DNA of 64,000 nucleotides, taken from positions 1 to 64,000 of the forward strand of contig NZ_JAAAHS010000002.1 in NCBI RefSeq assembly GCF_009908195.1. Reading direction: 5' to 3'. The notes under the pieces were generated by a model. That model ran no database searches. It was not told the DNA's origin and saw only the letters and a list, made by a program, of their open reading frames with translations. Shown piece by piece: positions 1 through 64,000 of this stretch. Both the position numbers and the translations under genes were made by a program. Every line of letters starts with the position of its first letter. The first letter of the stretch is position 1. The stretch is from Streptomyces boluensis (GTDB lineage Bacteria; Actinomycetota; Actinomycetes; Streptomycetales; Streptomycetaceae).

Positions 1-131
1 GCGCCGACCGCTGCCGCGCGGGCCAGCAACACCGCGGTCAGCGCGGCCAGTTCGTCCGCGTCGAGGTGCCCCCTCTCCACCCGTATCAGCTGCGCGTCCG
101 GTGCGGCATTGCTCTGCTGGTCGGCGTCCAT
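1..131 (-). CDS. Acyl-CoA carboxylase epsilon subunit (N-terminal part, cut by window edge)
   Basis: Reading leftward from the ATG at 131 gives 43 residues with the pattern IRVERGHLDADELAALTAV, typical of the small epsilon subunit (AccE/PccE) of actinobacterial acyl-CoA carboxylases. In that family the subunit binds the beta carboxyltransferase and stimulates the complex. A GGAAGG ribosome binding site lies 5-6 bases before the ATG. It follows the beta-subunit gene by 26 bases on the same strand, the usual beta-epsilon order. The C-terminus lies outside the window. The call rests on a short match plus context. Confidence 0.8.
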   Translation of the reverse strand, partial: MDADQQSNAAPDAQLIRVERGHLDADELAALTAVLLARAAAVG

Positions 132-157
132 GTGAATCCTTCCCTGGCTGCGGTCGG

Positions 158-1732
158 TCACTGCGGCGGGTTGCCGTGCTTGCGGCGGGGCAGGTCGGCG
201 TCCTTGGCGCGGAGCATGGCCAGGGAGCGGATCAGCGTCGACCGGGTGTCACGCGGGTCGATGACGTCGTCGACGAGGCCGCGTTCGGCGGCGTAGTACG
301 GGTGGACCAGTTCGGTGCGGTACTCCTCGATCTTCTGCCGGCGCATCGCCTCCGGGTCGTCGGCGGCGGCGATCTCCCGGCGGAACACCACGTTGGCGGC
401 GCCCTCGGCGCCCATCACGGCGATCTCGTTGCCGGGCCAGGCCAGCGCGATGTCGGCGCCGATGGAGCGGGAGTCCATCACGATGTAGGCGCCGCCGTAC
501 GCCTTGCGCAGCACCACCGAGATACGCGGCACCGTGGCGTTGCAGTACGCGTAAAGGAGCTTCGCGCCGCGCCGGATGATGCCCTCGTGCTCCTGGTCGA
601 CGCCCGGCAGGAAGCCCGGCACGTCGACGAGGGTGACCAGCGGAATGTTGAACGAGTCGCAGAACTGCACGAACCGCGCCCCCTTCTCACTCGCCTTGAT
701 GTCCAGGACGCCCGCCGTGGCGCTCGGCTGGTTGGCGACGACACCGACGGTCTGGCCGTCCAGGCGGGCCAGGGCGCAGACGATGTTGGGCGCCCAGGCG
801 GCGTGCACCTCCATGAAGTCGCCGTCGTCGACGAGTTCACCGACCACGGCCCGGATGTCGTAACTGCGGTTGGCGTCCGCCGGGACCAGGTCGAGCAGCG
901 TGTCGCCGGGCCGGTCGGCCGGGTCGTCGCTCATCGCGGCGGGCGCCAGCTCGCGGTTGTTCTGCGGCAGCATCGACAGCAGGTAGCGGACCTCGGCGAT
1001 GCAGGTCTCCTCGTCGTCGTACGCGAAGTGCGCGACGCCGGAGGTCTCCGCGTGCACGTCGGCGCCGCCGAGCCCGTTCTGCGTGATCTCCTCGCCCGTC
1101 ACCGCCTTCACCACGTCAGGACCGGTGATGAACATCTGCGAGGTCTCGCGGACCATGAACACGAAGTCCGTCAGGGCGGGCGAGTACGCCGCGCCACCCG
1201 CGCACGGGCCGAGCATCACCGAGATCTGCGGGATGACGCCGGACGCCTTCGTGTTGCGCTGGAAGATGCCGCCGTACCCCGCGAGCGCGCTGACGCCCTC
1301 CTGGATACGGGCGCCCGCGCCGTCGTTCAGGGAGACCAGCGGCGCACCCGCCGCGATGGCCATGTCCATGATCTTGTGGATCTTCGTCGCGTGCGCCTCA
1401 CCCAGCGCGCCGCCGAATACGCGGAAGTCGTGCGCGTACACGAAGACCGTGCGGCCCTCGACGGTGCCCCAGCCGGTGATGACACCGTCGCCGTGCGGGC
1501 GTTTCTTCTCCAGGCCGAAGCCCGTCGCCCGGTGCCGGCGCAGCGGCTCGACCTCGCTGAAACTGCCTTTGTCCAGGAGGAGTTCGATGCGCTGATGGGC
1601 GGTCAGCTTGCCCTTGGCGTGCTGGCGTTCGGTGGCCTTCGGGTCGGGCCCGTTGCGGGCCAGCTCCTTCAGTGCGGACAGCGCGTCGAGGCGGTCGGTG
1701 GTGGCTCCGGCCCGGGATTCTGCGGTGAGCAT
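158..1732 (-). CDS. Acyl-CoA carboxylase beta subunit (carboxyltransferase)
   Basis: A 524-residue biotin-dependent carboxyltransferase that moves CO2 from carboxybiotin to acetyl- or propionyl-CoA to make malonyl- or methylmalonyl-CoA extender units. Both crotonase-type oxyanion loops are visible: GPCAGGAAYS near residue 175 and RKAYGGAYIVM near 409-419. At the position where Streptomyces PccB has the specificity-determining Asp422, this protein has Ile417, as in AccB-type subunits that also accept acetyl-CoA. A GTG at 1744 overlaps the ribosome binding site GGAG (1744-1747), so I use the ATG at 1732, 11 bases downstream of it. It lies upstream of the epsilon gene and downstream of a PPTase and carrier protein on the same strand, pointing to extender-unit supply. 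No biotinylated alpha subunit is in the window. Confidence 0.92.
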   Translation of the reverse strand: MLTAESRAGATTDRLDALSALKELARNGPDPKATERQHAKGKLTAHQRIELLLDKGSFSEVEPLRRHRATGFGLEKKRPHGDGVITGWGTVEGRTVFVYAHDFRVFGGALGEAHATKIHKIMDMAIAAGAPLVSLNDGAGARIQEGVSALAGYGGIFQRNTKASGVIPQISVMLGPCAGGAAYSPALTDFVFMVRETSQMFITGPDVVKAVTGEEITQNGLGGADVHAETSGVAHFAYDDEETCIAEVRYLLSMLPQNNRELAPAAMSDDPADRPGDTLLDLVPADANRSYDIRAVVGELVDDGDFMEVHAAWAPNIVCALARLDGQTVGVVANQPSATAGVLDIKASEKGARFVQFCDSFNIPLVTLVDVPGFLPGVDQEHEGIIRRGAKLLYAYCNATVPRISVVLRKAYGGAYIVMDSRSIGADIALAWPGNEIAVMGAEGAANVVFRREIAAADDPEAMRRQKIEEYRTELVHPYYAAERGLVDDVIDPRDTRSTLIRSLAMLRAKDADLPRRKHGNPPQ

Positions 1733-1778
1733 GGCTTTGCGCACTCCTTCAGCAGCGGTCGGTGAGGTGGTTCGCGGA

Positions 1779-2648
1779 TCACACGCCGGAGGCCGCGCCC
1801 AAAGCCGTGCCGTCGGCCGCGGGCAACGAGGTGCACAGCCGTTCCTTGACGGTGGCGATCAGCTCGTCGGCGTCCTCGGCGTACAGGGACTTGAGGGGCA
1901 GCCTGCGGGTGGTGCCGCACTGCTCGGTGTGGGACGGCACCGCCACGGCGGCGACGTGCCCGGGGTGGCCCGGCACGTTCCGTACGGTCCAGCCGGGCGG
2001 GCCCTCGGGCGCGCCGGGGCCGCGGTCCTCGCCCAGGTAGTCGGCGCCCAGATCACGGGTGAGGCCGGTGCCGATGCCCTTGAGGTAGGCCTCCTTGCGG
2101 GTCCACAACCGCCCGAAGGCGGCGGGACGTTCGTGCGGCGGCAGCCGGCCCAGCTCCGCCTGCTCCCTCGGGTGCAGGGCGGGCAGCGACATCTGCGTGG
2201 TCTCCGGCGACGGCAGCCGCTCCACGTCGACGCCCACGGTCGCGGCCGAGATCCCGATGATGGCGAGGCCGTGGCTGTGCGACAGGGAGAAGTTCAACGG
2301 CACCGGCGAGCCGGTGATGACGGGCCGGCCGTGCGGCCCGCCGCAGGAGCTGCACGGCGCCCGGGACAGCAGCAGCTCACCGGGCGCGACCCCCGTGTAC
2401 GCGGCCAGGAGGCGGCGCAGCGCGATGTGCGCCGTCACGTACCGCAACCGGTCGAGGGGCCGTACGAAGGCGGCGGCGCGGGTCAGTTCGTCCTCGTCGA
2501 GCTCGGCCGTGGGCAGGGTCGTCGGGCCGTCGTCCCGGTCGGGGCCGTGCAGCGCCCACAGGTGCAGTCCGCCCTTCTCGACGGCGGCGGCGGGCGGGCG
2601 CGGGGCGGTTCTGGCACCGATCAGCGTGCCGGTGCTTGCTTCGGTCAT
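1779..2648 (-). CDS. Sfp-type 4'-phosphopantetheinyl transferase
   Basis: This 289-residue protein should transfer phosphopantetheine from CoA to the conserved serine of a carrier protein. Visible family motifs are GRPVI and FSLSHSHGLA, then VGVDVER with the Mg-binding acid, then LWTRKEAYLKGIGTGL with the Glu-Ala-x-x-K of the catalytic core. Its ATG overlaps the stop of the carrier protein gene by four bases (ATGA at 2645-2648), so the two are probably translationally coupled and the carrier at 2645-3067 is the obvious partner. The N-terminal 25 residues and about 25 C-terminal residues extend beyond the core fold. It belongs to a different subgroup from the second PPTase at 26038. Confidence 0.93.
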   Translation of the reverse strand: MTEASTGTLIGARTAPRPPAAAVEKGGLHLWALHGPDRDDGPTTLPTAELDEDELTRAAAFVRPLDRLRYVTAHIALRRLLAAYTGVAPGELLLSRAPCSSCGGPHGRPVITGSPVPLNFSLSHSHGLAIIGISAATVGVDVERLPSPETTQMSLPALHPREQAELGRLPPHERPAAFGRLWTRKEAYLKGIGTGLTRDLGADYLGEDRGPGAPEGPPGWTVRNVPGHPGHVAAVAVPSHTEQCGTTRRLPLKSLYAEDADELIATVKERLCTSLPAADGTALGAASGV

Positions 2649-3067
2649 CCGAGCAGGTGCGGCGACGGGCCGGGCCGGGCGGTACGGGACGGCTCTTTTC
2701 CGAGCAGCGCGGTACGGGGCGGCTCCTCGAGCAGGGCGGTACGGGTCGGCTCCTCCAGGCGGGCGGCGAGCGCCGTGGCCAGCTCGGTGACCGTGTCATG
2801 GGTGAGCAGCAGATCCACCGGTACGTCGACCCGCAGGGCGAGTCGCAGGGTGCGGGTGAGCCGTAGTGCCGTGAGCGAGTTGAGGCCCTGCGCGCGCAGC
2901 GAGCGCTCCGCGCTGACCCGGTGCGCCGGGGGCACGTCGAGGGCGCCGGTGAGGACCCGGCAGAGGTAGCCACTGATCAGACGGGCGCGTTCGTCGACGG
3001 CTTTGCCGCGCAACGCCGCGGGCGGCAAAGGGAGTTGAAGGGTGTCAGGCGCGGTGGACCCGGCCAT
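2645..3067 (-). CDS. Free-standing acyl/peptidyl carrier protein with repeated C-terminal tail
   Basis: A 140-residue protein. Residues about 25-105 match the phosphopantetheine-attachment fold, with the modifiable serine expected at Ser64 in QGLNSLTALRL. The residue before that serine is Asn rather than the Asp of the usual DSL motif. After the carrier domain, about 35 residues contain three imperfect copies of a unit like EEPxRTALL, encoded by an imperfect nucleotide repeat. The start is clear: AAAGGAG lies six bases before the ATG. It is first in the leftward group PPTase, carboxylase beta, carboxylase epsilon. The cargo cannot be told from sequence, since no adenylation or ketosynthase gene is in the window. 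Confidence 0.85.
   Translation of the reverse strand: MAGSTAPDTLQLPLPPAALRGKAVDERARLISGYLCRVLTGALDVPPAHRVSAERSLRAQGLNSLTALRLTRTLRLALRVDVPVDLLLTHDTVTELATALAARLEEPTRTALLEEPPRTALLGKEPSRTARPGPSPHLLG
2678..2760. repeat. Three imperfect direct repeats inside the carrier protein tail
   Basis: The octamer GGTACGGG recurs at 2681, 2711 and 2738, each followed by a variant of CGGCTC, giving unit lengths of 30 and 27 bases. Both spacings are multiples of three, so the reading frame of the carrier protein gene is kept and the units encode EEPxRTALL-like peptides. Confidence 0.8.
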
Positions 3068-3601
3068 GGTGATCTCCTTTCCGCGGGATACCTCCCAGTG
3101 TCGTGAGGTACCTGGAAACAGGTGATAACCGCCGACTCATGGACGGGTCGCCCGCGTACCGGGGGTGCTAACCGCCGGCTCATGGGCGGATCGCGCGCGC
3201 GCGGAGGTGGATTACCGGCCGGTGCCAGAAGCGGCCGGACCTGCAACGACCGGGCCGCAGAAGGGAGTTCCGTGGGGACGGGGGTGCCGTCGGTGCCGGG
3301 CCGGCGAGCAAGGAGAGGTGGCTGCCGGGCGGGCGAGGAGAGGGAAAGGATGAGGAGAGGAGAGAGAAGTGCCGGGCCGGGCGGGGAGTTCGATGCCGTA
3401 CCGGGACGGGAAGTGCGTGCCCAGCGTCGTACGGGGCGGGTCCGGGCCGGTGTCGTCGTGGGGTTCCCGCCCGCTCCCCGTCGGGGGTGCTCGTCCGGGT
3501 GACGGGCACGGGGTGCGGATCGGCCGCTGTGCCGGGTGCGTTACCGGCGCTGCTCGCGGCAGACGGGACTGATGTCGTGCGGTGCTAGCGGTCGGGCCCG
3601 G
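3068..3601. other. Intergenic region, 534 bases, with a direct repeat and a polypurine tract
   Basis: I see no convincing gene here. It holds the ribosome binding site and promoter of the carrier protein operon, a 26-base direct repeat (3126-3151 and 3169-3194), and a strongly purine-rich stretch on the plus strand at about 3331-3370. The end next to 3601 should contain the transcription end of the amine oxidase gene, but I found no strong hairpin. Confidence 0.6.
3126..3194. repeat. 26-base direct repeat upstream of the carrier protein operon
   Basis: TAACCGCCGACTCATGGACG at 3126 recurs as TAACCGCCGGCTCATGGGCG at 3169. About 23 of 26 bases match and the offset is 43 bases. It lies 60-127 bases upstream of the carrier protein start, a position suited to activator binding; the function is inferred. 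Confidence 0.55.
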
Positions 3602-5056
3602 TCAGGCGGCGGCCGCTGCGACCACCTTCCCGGCCTGTTCGGCGGCCCGGAAGCCGGACTCGATCGCGCCCTCGATGAACGCGCCGTTCCAGCCGCTCGC
3701 GACGTCCGCGCCGGCGAACAGCATCCGGCCGTGCGGCTGCTGGATGCCGGGCAGCTGACGAAGGAGCTGTCCCGGGCGGCGCAGGCCCCAACCGCCGCGG
3801 GAGTACGGGTCGTTGCCCCACTCCTGGGAGCGGTGGGCGACGACGGTCGCGCCGGGTATGTACTCACGGACCGCGTTCTGCACGGCCGTCTTGCTCGACG
3901 CGTCGAGGGACGGTCCCGCGAAGCCGACCATGAGGCGGCCGCCGCCGGGCAGTTCCTTCTGCGGTATCAGCATCACCAGCGGCGACGTCTCGGTGCCCTG
4001 GCCGTAGACCGCGTCGACGGTGCCGCTGAGGTGGATCCACACCTTGGTGCCCAGGCCGACGCCCACGCCCTCGGACGCCGCGTCGGTGTGCACCTTGGGC
4101 AGGCCCGGGTTGAACTGGATCGTCTTCCACATGTTGACCGGTACGGCGACGACGACCGCCTTGGCGGTGTGCACCTCGCCGCTCTTGGTCTTCACCTCGA
4201 CGCCGCTGCCGGTCTCGGTGACCGATGCGACCGGCGAGCTGAGCTTCACGGTGGCGCCCGACTCGTCGAGCATCGCCTTGAGCAGGGCCGTCATGCCGGT
4301 GGTCGGCCGGTAGCCCATCTGGTTGTGCCACGCCTCGGTGGTCCAGCCGCCCAGCGCCCACCACTGGGCGAGCGCCGTCATGGCGCCGCGGGTGTTGTCG
4401 CCGCCGACGTACGCCGACGTGTATCCGGCGAGCCACTTCTTGTCCAGCGCGGTCAGCTCCAGCTGGGCGATCCGGTCGGCGAACGACAGCGGGTCGACCT
4501 TCTCCAGCAGGTCCTTGCGGAACAGCGGGTCGTTCGGCCGCTCGAAGTACTGCTCCGAGCCGGCGAAGAACTTCTTGAGCAGCTCGTTCATACGGGTGTT
4601 GGCCTCGGTGGGCGTCAGCGCCACGAAGCCGTTGTCGGCCGGCATGACGGAGCTGGTGTTGGCCAGCTCCGGCACGCTCTGCAGGCCGTAGCGCTGCATC
4701 TCCTTGGTGACGAGCGGCTGGTCGGGGCTGACCCAGCCGCCGCCGAGGTCGATCTGCTCGCCGGCGAACGTGTCGGTCCAGATGCGGCCGCCGATCCGGT
4801 CGCGGGCTTCGAGGACGGTCACGCTCAGGCCCTTGGCGCGCAGTTCACGCGCCGCGGTGCCACCGGCGTATCCGGCACCGATGACGATGACGTCCGACGC
4901 CGCCTTCCCGCTGGGAGCGGCCTGGCTCACATACGCGCCGACGCCGATCGCACCGGCGAGCGCGGACGCGCCGGACGCCTTGAGGATGAAGCGGCGTCCG
5001 AACCGCGGGGCCGCGTGCCGCCGCGTGCTGGACGTGCTGGAAGGGTGAGAAGTCAT
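3602..5056 (-). CDS. Tat-exported flavin monoamine oxidase family protein
   Basis: A 484-residue FAD enzyme of the amine oxidase superfamily, expected to oxidise an amine or C-N bond with release of H2O2. The N-terminus has a twin-arginine motif (RRFILK near residue 21) and a hydrophobic stretch, so it is probably exported folded. The dinucleotide-binding motif VIVIGAGYAGG follows, then LEARDRIGGR and IDLGGGW, and the C-terminal flavin motif ending in SGWNGAFIEGAIESGFRAA. It is clearly paralogous to the amine oxidase at 14310, which lacks the signal. A perfect 11-base inverted repeat lies just upstream (5092-5123). The substrate is unknown. AAAAGG precedes the ATG by about 8 bases. Confidence 0.88.
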   Translation of the reverse strand: MTSHPSSTSSTRRHAAPRFGRRFILKASGASALAGAIGVGAYVSQAAPSGKAASDVIVIGAGYAGGTAARELRAKGLSVTVLEARDRIGGRIWTDTFAGEQIDLGGGWVSPDQPLVTKEMQRYGLQSVPELANTSSVMPADNGFVALTPTEANTRMNELLKKFFAGSEQYFERPNDPLFRKDLLEKVDPLSFADRIAQLELTALDKKWLAGYTSAYVGGDNTRGAMTALAQWWALGGWTTEAWHNQMGYRPTTGMTALLKAMLDESGATVKLSSPVASVTETGSGVEVKTKSGEVHTAKAVVVAVPVNMWKTIQFNPGLPKVHTDAASEGVGVGLGTKVWIHLSGTVDAVYGQGTETSPLVMLIPQKELPGGGRLMVGFAGPSLDASSKTAVQNAVREYIPGATVVAHRSQEWGNDPYSRGGWGLRRPGQLLRQLPGIQQPHGRMLFAGADVASGWNGAFIEGAIESGFRAAEQAGKVVAAAAA

Positions 5057-5091
5057 CCGAGCACCTTTTCCGTTGAGGACTGAAAATCACC

Positions 5092-5123
5092 GCCGAAAAC
5101 AGAACCGCCGATCTGTTTTCGGC
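5092..5123. promoter_or_regulatory. Perfect 11-base inverted repeat, likely operator of the amine oxidase gene
   Basis: GCCGAAAACAG (5092-5102) and CTGTTTTCGGC (5113-5123) are exact reverse complements separated by 10 bases. The arm-to-arm distance is 21 bases, about two helical turns, which suits a dimeric repressor. It sits 36-67 bases before the amine oxidase start. Confidence 0.6.
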
Positions 5124-5215
5124 CAACGGAAAGTTAGTCGACTTGTTCGAACACCCGTCGCCCCAAAGGTAATTGGAGGGTCTGCCTCCGCCCTTTCCTC
5201 AGGAACGCCCACATG

Positions 5216-5255
5216 CTTCCGGGCCGGTGCCTGTCGAACGGCACCGGCCCGGAAG
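5216..5255. terminator. Hairpin terminator behind the MFS exporter gene
   Basis: A perfect 16-base stem (5216-5231 with 5240-5255) and an 8-base loop, 33 bases beyond the stop of the leftward MFS gene. There is no clear U-run, which is common for streptomycete terminators. Confidence 0.8.
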
Positions 5256-5287
5256 CGGAGTTGAGCTGTGTGTTTGTGGCGGAGGGA

Positions 5288-6916
5288 TCAGGCGGGCTGC
5301 TCCTCCCGGGCGGGTCCGCCGGACTCGACGGCCACCGCTTCAGATGTTTCGTCGGAGGATTCCTCGGACGCCGGGGCCGCCGCCGCGTTGGTCGGGGCCA
5401 CATGCCGGAGCATCGTGAGCGCGAGGACCGTCAGCGCGGTGACCAGGATTCCGCCGATGAGGGCGACGGTATTGAGCCCGGACGTGAACGCCTCCCGGGC
5501 GGGCGTGATGATCTGGCCGGCCAGCTCGCTCGGCAGCGACTCGGTCGCGTCGAGGGCACGGGCGAGGGTGTCGCGGCTGGCGTCGGCGACCGCGGCCGGG
5601 GTGTCGGCGGGGATGTCGTCGGCGACGCCGTTGCGGTACACGGTGGTGCCGAGGCTGCCGAGGGCGGCGATGCCGACGGCGAGACCGAAGTCGCTGCTGG
5701 TCTGCTGCAGCGCGGAGGCGGCACCGGCCTTCTCCGGGGGCGCCGAGCCGACGATGAGGGACACGCTCAGGCCCATCACCGGGCCGATGCCGGTGTAGAT
5801 GAAGGCGAAGCCGATGACGACCTGGAGCACTCCGCCGTCGCCGGTGTGGGCCTGGGTGAGGGTGAAGTAGCCGATGGCGGAGAGGATCAGGCCGATGGCG
5901 GTGACGTTGCCGGGCCGGATGCGGCGGGCCGCGATCGGGGCCAGCATCGACGAGGCGATCAGCAGCCCGGCGGCGGGCAGCAGCCACAGACCGGCCTCAA
6001 GCGGCGACAGGCCGCCGACCATCTGCAGGTACTGGGTGACGAAGAGGTAGATGCCGCCCATGGCGACGGCGGCGAACAGCATCACGCCGAGGGCCACGCT
6101 GAAGGCACGGCTGCGGAACAGGCTCAGGTCCAGCATCGGGTCGTCCAGGCGCAGTTGACGGCGGCCGAAGACGACGGCGAACACCACACCGACGGCGAGG
6201 GCGACCAGCGAGGCGGCTTCCGGGCCGTGCTTGGCGATCTCCTTGACGCCGTAGATGGCGGGCAGGATCGCGGCCAGGGACAGCACGACGCTCGCCAGGT
6301 CGATCCGGCCGGCCTTCTCGTCCTTGTACTCGGGCAGCAGGATCGGACCGGTGATCAGCAGCAGCGCCATGACGGGCACGGCGAGCAGGAACACCGAACC
6401 CCACCAGAACGCCTCCAGCATGGCCCCGCCGACGACCGGGCCGAGCGCGATGCCGACCGAGAAGCTGGCGGCCCAGATGCCGATGGCGGTGCCGCGCTGC
6501 TTCGGGTCCTGGAACATGTTGCTGATCAGGGCGAGCGTGGACGGCATCAGGGTGGCGCCGGCGATGCCGAGCAGGGCGCGGGCGGCGATCAGCATCTCGG
6601 GGCTGTTCGCGTACGCGGCGACCACGGAGGCGACGCCGAACGCGAGTCCGCCGATGAGCAGCAGCTTGCGGCGGCCGATGCGGTCACCGAGGGTGCCGGC
6701 CGTGACCAGGAACCCGGCGATCATGAAGGCGTAGATGTCGATGATCCACAGCATCTGGGTGCTGCTGGGCGCCAGTGCCTGGCCGAGGTGCGGCACCGCG
6801 AGGTGCAGCAGCGTCACGTCCAGGGACAGCAGGATGCTGGGCAGGGCCAGCATGGCGAGCCCCGCCCACTCCCGCCGGCCGGCGCGCGCGTTGCCCGCCG
6901 CTCTGATCGAAGTCAT
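5288..6916 (-). CDS. MFS drug exporter, DHA2 (EmrB/QacA, 14-helix) family
   Basis: A 542-residue proton-coupled efflux pump in the cytoplasmic membrane, likely exporting the product or giving self-resistance. Visible motifs are GDRIGRRKLL (motif A) between helices 2 and 3 and RALLGIAGATLMPSTLAL (motif C region, typical of antiporters), followed by many hydrophobic segments and a short acidic C-terminal tail. The frame is open further upstream, but AAAGG lies 9 bases before the ATG at 6916 and the homologue at 58744 starts at the equivalent place, so I use that start. It lies downstream of an SDR gene from which a hairpin separates it. Confidence 0.92.
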   Translation of the reverse strand: MTSIRAAGNARAGRREWAGLAMLALPSILLSLDVTLLHLAVPHLGQALAPSSTQMLWIIDIYAFMIAGFLVTAGTLGDRIGRRKLLLIGGLAFGVASVVAAYANSPEMLIAARALLGIAGATLMPSTLALISNMFQDPKQRGTAIGIWAASFSVGIALGPVVGGAMLEAFWWGSVFLLAVPVMALLLITGPILLPEYKDEKAGRIDLASVVLSLAAILPAIYGVKEIAKHGPEAASLVALAVGVVFAVVFGRRQLRLDDPMLDLSLFRSRAFSVALGVMLFAAVAMGGIYLFVTQYLQMVGGLSPLEAGLWLLPAAGLLIASSMLAPIAARRIRPGNVTAIGLILSAIGYFTLTQAHTGDGGVLQVVIGFAFIYTGIGPVMGLSVSLIVGSAPPEKAGAASALQQTSSDFGLAVGIAALGSLGTTVYRNGVADDIPADTPAAVADASRDTLARALDATESLPSELAGQIITPAREAFTSGLNTVALIGGILVTALTVLALTMLRHVAPTNAAAAPASEESSDETSEAVAVESGGPAREEQPA

Positions 6917-6948
6917 TGGTCTGGCCTTTCGATGAGTCGTCCATGGGG

Positions 6949-6983
6949 CTGCCGCCCCGCTCGTACGCGGGGCGGGGCGGCAG
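6949..6983. terminator. Hairpin behind the SDR gene
   Basis: A perfect 12-base GC-rich stem (6949-6960 with 6972-6983), about 40 bases past the stop of the leftward SDR at 7023 and just before the MFS ribosome binding site. It may act as a terminator or attenuator. Confidence 0.6.
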
Positions 6984-7022
6984 TAACTGCTGTGCGGGGG
7001 AAGGGGGTTGCGGCGTCGCGGG

Positions 7023-7784
7023 TCAGTGGGCGCCGGTGAGGCCCTGCGCGAAGCCACCGTCGACGGGGAACTCGACGTTGGTGGTGAAGGTGGCGTCGGC
7101 GGCCAGGAACAGCGCGGCCGCGGCGACCTCCTCGACGGTGCCCATGCGCTTCAGCGGCGAGGTGTCGGCGCCCTGCTTCTCGAAGTCGCGGCGCTCCTCC
7201 TCGGTCATGCCGGCGACACCCATGGTGGGGGTCTTGATGTAGCCGGGGGCCACCGAGTTGACACGGATCTTGCGGGGCAGGAGCTCGGCCGCGAGCACGT
7301 GGGAGATCGCGCGCACCGCTTCCTTGGAGCCCGAGTAGGCGCTCAGGCCCGGGAAGATGAGGTCGTTGGCGACCGTGGTGAAGACGATCGCGCCGTTGTC
7401 GTTGAGCAGCGGCGAGAGGCTCTGCACCGTGAAGAAGGCGCCCTTGGTGTTGATGGCGAAGTGCCGGTCCCAGGACTCCTCGGTGGTCTCCTCGAGGGTC
7501 TGCACCTCGGCGATGCCGTGATTGACGAAGAGGTAGTCGACCCGGCCGAGCTTCTCCTGCGCGGTGTCGGCGAGGCCGCGGATGTCGGCCATGCTCGCCG
7601 CGTCGGAGCGCACCACATGGGCCTTGTCCGACTTCAGCTCGGTGCGGGCCTCCTCGATCTTCTTCTCGTTGCGGCCGGTGTAGAGGACCTCGGCGCCGCC
7701 GTCCAGGAGCGCCTTGACGATGGCCAGACCCATGCCGTGCGTACCGCCGGTGACAACGGCCTTCTTGCCTGCGAACTTGCTCAT
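7023..7784 (-). CDS. Short-chain dehydrogenase/reductase (SDR), paralogue 1
   Basis: A 253-residue classical-size SDR, expected to reduce or oxidise a carbonyl/alcohol with NAD(P)H. The cofactor motif is TGGTHGMG near residue 12 and the active-site Tyr-x3-Lys is YSGSK. At the place of the catalytic serine, 13 residues before the tyrosine, this protein has Thr, whereas the paralogues at 11380 and 17736 keep Ser. The three share the unusual cofactor loop GGTHGMGL and the phrase VVRS(D/N)A, so they are recent relatives. AGGAG precedes the ATG at 7784. It is divergent from the large SARP gene, with a 187-base shared spacer. Confidence 0.9.
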   Translation of the reverse strand: MSKFAGKKAVVTGGTHGMGLAIVKALLDGGAEVLYTGRNEKKIEEARTELKSDKAHVVRSDAASMADIRGLADTAQEKLGRVDYLFVNHGIAEVQTLEETTEESWDRHFAINTKGAFFTVQSLSPLLNDNGAIVFTTVANDLIFPGLSAYSGSKEAVRAISHVLAAELLPRKIRVNSVAPGYIKTPTMGVAGMTEEERRDFEKQGADTSPLKRMGTVEEVAAAALFLAADATFTTNVEFPVDGGFAQGLTGAH

Positions 7785-7820
7785 GACGAAACTCCTAGAG
7801 ACAGCGTGCGAGGTACGTGG

Positions 7821-7866
7821 TGCGCCGGTTTCGCTCCGGCTCCTGCGCCGGTTTCGCTCCGGCCCC
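7821..7866. repeat. Two tandem 23-base units, each an internal palindrome
   Basis: The unit TGCGCCGGTTTCGCTCCGGC plus three bases occurs at 7821-7843 and again, head to tail, at 7844-7866; they differ at one base. Each contains GCCGG and CCGGC flanking TTTCGCT, so each could bind a dimer or form a hairpin. It lies in the divergent promoter region between SDR 1 and the large SARP. Confidence 0.75.
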
Positions 7867-7971
7867 TGAAGAGTGCGCCCGGCCCCTTGCAGTCCTCTGT
7901 CGGTCCGCTTGCACGGCCTTGCGGCGCACTGACACACCAGGCAGTGACCGGTGTGGCCGTACCGTGAGCCC

Positions 7972-10900
7972 ATGCGTTTCGGGGTACTGGGTCCGCTGGC
8001 CGTGTGGTCGGCGGAGGGTGAACTTGTCGCGGTGCCGGAGTCGAAGGTCCGCTCGCTGCTCGCGGCTCTGCTGACCTCTCCTGGGCAGGCGGTGTCGGCG
8101 GACCGTCTGGTGGACGAGTTGTGGGGCGGCGCGCCGCCCGGCAACCCCTCGGGCGCGCTGCAGACGCTGGTGTCGCGGCTGCGCCGGGTGCTCGCCCGCG
8201 CGGGCGGCCAGGACCTGGTGGTACGCCGGGCGCTCGGCTATGTCCTCGACGTACGGGACGAGGCGGTGGACGCCGGCCGGTTCGGGGCGCTCACCGCGCG
8301 GGCGCGGGGCATAGGGGACGCGCGGGAGCGGGCCGCGACGCTCGCGGACGCGCTGGCGCTGTGGCGCGGCCCCGCCTTCGCGGACTTCGCGGACGAGCCG
8401 TTCGCGCACGCGGCCGTCGCGCGCCTGGAGGAGCAGCGGCTGCTCGCCCTGGAGGAACAGGCCGAGGCGCGCCTGGAGTTGGGCGATCACAGCCCGCTGG
8501 CCGGGGAGCTGCGCGAGTGGACGGAGCGGCACCCGCTGCGGGAGCGGCTCCGCGCCGCCCGGATGCGGGCGCTGTACGGCGCGGGCCGGGCCAGTGAGGC
8601 CCTGGACAGCTTCCAGGAGCTGCGCCGCCGCCTGGACGAGGAGCTGGGCCTCGAACCGGCGCCCGAACTGGTCGCGCTGCAGCAGGAGATCCTCCAGCAG
8701 GACCCGGGCCTTCGGTCCGCCCCGGCGCAGCCCGTGGCCGCCGCGCGGCCGCGCACCAACCTGCCGACCCCGGTGACCGGTCTGATCGGCCGGGCGGACT
8801 CGGTGGACGAGGTGCGGGCCCTGGTGGAGGCGGGCCGCCTGGTGACGTTGACGGGGCCCGGTGGCGTCGGCAAGACCCGGCTCGCGGTGGAGGTGGCGAC
8901 GCGGCTCTCCGAGTCGTACGAGGACGGGGTGTGGCTGGTGGAGCTGGCCGCGCAGGCCGTCGCCGCCGGGTCCGGGGGCGACGAGCTGGCCGAGGTGGTC
9001 GCCGCGACGCTCGGGGTGCGGGACGACACCGGTCCCGGACCGCTGCCGGGCGGCCGGCCGCGCACGCTGCTCGACCGGCTGACCGACGCGCTGCGCGGCC
9101 GCCGGCTGCTGCTCGTCCTGGACAACTGCGAGCACGTCATCGAGGCCGCGGCCCAGCTGGCGCAGGCCGTGCTGCGGGACGCGCCGGGCGTACGCATCCT
9201 CGCCACCAGCCAGGAACCCCTCGACCTCGCGGGTGAGCGGCTCTGGCCGGTGCCGCCGCTCGACCTGCCGGGCAGCGCGGCCGGTGCGGGCGAGCTGCGG
9301 CGGTCCAGCGCGGTGCAGCTGTTCCTCGACCGGGCGGCGGCGACCTCCCCGGACTTCGCGCTGACCGACGACAACGCACGGGCGGTGGCGTCGATCTGCC
9401 GTCGCCTGGACGGAATTCCGCTCGCCCTCGAACTGGCCTCGACCCGGGTGCGGGTCCTTGGTGTGGCCGAGCTGGCCGAGCGGCTCGGCGACCGGTTCCG
9501 GCTGCTCACCGGCGGGCACCGGGGCGCACCGGCGCGGCAGCAGACGCTGCGCGCGATGATCGACTGGAGCTGGGAACTGCTCACGTCGGCCGAGCAGTTG
9601 GTGCTGCGGCGGCTCGCGGTGCACGCGGACGGCTGCACCCTGCCCGCCGCCGAGGCGGTGTGCGCGGGCGACGGGGTGAAGCCCGCGGAGGTCCTGGACC
9701 TGCTGACGCGGCTTGTGGACCGCTCGCTCGTGCTCGTGTCGCACGAGGGCGACGGCCCCCGGTACCGGCTCCTGGAGTCGGTGGCGGCGTACTGCCAGGA
9801 GCGGCTGCGGGACAGCGAGTTCGACCGGGTGCGGCGCGCCCACGCCCGGCACTACGCGGACTTCGCGGAGCGCGCGGACTCGTTCCTGCGCGGCTCCGAT
9901 CAGGAGCAGTGGCTGCGCCGGCTCGACGCGGAGACCGCCAATGTGCGCGGCGCCCTCGACAGTGCCGCCGCTGACGGCGACGGGGTGCTGATGCGGCGGC
10001 TCGTGCACGCGATGGTCTGGTACTGGTACTTGCGCGGCCGCCTGACCGAGGCCACCCGCTGGCTGGGCGTGGCCGTCGGCCTGCCGGGCCGCCCGGCACC
10101 GGACGACGCAGCCGCAGAGGACACGGCCGAGGATCTGTCGGGGACCGCCGCGTGGCGGACCGGGATGAGTCTGCTGACCGGCTCCCCGGAGGGCGACGCC
10201 CGGCACGGCCGGGACATCCTCGCGTCGTACGAGGACATCCGCGACCCGCACGAGCGGACCAGGGCGGGCTGGTTCCTCGGCCACGCCGTCACCCGGTTCG
10301 GGGACCGTGCGGTGGGCGAGGAGCTGATGGACCGGGTGCTCGCCGCTTCCCGTGCCCTGGACGACCGTTGGGGCATCGCGGCGGGCCTCAGCACCCGCGG
10401 CATGCAGACCTATGTGTGCGGCGACCTGACGGCGTCCCGGCAGCAGGGCCAGGAGAGCCTCGCGCTGTTCCGGCAGACCGGGGACCGGTGGGGGCAGTTG
10501 CAGGCGATGGGGGTGCTCGGCCGGCTGGCGGAGATCGAGGGCGATTACGCGGAGGCCGCGCGGCTGCACCAGGACGGGCTGCGCATCGCCGAGGACCTGG
10601 GGCTGTGGACGGACGCGTCGATGCGCTGGTCCGAGCTGGGCCGGATCGCGCTGCTGAACGGGGAGCACGCGCGGGCCGACGAGTTCCACGAACGCGGCCG
10701 CAAGTTGGCCGTGGAGCAGGGCGACAAGCCGGCCGAGGAGTTCGCCGAGCTCGGCCTCGCGCTCAGCGCCAGGCGGCAGGGCCGGCTCGACGTGGCGCAG
10801 CCGCTGCTGCGCCGCTGGCTGGAGTGGAACCGGCAGTTCGACGCGGAGTACGGGTCGGCGCTGATCCTCGCCGAGCTGGGCTTCGTCGCCGAACTGCGCG

Positions 10901-11235
10901 GGGACGCGGACGGGGCGCTCGCCCTGCACCGGGAGGGCCTGGCCGCGGCCCGGGACACCGGTGATCCGCGGGCGGTGGCGCTGGCCCTCGAGGGCATCGC
11001 GGGCGCGCGGGCGCTCGCCGGGCACTGCGCACACGCGGCCCGGCTGCTCGGCACGGCGACGGCGGCACGCGAGTCGGTGGGCGCGCCGCTGCCGCGCGGT
11101 GAGCGGGGCGATGTGGACCGGGTGAGCGCGGTGGCCCTGCGGGCGCTGGGCGAGGGGGAGTTCGCGGCGGAGTTCGCCTCCGGCGAGCGGGCGGATCCTC
11201 AGGCCGAGGCGAAGCTGCAGCTTGATACGGCCTGA
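7972..11235 (+). CDS. Large SARP-family regulator (AfsR-like: BTAD, NB-ARC ATPase, TPR)
   Basis: A 1087-residue cytoplasmic transcription activator. Residues 1-100 are the OmpR-like winged helix (MRFGVLGPLAV start) and about 100-250 the bacterial transcriptional activation domain. A STAND-type ATPase follows, with Walker A GPGGVGKTR near residue 295 and Walker B LLLVLDNCEHV near 385. The C-terminal third is helical repeats of TPR type. Such SARPs activate biosynthetic operons by binding direct repeats near -35. The ATG at 7972 gives the standard SARP N-terminus; upstream in-frame GTG codons would only add unrelated residues. The ribosome binding site is weak. It ends against a bidirectional terminator facing SDR 2. 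Confidence 0.92.
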   Translation: MRFGVLGPLAVWSAEGELVAVPESKVRSLLAALLTSPGQAVSADRLVDELWGGAPPGNPSGALQTLVSRLRRVLARAGGQDLVVRRALGYVLDVRDEAVDAGRFGALTARARGIGDARERAATLADALALWRGPAFADFADEPFAHAAVARLEEQRLLALEEQAEARLELGDHSPLAGELREWTERHPLRERLRAARMRALYGAGRASEALDSFQELRRRLDEELGLEPAPELVALQQEILQQDPGLRSAPAQPVAAARPRTNLPTPVTGLIGRADSVDEVRALVEAGRLVTLTGPGGVGKTRLAVEVATRLSESYEDGVWLVELAAQAVAAGSGGDELAEVVAATLGVRDDTGPGPLPGGRPRTLLDRLTDALRGRRLLLVLDNCEHVIEAAAQLAQAVLRDAPGVRILATSQEPLDLAGERLWPVPPLDLPGSAAGAGELRRSSAVQLFLDRAAATSPDFALTDDNARAVASICRRLDGIPLALELASTRVRVLGVAELAERLGDRFRLLTGGHRGAPARQQTLRAMIDWSWELLTSAEQLVLRRLAVHADGCTLPAAEAVCAGDGVKPAEVLDLLTRLVDRSLVLVSHEGDGPRYRLLESVAAYCQERLRDSEFDRVRRAHARHYADFAERADSFLRGSDQEQWLRRLDAETANVRGALDSAAADGDGVLMRRLVHAMVWYWYLRGRLTEATRWLGVAVGLPGRPAPDDAAAEDTAEDLSGTAAWRTGMSLLTGSPEGDARHGRDILASYEDIRDPHERTRAGWFLGHAVTRFGDRAVGEELMDRVLAASRALDDRWGIAAGLSTRGMQTYVCGDLTASRQQGQESLALFRQTGDRWGQLQAMGVLGRLAEIEGDYAEAARLHQDGLRIAEDLGLWTDASMRWSELGRIALLNGEHARADEFHERGRKLAVEQGDKPAEEFAELGLALSARRQGRLDVAQPLLRRWLEWNRQFDAEYGSALILAELGFVAELRGDADGALALHREGLAAARDTGDPRAVALALEGIAGARALAGHCAHAARLLGTATAARESVGAPLPRGERGDVDRVSAVALRALGEGEFAAEFASGERADPQAEAKLQLDTA

Positions 11236-11294
11236 GCTGCGCCGTCTTTCTTCCCCACCCCGCCCCTTCCCGAAAGTCCTCGCCGGACGGGCCT

Positions 11295-11341
11295 CCTCAA
11301 TCGCCGGAGGGGCTATCTATTAGCCCCTCCGGCGATTGAGG
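11295..11341. terminator. Bidirectional terminator, perfect 21-base stem
   Basis: The arms 11295-11315 and 11321-11341 are exact reverse complements around a 5-base loop. It lies between the convergent ends of the large SARP and SDR 2. From general knowledge, the arm sequence CCTCAATCGCCGGA resembles a dispersed terminator-like element common in Streptomyces genomes. Confidence 0.9.
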
Positions 11342-11379
11342 AGCGGGGGTCCGGGGGCGGAGCCCCAGGATGGGAACGG

Positions 11380-12147
11380 TCAGGCCGCGGCCGGGATGAT
11401 GCCCTGGGCGAGGCCGCCGTCGACGACGACCTCGGTGCCCGTCGTGAAGGTCGCTTCGAAGGCCAGGAACAGGGCCGCCGCAGCGATCTCCTCGATGGTG
11501 CCGTGCCGCTTCATCGGGCTGATCTCGTTCATCTCCTTCTCGTGGACGTCCTTGTCCGCGTCACTCATCGCCGGGTAGCCCATGGACGGCGTCTTGATCG
11601 GCCCCGGGCTCAGCGCGTTGACGCGGATGCCGTGCGGCATCAGCTCGGCGGCGAAGCCCTTGGCGAAGGTCCTGAGCGCGGCCTTGGCCCCGCCGTAGAC
11701 CGTGATGCCGGGGTAGCCCATGTTGTCGGCGATGGACGTCGTGAAGAGCACGGCGCCGCCCTTGTTGATGAGCGGGGCCAGGCGCTGCACGGTGAAGAAG
11801 GCGCCCTTGGTGTTGATGTCGAAGATGCGGTCGTAGCCCTCCTCGGTGACCTGGTCGAACGGCACGAGTTCGGCGATGCCGACGTTGATGAACAGGAAGT
11901 CGATCCGGCCCAGCTTCTCCTCGACGACCCCGCCGAGCGCCCGCACGTCGTCCAGGTTCGCCGCGTCGGAGCGCACCACATGGGCTGCCTCGCCCGCGAG
12001 TTCGGCGCGAGCCGCCTCGATGTTGGCCTCGTTGCGGCCGGTGAGGACGACCTCGGCGCCCTCGGCGAGCAGCGCCTTGGCGACACCCAGGCCCATGCCG
12101 TGCGTGCCGCCCTGGATGACGGCCTTCTTCCCTGCGTACTTGCTCAT
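11380..12147 (-). CDS. Short-chain dehydrogenase/reductase (SDR), paralogue 2
   Basis: A 255-residue NAD(P)-dependent oxidoreductase closely related to the SDRs at 7023 and 17736. The cofactor loop reads [10 protein letters not shown], with Gln in place of the usual Thr at its start. The catalytic Ser lies 13 residues before the Tyr of YGGAK, so the active site is complete. It lies at the end of a leftward group with the nitroreductase-like gene and the MonCI-like monooxygenase (spacers 52 and 23 bases) and ends at the 21-base terminator. The substrate is unknown; a polyketide-type keto group is a reasonable guess. Confidence 0.9.
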   Translation of the reverse strand: MSKYAGKKAVIQGGTHGMGLGVAKALLAEGAEVVLTGRNEANIEAARAELAGEAAHVVRSDAANLDDVRALGGVVEEKLGRIDFLFINVGIAELVPFDQVTEEGYDRIFDINTKGAFFTVQRLAPLINKGGAVLFTTSIADNMGYPGITVYGGAKAALRTFAKGFAAELMPHGIRVNALSPGPIKTPSMGYPAMSDADKDVHEKEMNEISPMKRHGTIEEIAAAALFLAFEATFTTGTEVVVDGGLAQGIIPAAA

Positions 12148-12199
12148 GGCTGCTACTCCATACGTAGATACGAGGTGGACACGAGACGGCTCGGGCCGC

Positions 12200-12646
12200 T
12201 CAGACCCGCTCGAGCACGACGACCGGGATGACGCGTCGGGTTCGGGCCTCGTAGGTGTGGTAGACGGGGGCGAGGTCGGTCATCAGCTTCCACAGCCGGG
12301 ACCGCTCCTCCCCTTCGGCGGTGCGGGCGCGCACCGGGAACTTCTCGGCGAGCACCTGGATCTCCACCTCGGGGTTCGCCACCACGTTCAAGTACCACTT
12401 GGGATGCGTGTGGGTGATGGCGGAGCCGGAGGCGACCAGGATGTACCGGTCCTCGTCCGCCCCGAAGAACAGGCCCGTGCGGTAGAGCTTTCCGCTCTTG
12501 CGTCCCCGGTAGGTGAGCACCAGGTTGGTGGCGCCGCCTTCCATGTAGCCGCTCTGGCCGTTCGTGGCGAGATAGCGGCGGACGTGTTCCGTCACGGACG
12601 GGTCGGGGCTGTCGGCCGGCTCCTCTTGAGCATCCCAAGCTGACAT
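12200..12646 (-). CDS. Deazaflavin (F420)-dependent nitroreductase/quinone-reductase family protein
   Basis: A 148-residue split-barrel protein of the DDN family. The features that show this are the TYRGRKSGKLYRTGLFFG strand pair, the YILVASGSA segment and the HPKWYLNVVANPEVEIQV block, which line the F420 pocket in known members. The family reduces quinones, nitro groups or enones with F420H2. It sits between SDR 2 and the flavin monooxygenase on the same strand with a 23-base gap, so it probably acts on the same quinone-like or enone intermediate. The start ATG has GGAG-like bases in AAGGAGCA nearby. Confidence 0.85.
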   Translation of the reverse strand: MSAWDAQEEPADSPDPSVTEHVRRYLATNGQSGYMEGGATNLVLTYRGRKSGKLYRTGLFFGADEDRYILVASGSAITHTHPKWYLNVVANPEVEIQVLAEKFPVRARTAEGEERSRLWKLMTDLAPVYHTYEARTRRVIPVVVLERV

Positions 12647-12669
12647 GTGCTGTGCTCCTTGCTCGATTT

Positions 12670-14046
12670 CTAGAAGGTGATCCCCGCCCGGTCCGCGGCA
12701 CCGGAGGACCGCAGCACACGGAGCAGGAGACCGGGTTCCAAGAGCGATTCGCTGGAGTCCACGAGGCCGAAGACGCGCATGAACGCGTCCGCCACCTCGG
12801 GGTCGTGAATCGCGGCTTCCTGCACCAGGGCCATATAGGCCAGGAACAGTCGGGTCAGCGGGGGGCGTTCACCCTCGACACCGGGGAAGGCCAGGTCGCC
12901 GCCGACCATCAGGTCCCACGGCCCGTCCACGGCCTCGCGCGCCAGGTCCTTCAGGTACGCGAGCGGCTGGAGCGGCCCGTCGGCGGTGACGTGCCGGCGC
13001 AGGGTGAGGGCGGCGAGCGCCGCGACCGTCATGCCCTGCGCGTAGGCCGGGTTGAAGCTGCACACGCCGTCGCCGGTGACGAGCAGCCCGTCGGGGAAAC
13101 GGTCGAGGTGTTCGTAGCGCCGGCGCTGGTTGGCGGGGAAGCGGTACGCGACCGGCGGGCCCTGCGGGTCGAGGTCCTGAACAGCCTTGTATATGTCGGG
13201 TACTTGGAGGGAGCGCAGGAACGCGTCGAAGCCCTCGGGGTCGGCGGGCGGATGGTCGCCGAGTATGCCGTACGCGGTGACGATGACCTGGTCGTCCTCC
13301 TGCCGTGCGGCGATCGCGCCGCGCGGGGCGGACGGTGAGGACACCACGCCGATGGAGATCTCGTTCTCCGCGTACGGGTTGTCGTGCTCGCGCAGGGTGT
13401 AGAGGCGGGAGGCGTAGCCGAGGCCGATCTTGCGGCGCTCCTCCTCGACCTTCGCGTAGCCGAGTTCCTCCAGCCACACCGGGGTGCGCGAGCCTCGGCC
13501 GGTGGCGTCGACGACGAGGTCGGCGGCGAGCACCTCGACCGCGCTGCCCTCGGCCTGCCGGGACACCCGGGCGCCGATGACGCGGCTGCGGTCCGCGGAG
13601 GCCTCCAGGCCCACGACGTCGTACTGCTCGAGGAACGACACCTCGGGCAGCGCCGACACCCGTTCGCGGACCTGCCGTTCGAGGAAGGGGCGGGTCACGG
13701 TCAGGGAGGTGAGTCCGGTGTGGACGTTCGCGATGCGGTGGCCGTTCAGGAACCAGCGGATGTCGCCGGCCATGTCGCCGACGATGCCTCCGGCGTCGAC
13801 CACTTCCTGGGTGAAGCCGGGGAACAGCTCCTCGATGATCTGCTGGCCGCGCGCCTGCAGTCCGTGCACCTGGCGGCCCTGCGGCACGCCGCGGCGCGGT
13901 TCGTCCACCCCGGTCAGCGCGTCCCGGTCGACCACCAGGACCTCCGCGTACGCGTCCGCGAGGACCCGGGCCGCGAAAAGGCCCGCCATGCTGCCGCCGA
14001 GCACGACGGCCCGGCCTTTCTTCTCCGCTGGCTTTGCCTGCTGCAT
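12670..14046 (-). CDS. FAD-dependent monooxygenase/epoxidase (MonCI-like group), copy 1
   Basis: A 458-residue single-component flavoprotein. It has the FAD motif VVLGGSMAGLFAARVL at the N-terminus, the ATGRGSRTPVWLEELGY block near residue 165 and the second flavin motif GDGVCSFNPAYAQGM near 315. This pattern resembles the squalene-epoxidase-like monooxygenases of polyether pathways (MonCI/Lsd18) as I remember them, so epoxidation or hydroxylation of an alkene or aromatic is likely. The gene at 49830 is a clear paralogue with identical block order. GGGAG lies 10 bases before the ATG at 14046; the frame is open upstream but without a ribosome binding site. It is divergent from amine oxidase 2. 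Confidence 0.88.
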   Translation of the reverse strand: MQQAKPAEKKGRAVVLGGSMAGLFAARVLADAYAEVLVVDRDALTGVDEPRRGVPQGRQVHGLQARGQQIIEELFPGFTQEVVDAGGIVGDMAGDIRWFLNGHRIANVHTGLTSLTVTRPFLERQVRERVSALPEVSFLEQYDVVGLEASADRSRVIGARVSRQAEGSAVEVLAADLVVDATGRGSRTPVWLEELGYAKVEEERRKIGLGYASRLYTLREHDNPYAENEISIGVVSSPSAPRGAIAARQEDDQVIVTAYGILGDHPPADPEGFDAFLRSLQVPDIYKAVQDLDPQGPPVAYRFPANQRRRYEHLDRFPDGLLVTGDGVCSFNPAYAQGMTVAALAALTLRRHVTADGPLQPLAYLKDLAREAVDGPWDLMVGGDLAFPGVEGERPPLTRLFLAYMALVQEAAIHDPEVADAFMRVFGLVDSSESLLEPGLLLRVLRSSGAADRAGITF

Positions 14047-14131
14047 TGCTGCAACTCCCTTGAATCCTTGGGGAGAATCGTCACGAGCTGTCTTCTCGGC
14101 CAAGGTAGCGGGGCGCGACCATTTCCGACTC

Positions 14132-14165
14132 ACTGCGCTCATAAAGCATTGCAGACTGCGTTCAT
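14132..14165. promoter_or_regulatory. Direct repeats with 23-base period in a divergent promoter, SARP-site candidate
   Basis: ACTGCGCTCAT (14132-14142) and ACTGCGTTCAT (14155-14165) differ by one base. Their last seven bases, CG(C/T)TCAT, resemble the heptamers bound by AfsR-type SARPs. They lie between the flavin monooxygenase (start 14046) and amine oxidase 2 (start 14310). The usual SARP period is 11 or 22, so 23 is slightly off. Confidence 0.5.
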
Positions 14166-14309
14166 CGGCCAGTAATCAGCGTCTCACCTGGGGCGATCGG
14201 CGTGAAAAGATTACCGAGCCATGACCGTCCGTCAATATGGGCTCCAGTAAGTTGGCCGCCGACTCGTACCCTTCTCAATTCTCTTTCCTTCTGCCATGGA
14301 GAGGCTCCC

Positions 14310-15620
14310 ATGACCGCTGTTCGGGAATTTGACGCGATAGTCGTCGGCGCCGGGTTTGCCGGGGTCACCGCAGCCCGCGAACTCAGGGCCAGGGGCCTGC
14401 GTCCCGTGGTGATCGAGGCCCGCCACCGCATCGGCGGCCGTACGTGGACGGACACGTTCGACGGCCTGCCCATCGAGTACGGCGGCGGCTGGATCTCCCC
14501 CTTCGCGAAACTCGCGATGGCGGAACTCGACCGCTACGACATCCCGTTGCTCGAAGGCGTCCTGCCGATGCCGGAATGGGCCGTGTTCCCCGTCGAGGAC
14601 GGCTCCCTCGAGTCGTTCGACGGAAATGTGGCGCTCGGCCGCCTCGGCGAATTGCTCACCACCATCTTCGAGGGCTCCGAGAAGCTCCTCCCCCGGCCGC
14701 ACGAGCCGCTGTTCGCGGGCGAGCGCATCCGCGCCGTCGCCGGCCAGTCGCTGCGCGAGCGCCTCGACTCGCTGCACCTCGACACCCGCGACGACATGTG
14801 GATCAGCACCCTCGTCGGCGGTTTCGCGGGCGGCAGCAGCAAGGACGGCGCGTACGAGGCGCTCGCCCAGTGGTGGCAGGTGGCCGGCGGCAAGCTCGCC
14901 GACTGGATCACCATCGAGGGCCAGGCGCCCGCGTCCGGCATGTCGGCCCTCGTCCAGGAGATCCTCAACGACGCCGAGGCGGACCTGCATCTGAACTCGC
15001 CCGTCACCCGCGTCGACGACGACGGCTCGCTCGTCCGCGTCACCACCGCGTCCGGCCGCGAGTTCGCCGCCCCCGTCGCGGTGCTCGCCGTCCCCGCCAA
15101 CGTGTGGCGGACCATCGACTTCCGGCCCGGCCTGCCGCCCGTGCACGCCGAGACCGCCGAGCGCGGCATCGGCGTACCGCACACCAGCCGGCTGTGGCTG
15201 CGGGTGCGCGGCGACTTCGGCCCGGTACATGTGCGTGACGTGGAGAACGGGCTGCTCACGCCGATGTTCACGCACGCCGTCCTCGACAACGGCGAGCAGC
15301 TGCTCACCGGCTACAGCCAGGACCCGTCGCTCGACGTGTCCCGCCCCGAGCAGGTCCGGGCGGCGCTCCAACGGCTGCTCCCGCAGGCCGAGTTGATCAG
15401 CTACCGGGCGCACGACTGGGGCCACGACCCGTACTCGCTGGGCGGCTGGACGCTGCGCAGGCCGGGTCAGCTGACGCAGCTGCCCGAGGTGCAGGAGCCG
15501 CACGGCCGGGTCGCGTTCGCCAACGACGGCATCGCGAGCGGCTGGAACGGCTTCGTGGACGGCGCGATCGAGAGCGGCTTCCGCGCGGCCGGGCAGGCTG
15601 CGGACATCGCCGGCAAGTAG
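14310..15620 (+). CDS. Flavin amine oxidase family protein, cytoplasmic paralogue
   Basis: A 436-residue FAD enzyme of the amine oxidase superfamily. AIVVGAGFAGVTAARELRA is the nucleotide-binding motif, followed by IEARHRIGGRTWTDTF, IEYGGGWISP and the C-terminal SGWNGFVDGAIESGFRAA that contacts the flavin. It parallels the protein at 3602 along its length but lacks the twin-arginine signal, so it should act in the cytoplasm. GGAGAGG lies a few bases before the ATG at 14310, which decides the start over an upstream GTG/ATG extension. It is followed by a split-barrel flavin protein gene after 109 bases. The substrate is unknown. Confidence 0.88.
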   Translation: MTAVREFDAIVVGAGFAGVTAARELRARGLRPVVIEARHRIGGRTWTDTFDGLPIEYGGGWISPFAKLAMAELDRYDIPLLEGVLPMPEWAVFPVEDGSLESFDGNVALGRLGELLTTIFEGSEKLLPRPHEPLFAGERIRAVAGQSLRERLDSLHLDTRDDMWISTLVGGFAGGSSKDGAYEALAQWWQVAGGKLADWITIEGQAPASGMSALVQEILNDAEADLHLNSPVTRVDDDGSLVRVTTASGREFAAPVAVLAVPANVWRTIDFRPGLPPVHAETAERGIGVPHTSRLWLRVRGDFGPVHVRDVENGLLTPMFTHAVLDNGEQLLTGYSQDPSLDVSRPEQVRAALQRLLPQAELISYRAHDWGHDPYSLGGWTLRRPGQLTQLPEVQEPHGRVAFANDGIASGWNGFVDGAIESGFRAAGQAADIAGK

Positions 15621-15729
15621 CCGCCCGGCTCCCGCACGAGCGGCGGGAGTCTTCGACCACCCCTTGAGCGGCCGGCCCGGAATCCGTCCGGGCCGGCCGC
15701 CGCCATCGGATCAGAAAGGACCGAGCCCC

Positions 15730-16218
15730 GTGGTGACCCGAGTGGAGAAGTTCACCGATCTCGAGGACGAGTTCAACCAGTACATCCGCGACATCGTCTA
15801 CTGTTCGCTGATCACGGTGGACAAGAAGGGGCGGCCCCGCGCGCGGGTGCTGCTGCCGATCTGGGAGCTCGTCGACGACCGCCCGGTCGGCTGGATCGCC
15901 GCCTACAAGACGCCGGTCAAGACGGCGCACATCACCAACAACCCGCATGTGACGTGCTCGTACTGGAATCCGCGGCAGAACGCGGTGTACGCGGACAGCG
16001 TGGCCGAGTGGGTCGAGGACCCGACGGTGAAGCGCGAGGTGTGGGACCTGTACCGCAAGGGCAGCCCCTCCGGCGTCGGCTACGACCCGCAGCACTACTG
16101 GAAGGGCGGCCCCACCGACCCCGAGTACGGGCTGCTGCGCATGGACCCGTTCCGGGTGCAGGTGCTGCGCGGGCGGGACATGCGCAGCCGCATGTGGCAG
16201 CCGGGGGACGGCAGTTGA
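15730..16218 (+). CDS. Pyridoxamine-5'-phosphate-oxidase-like split-barrel protein
   Basis: A 162-residue protein with the split-barrel FMN/F420-binding fold: an N-terminal strand with YCSLITVDKKGRPRARVLLP, then WIAAYKTPVKTAHITNNPHV, typical of the PNPOx-like family that binds FMN, F420 or heme. It probably supplies reduced flavin or carries out an F420-type reduction. AAAGGA lies 10 bases before GTG 15730, which I take as start (a second GTG follows directly). It faces the acyl-CoA-dehydrogenase-fold monooxygenase at 16313 across a terminator, and such monooxygenases need a flavin reductase. That pairing is inference. Confidence 0.75.
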   Translation: MVTRVEKFTDLEDEFNQYIRDIVYCSLITVDKKGRPRARVLLPIWELVDDRPVGWIAAYKTPVKTAHITNNPHVTCSYWNPRQNAVYADSVAEWVEDPTVKREVWDLYRKGSPSGVGYDPQHYWKGGPTDPEYGLLRMDPFRVQVLRGRDMRSRMWQPGDGS

Positions 16219-16261
16219 GCCGCGGCCGTTGAGACCGGCGTCCCCGGGCGCGGGGTGACAT

Positions 16262-16300
16262 ACGGGGTGGTGGCCGGTGAACTCCCGGCCACCACCCCGT
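16262..16300. terminator. Bidirectional terminator, 16-base stem
   Basis: The arms 16262-16277 and 16285-16300 are exact reverse complements around 7 bases, between the convergent split-barrel gene and the monooxygenase at 16313. Confidence 0.85.
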
Positions 16301-16312
16301 CGTCGTACCGGA

Positions 16313-17485
16313 TCAGAGGAACGGGGTGTCCGGGTCGAGGCCGAGCAGCACCCGGCCCTGCACCTCGAGGTTGGTGCTCGGCAGCAGGATGGCGTGCAGC
16401 GCGAAGCCCTCGGCGTCCCGGAAGAACCGCTGGATCGGCACGCTGCGCTGGATCGCCGTGGCCCCCGAGGCGGTGTAGAGGATCTCCACGGCCTCCTTGG
16501 CGAGCTGCACGGCGTACGCGGTCTGGCCGCGCACGTCGGCCTTCTCCTCGAAGGTCGGCTGCTCGCCGGCGTCGGCGCGCTCCTGCAGCATCCGGATCAC
16601 CTCGCCGAGCAGCGCCTCGGCGGCGGAGATCTTGTTGGCGGCGGTGGCCGTCTGGATCTGCGTCAGCGGGTGCTGCCGCTGGTCGTCCCAGGACGTGTAG
16701 GTGATGCCGCGGCCCGGGATGCGCTCCAGGAACAGCTCGTAGGCGCCGCGGGCGATGCCCAGGTAGGCGGCCGCGCACTCGGCCATGATGTACGTGAACA
16801 GGCCGTACGCCCGGCCCGGGGTCACCTCGGCGGTGCGGCCCGGGGTGGTGTTGAGGATCGCGTCCTCGTAGCTGACCACGCGGTGCTCGGGGACGAACAC
16901 GTCCTTGGCGGTGCTGGTCGAACTGCCGGTGCCGGAGGCGGCCGAGGTGTGCCAGTCGTCGGCGATCGTGAGCTCGGACATCGGGACGATGGCGACGGCC
17001 TCGTCCTGGGTGCCGTCGGCCTTGTCGACCATGGCAGCCGTGATGTTCCAACTGGCGCCCCGGCAGCCCGAGTTGAACTTCCAGCTGCCGTTGAGGAGAT
17101 AGCCGCCCTCGGTGGGCGTGAGGGTGCCGGTGGGTGTGAAGCCACCGGAGATGCGCACCGACGGGTCGGCGAAGATCTCCTTCTGCGCCTCGTCCGGGTA
17201 GAGCGCGGCGAGACCCGCCGAGGACACCCAGACCATGGCGAGCCAGCCGGTGGAACCGCAGCCGCGCCCGACCTCCCTGAGCACCTTCGCCTGGTCGGCG
17301 AGCGACAGGTCGAGGCCGCCGAAACGGGCCGGGGTCGCGATGCGGAACACCCCGGCCTGTTCCAGGAGATCGATGTTCTCCTGCGGTATCCAGCGCTGCC
17401 GTTCGGCCTCCTCACCATTCTTGCGGAGCGTGGGCACGGCGTCCCGCACTGCCTTCAGTACGGATTCCACCTGGCTGTCAGTCAT
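16313..17485 (-). CDS. Flavin-dependent monooxygenase with acyl-CoA dehydrogenase fold (HsaA/ActVA-ORF5-like), copy 1
   Basis: A 390-residue protein with the acyl-CoA dehydrogenase fold but the features of two-component (group D) hydroxylases: ATPARFGGLDLSLADQ near residue 50, GSTGWLAMVW near 77 and the C-terminal SGATAIQRSVPIQRFFRD, which matches HsaA/HpaA-type enzymes rather than acyl-CoA dehydrogenases with a catalytic Glu. Such proteins use free FMNH2 or FADH2 from a partner reductase to hydroxylate phenols or cyclised polyketides. It is divergent from SDR 3. The protein at 43924 is a more distant family member. Confidence 0.85.
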   Translation of the reverse strand: MTDSQVESVLKAVRDAVPTLRKNGEEAERQRWIPQENIDLLEQAGVFRIATPARFGGLDLSLADQAKVLREVGRGCGSTGWLAMVWVSSAGLAALYPDEAQKEIFADPSVRISGGFTPTGTLTPTEGGYLLNGSWKFNSGCRGASWNITAAMVDKADGTQDEAVAIVPMSELTIADDWHTSAASGTGSSTSTAKDVFVPEHRVVSYEDAILNTTPGRTAEVTPGRAYGLFTYIMAECAAAYLGIARGAYELFLERIPGRGITYTSWDDQRQHPLTQIQTATAANKISAAEALLGEVIRMLQERADAGEQPTFEEKADVRGQTAYAVQLAKEAVEILYTASGATAIQRSVPIQRFFRDAEGFALHAILLPSTNLEVQGRVLLGLDPDTPFL

Positions 17486-17529
17486 CGTTTTCCTCTCACG
17501 GTCATCGATACGCGTCTCACGACCCCGGC

Positions 17530-17547
17530 CTCAAGCACGCCCTTGAG
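17530..17547. promoter_or_regulatory. Short inverted repeat CTCAAG-N6-CTTGAG in a divergent promoter
   Basis: The two hexamers are exact reverse complements with 6 bases between them, 45-62 bases before the monooxygenase start (17485). It is a possible operator. It is short, so it may be chance. Confidence 0.3.
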
Positions 17548-17735
17548 AACCTAATAGGCGGCGGCAAGGCGGAATCCAACTCGAAGTAATCCCAAGGCAA
17601 TTGGGGACGATGCGGGTGTGCGTCCCGCAATTACCTGCGAATGAGTTGGCGGCACCGTTCCGTTCCCGTCTCTGTGCGAGCCTGACCGCATTCGCGCCGC
17701 GCACGGAAGCAATCCGTACAGAGAATGGGGAGACA

Positions 17736-18500
17736 ATGACCGACTACTCGGGCAAGAAGGCCGTCATCACGGGCGGTACGCACGGCATGGGCCTGGCGAT
17801 CGGCAAGGCCCTCCTCGCGGGCGGTGCCGATGTGCTCGTCACCGGCTACAACCCGAGGAACATCACGACGGCCGAGGTCGAACTGGGCCCGGCCGCGCAC
17901 GTGGTGCGCTCGAACGCCGGCAGCCTCGACGACATCGAGCTGCTCGGCAAGACCGTCGAGGAGAAGCTCGGCCACATCGACCACCTGTTCATCAACGCCG
18001 GTACGGCGATCCTCGAACCCTTCGCGCAGGTCACCGAGGCCACCTTCGACCAGCAGTTCCACGTGAACACCAAGGGCGCGTTCTTCGTGGCGCAGCGTCT
18101 CGCCCCGCTGATCCGGGACGGCGGCTCGATCGTCTTCACCAGCTCGGTGGCCGACGAGGGCGGCACCCCGGGGATGAGCGTGTACTCGGGCTCGAAGGCG
18201 GCACTGTTCTCCTTCACCCAGGTCATCGCCTCCGAGCTGCTGCCCCGCAACATCCGGGTGAACGCGGTGAGCCCCGGCTTCATCGACACCCCGAGCATGG
18301 GCATCCCCGGCCTCAGCGACGAGGAGAAGGCGGGCTTCAGCGCCCTGGGCGACCAGCTCACCCCGATGCGCCGGCACGGCGGCGTCGACGAGGTCGCCCG
18401 CGCGGCCCTGTACCTGGCCGTGGACGCGACCTTCACGACGGGCACGAAGCTGCCCGTGGACGGCGGCCTCGGCCAGGGCGTCCAGTACCCGCAGCAGTAA
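17736..18500 (+). CDS. Short-chain dehydrogenase/reductase (SDR), paralogue 3
   Basis: A 254-residue SDR with cofactor motif TGGTHGMG, catalytic Ser 13 residues before the Tyr of YSGSK, and a C-terminus ending [10 protein letters not shown] as in its two paralogues at 7023 and 11380. It therefore has a complete Ser-Tyr-Lys set. GGGGAG lies just upstream of the ATG at 17736, which decides the start against an in-frame extension. Its promoter lies in the 250-base spacer shared with the divergent monooxygenase, where a hexamer dyad CTCAAG/CTTGAG sits at 17530-17547. Function in keto reduction is inferred from the family. Confidence 0.9.
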
Positions 18501-18584
18501 CGGCACCACCCCACACGTCGGCCCCGGCGGTTCTTCCGCCGGGGCCGAGGAGTGCGCGCATACGAGCCTTGGTCAGGTGCCGCG

Positions 18585-20747
18585 TCAGCCGCGCGGCGCT
18601 CCCTCCAGCGCGAGGGACAGCTGGGACTCCGTGAGGCGCTCGATGGAGGTGTCGGTGTCGGACGGCGCGTCAAGGGTGATCGTGGTGACGAACCGCTTGG
18701 AGCCGAGCCAGTACCGGTCCTGCACCGACACCTCGGGCCTGGCCCCGGTCACCGCGAGCAGCGGCAGCGGACGCCCGGTCCGCTCCATGTCCTCCAGGAA
18801 CTCCTGGAGCACGTCGTCGCTGCGGTGCACCGCGTTGTTGATCAGTACGAGGGGGCGCCGCTGCGCGGCCTCCTCGATGAACTGGCGGCGGGCGGAGCGC
18901 CGTTCGCCCGAGTCGAGGTCCTGCAGCCGCTGCTCGGCGACCTCGGGCGCGGGGCCGAGCTGGCAGAGCAGCCAGTTGGCGTGCCCCTGGCCCTGCGCCA
19001 GCTCGCCGACGGCGGCCTCCAGCTTCTTCCAGGTCTCCGTGGGCGAGTCCTGCTCGGTGAGCCCGCAGTACGCGGCGACCACCCTGCGGTGCAGGACGTA
19101 CGGGCCCTCCTCGGCCATGCGGGTGCCGTCGAAGCTCAGCACCAGCGGCGGGTTGGGGCCGCCACCGAGGCGGTCGCGCAGCTCGGTGAGCATCCGGCCG
19201 CGGGCCGCCTCGGAGGCGCCGAGGACGATCGCCTGGTGCGGCCGGCGCCAGCGCCTGGTGTGCTCCAACAGGCCGACAAGCAGGTCGAGTTCACCCCCGT
19301 TGCCGTCGCCGGCGGCGGCATTGCGGCCCGCCGTGGCGGCCGCGCTCCGCAGCCGCCAGCTCTCCTGCGCCCCGGCGACCCGCTGGTAGGCGAACTGGCC
19401 CTGGGTGGCGGCGTGGGTGTGCGCGCACACCTGGACCTCGCCGGCCGGCACCAGCGGCAGCAGGGCCTGGCACTCGTGCAGCAGGACACCGTTGACCGAC
19501 CCCGGGTGCGCACCGCGCTCCGTCGGCAGCTGCACCAGCGCCTCTCCGGTCGCCACCGCCACCCGTACGTCGACGCCGGGCCCGCTCTCCCGCGGCCCCC
19601 GCTCCCGGGCCTCGGTGAACAGGTCGCGCAACGCCACGGCCGTACGGACGGCGCGCTCGGCGTGCTGGTCGCCGTACGGCTCGGCGGGGAAGAAGCCGAG
19701 GCTGACGCCGCCCATGGCGCCCGCGAACACGCCGCCGGACTCCTCGATCTCCTGCCGGACCCGGGCGGCCGCGGTGTCGAAGGCGGGCGCCACATCTGGG
19801 CCGTCGGCCTCCAGCGGGCTGCTCGGGGCGGTGCCGACGAGCAGGATCGAGGCCCGGCGCCGCTGCCACGCCGCAGGTTCGGGGTGCGCCGCGCTCCGCG
19901 GCCGGGCGACCGAGGAGGGTTCGGGCAGCTCGGCGAAGGGCGCGGCGGGGGTCCGGGTGAGGACGGCCGTACCGGACTCGCCCAGTTGCAGGGCAGGGTC
20001 GTGGGTCAGGATGGACTGCTGCAGCACCTGGAGTTCCCGGCTGGGCTCCAGGCCGAGGTCCTCGACGAGCGCGGCGCGCAGCCGCCGGTAGACACCGAGG
20101 GCGTCGGCCTGCCGGCCGCAGCGGTACAGGGCGCGCATCAGCTGGCCGCAGGAGCGTTCCCGCAGCGGCTCGTTGTCGACCATGACCTCGAGTTCGCTGA
20201 GCACGGTGTAGTGCTGGCCGCACGCCAACTGGGCCTCGAAGAAGTCCTCCTGCACCCCGAGCCGGGTGTCCTGGAGGGTGGTGAGCTCGGGCCACAGCAC
20301 CCCGGCTTCCGCGAGGTCGGACAGGGCAGGGCCGCGCCACAGGCCCAGGGCGTCGCGCAGCAGCAGCGACGCCTCCTCGGGGGCGCCGGCGGCGAGCTTG
20401 GCGCGTCCTTCGCCGACCCAGCGCAGGAACTGGTGGTGGTCGATGAGGTCGCGGTCGACCTGGAGGGCGTACCCGGGCGACTGGGTGCGCAGGGTGGCCG
20501 GGGTCTGCGCCGCCTCGTCCACGTCGAGGGCGCGGCGCAGCCCCCAGATGGCGTTCTGCAGGATCTTCCGCGCCGTGGCGGGGGCGCCCTCGACGCTCCA
20601 GAGGGCTCTGAGTAACTGGCTCGTCGACACGACTTGGTTGGGATGCAACAGGAGGAACCCGAGCGCGGCGCGCTGCTTGACGCCTCCCAGGACGATCGGT
20701 CGGCCCTCGTGGGTGACCTCCAACGGGCCGAGCATCTTGAAACGCAT
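18585..20747 (-). CDS. SARP-family regulator with degenerate cyclase-like and AAA-like C-terminal regions
   Basis: A 720-residue regulator. It starts with the SARP winged helix (MRFKMLGPLEV), followed by the BTAD domain to about residue 265 (ending DLGLEPSRELQVLQQSILTHDP). Residues about 300-400 resemble a nucleotide-cyclase homology domain (ESGGVFAGAMGGVSLGFFPA, then HAERAVRTAVALRD), without the metal-binding acids expected of an active cyclase. Beyond about 450 comes an AAA-like region with no intact GxxGxGKS/T loop and a Walker-B-like LVLINNAVHRSDD. Codon 45 is TTA (20613-20615), so translation should depend on bldA tRNA. GGGAGAGTC precedes the ATG. It lies upstream of nothing else on its strand, ending near SDR 3. 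Confidence 0.88.
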   Translation of the reverse strand: MRFKMLGPLEVTHEGRPIVLGGVKQRAALGFLLLHPNQVVSTSQLLRALWSVEGAPATARKILQNAIWGLRRALDVDEAAQTPATLRTQSPGYALQVDRDLIDHHQFLRWVGEGRAKLAAGAPEEASLLLRDALGLWRGPALSDLAEAGVLWPELTTLQDTRLGVQEDFFEAQLACGQHYTVLSELEVMVDNEPLRERSCGQLMRALYRCGRQADALGVYRRLRAALVEDLGLEPSRELQVLQQSILTHDPALQLGESGTAVLTRTPAAPFAELPEPSSVARPRSAAHPEPAAWQRRRASILLVGTAPSSPLEADGPDVAPAFDTAAARVRQEIEESGGVFAGAMGGVSLGFFPAEPYGDQHAERAVRTAVALRDLFTEARERGPRESGPGVDVRVAVATGEALVQLPTERGAHPGSVNGVLLHECQALLPLVPAGEVQVCAHTHAATQGQFAYQRVAGAQESWRLRSAAATAGRNAAAGDGNGGELDLLVGLLEHTRRWRRPHQAIVLGASEAARGRMLTELRDRLGGGPNPPLVLSFDGTRMAEEGPYVLHRRVVAAYCGLTEQDSPTETWKKLEAAVGELAQGQGHANWLLCQLGPAPEVAEQRLQDLDSGERRSARRQFIEEAAQRRPLVLINNAVHRSDDVLQEFLEDMERTGRPLPLLAVTGARPEVSVQDRYWLGSKRFVTTITLDAPSDTDTSIERLTESQLSLALEGAPRG

Positions 20748-20956
20748 GACTCTCCCTGGGCTGTTCTCGGACATGGGGCCGGGCCGCTGCCCCTCGGGGC
20801 CGGGCACGCCGACGGCCACCCGTCACGGGCCGTGGTGTGGTGGTACGGCTGCGGGACCGCGTGGGGGCTCAGGCCCCGCACGGTCTCCGTGCCGTTCGGT
20901 GGTCCGCGCCCACGATCGGGCGGGTGCGGACCGGGTCGTTCGGTCGGTCGGTGTCG

Positions 20957-21802
20957 TCAGCCGGCAAGTGCCGCCGACCACAGCGGGGTCACCGCGGAGC
21001 GGTATGACCCTCCGCCGGGACGGTGCGGTCCCCGGGGCGTGGAGTCGCCGGGCGATTCCAGGATGTCGGTCTGGATCCGCTGCAGTTCGGCGGAGGGTTC
21101 CAGGCCCAGTTCGTTGCGGAGAACGCGGTAGAGGTTCTGGTAGGCGTCCAGGGCGTCGCCCCGGCGCCCGGACCGGTGCAGCGCGACGATGAGCTGCCCG
21201 TGAAACCATTCGTGCAAGGGGTATTCGTCCACGATGGCGCGGAGGTCCGGGAGGAATTCCCGGTGCCGTCCCCACCGGTGCTCGATCTCCACGCGCAATT
21301 CCCAGGCCCTGATACGGAGTTCCTCAAGGAGTACGGCCTGCCCGGCGAGGACCGCGCCGACCGGCACGTCGCCGAGGAGCGGGCCGCGCCACAGGGACAG
21401 GGCCCGGGTGAGGTGCGCGGCGCCCGCCTCCAGGGCCCCCTCGGCGACCGCCGCCTCCGCCTGTCGTACGAGTCGCTCGAAGCGCCGGACGTCCACCGCG
21501 TCGACGTCGACGTCGAGTTGGTAGCCGGGCGACCGGGTGAGCAGGAGTTTGCGTTGCTCGGTGGCGAGGCCGGACTCGGTGAGGAGTTTGCGGGCGTGGT
21601 AGATGTGCGTCTGCAGCGTCCGCGGCGCGGCCGCCGGGGGGTTCTCTCCCCACAACTCCCGTATCAGGGTGCTCGCGGGGACCGTCTCACGCGGCTTGAG
21701 CGCCAGAACGGCGAGGAGTTGACAGAGCTTGACCGCCTTCAGCGCGATCTTCTGCTCGCCATCGCCACCGAACTCGAACGATCCGATGAGGCTGACCCGC
21801 AC
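20957..21802 (-). CDS. Short SARP-family regulator (winged helix plus BTAD)
   Basis: A 281-residue pathway-specific activator of the ActII-ORF4/DnrI size class. It has the winged helix at residues 1-95 (VSLIGSFEF, then LWGENPPAAAPRTLQTHIYHARK with the recognition helix) and the BTAD domain to about 250, ending LGLEPSAELQRIQTDIL. I chose GTG 21802 because CAGGAG lies 7 bases upstream and the reading gives the normal SARP N-terminus; further upstream residues are low complexity. It lies between the large-tailed SARP and the transposase-like gene, all leftward, with spacers of about 150-210 bases that probably contain separate promoters. Confidence 0.9.
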   Translation of the reverse strand: MRVSLIGSFEFGGDGEQKIALKAVKLCQLLAVLALKPRETVPASTLIRELWGENPPAAAPRTLQTHIYHARKLLTESGLATEQRKLLLTRSPGYQLDVDVDAVDVRRFERLVRQAEAAVAEGALEAGAAHLTRALSLWRGPLLGDVPVGAVLAGQAVLLEELRIRAWELRVEIEHRWGRHREFLPDLRAIVDEYPLHEWFHGQLIVALHRSGRRGDALDAYQNLYRVLRNELGLEPSAELQRIQTDILESPGDSTPRGPHRPGGGSYRSAVTPLWSAALAG

Positions 21803-21922
21803 GACGCTGCTCCTGTTCTGGCGCGCAGGGCGCGCGTGCCGAGTACCGAGTACCGAACGGAATGCTTTGGCCACAGTAAGGAGCTGGTCGAGTTTCAGCC
21901 CCGGACGCCGACAGAGAGTGTC

Positions 21923-21948
21923 AAATTACCGGACAGTAGTTATGTAAA
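21923..21948. promoter_or_regulatory. AT-rich partial dyad upstream of the short SARP, ARE-like candidate
   Basis: AAATTACCGGACAGTAGTTA and the following six bases form an unusually AT-rich 26-base patch with TTAC near one end and GTAA near the other. Gamma-butyrolactone receptor sites (ARE) are about this size and contain ACCGG/GTT-like half sites. It lies about 120-145 bases before the SARP start. Confidence 0.35.
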
Positions 21949-21958
21949 GTGGTCTGCA

Positions 21959-23239
21959 TCACACGCCGGTCGCCAGTTTCCGTGACAGCCAGGGCAGTTC
22001 GATGCCGGACTCCTGGACCACGGCCACCAGGTGGGCCACCGATGCCAGCGTGATGTGGTGGTGCCAGCCGAGGAAGGAACGGCCGGCGAAGTCGCGCACC
22101 CCCACCCGCTCCGCGACACCGGTGAACTCCTGGACCGTGCGCGGCAGTCGGACCAGGCGCAGCAGCGGGCGCCACGCCTCGGCGCTCGCGTTCGTCAGCC
22201 ACATCTCGCACTCCCCCTGACCTCCCGCCGGCCACTCGCCGAGCAGCAGCAGCCTGCGGCCGCGGGCGCCCGCGCCCTCCGGCGAGGCGAGCACCGGGAT
22301 CGTCACGAGGGCGGTCGGCGTGCCCTCCGGCGAGGTGACCTGGCGCCGCAACCGGCTGGAGGAGTGGACGAGTTGGGCCGCGGTGTGCGCCGCGGCGCTG
22401 TACCGGGGCAGCAGCGCCCGGTCCACCCTGAGCTGCGCCTGGGCGTCCACCCGGACGAGGAAGGTGAGCCCGGCCGCGGCAAGCCGGCGCGCGAGCGTGA
22501 CCGCGTCGACCCCCGCGACGTCCACGACGACGGGGCCGGTGAGTTCCGCGGTCAGGCCCGAGGCGCTCAGGGCCGCCTCGTACACCCCGTCGTCGAGGGT
22601 TTGCGGAACCATCTCGTCCGGCACGTTCGCGCGCCGCCGCAGTGAGGCGTCGGCCCAGCGGGGCGGCAGCAGGAGGTGCCAGTCGACGGGCACGGCGGCC
22701 GTGGCCGAGACCATCCAGGAGCCCAGCGCCTGCTGGGCGTTGACGACCTGGCCGAGGTGCGGGACGTACCGCTGGTCGACACCGATGGAGTGCGGCCCCA
22801 CCTTGGGGATCGTGGTGGGCCTGATCACCCAGGCCTGCGGGTTCAGGGTGCGCCTCGTATACCCGGCGAGGGCCTGCCGGATCGGCAGCCACTCCCACGG
22901 CGAGGCGCTGATGAAGTGGTGCACGCTCTGCCGGGACGCCCCTCCATCAATCTGAGTTGCGACGTTCCGCAAGGTCTTGCGGCCGGGTGCGGCCAGCAGC
23001 GCTCCCACGTACTGCTCGGCCCAGATCCGCTGCTCGGCCCGTCTCAGCGCGGTGAACATCCGCGCCCCTACATCGGCGAGCAGCGCCTCAGAAATCTTCG
23101 GCGCCGCCGGTTTGCCCCCACGCTGCTCCACGTTCCCCCCGTGTTGTCCCCATTGTCGACGGCGACCCGCCGGGCCCGCGTTCCCTCGGGCCAGCACCCC
23201 TGCGTAAGCCAAAGAAAACAGCCATTCGGTCTTTTGCAC
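21959..23239 (-). CDS. IS701-family transposase homologue with lost catalytic residues
   Basis: A 426-residue protein (counted from the furthest GTG, 23239; the true start is unclear, and the conserved part begins near Met61). Its body follows IS701-type DDE transposases: GPHSIGVDQRYVPHLGQVVN, WHLLLPPRWADASLRRRANV, VVVDVAGVDAV and GRSFLGWHHHITL. The first catalytic Asp pair (DDTG in the family) is replaced by RPTT at 140-143, and the final acidic residue of FEGRSW is Ala385. Only the middle Asp (240) remains. The frame is intact and GC3-rich, there are no flanking inverted repeats that I can see, and it stands between SARP and ScbR-like genes. I infer a domesticated DNA-binding protein, perhaps a regulator. 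Confidence 0.82.
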   Translation of the reverse strand: MQKTEWLFSLAYAGVLARGNAGPAGRRRQWGQHGGNVEQRGGKPAAPKISEALLADVGARMFTALRRAEQRIWAEQYVGALLAAPGRKTLRNVATQIDGGASRQSVHHFISASPWEWLPIRQALAGYTRRTLNPQAWVIRPTTIPKVGPHSIGVDQRYVPHLGQVVNAQQALGSWMVSATAAVPVDWHLLLPPRWADASLRRRANVPDEMVPQTLDDGVYEAALSASGLTAELTGPVVVDVAGVDAVTLARRLAAAGLTFLVRVDAQAQLRVDRALLPRYSAAAHTAAQLVHSSSRLRRQVTSPEGTPTALVTIPVLASPEGAGARGRRLLLLGEWPAGGQGECEMWLTNASAEAWRPLLRLVRLPRTVQEFTGVAERVGVRDFAGRSFLGWHHHITLASVAHLVAVVQESGIELPWLSRKLATGV

Positions 23240-23287
23240 AAGCTTGACCAGCAGAACAAGTCACCGTAAATCCCCCGTAGTTGGGAT

Positions 23288-23320
23288 AAAAAATCGGCAC
23301 TTCTGGAGGGAAGCGCCGAT
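23288..23320 (-). terminator. Intrinsic terminator of the first TetR gene
   Basis: On the minus strand an 11-base stem with one mismatch (23310-23320 with 23293-23303, 6-base loop) is followed by six consecutive U residues (23293-23288). It is the only classical stem plus U-run terminator I found in the window and separates the repressor transcript from the transposase-like gene. Confidence 0.85.
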
Positions 23321-23382
23321 CGAAAGCAACTGAGATGGACGCGCCCGCGCCCACGCCCCGGGAAAACAGGACGACGTGTCAG

Positions 23383-24048
23383 TTATGTTGCGGGAACATG
23401 AACCGTCTCCGACGCCGCGCCGGGGATCGAGCGCGCCAACTGCTCGGCCCTGCGGGGTGAGGTGTCGAGGCGCGCGAGCACGCCGGCGGTCGCGACGTTG
23501 GGCAGCAGCAGCTGGTAGAGCGCCGAGATCTCCTCGACCAGTTCGGCGGACTCGGGCAGTGCCTCGGTGACCAGCTGCACGCCGGTCCAGGAGCCGACGG
23601 CCAGCTTCGCCACGGACCACGGGTCGGCGTGCGGCAGCAGCTCGCCGCGCCGCTTGGCCTCGGTGAGCAGATCGCGTCCCAGGTCGACCCAGTCCGGCCA
23701 CCGGGTGCCGAGCACGTTGCGGGCCTTGGCGTCGATGGACAGCCGGATCGCGGCGCTCATCAGCGGTTCTCTGGGCAGCCGGTAGGCCAGGAGCATGCCG
23801 ATGTCCACCCACTCCTGGAGCTTGAACTCCTGTTCCCTGACGCCCTCGCTGGTGAGTGCCTCGGCGAGCACGCCGCGGGCCATCTCCTCCTTGGAGGAGA
23901 AGTGGAAGTAGAGGGCACCTCGGGTCAGGCCGGTGCGCTCGACGAGCATCGAGATGGTCGCCGCTTCGTACCCCACCTCGTTGATGAGCCCCGCCATCGT
24001 CTCGAGGATGTTCCTGCGGGTACGCACCCCGCGCTCCTGCCGTGCCAT
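23383..24048 (-). CDS. TetR-family repressor, gamma-butyrolactone receptor (ScbR/ArpA) type
   Basis: A 221-residue cytoplasmic DNA-binding protein. The N-terminal helix-turn-helix spans about residues 10-55 (TRRNILETMAGLINEVGYEA, then GLTRGALYFHFSSKEEM), and the all-helical C-terminal domain has the conserved core tryptophans of the ArpA group (EWVDIGMLLAYRLP, WPDWVDLGRDLL, VGSWTGVQLV). It faces the AfsA-like gene across a 128-base spacer, the classical scbR-scbA layout, so it should repress that gene and/or the SARPs until the signal binds. GGGGGG lies five bases before the ATG. A U-run terminator follows. Confidence 0.9.
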   Translation of the reverse strand: MARQERGVRTRRNILETMAGLINEVGYEAATISMLVERTGLTRGALYFHFSSKEEMARGVLAEALTSEGVREQEFKLQEWVDIGMLLAYRLPREPLMSAAIRLSIDAKARNVLGTRWPDWVDLGRDLLTEAKRRGELLPHADPWSVAKLAVGSWTGVQLVTEALPESAELVEEISALYQLLLPNVATAGVLARLDTSPRRAEQLARSIPGAASETVHVPAT

Positions 24049-24100
24049 CAGCACCCCCCGGAATGTCTTTGCCTGAGTTTGAACTCTCTTTGATCCGCGC

Positions 24101-24128
24101 TTGAAAAAGAACGGAGAGTCGGTATCTT
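24101..24128 (+). promoter_or_regulatory. Putative promoter of the AfsA-like gene
   Basis: TTGAAA (24101-24106) and TATCTT (24123-24128) with a 16-base spacer fit a vegetative-type promoter. It would start transcription near 24135, giving a leader of about 40 bases to the TTG at 24177. Weak outer dyad ACTCTC (24083-24088) and GAGAGT (24114-24119) could be part of a receptor site. Confidence 0.4.
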
Positions 24129-24176
24129 AGCAGCGCGGTGCTACAGACAACTTCCAGCCGTATCAAGGGGGGGACC

Positions 24177-25085
24177 TTGACAAAGGTAGCCAGTGCTGTA
24201 CGCGAAAATTCTCGCGACGGCCAACCAGCCTTAAGCATCGACAAGTTGAGCGAGTACACCCACCTCAAACACACCGATTCCCTTCTCATAAGGGACATGA
24301 GACGGAGCGGCCCGGACACCTTCACGTTCGCCGTCCGGTGGCCGGCGGTGCGGGGGGCCGGCCGATATGACCCGCGAATTCTGGCCCAGACGATCCGTCA
24401 GACCGGACTTTTCCTCGCGCATGCCGAGTACGGCGTACCGACGTCCCACCAAACTCTGCTGAACCGGCTGGATTTCACCGTCTCGCCGAACCTCTTCGAC
24501 GGCTCCACCGAGCTGCTCGATGTCGAGGTTTCCCTCACAAAACCGAATGGCCGTTCTGCCAGCACGCTGATGATGGCGTTCCGGATCCACCGCGACGGCA
24601 CCACCGTTGCCACAGCCGATGCCGACTTCGGCTGGATATCGCCCGGCGCCTACCGCCGTGTGCGCGGTGTGTACGCCACCGTCGACTGGGGCGACTGGTC
24701 CCTACCGGCGCCGGTGGCACCCGAGTTCGTCGGCCGGGCCGCACCCACCGATGTGGTCCTGTCCCCCGGTGACCGTCCGAACCACTGGCAGTTGCGCAAC
24801 GACCCCGCCAACACCCTGCTTTTCGACCACCCCGTCGACCATGTGCCGGGTCTCGCCCTCCTGGAGGCCGCGGAACAGGCCGCCCACGCGGTCCTCTCCC
24901 CCACCCCGTTCGAGACCACCGAGATCCAGACCGCCTTCGAGCGGTACGTGGAGTTCGACCGGCCCTGCTGGATCGAGGCCGAGTTGCTCACCGAGCCCGA
25001 CGCCGACCGGTTCGCCGTACTGGTGACCGGCACCCAGGGCGAAGGGCCCGCATTCCTGGTGAAGTTGAGCGGCCGCAGGCCCTGA
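24177..25085 (+). CDS. AfsA/ScbA-like gamma-butyrolactone signal synthase
   Basis: A 302-residue protein with two hot-dog-type repeats, as in AfsA/ScbA/BarX, which join a beta-ketoacyl thioester to dihydroxyacetone phosphate. Family segments are YDPRILAQTIRQTGLFLAHA and GVPTSHQTLLNRLDFTV in the first half, and FDHPVDHVPGLALLEAAEQA and ERYVEFDRPCWIEAEL in the second. I chose TTG 24177 because an AGGGGGGG box ends three bases before it and the promoter would leave almost no leader for the alternative GTG at 24138. Codon 19 is TTA (24231-24233), implying bldA control. It is divergent from the ScbR-like repressor and convergent with an SDR. Confidence 0.9.
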   Translation: MTKVASAVRENSRDGQPALSIDKLSEYTHLKHTDSLLIRDMRRSGPDTFTFAVRWPAVRGAGRYDPRILAQTIRQTGLFLAHAEYGVPTSHQTLLNRLDFTVSPNLFDGSTELLDVEVSLTKPNGRSASTLMMAFRIHRDGTTVATADADFGWISPGAYRRVRGVYATVDWGDWSLPAPVAPEFVGRAAPTDVVLSPGDRPNHWQLRNDPANTLLFDHPVDHVPGLALLEAAEQAAHAVLSPTPFETTEIQTAFERYVEFDRPCWIEAELLTEPDADRFAVLVTGTQGEGPAFLVKLSGRRP

Positions 25086-25186
25086 CCGCCGCCCGCCCGG
25101 GAAGGGGGTGCCGCCGAGACCGGCGGCACCCCCGTGCGCGTATCGACGTCGGGCACCCCCGTGTCACCGGCGGCGCCCCCTGCACC

Positions 25187-25951
25187 TCACTGGTTGACGA
25201 AACCCCCGTCCACGGGCATCACGGTGCCGGTCAGGAACGGGCAGCGGTCGCTGAGCAGCCAGGCCGCGGCCGCCGCGATCTCCTCGGGTTCGGCCGTACG
25301 GCCTTGTGGCGTCATGGAGTTGACCATGTCCTCGAGGCCGGGGTTGCGCCCGAACCAGTCGGCGGTGATCTCGCTGCGGGTGGTGCCGGGCGCCACGGCG
25401 TTCACGCGGATGCCCTGCTGCGCGTACTCGTCCGCCGCCGCCCTGGTGAAGCCGACCACCGCGTGCTTGGAGGCGGTGTAGGGGGCGGCCGTGGGGATCG
25501 CGACCAGGCCCGCGACGCTGCTGTTGTTGACGATGGTCCCGCCGCCGCCCGCCAGCATCGCCGCTATCTCGTGCCGCATGCAGTTCCAGACGCTGCGTAC
25601 GTTGGTGTCCATGAGGGTGTCGTAGACGTCGTCGGTCATCAGGTGCATCGGGGTGCGGTCGCCGCCGACCCCGGCGTTGTTGAAGGCCGCGTCGAGCCGG
25701 CCGTACGTGTCCACCGCGAACTGCACCGCGCGCGCGGCCTGTTCGCCGTCGGTGACGTCGGCCACCACGTAGGACGCCTCGGCGCCCTGTGCCCGCAACT
25801 CCTCGACCAGGGCGGCCAGTCGGTCCTCGCGGCGGGCGGCGAGGACCACGCGCGCGCCCTCGCCGGTGAACACCTTCGCCGCCGCGGCACCGATGCCGCT
25901 GCTCGCGCCGGTGATGAGGGCGACCTTGCCAGAGAGAAGATCTTCAGCCAT
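25187..25951 (-). CDS. Short-chain dehydrogenase, possible signal-pathway ketoreductase
   Basis: A 254-residue SDR with TGASSGIG cofactor motif, NNAGV, catalytic Ser 13 residues before the Tyr of YTASK and a C-terminal PVDGGFV. It is of the common glucose-dehydrogenase-like type, not one of the GGTHGMG trio. It is convergent with the AfsA-like gene. In several Streptomyces (BarS1 in the virginiae butanolide pathway, ScbB in S. coelicolor) an SDR or reductase next to afsA completes the signal molecule, so that role is plausible here. The ribosome binding site is weak. A general metabolic reductase is equally possible. Confidence 0.85.
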   Translation of the reverse strand: MAEDLLSGKVALITGASSGIGAAAAKVFTGEGARVVLAARREDRLAALVEELRAQGAEASYVVADVTDGEQAARAVQFAVDTYGRLDAAFNNAGVGGDRTPMHLMTDDVYDTLMDTNVRSVWNCMRHEIAAMLAGGGGTIVNNSSVAGLVAIPTAAPYTASKHAVVGFTRAAADEYAQQGIRVNAVAPGTTRSEITADWFGRNPGLEDMVNSMTPQGRTAEPEEIAAAAAWLLSDRCPFLTGTVMPVDGGFVNQ

Positions 25952-26037
25952 GGGCGAGAGTCTGGCAGCCACGGATCGCCCGACTCCCGCTGGGTACGGG
26001 CCGGTTCGGGCCTTCGGCCCGGTCCTCGGCACGCATC

Positions 26038-26772
26038 TCAGCCGCCCGGCCGCAGCACCGCGTCGGCCACGACCGGCCGGTGCGGGCGGAGCGGGTGACC
26101 GGTGAGGGCCGTCGTGCGGGTCACCGCGATGGCGGTGAGGAGGGTGTCGTGGCTCAGCAGCCAGCTGCCGTGGAACTCCCGCACCCGGCGGCCCCCGATC
26201 ACCGGCCCCGGCACGAGCAGCCGGGCCACGAAGGTGCCCCGGTCCGGGTCCACCGTCACCTCGGCCTCCTCGAAGTCCAGCCAGCGCCCGGTCAGCGGGA
26301 ACCACGTCTTGTACACGGACTCCTTGGCGCTGTAGACGAGCCGGTCCCAGCACACCTCCGGGCGCCGGGCGCGCAGCGCGGCCAGGTGCGTGCGCTCCGC
26401 CGCGAGGGTCACCAACTCCCGGGTGCCGTCGGAGGGAAGGGGCACATTGGGCTCGGCGTCGATGCCCACGGACACCACGTCGCCCGCGTGCGCCACGGCC
26501 GCCGCGCGGTAGTTCGCGCAGTGCGTCATGCTGCCGACCGTTCCCGCCGGCCACTGCGGTGCGCCCCGCTCGCCCGGCAGTATCGGGGCAGGTGCGACGT
26601 TCAGTGCGCCGAGCGCCCGCCGGGCACACGCCCGTACGGTGGCGAACTCGCGGCGGCGGCGGGCCACCGACCGTGACACCACCCTCGCCTCCGCGGGGTA
26701 GAGGGCCGCGGGGGCCCGGTCGTCGAATGCCTCGGCGACCGCCAGCGGCGGCGGCAGCAACAGGTCGATCAT
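26038..26772 (-). CDS. EntD/Npt-type 4'-phosphopantetheinyl transferase
   Basis: A 244-residue transferase of the EntD-like group. GSMTHCANYRAAAVA, VGIDAEPNVPL (Mg-binding acids) and WDRLVYSAKESVYKTWFPLT (Lys-Glu-x4-Lys core) are the three hallmark motifs. It activates carrier proteins and is the second PPTase in the window. Its ATG overlaps the end of the metallophosphoesterase gene by four bases (26769-26772), a translationally coupled pair that also occurs in other actinobacteria. GAGGA lies 5-6 bases upstream of the ATG. Which of the two enzymes modifies which carrier protein cannot be told from sequence. Confidence 0.92.
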   Translation of the reverse strand: MIDLLLPPPLAVAEAFDDRAPAALYPAEARVVSRSVARRRREFATVRACARRALGALNVAPAPILPGERGAPQWPAGTVGSMTHCANYRAAAVAHAGDVVSVGIDAEPNVPLPSDGTRELVTLAAERTHLAALRARRPEVCWDRLVYSAKESVYKTWFPLTGRWLDFEEAEVTVDPDRGTFVARLLVPGPVIGGRRVREFHGSWLLSHDTLLTAIAVTRTTALTGHPLRPHRPVVADAVLRPGG

Positions 26773-27692
26773 CGAAGTCCTCGGCGTCCCTGTGCGTCAT
26801 CGGGTCCGGACCCGGCCGCGGCTGCCCCGTCGCGGGGCGGCGCCGTGCGTTCCGTGAGGATGCGTACCGGCCGGCCGGGGGTGCCGGGGCGCTGCCGCCA
26901 CTCCCGCGGGTAGCCGAGCGACACCTCGCGGTGCGGTACGCCGTCCTTGTGGAGGAGCCGGGGGATGTGCAGGTGGCCGTACACGACCTCGGCGGCGCGG
27001 TAGCGGACGGGCCATCGGTCCGTGGCGCTGGTGCCGCACCACTGGGCGAACTCGGGGAAGCGCAGCACCTGGGTGGGTTCGCGGATCAGCGGGAAGTGGT
27101 TGACCAGGACGGTGTCCAGGTCGTCGGGGAGGGCCGCGAGGCGGGCCTCGGTGGCGGCGACCCGCGCCGCGCACCAGGCCTCCCGGCTGGGATACGGGTC
27201 GGGGTGCAGCAGGAACTCGTCGCTGCACACCACGCCCGCCTCCTCGGCGTACGCAAGGCTCTGTTCCTTGGTGTGCGCTGCGGGCACCCGGAACGTGTAG
27301 TCGTAGAGCACGAACAGCGGGGCCACCGCGACGGGTCCGCCCGCGCCGCGCCACACCGGGTACGGGTCCTCGGGGGTGTGCACGCCCAACTCCCGGCACA
27401 GGCGCACCAGATGGTCGTAGCGGTGGGCGCCGCGCAGGCGTACCGGGTCGTCGGGCGGGGTCCACAGTTCATGGTTGCCGGGCGCCCACACCACCTGGGC
27501 GAAGCGCTCGCGCAGCAGACCGAGGGCCCAGGTGATGTCCTCGACGAACTCGCCGACGTCACCGGCCACGATCAGCCAGTCGTCGGGGTGTTCCGGGCGC
27601 AGGTCCTCGACGATGCGCCGGTTGTCGGCGAAGCGGACGTGCAGATCGCTGACGGCGCGCAGCGCGGCGGACCGGGGCCGATCGTCGCGCAC
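26769..27692 (-). CDS. Metallophosphoesterase (calcineurin-like) coupled to the PPTase
   Basis: A 307-residue protein with the calcineurin-like phosphoesterase signature: VSDLHV (Asp and His metal ligands), VAGDVGEF, APGNHELW with the catalytic Asn-His, VLVNHFPL and a C-terminal GHLHIP. It should hydrolyse a phosphomono- or diester in the cytoplasm. GTG 27692 is chosen because AGGAG lies 8-9 bases upstream and the preceding residues are low-complexity. It overlaps the PPTase start, so a linked role such as handling the 3',5'-ADP by-product or removing phosphopantetheine is imaginable, but that is speculation. Confidence 0.87.
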   Translation of the reverse strand: MRDDRPRSAALRAVSDLHVRFADNRRIVEDLRPEHPDDWLIVAGDVGEFVEDITWALGLLRERFAQVVWAPGNHELWTPPDDPVRLRGAHRYDHLVRLCRELGVHTPEDPYPVWRGAGGPVAVAPLFVLYDYTFRVPAAHTKEQSLAYAEEAGVVCSDEFLLHPDPYPSREAWCAARVAATEARLAALPDDLDTVLVNHFPLIREPTQVLRFPEFAQWCGTSATDRWPVRYRAAEVVYGHLHIPRLLHKDGVPHREVSLGYPREWRQRPGTPGRPVRILTERTAPPRDGAAAAGSGPDDAQGRRGLR

Positions 27693-27720
27693 TGCGGCTG
27701 CTCCTCTTCCCGGCGGCACA

Positions 27721-27765
27721 CACCGTGGTGGATGCCGGGCTGCGGTCCCGGCACCCACCATGGTG
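27721..27765. terminator. Hairpin between the second TetR gene and the metallophosphoesterase gene
   Basis: A 19-base stem (27721-27739 with 27747-27765; 17 Watson-Crick pairs and two G-T pairs) with a 7-base loop, about 80 bases beyond the stop of the leftward TetR gene. Confidence 0.75.
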
Positions 27766-27845
27766 CGCGCCGCCGGTCAAACCCCGCACAAACGGCGCTC
27801 CAAGCAACCGTCCGCGCGCGTCGCCGCGTACGTTCGCGCCTGGCC

Positions 27846-28547
27846 CTAGGCCACGCCGCAGTCCGCTTCCGCGGGGGCGTCGCCGGGCAGCCGCAGGGCG
27901 TCCGTGCCGTTCTCGTCCAGCGGCCACACCGGTGTCACGGTGCCTTCCGGTACGAGGGTCCTGGCCACGTCCTCGCTGGCGAGCCGGGGCAGCAGCAGCC
28001 GCCAGAACCGGGTGACGGCCTGCCGTGAACACCACTCGGCGTCCCGCCGGGCCCGCACCTCGAAGCCGGCGACGACCGCGGTGATGGCGTACACGGCGTC
28101 CTCGACGCCGACCCCCGGTGCCAGGCTGCCCTGGTCCCTGGCCACGGTGAGCATCAGCTGCACCCAGTCCTGCCACTGCTCCCACAGGTCCCCATCACCC
28201 TGCCAGGTCGCATCGGTGCCCAGGCGGAAGCCGGCGCGCAGCACCGGGTCGTCCAGGAGGTACTGGGTGAGCGTGTGGGAGGTGTCGACCAGGTGCTGCA
28301 GCGGGGTGGGGTGGCGCAGCGGTATCCGCCCGGTGATGTGCAACAGGCTCTGCGCCGCGGCCAGTTCGACGGCCAGGCCGAGCGCCCGTTTGTTGCCGAA
28401 GTGGAAGTGCACGGCACCGGTGCTCATGCCGGCCCGGGAACTGATCGCGTTGATCGAGGAATCGGCGAAGCCGACATGGTCGAAGACCTCGGCGGCTGAG
28501 CGGATCAGCTCCTGGCGGGTCCGAAGGGCACGGTGCTGCTTGGCCAT
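27846..28547 (-). CDS. TetR-family regulator, second gamma-butyrolactone receptor-like protein
   Basis: A 233-residue regulator related to the ScbR group. The helix-turn-helix is at about residues 8-52 (ALRTRQELIRSAAEVFDHVG, then GMSTGAVHFHFGNKRALGLA), and the C-terminal domain has W in WEQWQDWVQLML and FWRLLLPRL. It may be a pseudo-receptor that answers to antibiotics rather than to the signal, as seen for ScbR2-type proteins, or a receptor for the gene at 28823. GGAG lies 6 bases before the ATG at 28547. It is divergent from the quinone-oxidoreductase-like gene with a 275-base spacer containing a CGGT/ACCG dyad. Confidence 0.87.
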   Translation of the reverse strand: MAKQHRALRTRQELIRSAAEVFDHVGFADSSINAISSRAGMSTGAVHFHFGNKRALGLAVELAAAQSLLHITGRIPLRHPTPLQHLVDTSHTLTQYLLDDPVLRAGFRLGTDATWQGDGDLWEQWQDWVQLMLTVARDQGSLAPGVGVEDAVYAITAVVAGFEVRARRDAEWCSRQAVTRFWRLLLPRLASEDVARTLVPEGTVTPVWPLDENGTDALRLPGDAPAEADCGVA

Positions 28548-28739
28548 GTGGCGCTCCGATAGGGACGGCGAGCGGCGGGACGGGCGGATCGGGATCCCGT
28601 CACAGCGCGGCGGAGGGGACGGATCCGGCCGTAAAGGTCGCGTACGACCCGGCCGGTTCGGCTGCGTGTCTCCGGTCACGGGCCGGGCGCGGTCCGCGGT
28701 CACCGACCGTCAGGGCCGTGCCGGACTGCGGCTGCCGAG

Positions 28740-28754
28740 CGGTTTCGTATACCG
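28740..28754. promoter_or_regulatory. Short dyad CGGT-N7-ACCG in a divergent promoter
   Basis: CGGTTTCGTATACCG lies 69-83 bases before the quinone-oxidoreductase-like gene and about 190 bases before the TetR gene. It could be a half of a receptor operator; evidence is the symmetry and position only. Confidence 0.3.
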
Positions 28755-28822
28755 GGCACTGTACGCACCCCGGCGGCTCAATCAGTGCGCTGTGCACGGA
28801 CGTTGGCGCGATATCGTGCCCC

Positions 28823-29743
28823 ATGCTCGCCATACGATTCGACCGCTTCGGCGGTCCCGAGGTCCTTGCTCCCGTGGAACTCCCGGCGCCCGAGGCGGGC
28901 CCGGACCAGGTGCTGATCACCGTCGAGGCAGCCGGGGTGAACTTCGCCGACACCCACCAGACCGACGGTTCCCTGCTGAGCGCGGACCGGCTGCCGTACG
29001 TGCCGGGCAGCGAGGTCGTGGGCCGCACCGCGGACGGCCGCCGGGTGCTCGCCCGGGTCTCCGGCGGGTACGCGGAGCAGGTCGTCGCCGACGCGTCCGG
29101 TGTGCTGGAGATCCCGGACGAGCTGGACGCGGGGCGGGCGCTCGCGCTGCTGATGCAGGGCCTGACGGCGTGGCACCTGCTGCGGTCGGCAGCCCGTCTG
29201 CAGCCCGGCGAGACGGTGGTGGTGCACTCGGCGGCGGGCGGTGTGGGCAGCCTCGCGGTGCAGCTGGCGAAGGAGTTCGGCGCGGGCCGGGTGCTCGCCC
29301 AGGCGTCCACCCCGGAGAAGGAGCAACTCGCCCTGGAACTGGGCGCGGACGGCGTCGCCTCGTACCCGCTGGAGCCGGGCGCCGCCAAGGCCGATGTGGT
29401 GCTCGACGCGGTGGGCGGCACGCTTTTCGACCAGGCGCTTGAGTCCCTCGCGTCGTTCGGGCGCCTGGTGAGTTACGGCAACGCCGCCCGCACCGGGTTC
29501 ACTCCGGTCGACCCGGCGCGGCTGGGAAGGCTGAACGCCTCGGTCGTCGGGTTCTGGCTGCGGCCCACGCTGGCCCGGCCGGGCGCGGTCGAGGGGCCGT
29601 TGAAGGAGCTGTTCGACCTCACCCTGCGCGGCAGGCTCCGGCCGGTCGTGCACGCCGAGTCCTACCCGCTGGCCGAGGCGCGGCGCGCCCACGAGGACCT
29701 GCTGGCGCGGCGCACGGTGGGCAAGGTGCTGTTGCGGCCCTGA
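28823..29743 (+). CDS. NADPH:quinone oxidoreductase-like MDR family protein
   Basis: A 306-residue zinc-free medium-chain reductase. The N-terminal GroES-like part has GVNFADTHQTDG and LPYVPGSEVVG, without the Cys/His zinc ligands. The nucleotide-binding part contains the VVHSAAGGVGSLAVQLAK motif. Such enzymes reduce quinones or enones with NADPH. There is no clear ribosome binding site and the ATG could be close to the transcript end. It is divergent from the second ScbR-like gene and could be its regulatory target, as autoregulated TetR/reductase pairs are common. Whether it serves the pathway or protects the cell against quinones is open. Confidence 0.85.
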   Translation: MLAIRFDRFGGPEVLAPVELPAPEAGPDQVLITVEAAGVNFADTHQTDGSLLSADRLPYVPGSEVVGRTADGRRVLARVSGGYAEQVVADASGVLEIPDELDAGRALALLMQGLTAWHLLRSAARLQPGETVVVHSAAGGVGSLAVQLAKEFGAGRVLAQASTPEKEQLALELGADGVASYPLEPGAAKADVVLDAVGGTLFDQALESLASFGRLVSYGNAARTGFTPVDPARLGRLNASVVGFWLRPTLARPGAVEGPLKELFDLTLRGRLRPVVHAESYPLAEARRAHEDLLARRTVGKVLLRP

Positions 29744-29890
29744 GGTTGCTGCGGGCGGGGGCGCGGCCTCTCCCAGAGCGAGGCAGGGCGGGGCGCGGCG
29801 CTCAAAGCCTGGTCAAGGCCGTTCGCCGGACCTGACACACTCCGCGCCGGTCCCTTGGGGGCGCCGTCGGACCCGCTCATGATCATGCGT

Positions 29891-29929
29891 AGCCGGGTCG
29901 GCGTACTTCCCCCGTCTGCCGACCCGGCT
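29891..29929. terminator. Hairpin behind the quinone-oxidoreductase-like gene
   Basis: A 12-base perfect stem (29891-29902 with 29918-29929) with a 15-base loop, in the spacer between two convergent genes. Confidence 0.6.
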
Positions 29930-29971
29930 GTGCACTCGGGGAGACGTCCCCTAAGGCCGGTACGACGTCAG

Positions 29972-29999
29972 AGCACGGACGCAGCGGGGCGTCCGTGCT
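29972..29999. terminator. Second hairpin in the same convergent spacer
   Basis: An 11-base perfect stem (29972-29982 with 29989-29999) with a 6-base loop, just past the stop of the leftward DUF4190 gene at 30024. Confidence 0.75.
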
Positions 30000-30023
30000 T
30001 CTGAGGGGGCGTCGGCAGAGCGG

Positions 30024-30383
30024 TCAGCCGAAGCTCCACGAAACGGATCCCTGGGCCGTCATGAGCGCGGCCAGGACCAGCAGGTCGGCGACGCCGAGCC
30101 CGAGGCCGAGCAGGGCGCGGCCGCGGCGTTCGGTGCCTCGCAGGAATGCCACGACGGCGAGCGCGATGGCGAGAGGGCCGAGCACGACGTTCATGACCAG
30201 GAGGCCGACGAGGCCCAGGATGAACGACGCCACCGCGGGGCCGTCACCGTGCCTGATCTCCTTGTCGGCCGCGGAACCCGGACCCTGGCCGGAGGGCTCC
30301 ACCGTCCGCAGGGGTGGAAGGGTCTGGTCCGCGATCGGGGTCGACGGGCGGTGGAGCTGGCGCTCGGGGGACTGTACCGGCAT
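30024..30383 (-). CDS. Small DUF4190-type membrane protein
   Basis: A 119-residue protein with about 50 soluble N-terminal residues, two hydrophobic segments (AVASFILGLVGLLVMNVVLG and LGLGLGVADLLVLAALM) and between them a basic turn RGTERRGRAL. This layout is the DUF4190 pattern seen in many actinobacterial membrane proteins of unknown role. AAAGGAGG lies six bases before the ATG. It follows a 52-residue membrane-protein gene by 30 bases on the same strand. It is probably not part of biosynthesis and may mark a boundary between cluster parts. Confidence 0.8.
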   Translation of the reverse strand: MPVQSPERQLHRPSTPIADQTLPPLRTVEPSGQGPGSAADKEIRHGDGPAVASFILGLVGLLVMNVVLGPLAIALAVVAFLRGTERRGRALLGLGLGVADLLVLAALMTAQGSVSWSFG

Positions 30384-30413
30384 GGTTCGCCTCCTTTGTC
30401 TCAGGCGGTTTTC

Positions 30414-30572
30414 TCAGGCGGTGTTTCGGTGACTGCCGCGTTCACGGATGGCAAAGTGCGTGAGCCAGCCGGCAATGGCGACAGCGGCAATGGCCGATAT
30501 ACCGAGCGGCAAATAGGTTATTGCTCCCAGGAATATGCCCAGAAGCGCGAATACTGCGGCCACGACGAACAT
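30414..30572 (-). CDS. Very small membrane protein (52 aa)
   Basis: The frame from ATG 30572 to a TGA at 30414 encodes 52 residues: one or two hydrophobic segments (MFVVAAVFALLGIFLGAITY, then LGISAIAAVAIAGWL) and a basic-polar tail ending RERGSHRNTA. GAGAGGAG lies six bases before the ATG, a strong ribosome binding site. Codon use is less GC-biased than its neighbours (several ATA codons). It forms a probable operon with the DUF4190 gene. I do not recognise a family; a small membrane-stress or structural peptide is possible. Confidence 0.65.
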   Translation of the reverse strand: MFVVAAVFALLGIFLGAITYLPLGISAIAAVAIAGWLTHFAIRERGSHRNTA

Positions 30573-30818
30573 GCTTCTCCTCTCGACAGAGCCGTAGCCA
30601 TGCGGGCGCCATGGCCGTGACGGACGAGATTCAGTAAAGGGCTACCTGCCGAAGTCGTCGAACGTGACTGAACGTCAATTGAACATGCCGGCGCCGACCC
30701 GGCCGAACCACGCTCGCACCATTCGCCTGGGCTTTTGGCCACGCGTCCCGATCCCCCGAGAGCGGGCGCACTTTCCTGACGCATGCCGATTGCGCACGTT
30801 GGAAGAACTGAGAGTCGC

Positions 30819-32195
30819 CTAAGAGGCCTCGGGCACGTCCGCGGCCTCTCCGTACCTGTCCGGCGGGGAGGTCTCGCGTGCCGCGTGCCGTTCGGCGGTC
30901 CGCCTGTTGTAGTCGTCCAGCCGTCGCTGGGCGGTGACCGTCGCCTGCGTGAACCGTCTCGCGGGGTCGGCGCCCTGCTCCAGCACGTCCCTCATCGCTT
31001 GCACCAAGTCGGCGTGCACGCTGGAGAGTTCGCCGACCAGTGCGCCGGTCGCGGCCGGCGATCCGTCGGAGGCGCCGAGTTGCTTCGGCGCCTCCAGATG
31101 GTGCGGCTTCTCGGCGAACCAGCCCTCTGCTTCCAGTAGTTGGTGCGAGCCGTGGGTCACCGGGATGAAGCCGCTCGACTTGTGCCAGGCGGCGGCGCCG
31201 TCCGGATTGAGCAGGTACTGCAGGAACGCCAGTGCGCCGTCCTCCACTTCCGGCGAAAGACCGGCGGCCAGGAACAGGGAGTCGCCGCCCAGGACGTTGC
31301 CGCCGTACGGCACGGCGCCGTTGTGCGGCAGGCCGCAGGCGACGACGTCGATCCCCGCCTTCGCCGCGGCCGACACCACAGGCTGGGCCATCACCGAGGA
31401 GTTGTAGAGGAACGCCACCCGGCCCTCGGTGAAGGCCTTGAACGTTCCCATCCAGTCCTGGGCCGCTCCGGTGTGCAGGTACAGGCCGTCTTTGTGCAGC
31501 CGCTGCCACCACGTGGCCCAGGCCAGAAGTTCCTCGGAGGCCAGGTCCACCTTCTGGGCCCGGTCCGATCGGCCGTTGGCGTGGTCGACAAGCAGGCCGC
31601 TCTGGTGGCACACGGCATCCTGGAAGAACCAGCCGTCGACAGCCCACGTGATGGCGTGCGAAGGACCGCCGTCCGTGCGCATGACGGCCCGGCAAGCGGC
31701 CTCCAAACCCTCCCAGTCCTGCGGTACTTCGGTGATTCCGGCCGCCCGCAGCATCGTCATGTTCGCGTACAGCAGGCCCGTGGAAACGCTGAACGGCACC
31801 GATACCAGTTCGCCGTCGTAGCTGTAGTAGCGGCGTGCGGTGTCGATGAAGTCGTCGAGGATCACCGGCTCACCGAGGATCTCCCGGCGTCCGCCGACCG
31901 CCCGCTGCACCGGGGTGAACAGCGGCCCACCGGTCGCGGCGACCGCGTCGCGGGCGTGCTGGGTCTCGGTGAAGAAGACGTCGACGAGCGCCGGGACGCG
32001 GCCCTGCTCCAGGGTCCGGATGAAGTCCTCGCGGCCGGTCTCGCTCCAGTACCGGTACGTCGAGATGCGGATCTCGTAGTCGGGGTGGGCCGCGCCGAAC
32101 TCCGCGGCCCGTCGGCGCACCGGGTCCAGGAACCCCTCGACCACCGGGTGGTCGGCGAGCAGTATGTCGACAACGATCCGGCCGTCGCCTCCCAC
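30819..32195 (-). CDS. Family 1 solute-binding-protein homologue without signal peptide
   Basis: A 458-residue protein with the fold pattern of sugar-type ABC solute-binding proteins: FTETQHARD, YDGELVSVPFSVSTGLLYAN near residue 125, WEGLEAACRAVM, FTEGRVAFLYNSSVMAQPV near 265 and LQYLLNPDGAAAWHKSSGFIP near 345. It begins directly with VDILLADHPVVEGF and has neither lipobox nor Tat/Sec signal, so it should stay in the cytoplasm. No permease or ATPase gene is near. Its GTG start follows the methyltransferase stop by one base with GGGAGG inside the preceding gene, so the two are translated together. An enzymatic or ligand-holding role in the pathway is inferred. Confidence 0.8.
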   Translation of the reverse strand: MGGDGRIVVDILLADHPVVEGFLDPVRRRAAEFGAAHPDYEIRISTYRYWSETGREDFIRTLEQGRVPALVDVFFTETQHARDAVAATGGPLFTPVQRAVGGRREILGEPVILDDFIDTARRYYSYDGELVSVPFSVSTGLLYANMTMLRAAGITEVPQDWEGLEAACRAVMRTDGGPSHAITWAVDGWFFQDAVCHQSGLLVDHANGRSDRAQKVDLASEELLAWATWWQRLHKDGLYLHTGAAQDWMGTFKAFTEGRVAFLYNSSVMAQPVVSAAAKAGIDVVACGLPHNGAVPYGGNVLGGDSLFLAAGLSPEVEDGALAFLQYLLNPDGAAAWHKSSGFIPVTHGSHQLLEAEGWFAEKPHHLEAPKQLGASDGSPAATGALVGELSSVHADLVQAMRDVLEQGADPARRFTQATVTAQRRLDDYNRRTAERHAARETSPPDRYGEAADVPEAS

Positions 32196-32196
32196 C

Positions 32197-33780
32197 TCAG
32201 CCCTCCCGCTTCGCGGTGACGAACACGAACGTCCCCGGCCCGGACTCCTCGACCACGCTCAACCCGGCGGCGGCCAGCCAGGATTGGACCTCCTGCGGCT
32301 CGAACAGCAGGTAACCGTCAGGCCGGCCCGGGAAGATGTGCGCGCGCTGGAAGTAGCGGTACACCGGGTCGTCGGCCCAACGGAAGGTCATCAGGGTCAG
32401 GATGCCGCCCGGCTTCAGGCAGCGGCCGATCTCGGCGATCGCCTGGGCCGCGTCCGGCATCGCCTGCAGGGCGTTCCAGCAGTTGACGGCGGTCAGGCTG
32501 CTGTCGGCGACGGGCAGTTCAAGGGCACTGGCCCGGACCGCGGACACGTGTGGCAGCCGGCCGCGCAGCCAGTGGAGCATGGCGTCGTTGAGGTCCAGGG
32601 CGATGAGCCGGTCGGCGCCGACGGCGTCGGCGACCACCCAGGTCCAGCGACCGGCGCCGGCCGCGAGGTCCAGGACGGGGGCATCGGTGCGGGCGGTGGC
32701 GGCCGCGTGCAGCCGGTCGGCGATGTAGGCGTCCTCGATCGCCGGCGTGATGTCGCCGCCCCAGTTCTGGCCCATGATGCGCAGGTAGGCCGGGCGCAGG
32801 CCGGCCTCGTAGTGCTGGCCGACGGTGCTCATCACGGCGGCGTTCTGGAGCACATCGGCCTCGACGTCCTCGGCGTCGTCGCTCACGCCGGCGCCGGAGC
32901 GCTCCCGGCGGGAGAGGTCGAGGATGCCACCGGGGGCGACGGGGTAGAAGGTGTCGCAGGCCTCGCAGCGCGCACCCTTGTCCTGGAAGGTGAGGGCGCT
33001 CCGGCAGGAGGTGCAGCACAGCGCGGATCCGTGCCGGGCGAACGTGGTGCCGTCGGCGGGACCTGCCCCCTTGTGCGGGGCCGACCAGTACGGGTTCTGG
33101 TCGACGACCGGGGTGGGCATGCCGTTGGCCACCGACCACAGGGCCTTGGCGCCGGCCGTGGCCCACATCGTGCGGGTGTCGTCATGCCAGGTATGGGTGA
33201 TCTGCTCCGGTGTCAGGTCCTTGATCCAGGACCGGTCGAAGTCCCGCTCCTGCTCGTCGATGTCCCAGTCGAACGGCGAGGGCCAGGCCCGGCCCAGGTC
33301 GGGGTCGAGGTGGTTCAGCCGGGTCAGCCCGCGGTCGAGGCGGGTCCGGTCGTCGGGGGCAAGGGGCACACCGCTGAACGCGGGCCATACGCGGGCGCGT
33401 TCGTCGGGGAAGTGCGAGAGCAGGTACGCCAGCGCCAGGGTGAGCGGTGTGACGGCGGTGGTGCCGCGGGCCTCGTCGAGGAAGGTGTCCAAGCCCTGGC
33501 GTACGGCGGTGGCGACCGGGCCGTCGAGCGCCGGGTACTCGGCCTCGACGAGCAGGCCGAGGCCGACCGCCAGGTAGCCGCGGTGCGCGGCGTCGGCGCC
33601 GTCCCAGGCGGCCAGCAGCTCGGGGACGGCTTCCCCCGCCGCGGCGGGATCGTTCAGCGATCCGTCGGTCCAGAACGTGCCGACCAGGCGGCTGAACGCC
33701 TCGGCCAGCGCTTCGGAGTCTGCTTCACGGAAGGCGGTCAGCGATCCGGCGGCGGTGGCCGGCGCGGCGTTCGGAGCCAT
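32197..33780 (-). CDS. SAM-dependent methyltransferase with N-terminal extension and zinc ribbon
   Basis: A 527-residue protein. Residues 1-240 match no family I recognise. Residues 250-285 form a zinc ribbon (CCTSC at 255-259 and CEAC at 272-275), as in RlmA-type methyltransferases. The C-terminal half is a class I methyltransferase with motif I VLDLAAGAG at 369-377, LIALDLNDAML for motif II and a C-terminal LKPGGILTLMTFRW. GAGAGG lies 7 bases before the ATG. It is coupled to the solute-binding-protein homologue downstream and divergent from the molybdopterin enzyme. The substrate is unknown; a small-molecule or carrier-bound substrate fits the setting better than rRNA. Confidence 0.85.
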   Translation of the reverse strand: MAPNAAPATAAGSLTAFREADSEALAEAFSRLVGTFWTDGSLNDPAAAGEAVPELLAAWDGADAAHRGYLAVGLGLLVEAEYPALDGPVATAVRQGLDTFLDEARGTTAVTPLTLALAYLLSHFPDERARVWPAFSGVPLAPDDRTRLDRGLTRLNHLDPDLGRAWPSPFDWDIDEQERDFDRSWIKDLTPEQITHTWHDDTRTMWATAGAKALWSVANGMPTPVVDQNPYWSAPHKGAGPADGTTFARHGSALCCTSCRSALTFQDKGARCEACDTFYPVAPGGILDLSRRERSGAGVSDDAEDVEADVLQNAAVMSTVGQHYEAGLRPAYLRIMGQNWGGDITPAIEDAYIADRLHAAATARTDAPVLDLAAGAGRWTWVVADAVGADRLIALDLNDAMLHWLRGRLPHVSAVRASALELPVADSSLTAVNCWNALQAMPDAAQAIAEIGRCLKPGGILTLMTFRWADDPVYRYFQRAHIFPGRPDGYLLFEPQEVQSWLAAAGLSVVEESGPGTFVFVTAKREG

Positions 33781-34081
33781 GACGAATCCTCTCTTCGGCA
33801 GGTCCCCACGATGTCTGGCCCGACGGCGGCTGACATCTTCGGGAATGCCCAACTGGCCTGCGCTGCTCGGCATTCAGGGAGAAGGGTCCGCGCCGCGCCG
33901 CTGCTAGCGTCGGGCGGCAGGTGGACCGTGTGACGCCGGCGAGGTCCGCCTGTCCCCCTTCCACGGCCTTCCACGGCCCGGACGACCCGGACGGCCCGGA
34001 CGACCCGGACGACCCGGTCGGCGGTGGCCCGGGTGGGCCTTCGCCCGGGGCGTCGGCCCACCCCCGAACTCGGGAGCGAGC
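33781..34081. other. Divergent promoter region, 301 bases, with tandem short repeats
   Basis: The region between the methyltransferase and the molybdopterin enzyme holds both ribosome binding sites and, at about 33974-34020, a run of imperfect 9-base units of type GACGACCCG/GACGGCCCG. I see no gene in it. Confidence 0.6.
33974..34020. repeat. Tandem 9-base repeat, about five units
   Basis: Units of the form CCCGGACGA or CCCGGACGG follow one another, preceded by a duplicated TTCCACGGCC. It lies 60-110 bases before the molybdopterin enzyme start. Confidence 0.7.
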
Positions 34082-36211
34082 ATGAAGACTGCACTGCGGA
34101 CCTGTCCCCTGTGTGAGACGTCCTGCGGGCTACGGCTGACCCTGGACGACGCCGGCTCCGTACTGCGGGTCGAGGGCGATCAGGACGACCCGTTCAGTAA
34201 GGGCTTCATCTGCCCGAAGGGGGCGGCGCTCGGCCAGCTCGACGAGGATCCGGACCGGCTGACGCGTCCGCTGGTCCGGGTCGACGGGGAGTTGCGGCCC
34301 GCCAGTTGGGAGGAGGCGTTCGCCGAGGTGCACCGTGGGCTCGGCGAGATCATGGCGGCGCACGGCCGCGACGCCGTGGCGCTGTACTTCGGCAACCCGA
34401 CGTTCCACACCATGGCCGGATTCCTCTACCGGCAGCCGCTGACCCAGACCCTCGGCAGCCGCAACGTGTACTCGGCCGGCACCATCGACCAGATGCCCAA
34501 GCACGTCGCCAGCGGCCTGATGTTCGGTGATCCGATGGCCGTGGCCGTCCCGGATCTCGATCGCACCGACTACATGCTGATCCTCGGGGCGAACCCGGTG
34601 GAGTCCAACGGCTCGCTGTGCGTGGCGCCGAACTTCAAGGGCCGGCTGCGGGCTCTGCAGGAGCGCGGCGGCAAGGTCGTGGTCGTCGATCCGCGGCGCA
34701 CCCGCACCGCCGAACTCGCCGACGAGCACCTGTTCATCCGCCCCGGGACGGATGCGTACCTGTTGTTCGGCATCGTGCACACACTCTTCGCCGAGGGACT
34801 GACCTCTCTGGACATGGAGGTCACCGGGCTCCCCGAACTCAGGTCCCTGGCAAGCGACTTCACGCCGGAAGTGGTGGAGCGGGCCTGCGGCGTACCGGCG
34901 GCGACGACGGTGCGGCTGGCGCGGGAGATCGCGGCGGCGCCGTCAGCGTCCGTCTACGCCCGGATCGGCACCTGCACCGCCGAGTTCGGCTCGACGGCGC
35001 AGTGGCTGGTCGACGTCATCAATGCCCTGACCGGGAACCTGGACCGGGCCGGTGGCGTCATGTTCGCCAAGACCGCGGGCCTGGAGATCTTCCGCAGCGG
35101 ACAGCCGTTCGCCACCGGCGCGTGGCACAGCCGGGTACGCGGACTGCCGGAGGTCCTCGGCGAGATCCCGGTCGCCACGATGGCCGACGAGATCGAGACA
35201 CCCGGGGAGGGGCAGGTCCGGGCCCTGCTCACGGTGGGGGGCAATCCGGCGCTGTCCGCGCCGGGCGCCCCGCGCCTGGCGCGGGCCCTGTCCGGCCTTG
35301 ACTTCATGGTCTGCGTCGACCCCTACCTGAACGAGACGACCCGGCACGCGAACGTGATCCTGCCACCGCCGCGGATCCTGCAGAGCCCGCACTTCGACTT
35401 CCTGGTGCAGATCATCATGGTCCGCAACTACGCCCGCTTCTCCCCGCCGGTGCTGCCGCTGGGGCAGGACCAGCGCTCCGAGGCCTCGATCCTGGCCAAG
35501 CTGTTGCTGATCCTGAGCGGTCAGGGCCCCGACGTCGGCCCCGAGGTGGCTGAGGAGATGCTGCTCGGGCAGCTGCTCGCGGCCGCGCCGGGGCTGCGTG
35601 ATGGCCTGGACGGTGCCGACGGGACCGAGAACATATTGGATGCGCTGCTGAAACTGGGGTCCTACGGTCTGTCGCTTGACGCGATGCGGCAGGCCCCGCA
35701 CGGCCTGGACCTCGGTCCGCTCCAGCCGCGCCTTGAGGAGATCCTGTGCACCGCGTCGGGGAAGGTCGACCTGGCGCCGGCGGTGCTGGCCGCCGACGTG
35801 TCGCGCCTGCTGGACCGGCTGCGGGACCCGGCCCCGGAGATGGTGCTGATCGGACGCCGGCATCTGCGCTCCAACAACAGCTGGATGCACAACGTGCCCT
35901 CGCTGGTGGGCGGCAGCAACCGGTGCACGCTGCACGTCCATCCGCGGGACGTGGCCCGCTTCGGCCTCGGGGACCGGGCGCGGGTGAAGTCCGCGGCCGG
36001 GGAGGTCGAGGTGTCGGTGGAGGCCACCGAGACGGTCATGCCGGGGGTGGTGAGTCTGCCGCACGGCTGGGGTCACGAGGACAGCGGGCAGGCCGTGGCA
36101 CGCAGCAACCCCGGTGTCAACGCCAACGCGCTCACCGACGAGTTGGTGGTGGACCCGGTGTCGGGGAACGCGGTGTTCAACGGGGTACCGGTGCAGGTGC
36201 TGCCGGTGTGA
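34082..36211 (+). CDS. Molybdopterin (bis-PGD) oxidoreductase with one [4Fe-4S] site
   Basis: A 709-residue CISM/DMSO-reductase-superfamily catalytic subunit. Cys8, Cys11, Cys15 and Cys44 form the N-terminal iron-sulfur motif, followed by the cofactor-binding segments LILGANPVESNG, VVVDPRRTRTAE and GNPALSAPGAPRLA, and the C-terminal molydopterin dinucleotide-binding domain (RARVKSAAGEVEV, LPHGWGH). There is no signal peptide, so it is cytoplasmic. Aligning by eye with formate dehydrogenase, the Sec/Cys molybdenum-ligand position is Asp136. No electron-transfer subunit lies nearby. GGGAGC precedes the ATG. Such enzymes are rare in biosynthetic loci; reduction or hydroxylation of a pathway intermediate is inferred. 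Confidence 0.88.
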   Translation: MKTALRTCPLCETSCGLRLTLDDAGSVLRVEGDQDDPFSKGFICPKGAALGQLDEDPDRLTRPLVRVDGELRPASWEEAFAEVHRGLGEIMAAHGRDAVALYFGNPTFHTMAGFLYRQPLTQTLGSRNVYSAGTIDQMPKHVASGLMFGDPMAVAVPDLDRTDYMLILGANPVESNGSLCVAPNFKGRLRALQERGGKVVVVDPRRTRTAELADEHLFIRPGTDAYLLFGIVHTLFAEGLTSLDMEVTGLPELRSLASDFTPEVVERACGVPAATTVRLAREIAAAPSASVYARIGTCTAEFGSTAQWLVDVINALTGNLDRAGGVMFAKTAGLEIFRSGQPFATGAWHSRVRGLPEVLGEIPVATMADEIETPGEGQVRALLTVGGNPALSAPGAPRLARALSGLDFMVCVDPYLNETTRHANVILPPPRILQSPHFDFLVQIIMVRNYARFSPPVLPLGQDQRSEASILAKLLLILSGQGPDVGPEVAEEMLLGQLLAAAPGLRDGLDGADGTENILDALLKLGSYGLSLDAMRQAPHGLDLGPLQPRLEEILCTASGKVDLAPAVLAADVSRLLDRLRDPAPEMVLIGRRHLRSNNSWMHNVPSLVGGSNRCTLHVHPRDVARFGLGDRARVKSAAGEVEVSVEATETVMPGVVSLPHGWGHEDSGQAVARSNPGVNANALTDELVVDPVSGNAVFNGVPVQVLPV

Positions 36212-36212
36212 G

Positions 36213-36265
36213 GACAAGCACTGAGCGGCGCCGTGCGTGATGCACGGCGCCGCTCAGTGCTTGTC
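36213..36265. terminator. Bidirectional terminator, perfect 24-base stem
   Basis: The arms 36213-36236 and 36242-36265 pair completely around a 5-base loop, starting two bases after the stop of the molybdopterin enzyme and ending eight bases before the stop of the convergent FAD gene. Confidence 0.93.
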
Positions 36266-36273
36266 GGTGAGGA

Positions 36274-37638
36274 TCAGTCCTGGTCGGCTTCGGCCGGGAC
36301 GACGTTGACGTTCAGGTGGAAGATGTTGCTGGGGTCGTACTTGTGCTTCAGCGCCGCCAGCTGTCGATACACCTGCTTCGGGTACACCGCGTCGATGTCC
36401 GCCGGGAGGATGTCGCTCAGGAAGCCGCTGTAGGCACCGGACGTCGACGGGGCCAACGCGGACCAGAACGCTTCGTAGGCGGGCAGCAGCGGCTCGTTCC
36501 CCTCCGGGGAGCCGAGCAGCACGCCCATGATCATTGCCTGGGTGGAGCGGTGGGGGAACGCGGTCGCGTCCTGCGGCACCCGGTTCAGGGCGCCGCCGAT
36601 GCTGCGGATCTCGACGTACAGGTTCTCGAGGTTGGCCTGTTCGGTGAGGATCGTCGTGACCAGGTCCCCGGTCAGGGCCGGGGTGAGGCGGTTGCGGACG
36701 CGCGGGCGCCAGCCCGGGGGGAGGTCGCCCGCGGGCTGGAGGGCCTCGCCGTAGGGCATAAGGCGGACCTGGTCCTCCACGACGGTGCCGAGTTTGCGGA
36801 TCGGGTCGATGGCCGATTTGGCGTCCGCTTCGTCGTCGCCGGCGTAACAGACCACGATGGCCAGGGGCGGGGCGGCCTCGCCGAAGGTCGGCCAGCACAT
36901 GGCGGTTGCGGTGAGCTCCTCGGGGGCGGAGTCCATGTGCGCCGCCCAGCCGCGCAGGACGGCGGCGGTCTCCTCGGGGGCGAAGGAGATCTGGCCGAAG
37001 AAGACCTGTGGGACCGGCTGTGCCACCACGGTGAAGGAGGTCACCACGCCGAAGTTGCCGCCACCGCCGCGGATCGCCCAGAAGAGGTCCGGGTTCTCCT
37101 CGGCGCTGGCCGACAGGATGCGGCCGTCGGCCGTCACGACCTCCGCGGCCACAAGGCTGTCCAGGGCCAAGCCGTGCTTACGGGCCAGCCAGCCGATGCC
37201 GCCGCCGACCAGCAGGCCGCCGACACCCACGCTGGTGGTGTCGCCGGAGGTGAAGGCCAAACCGTGCGGCTCCAACGCGGCGGCGACATCGGCCCACTGG
37301 GCGCCGGCGCCGAGGCGGACCAGACGCTCGGACTCGTCCACCACCTCGATGGAGTCGAGGTGCGCCAGGTTCAGGACCAGGCCGCCGACGTTGGTGCTGA
37401 AACCGGCGTTGCTGTGGCCACCGCTGCGGGTGGAGATCTCCAGATCGTGCTCGACCGCGAAGTTTATGCCGCGGGCCACGTCGTCGTTGCTGCGGACTCG
37501 GATGATCACGGCCGGGTGCCCGGTGTGGACGATCAGATCGGTGAGCTCGTCGTATCCCTCGTCGCCCGGCACGAAAACCTCGCCGGTGACTTCGGCCCGC
37601 AGGCGCTCGATGACCGCGGGGTCCAAGTCGCTGTTCAT
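36274..37638 (-). CDS. Berberine-bridge-type FAD oxidoreductase, mono-covalent type, copy 1
   Basis: A 454-residue flavoprotein with FAD_binding_4 domain (RSGGHSNAG, FAD-linking His75 expected) and C-terminal BBE segment (LKHKYDPSNIFHLNVNV). At the place of the second, cysteinyl attachment the sequence has Thr134 (SGDTTSVGVGG), so flavin should be bound through His only. The family oxidises alcohols, amines or C-H next to aromatic rings with O2. It closely parallels the gene at 60595. Start ATG 37638 has GAGGAGAG upstream. It ends against the 24-base terminator. Confidence 0.9.
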   Translation of the reverse strand: MNSDLDPAVIERLRAEVTGEVFVPGDEGYDELTDLIVHTGHPAVIIRVRSNDDVARGINFAVEHDLEISTRSGGHSNAGFSTNVGGLVLNLAHLDSIEVVDESERLVRLGAGAQWADVAAALEPHGLAFTSGDTTSVGVGGLLVGGGIGWLARKHGLALDSLVAAEVVTADGRILSASAEENPDLFWAIRGGGGNFGVVTSFTVVAQPVPQVFFGQISFAPEETAAVLRGWAAHMDSAPEELTATAMCWPTFGEAAPPLAIVVCYAGDDEADAKSAIDPIRKLGTVVEDQVRLMPYGEALQPAGDLPPGWRPRVRNRLTPALTGDLVTTILTEQANLENLYVEIRSIGGALNRVPQDATAFPHRSTQAMIMGVLLGSPEGNEPLLPAYEAFWSALAPSTSGAYSGFLSDILPADIDAVYPKQVYRQLAALKHKYDPSNIFHLNVNVVPAEADQD

Positions 37639-37841
37639 GGTGGTCTCTCTCCTCTTCCGTTGAGCCAGCACCCGTCGGCGCTGTCCTCTTCCTATACCTG
37701 TCAGTCGGCGCCGAAGCCCGGATCAGGACATGTGCCGCACGCCGGTTTCCGCGGCGGGACGGTCTGGAGGAGGTCATCTACGAGAAGGGGTCCCCATGGC
37801 CGGCATCCGCCACCGCGGCCGCCGGGACAGCGCGAGGGCCC

Positions 37842-37867
37842 GCCGGCGGCGGATGACCGCCGCCGGC
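37842..37867. terminator. Hairpin behind the HpaB-type monooxygenase gene
   Basis: An 11-base perfect GC stem (37842-37852 with 37857-37867) and a 4-base loop, about 55 bases past the stop of the leftward gene at 37921. Confidence 0.6.
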
Positions 37868-37920
37868 CAGGCTCTGCCGGCGTCTCAGCGCTCCTCGGGC
37901 AGCTGGCACGCGCCGTGGTG

Positions 37921-39450
37921 TCAGGGCCGGTTGATCAGATTCTTGAGGTCCGGGAAGGACTCCAGGTCCGGGACCGTCCAGCCGTCCAGGTCGTACTCGG
38001 ACATGCATTGCTCGGCGAACTTCTCGTAGTCGGCCAGCTGCCCGGAGGCCAGTTGACTGGCGTACAGCTCGACCCGGGTGTTCTCGTGGTTGCCCGAGTA
38101 GTTGCGCTCGTACAGCTCGTGCCGGCTGCCGAACTCGCTGCCGATGGAGTCCCACAGCAGCTTCATGAGCTTGGCCCGGTCCACTGCCGTGGCCCCGCCT
38201 GAGCCGCGGACATACTTGTCCAGGTACGGCCGCGTCTCCGGGTTGCGGAAGTCCTCGGCGCTGGAGGGAACGTAGATCAGCCCACTGGCCACGTCCTGCA
38301 GGATGATCTCCCGGATACGCGGGTAGCCGACCTGCATGAACCACCGGTAGGCCATCCCGTAGTCCCCGTTGGGCAGCACCGCTCCGTCCTTCCACGGCAC
38401 CGGGTTGCGCGCGGCCGCGTCGGACAGCCCCCAGAACAGGTTCCGCCAGGCCAGCACCTCCCCCAGCCGGCTCTGCACGCCGCGGAAGTCCCGCGTGCCG
38501 GTGAGCTGCAGCGCCTTGGACAGCAGACCGGCCAGGAACTCCAGCTTCACCGCGAGCCGGATACAACCGTGGAAGGTGAACCGCTCGGGGAAGCCGGAGC
38601 GGGCGGTGAACATCTGCACCTTGCCCAGGTCCCCGTAGATGAAGACGTTCTCCCAGGGGATCAGCACCTTGTCCATCACGAGGATCGTGTCGTTCTCGTC
38701 CAGCCGTGAGGACAGCGGGTAGTCGAAGGGGCTGCCGGCCACGGCCGCGGTCGCGGTGTAGGAAGGCCGGCAGATCAGCTTCACGCCGGGAGCGTCCATC
38801 GGCACGGTGGCCACCAGCGCGAACTCACGTTTGCGGATCGGCAGGCCGTAGTGCGCGATGAAGTTGTAGTGAGCCAGCGCCGAGCCGGTGGCCACCACCT
38901 TGGCGCCGCTGACCACGAGCCCCGCGTCGGTCTCCTTCTCCACATGGATGAAGACGTCCTTGACCTCGTCCGGCGGCCGGTCCCGGTCCACCGGCGGATG
39001 CACGATGGCGTGGTTCCAGAACAGCACCTTCTCCTGCGACTCGCGGTACCAGCGCCGGGCGTTGTCGGCGTAGTCCCCGTAGAAGTCGGCGTTGGCGCCG
39101 AGGGTGCCGAGGAAGGAGGCCTTGTAGTCCGGACTGCGTCCCATCCAGCCGTAGTTCAGCCGGGCCCAGCCCGCGATCGCGCCCTGTGCGGCGACCAGAT
39201 CCTCGGCGCTGCGCGGCGTGGTGAAGAAGCGGTGGGTGTACCCCTCGCCGCCGCCGTCGACCGGGCACGTCAGGACGTCGCGGTGGCGGTCGTCGTGCAG
39301 GGCGTCGTAGAGCCGGGCGGTCATGCGCACCGGGTTGTGGAACGCCGGGTGCGTCGTGACGTCCTTGACACGGTCGCCGTATACGTAGACCTCGCGAGCG
39401 TCGCGAAGGCTGTCCACGTACTCCTCGCCGGTCATTGGCCGAGTGGCCAT
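37921..39450 (-). CDS. HpaB/TftD-type FADH2-dependent aromatic monooxygenase
   Basis: A 509-residue large component of the 4-hydroxyphenylacetate 3-hydroxylase family, which also includes chlorophenol and pathway-specific tyrosyl hydroxylases. Typical parts are [20 protein letters not shown] at the N-terminus, [14 protein letters not shown], the central [33 protein letters not shown] near residue 265 and a C-terminal [14 protein letters not shown]-like segment. It hydroxylates a phenol using reduced flavin from a separate reductase, which I do not see beside it. The start at 39450 has AGGAAGG and GGACAGCA upstream; Met6 is an alternative. It may act on a free or PCP-bound tyrosine-like substrate. 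Confidence 0.9.
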
Positions 39451-39729
39451 TGCTGTCCTGCCTTCCTGTCGGTCCGCCGGGCCCGGGGCCGGCGGACGCC
39501 GGTGTCAAAGCAGTTCCACGCCACAGCGGGACTCTGATTCACAGCGAGCGGCTCCCGGTTACACAATGACGACCGCGTCCAGCAGCGGCATCTCCTGGAG
39601 TGCGGCTGTCACCGCCGTCCGCGTACCGGATCCGGGCATGCCGCCAACTCGCCTGTCTCGTCGACTTCTTGACAGGCCGTCAACAGAACTCCGCGTACCG
39701 CCGGGCAGCCACCTGGGGACCTGCTGTCC

Positions 39730-40968
39730 TCATCGGAGATGGACCGGCAGCTCACGTCGGCCGTTCATGATGAAGGTGCCCTGGCCGGCCAGTTCGTCCG
39801 GCTTCACCGCCAGCTCCAGCCGGGGGAAGCGCTTGAACAGCTCCTCCACCGCGATGCTCACTTCCATCCGGGTCAGCGCCGGGCCGACGCACCGGTGGAC
39901 GCCGTGGCCGAACGCCACGTGCCGCTTGTCCGCGTGCCGGACGTCGAACTCCCCCGCGGCGTCGCCGTGCAGCTCCGGGTCGCGGCCGGTCGCGGCGTAA
40001 CCGACCACCACCGGGTCGCCCCGGGAGATGGTCACGCCGGCGATCTTGACGTCCTCCGTCGCGAACCGGAACGGCAGGTGCGCGACCGGCGCGTCGGTGC
40101 GCAGCGTCTCCTCCACCACGTCGTCCCAGTCCACCTCGCCGCCCGCTGCCAGGGCGCGCTGGCCGGGCCTGGTGAGGAGCGCCAGCGCGGTGTTCGTGAT
40201 GAGGTTCCTGGCCGGTTCGGTGCCGGTGTTGAGCATCAGCTGCGCCAGGCCGACCAGTTCGGCATCGGACCCGGCGCCCGCCCCGGACACCGGGCACCCG
40301 CTCGGCCCGGCCGCGACCAGATCGCTGATCAGGTCCTCCCCCGGTTCCCGGCGCTTCTTCGCGACCAGGGCCTCGATCTTGCTCCGCAGCGAGGCGAACT
40401 CCACGGCCGCCTTCTGCGGGTCCGTCTCGACGTACCCGGCGCGGTCCAGGATGCCGTCCGGGTCGCCGTCGGGCACGCCGAGCAGCTCGCCGATCACCCG
40501 CGACGCCACCGGGTGCGCGTACCGCACCTTGAGGTCGACGGGCTCGCCCGGCCGCTCGGCCGCATGGTCGGCCAGTTCGTCCAGCGCGCGCGTCACGATC
40601 CGCTCGACCCGCGGTCGCAGCATGGCGATCCGCCGCGGGCTGAACGCACCGGCGACAAGGCGGCGTTGGCGGGCGTGCGGCTCACCGTCCGCGGTGGACA
40701 TGTTGTCCATCCGAGCCCAGACGATCAGCGGGAAGTCCGGGGCGAGGGTGCCCTCGACGTACGCCGGCCAGTGCTGCCGGGCGTTCTTGGCGAACCGCCG
40801 CTCGTCCGCCAGGACCTGCCGGGCGGCGTGGTAGCCGGTCACCGACCAGGCCTCGACTCCGCCGGGCAGCAGCACCCGGGTGACCGGCCCGCGGGCCCGG
40901 AGCCGGGCCGCCTCGCCGTGGGTGTCGGTCCCGGCCGGGTCGATGACGAAGAGCGCATCGTCGTCCAC
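39730..40968 (-). CDS. Cytochrome P450 with atypical oxygen-activation motif
   Basis: A 412-residue soluble P450. The heme-binding motif FGHGVHRCVG gives Cys360 as ligand and the ExxR motif is EETLR (287-290). The I-helix reads NTGTEPARNLI: the acid Glu251 is kept, but the usual next-residue threonine is Pro252. I prefer GTG 40968, since AGGAGG (40974-40979) lies five bases upstream; the ATG at 41004 has no ribosome binding site. It is divergent from the RebM-like methyltransferase. Its place near a free-standing C domain and PCP suggests a carrier-bound or late hydroxylation step; this is inference. Confidence 0.9.
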   Translation of the reverse strand: MDDDALFVIDPAGTDTHGEAARLRARGPVTRVLLPGGVEAWSVTGYHAARQVLADERRFAKNARQHWPAYVEGTLAPDFPLIVWARMDNMSTADGEPHARQRRLVAGAFSPRRIAMLRPRVERIVTRALDELADHAAERPGEPVDLKVRYAHPVASRVIGELLGVPDGDPDGILDRAGYVETDPQKAAVEFASLRSKIEALVAKKRREPGEDLISDLVAAGPSGCPVSGAGAGSDAELVGLAQLMLNTGTEPARNLITNTALALLTRPGQRALAAGGEVDWDDVVEETLRTDAPVAHLPFRFATEDVKIAGVTISRGDPVVVGYAATGRDPELHGDAAGEFDVRHADKRHVAFGHGVHRCVGPALTRMEVSIAVEELFKRFPRLELAVKPDELAGQGTFIMNGRRELPVHLR

Positions 40969-40973
40969 GTCTG

Positions 40974-40979
40974 CCTCCT
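40974..40979 (-). promoter_or_regulatory. Ribosome binding site that decides the P450 start
   Basis: On the minus strand AGGAGG is followed after CAGAC by GTG 40968. No comparable site precedes the longer ATG start at 41004. Confidence 0.75.
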
Positions 40980-41273
40980 GTGAGGACGGATAGGTACCGG
41001 TCATGGTGTCCGGTGGGCGCCGCCGCGGGCGTCTTCCACAGTGCGGACTCGGTTCTTGCTGAACGCGACCGATCGCCGTGACGCCGGTGCCGGTCCTTCT
41101 TCGGATGCGCGGGTCCCGGGCAGACGATCACCGTCCGCTCGTTGTCCCAACTGGCCGCTCCTGCATGACGGATTCGCGGCGACGGCCGCAAGCAGGAAGA
41201 TGCCCGCCACTACCCCCACTGCGACCCTGGGGCAGGGCTTGGTGGATCTGGTCCCAGCGCGAGAGGAGAAGCC

Positions 41274-42116
41274 ATGGAGAGCGCGACGACCACTGGCCAG
41301 ACGCCGGAGACGGACGAGACCGCCGAGATGTTCGACGAGTCGTCCGACATGTCGAGTGTGTTCAACGACGGCCAGGTGCACCTGGCCTACTGGTACGACG
41401 ACGAGGACGACGCTCCACTCATCGAGGCGACGCAGCGACTGACCCGCAAAGTGGCGGATTCGCTGCGGCTGCGCAAGGGCGATCGGGTCCTCGACGTCGG
41501 TTGCGGCCTCGGGGCCCCGGCCATCCAGCTCGCCACCGAGTACGGGGTGCAGGTCACCGGCGTCAATATCAGCACCGTCCAGGTGGCCGAGGCGCAGGCC
41601 CGGGTCCGGGCGGCCGGGATGGCCGACCAGGTCACGTTCCGGGTCGGCGACTACGGATCCGTGGACTTCCCGGAAGGCAGCTTCGACGCGATGGTGGCGA
41701 TGGAGTCCCTCGTCTACGTCGATGACCTCGGGCATGCGCTCGGCAACCTGCACCGGGCGCTGCGCCCTGGCGGTCTGCTGTCCTTGACCGAGACCACCCG
41801 GGAAGGGCTCGGCGTCGAGGCTGCCGGCCAGTTCGCCTCCGACTTCGGGGCGAAGCGGATGCTGTCGGTGGCCGAGTGGGTGGACACGTTGCGCGAGGCC
41901 GGGTTCGAGCCGGTGGAGTCCCTGCATTGCGGGCCGCGGGTGTTCGGGATGGGCCCCAAATACCTGCAGGCCGTGGATACCCGGCGGGACGAGCTGGCCG
42001 GCCGGTTCGGCGAGGCCGCCGTCGACGAACTCCGGCGCACCCTTGAGACCTTCTTCGCACCGGGGGCGGACCAGATCGGCTACGCGGTCGTCACCGTCCA
42101 GAAGCCCCGGAACTGA
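41274..42116 (+). CDS. SAM-dependent methyltransferase, RebM/EryG-like
   Basis: A 280-residue class I methyltransferase. Motif I is VLDVGCGLGAPAIQLA near residue 72, then VTGVNISTVQVAEAQARV, and MVAMESLVYVDD for motif post-II with LRPGGLLSLTETT. This subgroup methylates O, N or C atoms of sugars, phenols and isoprenoids. GAGAGGAGAAGCC precedes the ATG. It is first in a rightward group with the condensation-domain gene and the acyl-CoA-dehydrogenase-fold monooxygenase, though a 461-base gap separates it from the former. Confidence 0.9.
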   Translation: MESATTTGQTPETDETAEMFDESSDMSSVFNDGQVHLAYWYDDEDDAPLIEATQRLTRKVADSLRLRKGDRVLDVGCGLGAPAIQLATEYGVQVTGVNISTVQVAEAQARVRAAGMADQVTFRVGDYGSVDFPEGSFDAMVAMESLVYVDDLGHALGNLHRALRPGGLLSLTETTREGLGVEAAGQFASDFGAKRMLSVAEWVDTLREAGFEPVESLHCGPRVFGMGPKYLQAVDTRRDELAGRFGEAAVDELRRTLETFFAPGADQIGYAVVTVQKPRN

Positions 42117-42154
42117 ACCGCCGGGACGCGGCTTAGCAGGTCACCCGGGCCGAC

Positions 42155-42193
42155 ACCGACGCCGAAGCCGAAGCCGAAGCCGACGCCGAAGCG
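42155..42193. repeat. Hexamer tandem repeat GCCGAA/GCCGAC
   Basis: Six or so head-to-tail copies of GCCGAA with two GCCGAC variants just after the methyltransferase stop codon. Confidence 0.75.
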
Positions 42194-42240
42194 ACGACAT
42201 TCCCGTCCGGCACCGTCCTGGCGCTCAGTTCCTCAGCTCC

Positions 42241-42558
42241 TCACGGCACGCCCGTGTCCGGTTGAATCTGCCGGTCGTGGGTGGGGGGCGCAATCACGAA
42301 GATGCGCGGCCCTCGAAGCGGTGATGAGAATCGAGGCGCGGCGGCGCGAACTGCTGCGGCCGGCAGGTCCGTTCGTGACGGATGTGCGCAGTACCCGGCC
42401 ACCACGCCGGTCGCGAAGAACCGGACGATCGGCCCGGCCGGCATGCACAGCGTGCCGTCCGACAGCGACGACCAAGGCGTGGTCGGTATGGCCTGGTCGT
42501 CGCCGAACTCGAACGCGACGCGCTGATCAATGCCCTCCACAACGGCAGCGTCCGCCAT
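42241..42558 (-). pseudogene. Possible gene remnant, unrecognised
   Basis: From ATG 42558 the minus strand is open for 105 residues. In the first 65 codons nearly every third base is G or C and the peptide looks protein-like (RVAFEFGDDQAIPTTPWSSL, CMPAGPIVRFFATGVVAG); the bias then fades. There is no ribosome binding site and it is antisense to the leader of the next gene. I do not recognise a family. It may be a decayed gene or chance. Confidence 0.22.
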
Positions 42559-42577
42559 TTCTGAGGAGAGATCCCAC

Positions 42578-43912
42578 ATGACCACGACTTCGGAACCCCA
42601 GCAGGCGACTGCGGCGCTCTCACTGCAGCAGCAGTTTCTCTGCATGTTCGCCCAAGGCTTCGAAACCGGGCCGTTCGGGCCGCACTACACGGAGGTCTTC
42701 GCGTGGCGGGTCCAAGGCCGCGTCGACGTACAGGCCATGCGTGTGGCGTTGGCCGATGTGGTCGAGCGGCATGAGGCGCTGCGCACCGTGGTGGACCTGG
42801 AGAACGGGGGCGCGCAGAGCGTACTGCCCGCCGTACAGCCGGAGTTGCAGCTGGTCGACCTGGACGAGTCGCCGGGCGCGGACCGGGACCGGCGCGCCGA
42901 GGAGCTCATGATCGAGGCGGAGACCCGGTCCTTCCCGGCCGACCAGGTCCCGTTGCTGCGGGCCGTTCTCGGCCGCTTCGACGAGCAGGACTCCGTTCTG
43001 GTTCTGTGCGCCCACCACAGCGCCGCCGACGTCTGGTCGATCCAGCTGATCCTGCAGGACCTGGCGGAGTGCTACGCGGCTCGCGCGGCCGGGAACGAGC
43101 CGCAGCTGCCCGAGGCGACCCAGTACCGGGACTACGTCGCCGCGCAGCAGGAGGAGGCCGGCGGGCCGGCGGTGGCCGCTTCACGGGAGTACTGGCGCGA
43201 GACGCTGCGCGGCGCCAAGATCCTGGTCGCGCCGGTGCACCCCACCGGGCAGTCCCCCGCGACGAGTTACCACCGGTTCACCACCGACGCGCAACTGACC
43301 GCGGAGGTGTCCCGGCTGGCCAAGGAGACACGCAGCTCGCCGTTCATGGTGCTGCTCGCCGCGTTCACCGTCTTCATGAACCGTCGTACCCAGGCGACCG
43401 ACATCGTGGTGCCCACCTTCACGCCGGGCCGTGAGCACCGCTTCCAGTCCACGGTCGGGTCGTTCTTCAACTTCACCCCGCTGCGCGTGAATCTGGAGGG
43501 CTGCCGGACCTTCCGCGATGTCGTCGCCCGCTCCAGGAAGGCCTGCATCGGCGCCTTCTCGCATGAGCTGCCGCTGCTGCACATCCTCGCCGAGGCGCCC
43601 GAGCTGATGTCCTCGGCCGGCCCCGACGCGGTGCCGACCCTGTTCCAGGCCGTCCAGCCGCCCTATCTGATGCAGGGCAACCGGATCGGCGACCTCGAGT
43701 ACACGGCGATCTGGCGGCGGGTCATCCCGCAGCCGCTCGGCTCCGACACTCCGGACGGCATGATCTGGTCGATGCACCTGAGCGACACCGAAGTGGTCGG
43801 CGGGCTCAGCTTCAGCCGCCACCTCTTCGAGCAGGCCGAGGTCAAGGATCAGGCAGCCGAATTCCTCCAGGTGATCGGCGAGTTGGTCGCCGACGCGGAC
43901 ACGGCGATCTGA
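42578..43912 (+). CDS. Free-standing NRPS condensation-domain protein
   Basis: A 444-residue protein covering a whole condensation domain. The N-terminal C1-like region is LSLQQQFLCMF, and the catalytic HHxxxD motif is HHSAADVWS with His147 and Asp151. Later family motifs are PTFTPGREHRFQSTVGSFFN (C5-like) and FRDVVARSRKACIGAFSHE. It should join a carrier-bound acyl group to an amine or alcohol, or load a free nucleophile. GAGGAGAG lies seven bases before the ATG at 42578. It is followed after 11 bases by a flavin monooxygenase gene, so both are co-transcribed. The only stand-alone PCP nearby is at 49357. Confidence 0.9.
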   Translation: MTTTSEPQQATAALSLQQQFLCMFAQGFETGPFGPHYTEVFAWRVQGRVDVQAMRVALADVVERHEALRTVVDLENGGAQSVLPAVQPELQLVDLDESPGADRDRRAEELMIEAETRSFPADQVPLLRAVLGRFDEQDSVLVLCAHHSAADVWSIQLILQDLAECYAARAAGNEPQLPEATQYRDYVAAQQEEAGGPAVAASREYWRETLRGAKILVAPVHPTGQSPATSYHRFTTDAQLTAEVSRLAKETRSSPFMVLLAAFTVFMNRRTQATDIVVPTFTPGREHRFQSTVGSFFNFTPLRVNLEGCRTFRDVVARSRKACIGAFSHELPLLHILAEAPELMSSAGPDAVPTLFQAVQPPYLMQGNRIGDLEYTAIWRRVIPQPLGSDTPDGMIWSMHLSDTEVVGGLSFSRHLFEQAEVKDQAAEFLQVIGELVADADTAI

Positions 43913-43923
43913 GGGCCGGGGCC

Positions 43924-45180
43924 ATGATCGACACCGAGTACGCCGCGCCGGGCGCGGCCATGCCGTCCGAGGCCGAGGTCACCCCGGCCGTGCTGATCGA
44001 GCGGGCCAAGGCCATGGTGCCCGACCTGGTGGCGCGCCAGCACGAGACCGAGCAGCGGACCTTTTACGCCGAGGACACCCATCGGGCGTTCCAGGACGCC
44101 GGCTTCTACCGCATAACGGTGCCCAAGCGGTACGGCGGCTACGAGTTCGGCTTCGACACGTTCCTGCAGGTCGCGATGATCCTGTGCCGTGCCTGCCCGT
44201 CCACGGGCTGGATGTTCTGCCTGGGGGCCGCGCACTCGCTGTTCGCCGGCAGCATGTTCACGGAGAAGGCGCAGGCCGAGATCTTCGACGGCGGCGACTT
44301 CATCGCACCGCTCGTCAACGCCCCGTACGGAACGGCCAGGCGCGCCGAGGACGGCGGCTGGATCCTGGACGGTGTGTGGAGGTACTGCTCCGGTGCGCCG
44401 TACGCGACCCACCTGATGGGCAATACCGTGATCGCCGGGGATGACGCGAACCCGCCGCGGCGGCTGCTGTTCATCGCGCCCCGCGATCAGTGGGAGAGGC
44501 TCGACGACTGGGGTGGCCAACTGGGCCTCAAGGGCAGCGGTTCGCACAGCATCCGGATCTCCGGCGGGCACATCCCCGATCACTTCGGCATCGAGGTCAA
44601 CTTCGAGGAGATCTCGGTGACCGAGGGCACCCCGGGCCGCGAGCTGCACGCGCACCCGCAGTACGGGGGCGCGCCGGCGAGCTCGATGGCTCTGGAGGGC
44701 GCGCACATCGCAGTCGGCATGTGCCAGGGCGCGCTCGACGCGTACACGGAGCTGATGTTCTCCCGCACCACGATCATCCCGCCGTTCCTGCCCAGGGCGG
44801 AGGATCCCGACTATCAGCTCTGGTACGGGAAGGCCAGCAGCATGATCGACGCCGCCGAGACGTTGGCTCTCGCTGCGTCGCGGCGCTGGCACGAGCTGTC
44901 CGAGCTGCCGGTCGGGGCGTTCACCCCCGAGGAAGACGTGCGGATCGCGCTCACCTGCCGAGAGGCAACGGATCTGGCCTGGCGGGCAGTTGATGAGATT
45001 CTCCAGCCGACCGCCGGCAGCCCTGCCGTACGTGAAGGAACTCGCCTGGAACGGGTCTGGCGCGATCTCTCCACCGGGCGTACGCACGCCAGCTCCGCCG
45101 TGCTGCTCACTACCGTGGCCAACCGTGGGTATGCCCAGATGAGGCTGGCGAGCGCCCATCGGCCCGCACCGGACGCGTAG
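43924..45180 (+). CDS. Flavin-dependent monooxygenase with acyl-CoA dehydrogenase fold, copy 2
   Basis: A 418-residue protein of the HsaA/HpaH-like group. FYRITVPKRYGGYEFGFDTF near residue 60, CRACPSTGWMFCLGAAHS near 90, GGWILDGVWRYCSGAPYATH near 140 and a helical C-terminal domain with a Thr/Ser/Gly-rich stretch are the visible features; the Glu base of true acyl-CoA dehydrogenases is not evident. It should hydroxylate a phenolic or carrier-bound substrate with reduced flavin. It is the second gene of the condensation-domain operon and a distant relative of the protein at 16313. A terminator hairpin follows 55 bases downstream. Confidence 0.85.
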   Translation: MIDTEYAAPGAAMPSEAEVTPAVLIERAKAMVPDLVARQHETEQRTFYAEDTHRAFQDAGFYRITVPKRYGGYEFGFDTFLQVAMILCRACPSTGWMFCLGAAHSLFAGSMFTEKAQAEIFDGGDFIAPLVNAPYGTARRAEDGGWILDGVWRYCSGAPYATHLMGNTVIAGDDANPPRRLLFIAPRDQWERLDDWGGQLGLKGSGSHSIRISGGHIPDHFGIEVNFEEISVTEGTPGRELHAHPQYGGAPASSMALEGAHIAVGMCQGALDAYTELMFSRTTIIPPFLPRAEDPDYQLWYGKASSMIDAAETLALAASRRWHELSELPVGAFTPEEDVRIALTCREATDLAWRAVDEILQPTAGSPAVREGTRLERVWRDLSTGRTHASSAVLLTTVANRGYAQMRLASAHRPAPDA

Positions 45181-45234
45181 TCCCCGACCCGTGCCGGTGG
45201 GCGGCACGCATGACGATCAGGATGCCGACGACCC

Positions 45235-45273
45235 GAACACCAGCCCCGCGGACACGACCCGGGGCTGGTGTTC
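45235..45273. terminator. Terminator behind the condensation/monooxygenase operon
   Basis: A perfect 13-base stem (45235-45247 with 45261-45273) and a 13-base loop, between convergent genes. Confidence 0.75.
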
Positions 45274-45352
45274 AACAGTGCCAACGCCTGCCGTTCCAGG
45301 TCGAGTTGATCGGGACGACGAGCCTGGGACGCGACCCGGTGGTGTGCACGCA

Positions 45353-45423
45353 GAAAGTGCCTTCCCGCTGTGGTGACAGAAGCCCTGGACAGGCCGCGTC
45401 ATCCCAGCGCAGAAGGCACTTTC
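45353..45423. repeat. Spaced 12-base inverted repeat of unknown meaning
   Basis: GAAAGTGCCTTC (45353-45364) and GAAGGCACTTTC (45412-45423) are exact reverse complements 47 bases apart, in the spacer before the stop of the leftward SDR. Such pairs occur at ends of miniature elements or as long-loop terminators; neither reading is proven. Confidence 0.6.
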
Positions 45424-45453
45424 GGCTTTCCGTGCGGGCTAGGGAGTGTCTCC

Positions 45454-46227
45454 CTAGGAGTGGAATTCGCCCGCGTCGACGTTGAGACTCTGCCCGGTGA
45501 TCGCCCTGGCCAGGTCCGAGGCCAGGTACAGCACCGCGTTGGCGACGTCGCCCGGGTCGGGCAGCCGGCGCAGGTCGAACGCGGCCGCGGTCTCGGCGTA
45601 GACATCCTCCAGCGTCACGCCCCGTTCAGCGGCCTGCATCGCGAACCAGCCCTTCAGCCCTTCGGTCCAGATGTAGTTCGGCACCACGGTGTTGACCCGG
45701 ACGCCGCTCGGGCCCAGCTCGGTGGCCAGGCTGCCGGCCAGTGAGTGCAGTACGGATTTCGAAGCCTTGTAGGCGCCGAAGTTGGGGCGGGAGTGGTGCA
45801 CCACCGCCGAGCTGACCATCACGACCGAGCCGGCGTGTCCGGTCAGGGTCGGCGCCAGGAGCTGGACCAGGCGCAGCGCGGCCAGGGCGTCCGTCTCCAG
45901 CGAGGCGCGCACGGCGTCCAGGTCCATCGTGGCCAGGTCGCCCATGGTCGGGGGTGCGAAAGCGTTACTGACGAAGACGTCCACCCGGCCGAAGGTGTCC
46001 AGGGCACGCTCGGTCAGCGCTCGGCAGGCGTCGGGGTCGAGGATGTCGGTGGGGACCGTCAGCGCCCGGCGGCCGTGGGACTCGACCTCGGCGGCCACCG
46101 ACTTCAGGACCGTCTCGGTACGGGCCGCCAGGACCACGTCGGCTCCGGCCTCGGCGCCACGGACCGCGATCTCGCGGCCGAGGCCGGGACCGACGCCGGT
46201 CACCAGCATCACCTTGTCGGCGAGCAT
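45454..46227 (-). CDS. Short-chain dehydrogenase/reductase
   Basis: A 257-residue SDR with cofactor motif TGVGPGLG, SNAFAP in place of NNAG, and catalytic Ser 13 residues before the Tyr of YKASK. The C-terminus ends QSLNVDAGEFHS. It is not one of the GGTHGMG trio of the left part. AAGGAAGG precedes the ATG at 46227. It is the last gene of a leftward operon with the RibD/DHFR-like reductase (14-base gap) and the FAD enzyme at 46924. It probably reduces or oxidises a carbonyl on the product. Confidence 0.9.
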   Translation of the reverse strand: MLADKVMLVTGVGPGLGREIAVRGAEAGADVVLAARTETVLKSVAAEVESHGRRALTVPTDILDPDACRALTERALDTFGRVDVFVSNAFAPPTMGDLATMDLDAVRASLETDALAALRLVQLLAPTLTGHAGSVVMVSSAVVHHSRPNFGAYKASKSVLHSLAGSLATELGPSGVRVNTVVPNYIWTEGLKGWFAMQAAERGVTLEDVYAETAAAFDLRRLPDPGDVANAVLYLASDLARAITGQSLNVDAGEFHS

Positions 46228-46241
46228 CTGTGCCTTCCTTC

Positions 46242-46871
46242 CTATTTGAGAACGCGATGGAATGCATGGGTCACGCCGGACGACAGCTCCACGCGCGTCG
46301 TCTCCAACGCGATCGCGGGATCCATGGGCTCTGCGAACAGCGGGCGGCCGCCACCGAGCAGCACGGGCACCACGTGCAGGCGCAGTTCGTCCAGTACACC
46401 GGCGGCCAGAGCAGCGGCGATCACCTGTCCGCCGCCCATCACCGCCACGTCCTTGCCCTGCGCTCCGGCCGCGGCGGCGGCCCGCCCGACTGCCTCCGCG
46501 ACGCCGCCGGTGACGAACTCGAAGCGGGTGCCGCCGGACATCCGGCGCGGCGGCAGCGGCCGGTGCGTGACGACGAAGACCGGTGCGTGGAACGGCGGTT
46601 CGTCGCCCCACGCCTTCTCGCCGTGGTCGAACATACGGCGGCCGATCACGGCGGCGCCGGTGCGGGTGAAGTACTCGCCCATGATGTCGGCGCCGGCTCC
46701 CTGGTCGTCGCCGCCCTCGTGCCCGGCTCGGGCGCGCCAGGTGCCGAGTTCGAACAGCCATTGGTGGAGGCGTTCGCCGCCGATGCCCAGGGGGTGGCGG
46801 TCGGGGCTGTCGTCGGGGCCGGCGATGAAGCCGTCGAGGGAGACGGAGATGTCTGCGATCACCTGGGGCAT
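46242..46871 (-). CDS. RibD C-terminal/dihydrofolate-reductase-like NADPH reductase
   Basis: A 209-residue protein of the DHFR-like superfamily. ISVSLDGFIAGPDDSPD is the N-terminal signature, then GAAVIGRRMFDHGEKAWG, PVFVVTHRP, DVAVMGGGQVIAAALAAG with the NADPH loop and ELRLHVVPVLLGGGRPLF. Family members reduce ribosylamino-pyrimidines or dihydrofolate, but many stand-alone copies have unknown substrates. It lies between an SDR and a flavin oxidase in one leftward operon (52 and 14-base spacers), so a reduction step in the same pathway is likely. GGAG is only two bases from the ATG, so the true start may differ slightly. Confidence 0.88.
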   Translation of the reverse strand: MPQVIADISVSLDGFIAGPDDSPDRHPLGIGGERLHQWLFELGTWRARAGHEGGDDQGAGADIMGEYFTRTGAAVIGRRMFDHGEKAWGDEPPFHAPVFVVTHRPLPPRRMSGGTRFEFVTGGVAEAVGRAAAAAGAQGKDVAVMGGGQVIAAALAAGVLDELRLHVVPVLLGGGRPLFAEPMDPAIALETTRVELSSGVTHAFHRVLK

Positions 46872-46923
46872 GTCTCCGACGATGGCAGGGCACGAGGTCC
46901 TTGGCGTCTTCCTGCGTGCCGAG

Positions 46924-48270
46924 TCAGGGCACGATCACGGTCTCCGGCATCGCGTCGCCCCGGAACAGGCCGTCGGGGTCCACGCGCGCCCGGACCCGCT
47001 CGACCGCCCGGACATCGGCTTCGGACAGATGCCCGCGCGGCCGGTCCAGGCCCTTCACGAAGCCGGGCGCGGTCTGGCCCGTATCCCACGGGCCCAGGGC
47101 GGCGCGCACCTTGTCGCAGTGTTCGATGATCTCCGCCGGTGTGCCGCTGAGTTCCGGGACGCCGGCGCCCATGTAGGCCAGGCGCGCGTCCAGGCGGTTC
47201 AGCGCGCCGCCGGCCGGGGCAGCCTCGGCCAGGCGCCCGCCGAGCTGTCGCAGCTCGACGGCGATCAGGGGCGAGCCGGAGCCCGCGCCGGTCATCCGCA
47301 GGAGTTCGGCGATTCCTTCGCGGCCCGGCTCGGCGAGCAGCATGTGGTCGCCGATGAAGGTGCCGGGCTCGTCGGGGTCCATGTGGACGTCCGGGACCGC
47401 TTCGGGTCCGCACTCCTGCCAGGTGTCGAGTACCGGCTCGCCGATCTTGCGAAGCGGGTCGAGGAGGTCGCGCGCGGCGGCGGCCGCCAAGGCGACACCG
47501 GCGACGCACACCACCGGGCCGCCCTTGAGCATCGGTGGGATCTCCGGCAGGTCGGGCAGGTTCATCACGCGCAGGGAGGTGGAGACCTCGTCGGGCGCGT
47601 GCAGCGTCCAGTCGTACCAGGCGCCGACCACGGCCTCGGCGTGCTCCCACGACCAGAAGGCGGCGCCGGCGACGAGATCGGGCACCGGGAAGAGGTCGAT
47701 CTCGACGGCGGTGACGACGCCGAAGCCGCCGCCTCCGCCGCGTATGGCCCAGAAGAGTTCGGGGTCCTCGGCGGCACTCACGCAGCGCACGTGTCCGTCC
47801 GCGGTGATGAGTTCGACGGAGCGGATGTGGTTGGCGGCCAGGCCGAGTTTGCGGCCGTAGAGACTCACGCCTCCGTGCAGCAGGTAGCCGATGGCGCCGA
47901 CGGTGCCCGAGGTGCCGTGGGGCGCGGCGAGGCCGTGTGGTGCGGCGGCCTGTACGACGGCGCTCCAGGGCGTGCCCGCGGGGATGCGGGCCAGACGGCG
48001 GTCAGGGTCGATCTCGACGCCGCCGGACAGGATGGGACGGATCAGGAGGTCGCCGGTCATCGAGGTGGCCGCGCCGGCGGAGTGGCCTGTGGTGTGGACG
48101 CGAACGCCCTGGCCGCGCACCGACGCATAGCTGATCGCAGCCCGTACGTCGGCGACGCAGGTGGCGGTGAGCGCGGCGGCGGGGTGCGCTGGGCTCTTGA
48201 GGTTGAACACGCTGGTGGCAGCGGCGTAGTCGGGGTCGCCAGGGAAGGCGATGGACGCGGTGTCAAGCAT
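46924..48270 (-). CDS. Berberine-bridge-type FAD oxidoreductase, divergent
   Basis: A 448-residue FAD_binding_4 protein. The linking histidine is probably His63 in HTTGHSAGA, an unusual context compared with RSGGH. The second attachment position is Ser121 (GTSGTVGAIGYL), so at most one covalent bond to flavin. The C-terminal VRARVDPDGLFRGDAM is the BBE end. It is the first gene of a leftward operon with the RibD-like reductase and the SDR. AGGGGAG lies before the ATG at 48270. It differs more from the other three BBE-type enzymes of the window than they do from each other and likely has another substrate. Confidence 0.88.
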   Translation of the reverse strand: MLDTASIAFPGDPDYAAATSVFNLKSPAHPAAALTATCVADVRAAISYASVRGQGVRVHTTGHSAGAATSMTGDLLIRPILSGGVEIDPDRRLARIPAGTPWSAVVQAAAPHGLAAPHGTSGTVGAIGYLLHGGVSLYGRKLGLAANHIRSVELITADGHVRCVSAAEDPELFWAIRGGGGGFGVVTAVEIDLFPVPDLVAGAAFWSWEHAEAVVGAWYDWTLHAPDEVSTSLRVMNLPDLPEIPPMLKGGPVVCVAGVALAAAAARDLLDPLRKIGEPVLDTWQECGPEAVPDVHMDPDEPGTFIGDHMLLAEPGREGIAELLRMTGAGSGSPLIAVELRQLGGRLAEAAPAGGALNRLDARLAYMGAGVPELSGTPAEIIEHCDKVRAALGPWDTGQTAPGFVKGLDRPRGHLSEADVRAVERVRARVDPDGLFRGDAMPETVIVP

Positions 48271-48469
48271 GAACTCCCCTTGGTGGTCCGGGCGGTTCTG
48301 CTTCTCAGGGTGCTCGCCGGGCAGCCGCGCGAGCATCCGCCAGAGTGCTCAGTGACAGCAGCGCAGGCTCGAAGACGCTCGGCCCGGTCGCCTGGACCAC
48401 GGTGAACGCCGCGGCCGGTGCGCGTCCGCTTTCGCGACGGCGCACCGGCTGCTTTCGGCTCACGACCAC

Positions 48470-49351
48470 TTACATCAGCGGGTTCGCACCGCGTGGCCTG
48501 GTGGCGAGCTCCTGCTGTGTCTGCTCAAGCAGCAGGTGCGGGTCCTGCGTCTCGACCTGGCCGAGGCCGGGCGGGCAACGGTCCCAGCCGAGCAGCCGCT
48601 GCACCTCCTCCGGCAGGGTCAGGACCGTTTCCCGGGATACGGCGAGATACTGGTTCTCCTCCTGCCGCAGGTTGCCCAGGTCGAGCCCGACGGAGAGGCT
48701 GTACCGCGGCGAGTCCGTGGTGTTGGCTCCGCCGCCGTGGTAGACCCCGCCCGGCCAGAGCAGGGCGGAACCGGCGGGCATGACCGCGGGAACCGCCTCG
48801 GCGTAGGTGGGGGCCCGCTCGTCGTCCCAGTGGTGACTGCCGGGGATGACCAGGGTCGCGCCGTTGGCGCTGGTGAATTCGGTCATCGCCAGCATCAGTT
48901 GCAGCCGGCACTGCGGCCCCGGATGCCGCCACAGATGCATCGCGTCGTCGCGGTGCAACGGCTGCCGGCCCTGGCCCGGGTCGATTCTTATCGCCTGGGT
49001 GAAGCTGATCTGGATGCTCGGAGTCACCTCCATCCGGAGCTTGCCGATCCACATGTGCGTGGGCTGCTGCAGCAGGCGCCGGGCCGCGCCGAGGAACTGC
49101 GGTTGCAGGACCACGTTGGTCATCGGCTGCGGCGACCGCTGGAACAGGCTGGACAGCCGCTTGGTCTTCGTGCCGTCGTAGCCGCTCTCGCTGTAGCCGG
49201 CCGCCTCGAGGCCGAGTCCGAGGTCCGCCTGGAGCGCGGCGAGCGTCTCGGAATCGACGAAGTTCTCGACGATCACCGCTCCGTCGCGTTCCAGGATCTC
49301 GACGACTTCGTCGAGCGGGGTGGCAGGGTCGACGTGGGTCAGTTCGGCCAT
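48470..49351 (-). CDS. Phytanoyl-CoA dioxygenase family Fe(II)/2-oxoglutarate enzyme
   Basis: A 293-residue non-heme iron oxygenase. His133 and Asp135 (PLHRDDAMHLW) and His205 (YHGGGAN) form the iron triad and Arg216 should bind 2-oxoglutarate. PhyH-type enzymes in peptide pathways hydroxylate or halogenate carrier-bound amino acids and alkyl chains. An in-frame GTG at 49360 overlaps the PCP stop, but GGAGG abuts it, so I use the ATG at 49351, ten bases past that box. It directly follows the stand-alone PCP by five bases, a strong hint that it acts on the PCP-bound substrate. Confidence 0.9.
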   Translation of the reverse strand: MAELTHVDPATPLDEVVEILERDGAVIVENFVDSETLAALQADLGLGLEAAGYSESGYDGTKTKRLSSLFQRSPQPMTNVVLQPQFLGAARRLLQQPTHMWIGKLRMEVTPSIQISFTQAIRIDPGQGRQPLHRDDAMHLWRHPGPQCRLQLMLAMTEFTSANGATLVIPGSHHWDDERAPTYAEAVPAVMPAGSALLWPGGVYHGGGANTTDSPRYSLSVGLDLGNLRQEENQYLAVSRETVLTLPEEVQRLLGWDRCPPGLGQVETQDPHLLLEQTQQELATRPRGANPLM

Positions 49352-49356
49352 CCCAC

Positions 49357-49611
49357 TCACCCCTCCGCGCTGGCCAGAATGCCCCGGGTGAGGGTCTCCA
49401 GGTCCGGGTCCTCGAACAGGTCGCCGACGTCGAGCGTGATGCCCAGTTGCTCCTCGACCTTCGCGACGATCCGCACGGCGGCGATGGACTGTCCGTTGAG
49501 CTCGACGAACGTGGCGCCGGGCCGATCGGAGCCCGGGCCCAGGACTTCGGCCCAGATGGCGGCGACCTGCTGGGCGATGTCCGCGGTGGTCGACGACTGC
49601 TGAGTGGTCAT
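49357..49611 (-). CDS. Stand-alone peptidyl carrier protein
   Basis: An 84-residue carrier protein. The expected phosphopantetheine site is Ser42 in LNGQSIAAVRI, in the NRPS-type context (LGGHS normally) rather than the DSL context, so it is a PCP. GAGGAG lies seven bases before the ATG. It is followed by the PhyH-type dioxygenase and preceded by 218 bases and a MonCI-like monooxygenase. Either PPTase in the window could prime it. Loading is unclear because no adenylation domain is present; the condensation-domain protein at 42578 is the natural partner. Confidence 0.9.
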   Translation of the reverse strand: MTTQQSSTTADIAQQVAAIWAEVLGPGSDRPGATFVELNGQSIAAVRIVAKVEEQLGITLDVGDLFEDPDLETLTRGILASAEG

Positions 49612-49829
49612 GTCACTGCTCCTCACTGCGTTTCAGAGGTACTGGGTGTTGAGGGCGGGCGTGCCCGCAGGCAACCCGCCCGTACGGGTCGGAAGTTCGT
49701 GTCTGGTGCATCGCGTGCAGGTTCAGCGCCCTCGGATCACCGCCCCGAGGCCGCGGCGGGCCCGGACCCGTTCCGGCACCTGCGGCCGCGGCAGACCCGA
49801 TCCGCACAGCGATACGGTCCTGATCAGGG

Positions 49830-51317
49830 TCACGGGCTCTTGTCCGCATGACTCGTCAGGGCCGGGATCTGCTCGGCTGATCCGGTCGCCGGGACCCGGT
49901 CAGCGGATTTCTGGCCGGCTCGGGGGGCGTTGGCCACGGCCGGGGGCACGGCGGCCGGCCCGGCCGGGCCGCGCAGCGCGTTCAGCAGGACCCGGACGAT
50001 CATGCCGGGGCGCATCAGCTGCTCCGGCCGGTCGAGCATCCCGGCGGCACGCATGTACCCGCGGGTCACCTCGGGGTCGCGGGTCGCCGCTACCTGGACC
50101 ATCGCCAAGTAGCGCTGGCCTATGCGCAGTTTGAGGTCCCGCTTGCCCTCGACGCCGTCGAAGCCCAGGTCGACGGTGCGCGTCATCTCCCACGGCGGGT
50201 CGATGACGTCGCGCGCCAGGTCGCGGAAGTACTGCCGCGCGTCCGGCGTGGCGCCGGAGTGCAGGTGGCTGCGGAGGGTGAGGGCGGACAGCGCCGCGAC
50301 CGTCATGCCCTGCGCGTAGACCGGGTTGAAGGAGGACACCGCGTCACCCATGACCAGCAGGCCGGCCGGGAACCGGCCCATCCGCTCGTACCGGCGGCGC
50401 TGTGTGGTGGGGAACTTGAAGGCGACCGGCTCGTCCAGCGGCTCGGCGTGCTTCAGCGCCTCGTGGACGTCCGGCACCGGCAGGCCCTTGACGAACTCGT
50501 ACAGCCCCTCCTGGTCAGTCGGCGGGTGGTCGCCGAGGATGCCGTAGACCGTCATCAGGGTCGTGTCGCCCTCGGTCTTGGTGAAGATGACGCCGCGCGG
50601 GACCTCGGGCGAGGCGACAGCGATGATCGCGAGGTCGCCGTTGTACGGGTCGGCCTTCATCTTGTAGTTCTGAGTGACGTAGCCGAGGCCGATGTTGGTC
50701 CGCTCCTCCTCGACGCGCGGGTAGCCCATCTCCTCGAGCCACACCGGGGTGCGCGAGCCGCGCCCGGTCGCGTCGACCACCAGGTCGGCCGCGATCGTCT
50801 CGCCGGACGCGCCCTTCCTCTGCACCTTGACGCCCGTCACCTGCGCGTGGTCGGCGGTGGTGACCAGGCCCAGGATGTCGGAGCGTTCGACGAACCGGAC
50901 GTTCGCCAGCTCGGCCGTGCGTTCGCGGATCCGGCGCTCCATCAGCGGCGCCGAGGCCGGCACCGCGATGTGGCCGATGTCGGCACGCTTGACCGGGCGG
51001 CCGCGGAAGGACCAGCGGACCGAGCCGGAGTAGTCGCCGACCGGGGTGCCGTCTGCGATGAGCTGGTCGGTGATGCCGGGGTAGAACTCTTCCATCACCA
51101 CCCGGCCGCGCACGTGCATGGCGTTGATGTGCTTGCCCTGGGGACGTCCGCGGCGCGGTCCTTCGACGCCGGTGACCGTGTCCCGGTCGACGACCAGGAC
51201 CTCGTCGTAGGCCTCGGAGAGCACACGGGCCGCGAACAGCCCGGCGATGCTGCCGCCCAGCACGACTGCGCGGGTCGGGTCGCCATCGGCCGCCGACCGG
51301 GGTGTTTCCTGGGGCAT
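49830..51317 (-). CDS. FAD-dependent monooxygenase/epoxidase (MonCI-like group), copy 2
   Basis: A 495-residue paralogue of the protein at 12670. It shares VVLGGSIAGLFAARVL at the N-terminus, ATGRGSRTPVWLEEMGYP, and FNPVYAQGMTVAALSALTL in the second flavin motif, with a longer Ala/Pro-rich C-terminal tail. It should epoxidise or hydroxylate a hydrophobic substrate with NAD(P)H. GGAGG lies 8 bases before the ATG at 51317; a much longer open frame upstream lacks a ribosome binding site. It lies leftward, upstream of the PCP and dioxygenase genes. Confidence 0.88.
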   Translation of the reverse strand: MPQETPRSAADGDPTRAVVLGGSIAGLFAARVLSEAYDEVLVVDRDTVTGVEGPRRGRPQGKHINAMHVRGRVVMEEFYPGITDQLIADGTPVGDYSGSVRWSFRGRPVKRADIGHIAVPASAPLMERRIRERTAELANVRFVERSDILGLVTTADHAQVTGVKVQRKGASGETIAADLVVDATGRGSRTPVWLEEMGYPRVEEERTNIGLGYVTQNYKMKADPYNGDLAIIAVASPEVPRGVIFTKTEGDTTLMTVYGILGDHPPTDQEGLYEFVKGLPVPDVHEALKHAEPLDEPVAFKFPTTQRRRYERMGRFPAGLLVMGDAVSSFNPVYAQGMTVAALSALTLRSHLHSGATPDARQYFRDLARDVIDPPWEMTRTVDLGFDGVEGKRDLKLRIGQRYLAMVQVAATRDPEVTRGYMRAAGMLDRPEQLMRPGMIVRVLLNALRGPAGPAAVPPAVANAPRAGQKSADRVPATGSAEQIPALTSHADKSP

Positions 51318-51675
51318 CTTGCCCACCTCCTGGGGATCGTGCTGGGGATGTTGGGAGTCTGCGGTTCCGGGGCTTCCGGGGTTCACGGTCGGCACCCGGT
51401 CGCCCCCGTCCAGCCCTTCCGCGCCCATGGACTTCACGATGTGGTCTGGAGACGGGGCCAGGCATCTCTTGGATTGCGGGCCATGTCGGTGAACTGAGCG
51501 CAGCGTGCCCGGAATCCTGATCACACAGCACTTACGAAGACGCCTGCCGGGGCCCGCAGGTCCGATGCTCTCGCTACTCGCGTGGATGACGCCGGGACAG
51601 AAGGCAGCGACGCCGTCGACGTCCGACGATCCGGAGCCGGTCACCGAACTCCCCGGCGGAGCGCCGGGATTCGAC
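51318..51675. other. Intergenic region, 358 bases
   Basis: Contains the ribosome binding site and probable promoter of the leftward monooxygenase and the downstream flank of the acyltransferase gene. I see no gene, strong hairpin or obvious operator. Confidence 0.5.
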
Positions 51676-52899
51676 TCAGCCCGTGGTCGTGGGGGTCTTG
51701 ACCTCACCGGTATCGACCGCGCGCACCGGCGGCCGGTCCGGCTGGTGCGACTGGTGCGGCCGGTGCGGCCGGGGGCTGGACCACCTCCGCATGACCGGCA
51801 TCTCGACGAACCGGTAGAGCAGCCAGGCCAGGACGATGCTGACGGCCAGGCAGCCCAGCAGGAACAGCACCGCCACCGGTGTACTCAACGACGTCCGTTC
51901 GAAGGCGCCGTACCCCATCCACTGCCCCTTGAGCGCCGCCTGCGCCGAGTTCAGCACGTAGAGGTGGATCAGGAAGAACGCGTACGAGATCTCGCCCAGC
52001 CAGACCAGCGGACGACGGGCCAGCAGTGTTGCCCGGCCGGCGACGTCGTCGGCGGCGGCGGCCGCGACAAGCAGCCCGAGCGGGAACGCGTAGGGCGCGG
52101 CGAACGACCAGAGCGGGGGCAGCCACAGCGCCCCCACAGACACCGCGAGGACGCCGAGCGCGGCCGGACCCAGGCCGAGGCGGACCCACCGCCCGCTCAG
52201 GACGATGCGGGCGAAGAGGATGCCGACGACGAACTCGAGGCAGCGCACCAGCGGGAACTGGTAGGCGAACCACATCTGCGGCCAGGAGAACTGGTCGTAC
52301 CCGGGGAACATCGGAGCGTCGGGCAGGAAGGCCTTCGACAGCAGCGGGACCGACAATGCCAACGCCGACACAGCGATGGCCCAGTACCAGAGCCGGTTGG
52401 CCCGGATCTTGTTGATGCCGAGAATCAGGAACGGGAACAGCAGGTAGAAGGCGAGCTCCGCCGACAGCGACCACGTGACGCCGTTGACCGCGAGGACGAG
52501 GTTGTTCACGTCCGGTACCCAGGCGTTCACCAGGAAGAGGTTGGCCGTGGCCGGCCCGACCGCGATCGCGGTACCTGATACGAGCAGCACGGCGACGCCG
52601 ATGAGCCAGACCACGGCGTGATTCGGGAAGATCTTGAAGAACCGCCGGCGCCAGAACTTGCCCATCGTGTCGTTCGGCTTCACCACCCAGGTCAGTACGA
52701 ACCCACTGAGCACGAAGAAGAACGAGACGCCGACCCCGCCGGCGCTGCTGGTGACGAAGTTGTACGCCGTCAGCACCGAGGTGTCGCTGAATATGCCCAA
52801 GTAGTGCGCGTGGAAGACGAAGACCAGGAACGCGGCGACGAACCGCAACGCGGTCAGGGACGGAAGTCTGCCCGGACTGGGGGCCGTTGCCTGTGTCAT
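51676..52899 (-). CDS. Membrane acyltransferase (OafA/acyltransferase_3 family)
   Basis: A 407-residue integral membrane protein with about ten hydrophobic segments. The N-terminus reads LTALRFVAAFLVFVFHAHYL, with the Arg and His conserved in the family, followed by GGVGVSFFFVLSGFVLTW. These enzymes acylate sugars or other hydroxyls, taking the acyl group across the membrane. The basic C-terminal tail is rich in Pro/His/Arg. The ribosome binding site is weak. It is followed leftward by a 358-base spacer. O-acylation of the product, a self-protection step or a cell-surface modification are all possible. Confidence 0.88.
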   Translation of the reverse strand: MTQATAPSPGRLPSLTALRFVAAFLVFVFHAHYLGIFSDTSVLTAYNFVTSSAGGVGVSFFFVLSGFVLTWVVKPNDTMGKFWRRRFFKIFPNHAVVWLIGVAVLLVSGTAIAVGPATANLFLVNAWVPDVNNLVLAVNGVTWSLSAELAFYLLFPFLILGINKIRANRLWYWAIAVSALALSVPLLSKAFLPDAPMFPGYDQFSWPQMWFAYQFPLVRCLEFVVGILFARIVLSGRWVRLGLGPAALGVLAVSVGALWLPPLWSFAAPYAFPLGLLVAAAAADDVAGRATLLARRPLVWLGEISYAFFLIHLYVLNSAQAALKGQWMGYGAFERTSLSTPVAVLFLLGCLAVSIVLAWLLYRFVEMPVMRRWSSPRPHRPHQSHQPDRPPVRAVDTGEVKTPTTTG

Positions 52900-53035
52900 G
52901 TGTACCTGCCTCGTCGTCGAAAGGACCCGGAGAGAGCCACAACCGGTCTCGGAAGTGGATTGTCCGGGCTGCGCCACGGGCCGGCGTCTTCCAGAGTGCG
53001 GCATCCCCCTGACCGTTCGGCGGCGTGAACGCGTC

Positions 53036-53075
53036 GAGGGGGCCACGCGACCGAGCAGTGTCGCGTGGCCCCCTC
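53036..53075. terminator. Hairpin behind the DUF2306 gene
   Basis: A perfect 16-base stem (53036-53051 with 53060-53075) and an 8-base loop, 24 bases past the stop of the leftward gene at 53099. Confidence 0.85.
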
Positions 53076-53098
53076 TTCCGCTGTCCCGTACGGCCGGT

Positions 53099-53827
53099 TC
53101 AGACGAGATCCTTGAGCTTGCGGTCCGCCGTCCGGTTCAGCCACCACTGGACCAGGAACAGGTTGATGACCCAGCCCAGCCACGGCGCGGTGCCCACGAC
53201 CTGACTGATGATGGTCTGGTTCGTCACCCCGAGGAGTTCCAGAACGTAGAAGAACACCCGGCCCCAGACGATGTTGATCGCGAAGGCGAAGCTGTAGAGC
53301 ATCCACCGGCGGTGGGCGAGGTAGCGGCCCTGGACGGCCCGCCAGAAGCCCATGCCCGTGGTGATCACCCACAGGATGCCGCCCAGCGTGGTACCGATGC
53401 TCGGCGCGGGCGAGAGCGGCGTGATCAGGAACGAGAGCACCGCAGACGGAAGGACACCCACGAAGACGTACACGCGTCCGCTCCAGCGGTGCACCGCGGG
53501 GCGCTGCCTGCGCAACCACGGCCACAGTTGGAGGCACACGGTGAGCAGGGCGATCGAGCCGGTGCCTATGTGGGCGACCAGCATCGGATAGTGCGCCGGC
53601 GCATCCGCTCTGATCGGAATGAGCGACGCCTTGGGGTCGAGCCCCAGGTACGGCGGCAGGACGTAGCTCAGGAAGCCGAGGACGACCACGGCCAGCGGCA
53701 CCACCCACGGGCGGCGCCACCAGGCGCGCGCGGGAGACCCGGCGGAGGCTGCCGCTCGCGCAGGCGCGGGTGGACCGGCGGCTGCCGGTGGTGTCTCCGG
53801 TTCGGCGACCTTCAGATGCTGTGCCAC
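53099..53827 (-). CDS. DUF2306-type membrane protein
   Basis: A 242-residue protein with a Pro/Ala-rich cytosolic start of about 40 residues and six predicted membrane helices (for example WVVPLAVVVLGFLSYVLPPY, IGTTLGGILWVITTGMGFW and AFAINIVWGRVFFYVLELLG). Histidines in the segments AHIGTGS, VHRWSGRVYVF and LAHRRWML are in the pattern of DUF2306, reminiscent of heme-b membrane proteins. GTG 53827 has AGGAGG seven bases upstream. It lies leftward, 254 bases after the alcohol dehydrogenase gene. It might pass electrons to a pathway oxidase; no function is established. Confidence 0.8.
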   Translation of the reverse strand: MAQHLKVAEPETPPAAAGPPAPARAAASAGSPARAWWRRPWVVPLAVVVLGFLSYVLPPYLGLDPKASLIPIRADAPAHYPMLVAHIGTGSIALLTVCLQLWPWLRRQRPAVHRWSGRVYVFVGVLPSAVLSFLITPLSPAPSIGTTLGGILWVITTGMGFWRAVQGRYLAHRRWMLYSFAFAINIVWGRVFFYVLELLGVTNQTIISQVVGTAPWLGWVINLFLVQWWLNRTADRKLKDLV

Positions 53828-54081
53828 TGTCGTCCTCCTGAAGTCCTGATGCGAAGGGCCGGCCGGTCGGCCGACCCGGAACCTGTGTGGTCCGCGCGGG
53901 CCCGGAGCGGGGCCGAGGCAGTGCGCGTCGTAGTCGTCGTGCATGGCACCGGTGAGGCTGTCCTGGATCGGCTGGGTCGCCGGCCAGTGCCCCTCGTGCC
54001 GCCAACGACCTGCCTCCCGCGTCGAGTTGGTCCAGGGCCGCACGGTGGTGGGTTCTTCAGGAACCGGCTGTTCGACCGCGG

Positions 54082-55098
54082 TCAGAAGGTGATGACCGCG
54101 CGGAACCGCAGGTCGCCCTTGCCGGCCGCGGCGACCGCTTCGGCGATGTTCTCCTTGGGGAACGTCTCGATGCGCGGGGTGGCCTTGCCGTCCGCCACGA
54201 GTCGCAGCGCCTCCGCGAGCTGGTGCAGGCCGTTGTGGGTGGCGCCGATGATCTGCTGGCGCTTGGCCCACAGCGGGCTGCGCGCGTCGATGGTGAACGA
54301 GCCCTCGGGGTTGATGGTGGCCAGGACCATCCGTCCGTTGACCCGGAGCCCCTTGAGGGCGTCCGTGGCGGCCTCGTACGACGTGCCGGTGACCAGGATG
54401 ACGTCGGCGCCGCCCGCCGCGAGCAGCTCCGCGCCGTCGCCGACCACCGTGTCGGCGCCCAGTTCGCGGGCCAGGTCGTGCTTGTCGGGGGAACGCGTGA
54501 TGGCGACGGTGTCGAATCCGCAGGCCCGGGAGAACTGCACGGCGAGGTGGCCGAGTCCGCCGATGCCGAGCACCGCGACCCGTTCGTGCGGCTTCGGGTC
54601 GGCGGCGCGCAGCGCGCTCCACGCCGTGTAGCCCGCGCACAGCACCGGGGCGGCCTGCTCGTAGCTGAGCTGGTCGGGGAGCAGCACGGTCGATTCGGCC
54701 GTGACGGCCGCGTACTCGGCGTGGGTGCCCTGGGTGGTGATGCCCGTCATCGTGGGCCGGGCACAGTTCATACCGGACTGCCCGGTCAGCGGCAGGTTCA
54801 GCTTGCAGTAGTCGCACTCCCCGCAGGTGCCCTGCACCCAGGTCGCGCCGACGCGGTCACCGACCTTGCGGGTGGTGACGCCGGCGCCGACGGCTACGAC
54901 GTCACCTGCCGCCTCGTGGCCGACGACGACATCGTCCCGCGCGGGGAAGGGGAACGAACCGTCGGTGAGCAACAGGTCGTTGTGGCAAAGCCCGGAGGCG
55001 CGGACCCTGACGAGGACCTGACCGGGGCCGGGCTGCGGCGTGGCGACGTCCCGCAGCTCCCAGCGCGCCCCGGCGTGCGGAACAACGGCTGCCTTCAT
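54082..55098 (-). CDS. Zinc-dependent alcohol dehydrogenase
   Basis: A 338-residue medium-chain dehydrogenase. Catalytic zinc ligands are Cys38 and, with Glu62, His61 (GHEAAG). The structural zinc loop is GTCGECDYCKLNLP with a fourth Cys in MNCARP, and the NAD-binding motif is GIGGLGHLAVQF near residue 178. It oxidises an alcohol to aldehyde or the reverse with NAD(P). It is divergent from the multicopper oxidase, with a 411-base spacer. A role in finishing the product or in detoxifying aldehydes formed by the amine oxidases is possible. Confidence 0.92.
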   Translation of the reverse strand: MKAAVVPHAGARWELRDVATPQPGPGQVLVRVRASGLCHNDLLLTDGSFPFPARDDVVVGHEAAGDVVAVGAGVTTRKVGDRVGATWVQGTCGECDYCKLNLPLTGQSGMNCARPTMTGITTQGTHAEYAAVTAESTVLLPDQLSYEQAAPVLCAGYTAWSALRAADPKPHERVAVLGIGGLGHLAVQFSRACGFDTVAITRSPDKHDLARELGADTVVGDGAELLAAGGADVILVTGTSYEAATDALKGLRVNGRMVLATINPEGSFTIDARSPLWAKRQQIIGATHNGLHQLAEALRLVADGKATPRIETFPKENIAEAVAAAGKGDLRFRAVITF

Positions 55099-55509
55099 GG
55101 TGGTTGCCTTTCTCGAGTCGAGCCGAACGGGCAGCTCAACGAAGCGGCTGAACTCCTCGATGCGCGCCGTGGGGGTCAGCGTGGTGGCCGCGCGGGCGCC
55201 GCTTCATCTCTGTGGTTGCTGTCCTTTCGGCCCCGGATCGGCGGGGTGCCGCAGGTCTGCCCAACTGCCTTCTGTGGCCCGCCTGTTGGCGTGCGGACAG
55301 GGCGCGACGGATTGAGCAATCTGGAAGAGGCCCGCGCCTTCGCCCGGTGCCAGGATCGCTACGGCGGCCCTTCCGTTGTCCGCGGCCGCGGAACACGGCA
55401 CCCGCCGCCCGCCGCCGTCCGGTGCGTTTCCGGGTGGGGCCGACTCGCTGTGGCTGATGGCGTGGGGAACCGCTGACGGCCCTCACCCGGAGCACCGATT
55501 GGGGAACTG
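55099..55509. other. Divergent intergenic region, 411 bases
   Basis: Holds promoters of the alcohol dehydrogenase (leftward) and multicopper oxidase (rightward). It contains a TCGAG pair (about 55114-55124) but no convincing operator. I see no gene in it; the minus-strand frames lack family features. Confidence 0.5.
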
Positions 55510-57000
55510 ATGCTGAACAGACGACGCCTGCTGGGACTGGGGGGCGCCGTGGGGGCCGGGGCGCTGGTCTGGCCGCTGCGTGAGGCGACGGACTCCGTCG
55601 CGCGCGAGAATCCCGACCCGCACGCACACCACCAGGCTTCCTCCGGTGGATCGGACAAGGCCGCCAAGGCGACCGCGGCGAACCCGCCGCCCTTCACCCC
55701 CTTCGCGGAGCGCATGCCGCTGCCGGAGGTGCTGAAGCCGGTGTCGACGCAGGGCGACTTCGACGTCTACGAACTGCCCATGCTGGCCGCCACCAACGAG
55801 ATATTCCCGGGCGTGAGCACCCCTGTGCTCACGTTCGGCGGCCAGTTCATCGGCCCCACCATCCACGCCAGGCAGGGCCGGGCGGCCAAGGTCACATACA
55901 TCAACCGGCTCGACCGGGCGGCGACCGTGCACCTGCACGGCGGGCATGTGTCCTCGGCGAGCGACGGCTTCCCGATGGACCTCATCGAGCCCGGCCAGTC
56001 ACGGGTGTTCGAGTACCCGAACCAGCAGCCGGGCGCGAGCCTCTGGTACCACGACCACACCCACCACATGGAGGCCGAGCACGTCTACCGGGGCCTGGCC
56101 GGGCTCTACCTGATCGAGGGCGACGACGAGAAGGAACTCGGCCTGCCCTCCGGGACGTACGACGTGCCGATCGTGGTCCGGGACGGCCGCTTCGACGAGA
56201 AGGGCGGCATGATCTTCGAGCCGAGCCCGGAGCCCACGATGCTCCACACCAACGGCCGGATCCAGCCGTACTTCCCCGTCGCCGCCCGCAAGTACCGGCT
56301 GCGTCTCCTCAACACCACGCTGCACCGCATCATCGAAGTGAGCCTCGGTGGGCAGGAGTTGGTGCAGATCGCCTCCGACGGCGGCCTCCTCGCCGAGCCG
56401 GTGTCCCGGACGAAGATCACGCTCACCCCGGGCGAGCGGGCCGAGGTCGTGGTGGACTTCTCCCGCCACGAGGCCGGCTCCCATGTGCTGCTCACCGACG
56501 CCCGGGAGAACGAGCCGATCGTCCGGTTCGACGTGACGGGCACGGCCACCGACGACAGCCGGGTGCCCGACAAGCTGCGCGCCCTGCCCGCGCTGCCGAA
56601 GGCCTCGAACGTCCGCAAGGTGAAGTTCTCCATGACCGCCGACGGCACGCAGTTCGCCATCAACGACAAGACGTTCGACCACAACCGCGTCGACTTCCGT
56701 ATCAAGGAAGGCACCACGGAGATCTGGGAGATCACGAACGCGGACACGGCCGACGGCGGCACCCACGGGGCCATCGACCACAACTTCCACATGCACCTGG
56801 TGCCGTTCCGCGTCCTGGACCGCGACGGCAAGGCGCCGTTGCCGGGCGAGCAGGGGCTCAAGGACACCATTCTCGTCAGCCCCGGCGAGACCGTCCGCGT
56901 GCAGGCCACGTTCAGTGGTTTCCGCGGCAAGTACCTCTACCACTGCCACATCCAGGAGCACAGCGACATCGGCATGATGGCCACGATGGAGATCGTCTAG
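55510..57000 (+). CDS. Tat-exported multicopper oxidase (laccase/phenoxazinone-synthase-like)
   Basis: A 496-residue copper oxidase. The N-terminus MLNRRRLLGLGG is a Tat-type signal. Copper-binding motifs are HLHGGHVSS near residue 140, WYHDHTHHMEAEH near 182, HNFHMHLVPF near 423 and the C-terminal HCHIQEHSDIGMM with the type 1 Cys, His and Met. Such enzymes couple phenols or aminophenols with O2 outside the membrane, as in dimerisation or phenoxazinone formation. GGGGA lies 5 bases before the ATG. It is followed by the bi-covalent BBE enzyme after 125 bases on the same strand. Confidence 0.93.
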   Translation: MLNRRRLLGLGGAVGAGALVWPLREATDSVARENPDPHAHHQASSGGSDKAAKATAANPPPFTPFAERMPLPEVLKPVSTQGDFDVYELPMLAATNEIFPGVSTPVLTFGGQFIGPTIHARQGRAAKVTYINRLDRAATVHLHGGHVSSASDGFPMDLIEPGQSRVFEYPNQQPGASLWYHDHTHHMEAEHVYRGLAGLYLIEGDDEKELGLPSGTYDVPIVVRDGRFDEKGGMIFEPSPEPTMLHTNGRIQPYFPVAARKYRLRLLNTTLHRIIEVSLGGQELVQIASDGGLLAEPVSRTKITLTPGERAEVVVDFSRHEAGSHVLLTDARENEPIVRFDVTGTATDDSRVPDKLRALPALPKASNVRKVKFSMTADGTQFAINDKTFDHNRVDFRIKEGTTEIWEITNADTADGGTHGAIDHNFHMHLVPFRVLDRDGKAPLPGEQGLKDTILVSPGETVRVQATFSGFRGKYLYHCHIQEHSDIGMMATMEIV

Positions 57001-57125
57001 GGACGACGTCCGCCCGGCCCGTCGCAGGGCCGCGTCGCGGGTCTGAGAACCGCAAACCGAGAGATGCGGCGGCCGCGGGCCAGGTGTGACCTTCTAGGCA
57101 CGACCGCCGAGGAGGAGTGTCCGCA

Positions 57126-58628
57126 ATGACTGAAATCGCACGCGGGGAGCGCATCACCCCCGAGGACGACCGGTATCCGAGCCTGCTGGAGGGGTACAAC
57201 CACCGGTTCACCGGCAGTCCCGACTACGTGGGCCTGGTGACCAGCACGGACGAGGTCGTCACCGCGGTCGAGGAGGCCGTCGCGGCCGGCAAGCGGATCG
57301 TGGTGCGCAGCGGCGGTCACTGCTTCGAGGACTTCACCTCCTCCCCCGACGTCGAGGTCCTGGTGGATCTCTCGCGGATGAACTCCGTCTCCTACGACGA
57401 GCGCCTCGCCGCCTTCGCCATCGAAGGCGGCGCCAACCTGGAGCAGGTCTACACCGAACTGCACAAGGGCTGGGGTGTCACCGTGCCCGCCGGCACCTGC
57501 TTCGAGGTCGGCGTCGGCGGCCACTTCACCGCGGGTGGCTACGGCCATCTCTCCCGCCGCGACGGCCTGGTGGTCGACCACCTGTACGCGGTGGAGGTGG
57601 TGACCGTCGACGCGTCGGGCAAGGCGCGGGTCACCATCGCCACCCGTGAGCCCGACGACCCGCACCGGGATCTCTGGTGGGCGCACACCGGCGGTGGCGG
57701 CGGCAATTTCGGCATCGTGACCCGGTACTGGATGCGCCGCCCCGGAGACCGGCCGGCCACTGCGGCCGATGCCCTCCCCCAGGCGCCCGCCCGGATGCTC
57801 CGGGCCGACGTCAGCTGGTCCTGGGACACCATCGACGCCCATGCCCTCACGACGCTGCTGCGCAACTACGGCACCTGGTACGAGCAGAACAGCGCGCCGG
57901 ACTCTCCGTACAAGCAGCTGTGGACCAACCTCATCGTGACGCACCGGTCGGCGGGCGGCTTCGGCATGACCGCCGTGATCGACGCCGACGTGCATGACGC
58001 CGAAGGACTGCTGACGGCCCATCTGGAGGCCGTGGTCGCCGGCACCGGCGTGGAACCCACCGTCACCCGGGAGGAGGTCGACTGGATGGGCACGTGGCTG
58101 CCGTCCTACAGCTGGCCCAGCGACCCGCGCGGCCGGTACAAGAACAAGGCGGGTTACCTCCGTAAGGGCTTCACCGAGCACCAACTCGACGCTCTCTACC
58201 GGCGGTTGTCGCAGTCGGACTACTCCAACCCGATGGCCTGCCTGGTGCTCACGGGCTTCGGCGGCGAGGTCAACGCGGTCGCTCCGGACGCCACCGCCGT
58301 GGCGCAGCGCGACTGCGTGCTCAAGGCCTCCTACTCGGCGTTCTGGCAGTCGGCCGAGGAGGACGACCACCACATCGCCTGGGCCCGGGAGTTCTACCGC
58401 GACGTGTACGCGGAGACCGGTGGTGTGCCCGTGCCCGACGAGGTCAACGACGGCTCGTACATCGGGTATCCCGACGTCGACCTGGCATCCCCGGAGTGGA
58501 ACACCTCGGGCGTGGGCTGGCAGGCCCTGTACTACAAGGGCAACTATCCCCGGCTCCAGCAGGTCAAGCGGCGTTACGACCCGCGCGACGTCTTCCGCCA
58601 CGGCCTCTCCGTCGAGCTGCCCGGCTGA
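57126..58628 (+). CDS. Bi-covalent berberine-bridge-type FAD oxidase (AknOx/GilR-like)
   Basis: A 500-residue flavoprotein. His65 (RSGGHCFEDF) and Cys125 (AGTCFEVGVGGH) match the pair that binds FAD twice in AknOx (His70/Cys130), GilR and hexose oxidases, giving a high redox potential. The C-terminal VKRRYDPRDVFRHGLSV is the BBE end. Such enzymes oxidise sugar hydroxyls on glycosylated products or close lactones. No glycosyltransferase is in the window. I use ATG 57126 because GGAGGAG lies 8 bases upstream; the GTG at 57117 overlaps the box. It ends against a strong terminator. Confidence 0.92.
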   Translation: MTEIARGERITPEDDRYPSLLEGYNHRFTGSPDYVGLVTSTDEVVTAVEEAVAAGKRIVVRSGGHCFEDFTSSPDVEVLVDLSRMNSVSYDERLAAFAIEGGANLEQVYTELHKGWGVTVPAGTCFEVGVGGHFTAGGYGHLSRRDGLVVDHLYAVEVVTVDASGKARVTIATREPDDPHRDLWWAHTGGGGGNFGIVTRYWMRRPGDRPATAADALPQAPARMLRADVSWSWDTIDAHALTTLLRNYGTWYEQNSAPDSPYKQLWTNLIVTHRSAGGFGMTAVIDADVHDAEGLLTAHLEAVVAGTGVEPTVTREEVDWMGTWLPSYSWPSDPRGRYKNKAGYLRKGFTEHQLDALYRRLSQSDYSNPMACLVLTGFGGEVNAVAPDATAVAQRDCVLKASYSAFWQSAEEDDHHIAWAREFYRDVYAETGGVPVPDEVNDGSYIGYPDVDLASPEWNTSGVGWQALYYKGNYPRLQQVKRRYDPRDVFRHGLSVELPG

Positions 58629-58668
58629 GGGCACGGCGCAGAGTGCCTGCGCTGGTACTTCAACAGCA

Positions 58669-58706
58669 CAGTGGGCCGGACCCGTCTCCACGGGTCCGGC
58701 CCACTG
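58669..58706. terminator. Terminator with perfect 17-base stem
   Basis: The arms 58669-58685 and 58690-58706 pair completely around a 4-base loop, 41 bases beyond the BBE gene and before the convergent MFS gene. Confidence 0.9.
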
Positions 58707-58711
58707 CGTCA

Positions 58712-58741
58712 CTCTCCCTGGGCCGTGACACCCAGGGAGAG
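58712..58741. terminator. Second hairpin in the same convergent spacer
   Basis: An 11-base perfect stem (58712-58722 with 58731-58741) with an 8-base loop, three bases before the stop of the leftward MFS gene. Confidence 0.75.
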
Positions 58742-58743
58742 GT

Positions 58744-60339
58744 TCAGAGCGCGGCCTGCTCGGCCTGCTCGGTCTGTGCGGCCTGCTCGGGCGCGTCCTG
58801 GTTCGCTCCGCCCTTGTTCTTGTCCCGCAGCGCGACACCCATGACCACCGCGAGGACGGCGACGATGACACCGGCGACCGCGGCGACGACGTTCAGGCTG
58901 TCGGTGAACGCCACGCGTGCCGCCGTCACGAGGGCGTCCGCGCCCTGGGGCAGGTCGCCCGCCACGGCGACGGCGCCGGCGAGCGTCTCCTTCGCCGCGT
59001 CGGCGGCCTGTTCCGGGACACCGGCCGGGAGAGACTCCCCCATGTCACTGCGGTAGACCGCAGCCCCCAGCGAACCGAACAGCGCCAGGCCCAGGGTCGA
59101 ACCGAGGAGGTTGCTGGTCTCCGACAACGACGCCGCGGCGCCCGCCTTCTCGACCGGCGAGGAGCCGACGATCAGCCCGGTGCCCAGGGCGAACAGCGGA
59201 CCGCAGCCGAACGCCGTGAAGGCGATGGCCACCACGACGAAGACCAGGTCCCCGTCGGCGTCCACCTGGGTGAGCGCGAGGAGCGCGACCGCGGACACGA
59301 CCAACCCGCCCACCATGGCGGCGAGTTGGCTCATGAACCGCAGGAAGATCGGGGAGAGCAGCACGCCCGCCGCGATACCGGCACCGGTGGGAGCCAGCCA
59401 CAGACCGCTCTCGCCCGGGGACAGGTCGGCGACGCTCTGCACGTACTGGCTGGTGAGGAACGACGTACCGGCGAAGGCTCCGGCGCCGATGGTCATCGCC
59501 GCCAGCGCGATGCTGAACACCCGCTGCCGGAACAGTCCCAGATCGACGAGGGGGGATTCGATCCGGCCCTGCCGGCGCACGAACAGCCACCCGAATCCGA
59601 GGCCCACGGCGAGCGCGACCAGCGCCACCGTCGGTGTCTCGGAGTTGCCCGCGGCGAGCTCCTTGATACCGAAGATGACCGGGATGACAGCCGCGAGCGA
59701 CAGCGCCACGCTGGTCATGTCCAGGCGTCCCGCCTGCTCGTTGCGGTACTCCGGGAGCAGGATCGGTCCTGTCACCAGGAGCAGCAGCATCACCGGGACG
59801 CCCATCAGGAACGCCGCGCCCCACCAGAAGTGGTCGAGGACCAGGCCGCCGAGGATCGGTCCGAACGCCGCGCCGCCGAACTGGCACGCGGCCCAGATGG
59901 AGATGGCCACACCGCGCTGCTTGTCGTCGCGGAACATGTTGCTGATCAGCGCCAGCGTGGACGGGTTGAGGGTGGCGCCCGCGACACCGAGCAGAGCACG
60001 GGCCGCGATCAGCGTCCAGGGGCTGGCCGCGTACGCGGCCAGAACGGACGCGGCTCCGAACGCCGCCGCGCCGATGAGCAGCAGCTTGCGCCGGCCGATC
60101 CGGTCACCGAGGTTGCCCATGGGGATGAGGAAACCGGCGAGCATGAACCCGTAGATGTCCGTGATCCACAGTTGCTCGGTCCCGCTGGTCCCCAGGTCTT
60201 CGCTGAGGTGCGGAAGCGCCAGGAACAGCACACTGATGTCGAGGGCGACCAGCAGCGTCGGCAGCGCCAGCACGCCGAGGCCGATCCACTCCCGCCGCCC
60301 AGCCCGCAGACTGCCCTGGGCCAGGGTCGAGTTGGTCAT
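58744..60339 (-). CDS. MFS drug exporter, DHA2 family, copy 2
   Basis: A 531-residue 14-helix-type exporter paralogous to that at 5288. It shares the SLRAGRREWIGLGVLALPTL start, GDRIGRRKLLLIG motif A, and ARALLGVAGATLNPSTLALI motif C, and ends in an acidic/glutamine-rich tail. It probably exports the product or an intermediate. AAGGGA lies 6 bases before the ATG at 60339. It is downstream of the mono-covalent BBE gene on the same strand with a 255-base spacer. Confidence 0.92.
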   Translation of the reverse strand: MTNSTLAQGSLRAGRREWIGLGVLALPTLLVALDISVLFLALPHLSEDLGTSGTEQLWITDIYGFMLAGFLIPMGNLGDRIGRRKLLLIGAAAFGAASVLAAYAASPWTLIAARALLGVAGATLNPSTLALISNMFRDDKQRGVAISIWAACQFGGAAFGPILGGLVLDHFWWGAAFLMGVPVMLLLLVTGPILLPEYRNEQAGRLDMTSVALSLAAVIPVIFGIKELAAGNSETPTVALVALAVGLGFGWLFVRRQGRIESPLVDLGLFRQRVFSIALAAMTIGAGAFAGTSFLTSQYVQSVADLSPGESGLWLAPTGAGIAAGVLLSPIFLRFMSQLAAMVGGLVVSAVALLALTQVDADGDLVFVVVAIAFTAFGCGPLFALGTGLIVGSSPVEKAGAAASLSETSNLLGSTLGLALFGSLGAAVYRSDMGESLPAGVPEQAADAAKETLAGAVAVAGDLPQGADALVTAARVAFTDSLNVVAAVAGVIVAVLAVVMGVALRDKNKGGANQDAPEQAAQTEQAEQAAL

Positions 60340-60594
60340 GTCAGGTCCCTTCAAGGTCTTGCCCGCGGCGCCGACCACTGCTCGTCGAGAGCGCCGAGGA
60401 CTCGGTGCGGCGGGCCGGCCGCCGCTGTCGGTGTGCGGCCGTGCGGAGTCCCGCCGGCCGACGGACACCGGTCGTGTCCGCTTCCCCCGTGAAACCGTTC
60501 AGGCCGGGTCCGGGCAGCGCGATGCCGCCGTGCTCGGGTGCGCGGGTTGCGGTGGGCATCTCGACCTCCCCGGGTGCCGGCGGCGCCCTCGTCG

Positions 60595-61938
60595 TCAGCC
60601 CCGCGTCGACGGCTCGACGTTGGGGTTCCGTGAGAAGAGGTTCTGCGGGTCGTACTCGTCCTTCACGGCCTGCAGCCGGGCGCGCGTCCCGGGCGGGTAG
60701 ACGGCCGCCATGTCGCCCTCGTCCAGCTCGCTCAGGAAGCCGCTGTACGCGCCCTTCGTGTACGGGGCCAGCGACTTCCAGAAGGCGTCGAGGCCGGGGG
60801 CGGCGTCGAGGTTGTACGCGCGGGTGCCGAGGTTGACCGCGTTGAGCATGACGGCGGCGTCCCGGTGCGCGAAGGCGGTCGCGTCGGCCGGGACCCGGCC
60901 CACCGCGCCGCCCAGGCTCCGCAGTTCGAAGAAGAGCGTGTCGAAGGAGGCCGCCCCCGTCACGAGCGCGTCGACGAACCCGTCGCTGACGTCGGGCACG
61001 AAGCGGTTGCGCACGGTCGGCTGCCAGTCCTCGGGCAGCGGACCGGCGTCCACGAGCGTCTCGGGGTACGGGATGCGGCTGATGTCCTTGCTCTGCAGCG
61101 AGCCGAGTGCGAGGAGCGGGGCGATGGCGGCTTCGGCCGACGCCTCGTCACCGCAGTGGCAGACCTGGATGGTGACCGGGTTGGGATCGCCGCCGAAGGT
61201 GGGGAACAGCGCGACGTGCGAGGTGAGTTCGTCGGGCGCGGTGCGCAGGTAGCGGGCCCAGCCCTTGACGACCGAGGCCGCCTCGGCCGCGGGGTAGGTG
61301 ATGGTGCCGAAGGTGACGCCGTCGACGGCGTGCGCGGTGATCTCGAAGGAGGTGGCGATGCCGAAGTTGCCGCTGCCGCCGCGCAGCGCCCAGAACAGCT
61401 CGGGGTTGTCGTCGGTGCTCGCCCGCACGACGTCGCCGTCGGCGGTGACCAGCTCCACCGAGCGCACGTTGTCGAGGGACAGACCGCCCTTGCGCACCAT
61501 CCAGCCGATGCCGCCGCCGAGCAGCAGCCCGCCGACGCCGACGGACGTGGTGTCGCCGGAGGAGAAGCCGAGACCGTGGCCGTCGAGGACCGTGGCGACC
61601 TCGCTCCACTGGGCACCGGGGCCGACGCGGACCAGCTTGTCGTCGGCGTCCACGACCTCGATGCCGTTCATGGGCGACAGGTCGATGACGATGCCGCCGT
61701 CGTTGGTGCTCAGGCCGGCGTTGCTGTGGCCGCCGCTGCGTACGGAGACCAGCAGGTCCTGCTCGCGTGCGAACCGGACCGCCTTGCGGACGTCCTCCGT
61801 GCTGTGGCACCTGACGATGACGGCGGGTGCGCCCTTGTGCACGATGAGCTTGCTCAGCGCGTCGTAGTCACGGCCTCCGGGCAGAATCACCTCGCCGGTC
61901 AGGTCCTCGGCAAGGGTGGTCGCCGCAGCGGTGTTCAT
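60595..61938 (-). CDS. Berberine-bridge-type FAD oxidoreductase, mono-covalent type, copy 2
   Basis: A 447-residue flavoprotein closely parallel to that at 36274. The FAD-linking His71 is in RSGGHSNAG, and the position of the second link is Thr130 (SGDTTSVGVGG). The C-terminus VKDEYDPQNLFSRNPNV is typical. GAGGAG lies five bases before the ATG at 61938. A perfect 14-base palindrome lies 50-64 bases upstream. The two proteins may work in sequence on related substrates or be products of a local duplication; the genome distance of 24 kb argues against recent tandem copying. Confidence 0.9.
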   Translation of the reverse strand: MNTAAATTLAEDLTGEVILPGGRDYDALSKLIVHKGAPAVIVRCHSTEDVRKAVRFAREQDLLVSVRSGGHSNAGLSTNDGGIVIDLSPMNGIEVVDADDKLVRVGPGAQWSEVATVLDGHGLGFSSGDTTSVGVGGLLLGGGIGWMVRKGGLSLDNVRSVELVTADGDVVRASTDDNPELFWALRGGSGNFGIATSFEITAHAVDGVTFGTITYPAAEAASVVKGWARYLRTAPDELTSHVALFPTFGGDPNPVTIQVCHCGDEASAEAAIAPLLALGSLQSKDISRIPYPETLVDAGPLPEDWQPTVRNRFVPDVSDGFVDALVTGAASFDTLFFELRSLGGAVGRVPADATAFAHRDAAVMLNAVNLGTRAYNLDAAPGLDAFWKSLAPYTKGAYSGFLSELDEGDMAAVYPPGTRARLQAVKDEYDPQNLFSRNPNVEPSTRG

Positions 61939-62310
61939 GAACTCTCCTCTTCGGGCCGTCCGGGCCGGAGCTCGGTCCAGCCTGGCACTGGGTGATCACC
62001 CACGCATCTCGCGGCATGCGGAGCGGTCGGCTGTGGGGATCGGTGCACGTCATGCCGATGTGCGGCAGCGTGCGTCCGGGGCGGCACGGGAGCAAGAGCA
62101 AGTTGCCCAAGTCGCGGCATCGCCGCGAAGGTCACCGATTCGGACGAGGCGGAATCAGCCACCGCACATGAGGGTCACGTACCGCTATCACTCCGTCACT
62201 CAGAGCTGTCTAAGGGGGCGGACACCGGCAATCTGCGGCTCTCCGTGACGCCTGACAACAGTGAGTTGGTCAAGACGTCGCACGGAGTCGTACGAAGGTG
62301 CGGCGGCCGC
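61939..62310. other. Intergenic region, 372 bases
   Basis: Carries the promoter of the leftward FAD gene with the palindrome at 61989-62002, and the downstream flank of the monooxygenase at 62311. Nothing gene-like is visible. Confidence 0.5.
61989..62002. promoter_or_regulatory. Perfect 14-base palindrome, likely operator
   Basis: TGGGTGATCACCCA reads the same on both strands and sits 50-64 bases before the FAD gene start at 61938, a normal place for a dimeric regulator. Confidence 0.5.
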
Positions 62311-62619
62311 TCAGGCGGCCTGTTCCGTGGCGGTGCGGGAGACGAGGGCGGCGACCGTGTCCGGCTCGAAGTTGACGGCGCTGCACCAGCCGCCGTCGCT
62401 CAGCCGGAACCACAGCGAGCTGGTGATCTCACCGCCTTGGTGCTCGCCCTCGATCACCTCGTCGCCCACCGTCCAGCCCTCCGCGTCGTGGGCGACGTCC
62501 GGGTCGGGCAGCAGCAGCCGGAGCACGGGGCTCGAAAGGGACGGGCCGGAGCGGACGTTGGCGTCCCGCCAGACGGGACCGGGTGTGCTGGGGTGGGCGG
62601 TGAACGCGGCGGCGGGCAT
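62311..62619 (-). other. Possible internally started SH3b-like protein
   Basis: In the same frame as the monooxygenase, ATG 62619 has AGGAG (62627-62631) at ideal distance and would give a 102-residue protein consisting of the SH3b-like domain. Either it is made separately as well, or the site is a relic of a once independent gene fused by loss of a stop codon. Confidence 0.5.
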
Positions 62620-63882
62620 GGGGTTTCTCCTCTTCCGTGCCCGCGAAAGGACGGGCACCTCTTCGGTGGTCGTGGTGGGCGGGGTCCAGGCGGTGATGTC
62701 GAGGGCTTCGGCGTCCTTGCGGCCCTGGCGTCTCATCAGGTCGTTGCGGGCCCGCTCCGCGGCGTCGTCCGCGCCCTGGTCCAGGGAGCCCTGACGGCGC
62801 GAGCGCCGCTGGATCTCGGCGGTGCGGGGCAGCCGTTCGCTCTCGTACGCGGCCAGGGCCCGCTCCACGTCGGTGTGGGTCCGCAGCGCGGCGGCGAGCA
62901 CGACGGCGTCCTCCAGGGCGGTGTTCGCACCCTGGCCCAGGGCCGGGACCATGGGGTGCGCGGCGTCGCCGAGCAGCGCCACCCGGCCGATGGCCATGCG
63001 CGGCGCCGGGTCGCGGTCGTGCACGTCGGTGACCACGAGGTTCGCGGGGTCGCAGTCGCGCACCAGGCGCACGACGGACTCGTCCCAGCCGGACAGGGCG
63101 GCGAGCAGGTCCCGCAGCGCGCCCATCGGGCCCTTCGCGGGCCAAAGCCCCGGCGGTGCGGTGATCTTCGCGGTCCAGTAGAGGGTGTCCCGGCCGACCG
63201 GGGCGACGAACAGCTGGACGCCGCGGCCGTTGGCGACGTACGGCCGCTGTCCGAGGCCGGCGGCGGTGGTGCGGCCGCGGACCGAGGTGTAGCCGCGGTA
63301 GTCGGGCGGGCCGTCGTCCAGGAGCGCCGTGCGGGTCGCCGAGTTGATGCCGTCGGCGGCCACCAGGGCGTCTCCGGTGAGGGACGTGCCGTCCGACAGA
63401 TGCACCCGGATGTGGTCCCGGTGCTCGGTGAAGCCCTCCACTCCGGTGCCGAGGAACACGACCGCGCCCGCGGCGGCGGCCTCCACGAGCAGCGCCGTCT
63501 GCAACGCGGTGCGCAGGATGGGCACTTGAGGCGCTCCGAAGGGGCTGCCGATGCGTTCCTCGGCCAGCACCGCACCCTGGGCGTCGATGATGCGGCGCAC
63601 CTCGTGCTCCCCGGTGACGTGGCCGTGGGCCCGGATGCGGGCGCCGAGCGCGGCGCTGATGGCGTCGGCGGCGCGCACCCCGTTGGGGTGCAGGAGGAGC
63701 CCGCCGCCCGCGTCGCGGACGTACGGCATGCGTTCCACGACCGTCACCCGCGCCCCGTCATGGGCGAGGGCCGCCGCGGCGGCGAGACCGCCGATGCCGC
63801 CGCCGGCCACGACGACGGAGCGTGGCCGGGGCCGGGACGGCTCGACGGACAGCGGCTGTGCGGGCAGGGGCTGTTCAGACAT
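62311..63882 (-). CDS. Aromatic-hydroxylase-like FAD monooxygenase with C-terminal SH3b-like domain
   Basis: A 523-residue protein. Residues 20-400 are a PHBH-type monooxygenase: VVVAGGGIGGLAAAAALA (FAD), DALVAADGINSATR, and GDAAHPMVPALGQGANTALE (second FAD motif). From about 430 the chain continues with ANVRSGPSLSSPVLRLLL, SSLWFRLSDGGWCSAVNF, the pattern of a bacterial SH3-like domain, which I do not know in this enzyme family. Within the joint, at Met422, a complete ribosome binding site (AGGAG, 7 bases, ATG) is encoded, reading through rare Arg codons AGG and AGA. The ATG at 63882 overlaps the upstream gene's stop by eight bases. Confidence 0.88.
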   Translation of the reverse strand: MSEQPLPAQPLSVEPSRPRPRSVVVAGGGIGGLAAAAALAHDGARVTVVERMPYVRDAGGGLLLHPNGVRAADAISAALGARIRAHGHVTGEHEVRRIIDAQGAVLAEERIGSPFGAPQVPILRTALQTALLVEAAAAGAVVFLGTGVEGFTEHRDHIRVHLSDGTSLTGDALVAADGINSATRTALLDDGPPDYRGYTSVRGRTTAAGLGQRPYVANGRGVQLFVAPVGRDTLYWTAKITAPPGLWPAKGPMGALRDLLAALSGWDESVVRLVRDCDPANLVVTDVHDRDPAPRMAIGRVALLGDAAHPMVPALGQGANTALEDAVVLAAALRTHTDVERALAAYESERLPRTAEIQRRSRRQGSLDQGADDAAERARNDLMRRQGRKDAEALDITAWTPPTTTTEEVPVLSRARKRRNPMPAAAFTAHPSTPGPVWRDANVRSGPSLSSPVLRLLLPDPDVAHDAEGWTVGDEVIEGEHQGGEITSSLWFRLSDGGWCSAVNFEPDTVAALVSRTATEQAA

Positions 63883-64000
63883 GGGCGGGCACCTTCCGCG
63901 TACTGGCCGGGGCCGTGGTCGAGGACAGCAGACGGCCGTCGTACGCGCCGAACGCCCCGGTGGACGCGTCCCATACGGTGCGGCCTGCGCGCAGGGTGCG
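63875..64000 (-). CDS. C-terminal part of an unidentified gene, cut by window edge (amidohydrolase-like?)
   Basis: The minus strand is open from the window edge to a TGA at 63875, giving 41 residues (start RTLRAGRTVWDASTGAF, then DGRLLSSTTAPAST). A glycine-rich VRxGRTVWD-type strand pair is typical of the C-terminal beta-sandwich of amidohydrolases, but the fragment is too short to be sure. The stop lies inside the start region of the monooxygenase gene (8-base overlap), so the two are translationally coupled. Confidence 0.5.
   Translation of the reverse strand, partial: RTLRAGRTVWDASTGAFGAYDGRLLSSTTAPASTRKVPAHV

Follow-up and report, generated by a model that had tools for sequence, protein, structure and literature searches.

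A catalytically dead IS701-family protein, very likely a domesticated transposase, in a butyrolactone cassette of Streptomyces

Main finding

The window, that is, the whole 64-kb stretch of Streptomyces boluensis DNA analysed here, encodes an IS701-family protein that has lost its catalytic residues and is very likely a domesticated transposase, not a jumping gene. A repurposed regulator is the most likely reading because the cutting residues have been lost, the position between a receptor and an activator has been kept, and a unique 24-bp element lies alongside. That the protein itself binds this element and activates the SARP gene is inferred from co-occurrence and architecture, and is favoured only by a modest margin, with a probability of roughly 0.58.

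The features of the locus are the following:

20957 to 21802, minus strand: SARP activator gene (Trans_reg_C and BTAD), the proposed target
21873 to 21878, minus strand: -10 box TACTGT (TANNNT), 35 bp after the element
21914 to 21937, minus strand: conserved 24-bp element ACYGTCCGGTAANNTGACACTCTC, the proposed activator site of the SARP promoter, for which there are no binding data
21959 to 23131, minus strand: IS701-derived catalytically dead protein of 390 aa, with R104/P105, D204 and A349
23209 to 23236, minus strand: ARE-like operator of the ScbR type, preceding the dead IS701 gene, the second-best distinct site in the 64-kb window
23288 to 23321, minus strand: hairpin and U-run, read directly from the sequence
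23383 to 24048, minus strand: ScbR-type gamma-butyrolactone receptor (TetR_N), approximately 53-66% identical in the cassette loci
24102 to 24129, minus strand: weaker ARE-like site, within the divergent promoter region between AfsA and ScbR
24138 to 25085, plus strand: AfsA/ScbA-type butyrolactone synthase, whose start codon is uncertain, 24297 being preferred by the gene caller
25187 to 25972, minus strand: short-chain dehydrogenase, a recurrent cassette neighbour (cluster c5, 16 loci)

Organisation of the locus

The ScbR-type receptor gene is divergent from AfsA, and the dead IS701 gene lies between ScbR and the SARP, which is the location given by the original prediction, made from the sequence alone. 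A full-length intact frame at 21959-23239 had also been predicted, and an uninterrupted minus-strand ORF, without frameshift, does span these positions, with the correction that translation very probably starts at GTG 23131, giving 390 aa, and not at the 23239 end of the frame, because a G-rich Shine-Dalgarno sequence common to the relatives is found at that point. The first 36 codons of the longer frame overlap the ARE-like operator. The claim of a normal GC3 received only indirect support, from a codon model trained on relatives, which calls the gene, and that of an upstream U-run terminator belonging to the gene itself held in part: the hairpin and the U-run are real but, given their position after ScbR, they are most simply explained as a terminator for ScbR.

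Family, loss of the catalytic residues and predicted fold

The homology to IS701 is evident from a score of 259 bits against the NCBIfam model NF033540 (cut-off 150) and from a match to Pfam DDE_5. In an alignment that includes four canonical IS701 transposases, R104/P105 stand in place of the DD pair and A349 in place of the Glu of FEGRS, and the second catalytic Asp is retained as D204. In the numbering of the longer frame, these residues are 140/141, Ala385 and Asp240, respectively, and the predicted loss of the DD pair (RPTT), change of Glu to Ala, and survival of Asp240 alone are all upheld by this alignment. A DDE triad at shifted positions, which would have refuted the prediction, left no sign in the aligned columns of a protein with a Tn5-like fold.

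The DD pair is absent from all of the approximately 85 family members aligned against the four canonical references, the first Asp being retained in two distant relatives and the Glu in many. Within the cassette clade, DFAGRS, with Ala, was found in 10/10 of the aligned sequences, and Asp204 is invariant together with several other Asp residues, such as Asp209 and Asp347.

An AlphaFold2 model based on 50 homologues reached a pLDDT of 91 and a pTM of 0.91, and its best fold match in the PDB was the Tn5 transposase (Z 23.3 over 339 residues, model 11-390 versus Tn5 4-405), with the Tn5 inhibitor 1b7e also among the matches (Z 16); a PDB sequence search found nothing. As the Tn5 match runs over the full length, the transposase architecture appears to have been kept in its entirety, N-terminal DNA-binding part included, as far as the model predicts. 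The most conserved region of the cassette clade is formed by residues 24-98, which are 64% identical, with 29 of the 75 positions invariant.

As had been predicted, no terminal inverted repeats were found at the window gene by an inverted-repeat script, which recovered repeats of 18-23 bp in three of four canonical controls (pSV2, ISBj6 and the Leptolyngbya IS701) and none in the fourth. Canonical IS701 ends begin with CTAG, unlike the conserved 24-bp element. No near-identical second copy was detected in the genome (a draft assembly of 793 contigs), where the sole other match is 34% identical. On contig C95 of the same genome (3947-4902), an IS701 transposase match is broken across several frames.

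Distribution of the clade

Catalytic loss is common to a large Streptomyces clade, and the window gene is not an isolated relic. Matches at E<=1e-60 were found in 88 of 296 genomes of the same genus, the window's own included, and a maximum-likelihood tree separates the DD-less clade from the canonical IS701 references at 100/100 support, with relatives outside Streptomyces found in a Kutzneria MAG and in Sciscionella. When the genome contigs were scanned with a single sequence, no relatives were recovered; the scan with an alignment recovered 80 loci.

A separate IS701-like branch, formed by L002 (contig C534 of the window's own genome) and L124, retains both the first and the second Asp, together with the Glu (WTLDVAV / VVAD / DFEGRS), and in S. 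finlayi this branch is also near ScbA/ScbR; it may possibly be an intermediate stage of domestication. In many Streptomyces, a closely similar but separate subgroup of the clade (L043-L051 and many of L148-L200) has a convergent SARP at about 2.5 kb.

The butyrolactone cassette and selection

The cassette is conserved in about two dozen genomes, across species, and the recurrent order in the closest relatives is a divergent AfsA followed by ScbR, the dead IS701 and the SARP on one strand. The check for dead homologues beside SARPs, suggested with the original prediction, came out in its favour, given that DD-less homologues recur beside ScbR, AfsA and SARP genes. The genes beyond the cassette vary from locus to locus, and its linkage therefore does not reflect one cluster that was copied whole. 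TetR-type paralogues (cluster c7) are frequently near the cassette loci.

Two other arrangements were found. In the tandem version, a second dead IS701 substitutes for the SARP, while on the plasmids of S. exfoliatus and NBC_00250 the order, here called type B, is a dead IS701 and then a SARP, facing ScbR. In the tandem loci L139, L130, L140, L141 and L226, DAHP synthase, isochorismatase and chorismate-binding genes follow, which form a phenazine-type set.

The relatives of the dead IS701 gene are under purifying selection, with dN/dS values (Nei-Gojobori) of 0.08-0.53 in pairs of close homologues, comparable with those of the SARP, ScbR and AfsA genes of the same loci; GC-rich codons would tend to inflate these values. 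A ratio near one, which would have counted against a selected protein, was not seen in these pairs, although the window gene itself cannot be measured reliably, given that its closest homologues share only about 53-55% identity with it. The original prediction of a domesticated, non-transposing regulator is supported, with DNA binding and regulation themselves inferred, and is extended by the clade-wide catalytic loss, the cassette shared across species, and the unique conserved promoter element.

The 24-bp element

The element ACYGTCCGGTAANNTGACACTCTC, which sits between the dead IS701 and the SARP, occurs only once in the 8.2-Mb genome, even when up to 3 mismatches are allowed. Compared with 23 other loci, it is 75-96% identical, versus 15-53% in its flanks, and a matrix of the element gave 34 matches in 3.0 Mb of loci (some of which are duplicates), versus none with the reversed matrix. 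In 393 genomes, an 18-base core had 19 matches at <=1 mismatch, and its reversed control had 6 by a count from the table. The 11 exact matches all directly adjoin a dead IS701 of the clade, and three of the mismatched ones are apparently due to chance, with no cassette gene nearby. In held-out genomes, the element was present in 3/3 cassette loci and in 0/5 of the other members of the clade, although L241, one of the held-out loci, is closely related to L135, so the three positives are not fully independent.

The co-occurrence shows that the element tracks the dead IS701, and not ScbR or the SARP. It is retained in the tandem loci without an adjacent SARP, and in L226, L230 and L138, where no cassette-type ScbR was detected. 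In L135 and L241, the element accompanies the SARP, 2.6-2.7 kb from the dead IS701, and this shared movement identifies it as a promoter element rather than as a tail end of the transposase gene. In G242, it precedes a SARP, and the closest dead IS701 that was detected is about 10 kb from it. The cassette of L129 has a degenerate element, and the element is absent from the type-B cassettes of S. exfoliatus and NBC_00250. One part of it, AAC.GGACTACCGTCCGGTAA, looks like half of an ARE palindrome in many loci.

Two other readings of the element were considered. A relic transposon end was rejected, given that the element travels with the SARP in L135 and L241, that the CTAG ends differ from it, and that there is no matching upstream copy. 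A generic ScbR operator is unsupported, as AfsA homologues are found in 80 of 121 genomes, versus exact cores in 11 of 393.

Promoter architecture and ARE-like sites

The spacing between the element and the -10 box is fixed: of 27 loci, 26 contain just one TANNNT within 75 bp, and it falls 35-37 bp from the element on its downstream side. The exception is L129, with its degenerate element. In the held-out L246, the element is present and an exact TANNNT is absent. No conserved -35 hexamer was found across the 27 loci, and the DNA between the element and the -10 box is not conserved. The TTGACA inside the element was rejected as a -35 box, given that there is no conserved -10 sequence 17 bp downstream, the TANNNT being at 35-37 bp. 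By inference, the fixed spacing resembles that of an activator site near -60.

The matrix used to score the ARE-like sites was derived exclusively from other loci, where the sites were picked by eye; 23209-23236 and 24102-24129 both score well. The first of these immediately precedes the dead IS701 gene, which suggests control by ScbR, an inference without binding data. The best ARE-like palindrome in the window, at 5093-5122 (CCGAAAACAGATCGGCGGTTCTGTTTTC), lies upstream of a minus-strand gene (3602-5056) that may be a further target of ScbR. In the type-B loci L122, L064, L172 and L237, an ARE-like AAACCGGCTGTGTGGTTTCATTT precedes the dead IS701, about 74-88 bp separate this gene from the SARP, and there is no 24-bp element; the two genes may possibly form one operon.

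Proposed mechanism

In the mechanism proposed here, an IS701-family transposase with a Tn5-like fold would have been domesticated in Streptomyces, with the loss of two catalytic carboxylates and of the transposon ends and the retention of the fold and the N-terminal DNA-binding part. ScbR would repress the dead IS701 gene through the ARE-like operator until butyrolactone releases it, and the dead transposase would then bind the 24-bp element, whose centre lies some 60 bp before the putative transcription start of the SARP, predicted near 21866 in the window, or, in the tandem loci, before the start of the second dead IS701. Once bound, it may recruit RNA polymerase to a promoter with a -10 box but without a conserved -35, and the SARP would then turn the cluster on. 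Four parts of this scheme go beyond what the sequence analysis shows and are inferred: that ScbR controls the gene, that the protein binds the element, where transcription starts, and that the effect is activation.

Alternative explanations

The main rival, which remains possible, accepts a domesticated regulator and assigns the element to ScbR or to one of its paralogues, with the dead transposase acting elsewhere, through protein contact, or as a repressor. It is the main rival because the left half of the element is ARE-like in many loci and resembles the operator upstream of the dead IS701, and this rival is also favoured by the c7 paralogues that are often close by. On the other hand, the exact cores are far scarcer than the AfsA homologues (the 11/393 and 80/121 genomes given above) and all adjoin the dead-IS701 clade, an ARE does not include the conserved TGACACTCTC half, the element is kept in the three loci without a detected cassette-type ScbR, and the ARE matrix leaves the element of the window outside the top sites.

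A recent, decaying insertion that landed by chance in the regulatory core would account for an IS701 homology above the NCBIfam cut-off. This is very improbable, however, given the same position in many species, the frame without frameshift, the lack of ends, the purifying selection in relatives, and the absence of a close second copy in the genome.

It is also highly unlikely that DNA cutting persists through shifted acidic residues, such as the invariant Asp204, Asp209 or Asp347. The invariance of these and several other Asp residues in the cassette clade is in its favour, but the alignment with canonical IS701 places R/P at the positions of the DD pair and A at that of the Glu, and no transposon ends were found that could serve as substrate.

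There is very little to sustain an inhibitor of transposition like that of Tn5, which would bind the ends of related IS701 elements or form dead heterodimers: 1b7e is among the fold matches (Z 16) and the genome contains IS701 relatives, but the DNA-binding domain is retained, unlike that of the Tn5 inhibitor, the association is with ScbR, SARP and AfsA and not with live elements, and the canonical CTAG ends are unlike the conserved element.

Relation to known systems and significance

The preferred reading, a domesticated activator, can be set against several known systems. The protein shares full-length homology (NF033540, DDE_5) and a predicted Tn5-like fold with the IS701 transposases, but lacks their DD pair and Glu, repeats and close second copy, and its chromosomal context is fixed. 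Gamma-butyrolactone loci pair ScbR/AfsA with a SARP target, as in scbR-scbA-cpkO, and the window has the same divergent AfsA/ScbR and nearby SARP, along with putative ARE-like operators; unlike these loci, it has a conserved extra, transposase-derived gene ahead of the SARP promoter, and this promoter carries a 24-bp element of its own. The Tn5 transposase inhibitor (PDB 1b7e), a non-transposing regulatory product, has the same fold. This inhibitor lacks N-terminal DNA-binding residues and acts on transposition, whereas the N terminus of the window protein is untruncated and is its most conserved part, with no element around it.

The TldR proteins are nuclease-dead, TnpB-derived, RNA-guided transcription factors (PMC13418256) and, as proposed for the dead IS701, they represent a transposon-encoded protein that became a bacterial transcription factor after the loss of catalysis. 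In contrast to TldR, the window protein is a DDE transposase, with a DNA site that is proposed to be read by the protein. Transposon proteins that became regulators are thus already known in bacteria, and what would be new is a DDE transposase in hormone-controlled antibiotic regulation.

No description of the dead IS701 family or of the cassette was found in the open-access literature searched, most subscription journals being outside its scope. In the penzonemycin cluster, a 432-aa "transposase", pzm10, is listed without comment (PMC9323291); like the dead IS701, it is a transposase-annotated gene in a Streptomyces biosynthetic cluster with a SARP-family regulator, although its membership of the clade is not established. 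Given that pipelines label these genes as transposases, they are likely to be thrown out as noise during cluster curation.

If these proteins are activators, they would account for how some butyrolactone systems reach the SARP and would offer a handle for waking silent clusters, as well as a case of a bacterial DDE transposase turned into a sequence-specific transcription factor, with a candidate binding site in hand. In a bolder reading, which must be taken as a whole and is as likely to fail as to hold, Streptomyces would hold a large, overlooked family of transcription factors derived from dead DDE (IS701/Tn5-fold) transposases, the cassette branch would be an extra tier of butyrolactone signalling that reads the 24-bp element and switches on SARPs, and hundreds of genes labelled "transposase" would regulate antibiotic clusters.

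Within the window, a cluster possibly under the control of the cassette is found at 36274-45180, with an HpaB-type hydroxylase, an FAD-binding oxidase, a P450, a free-standing condensation domain and an acyl-CoA dehydrogenase.
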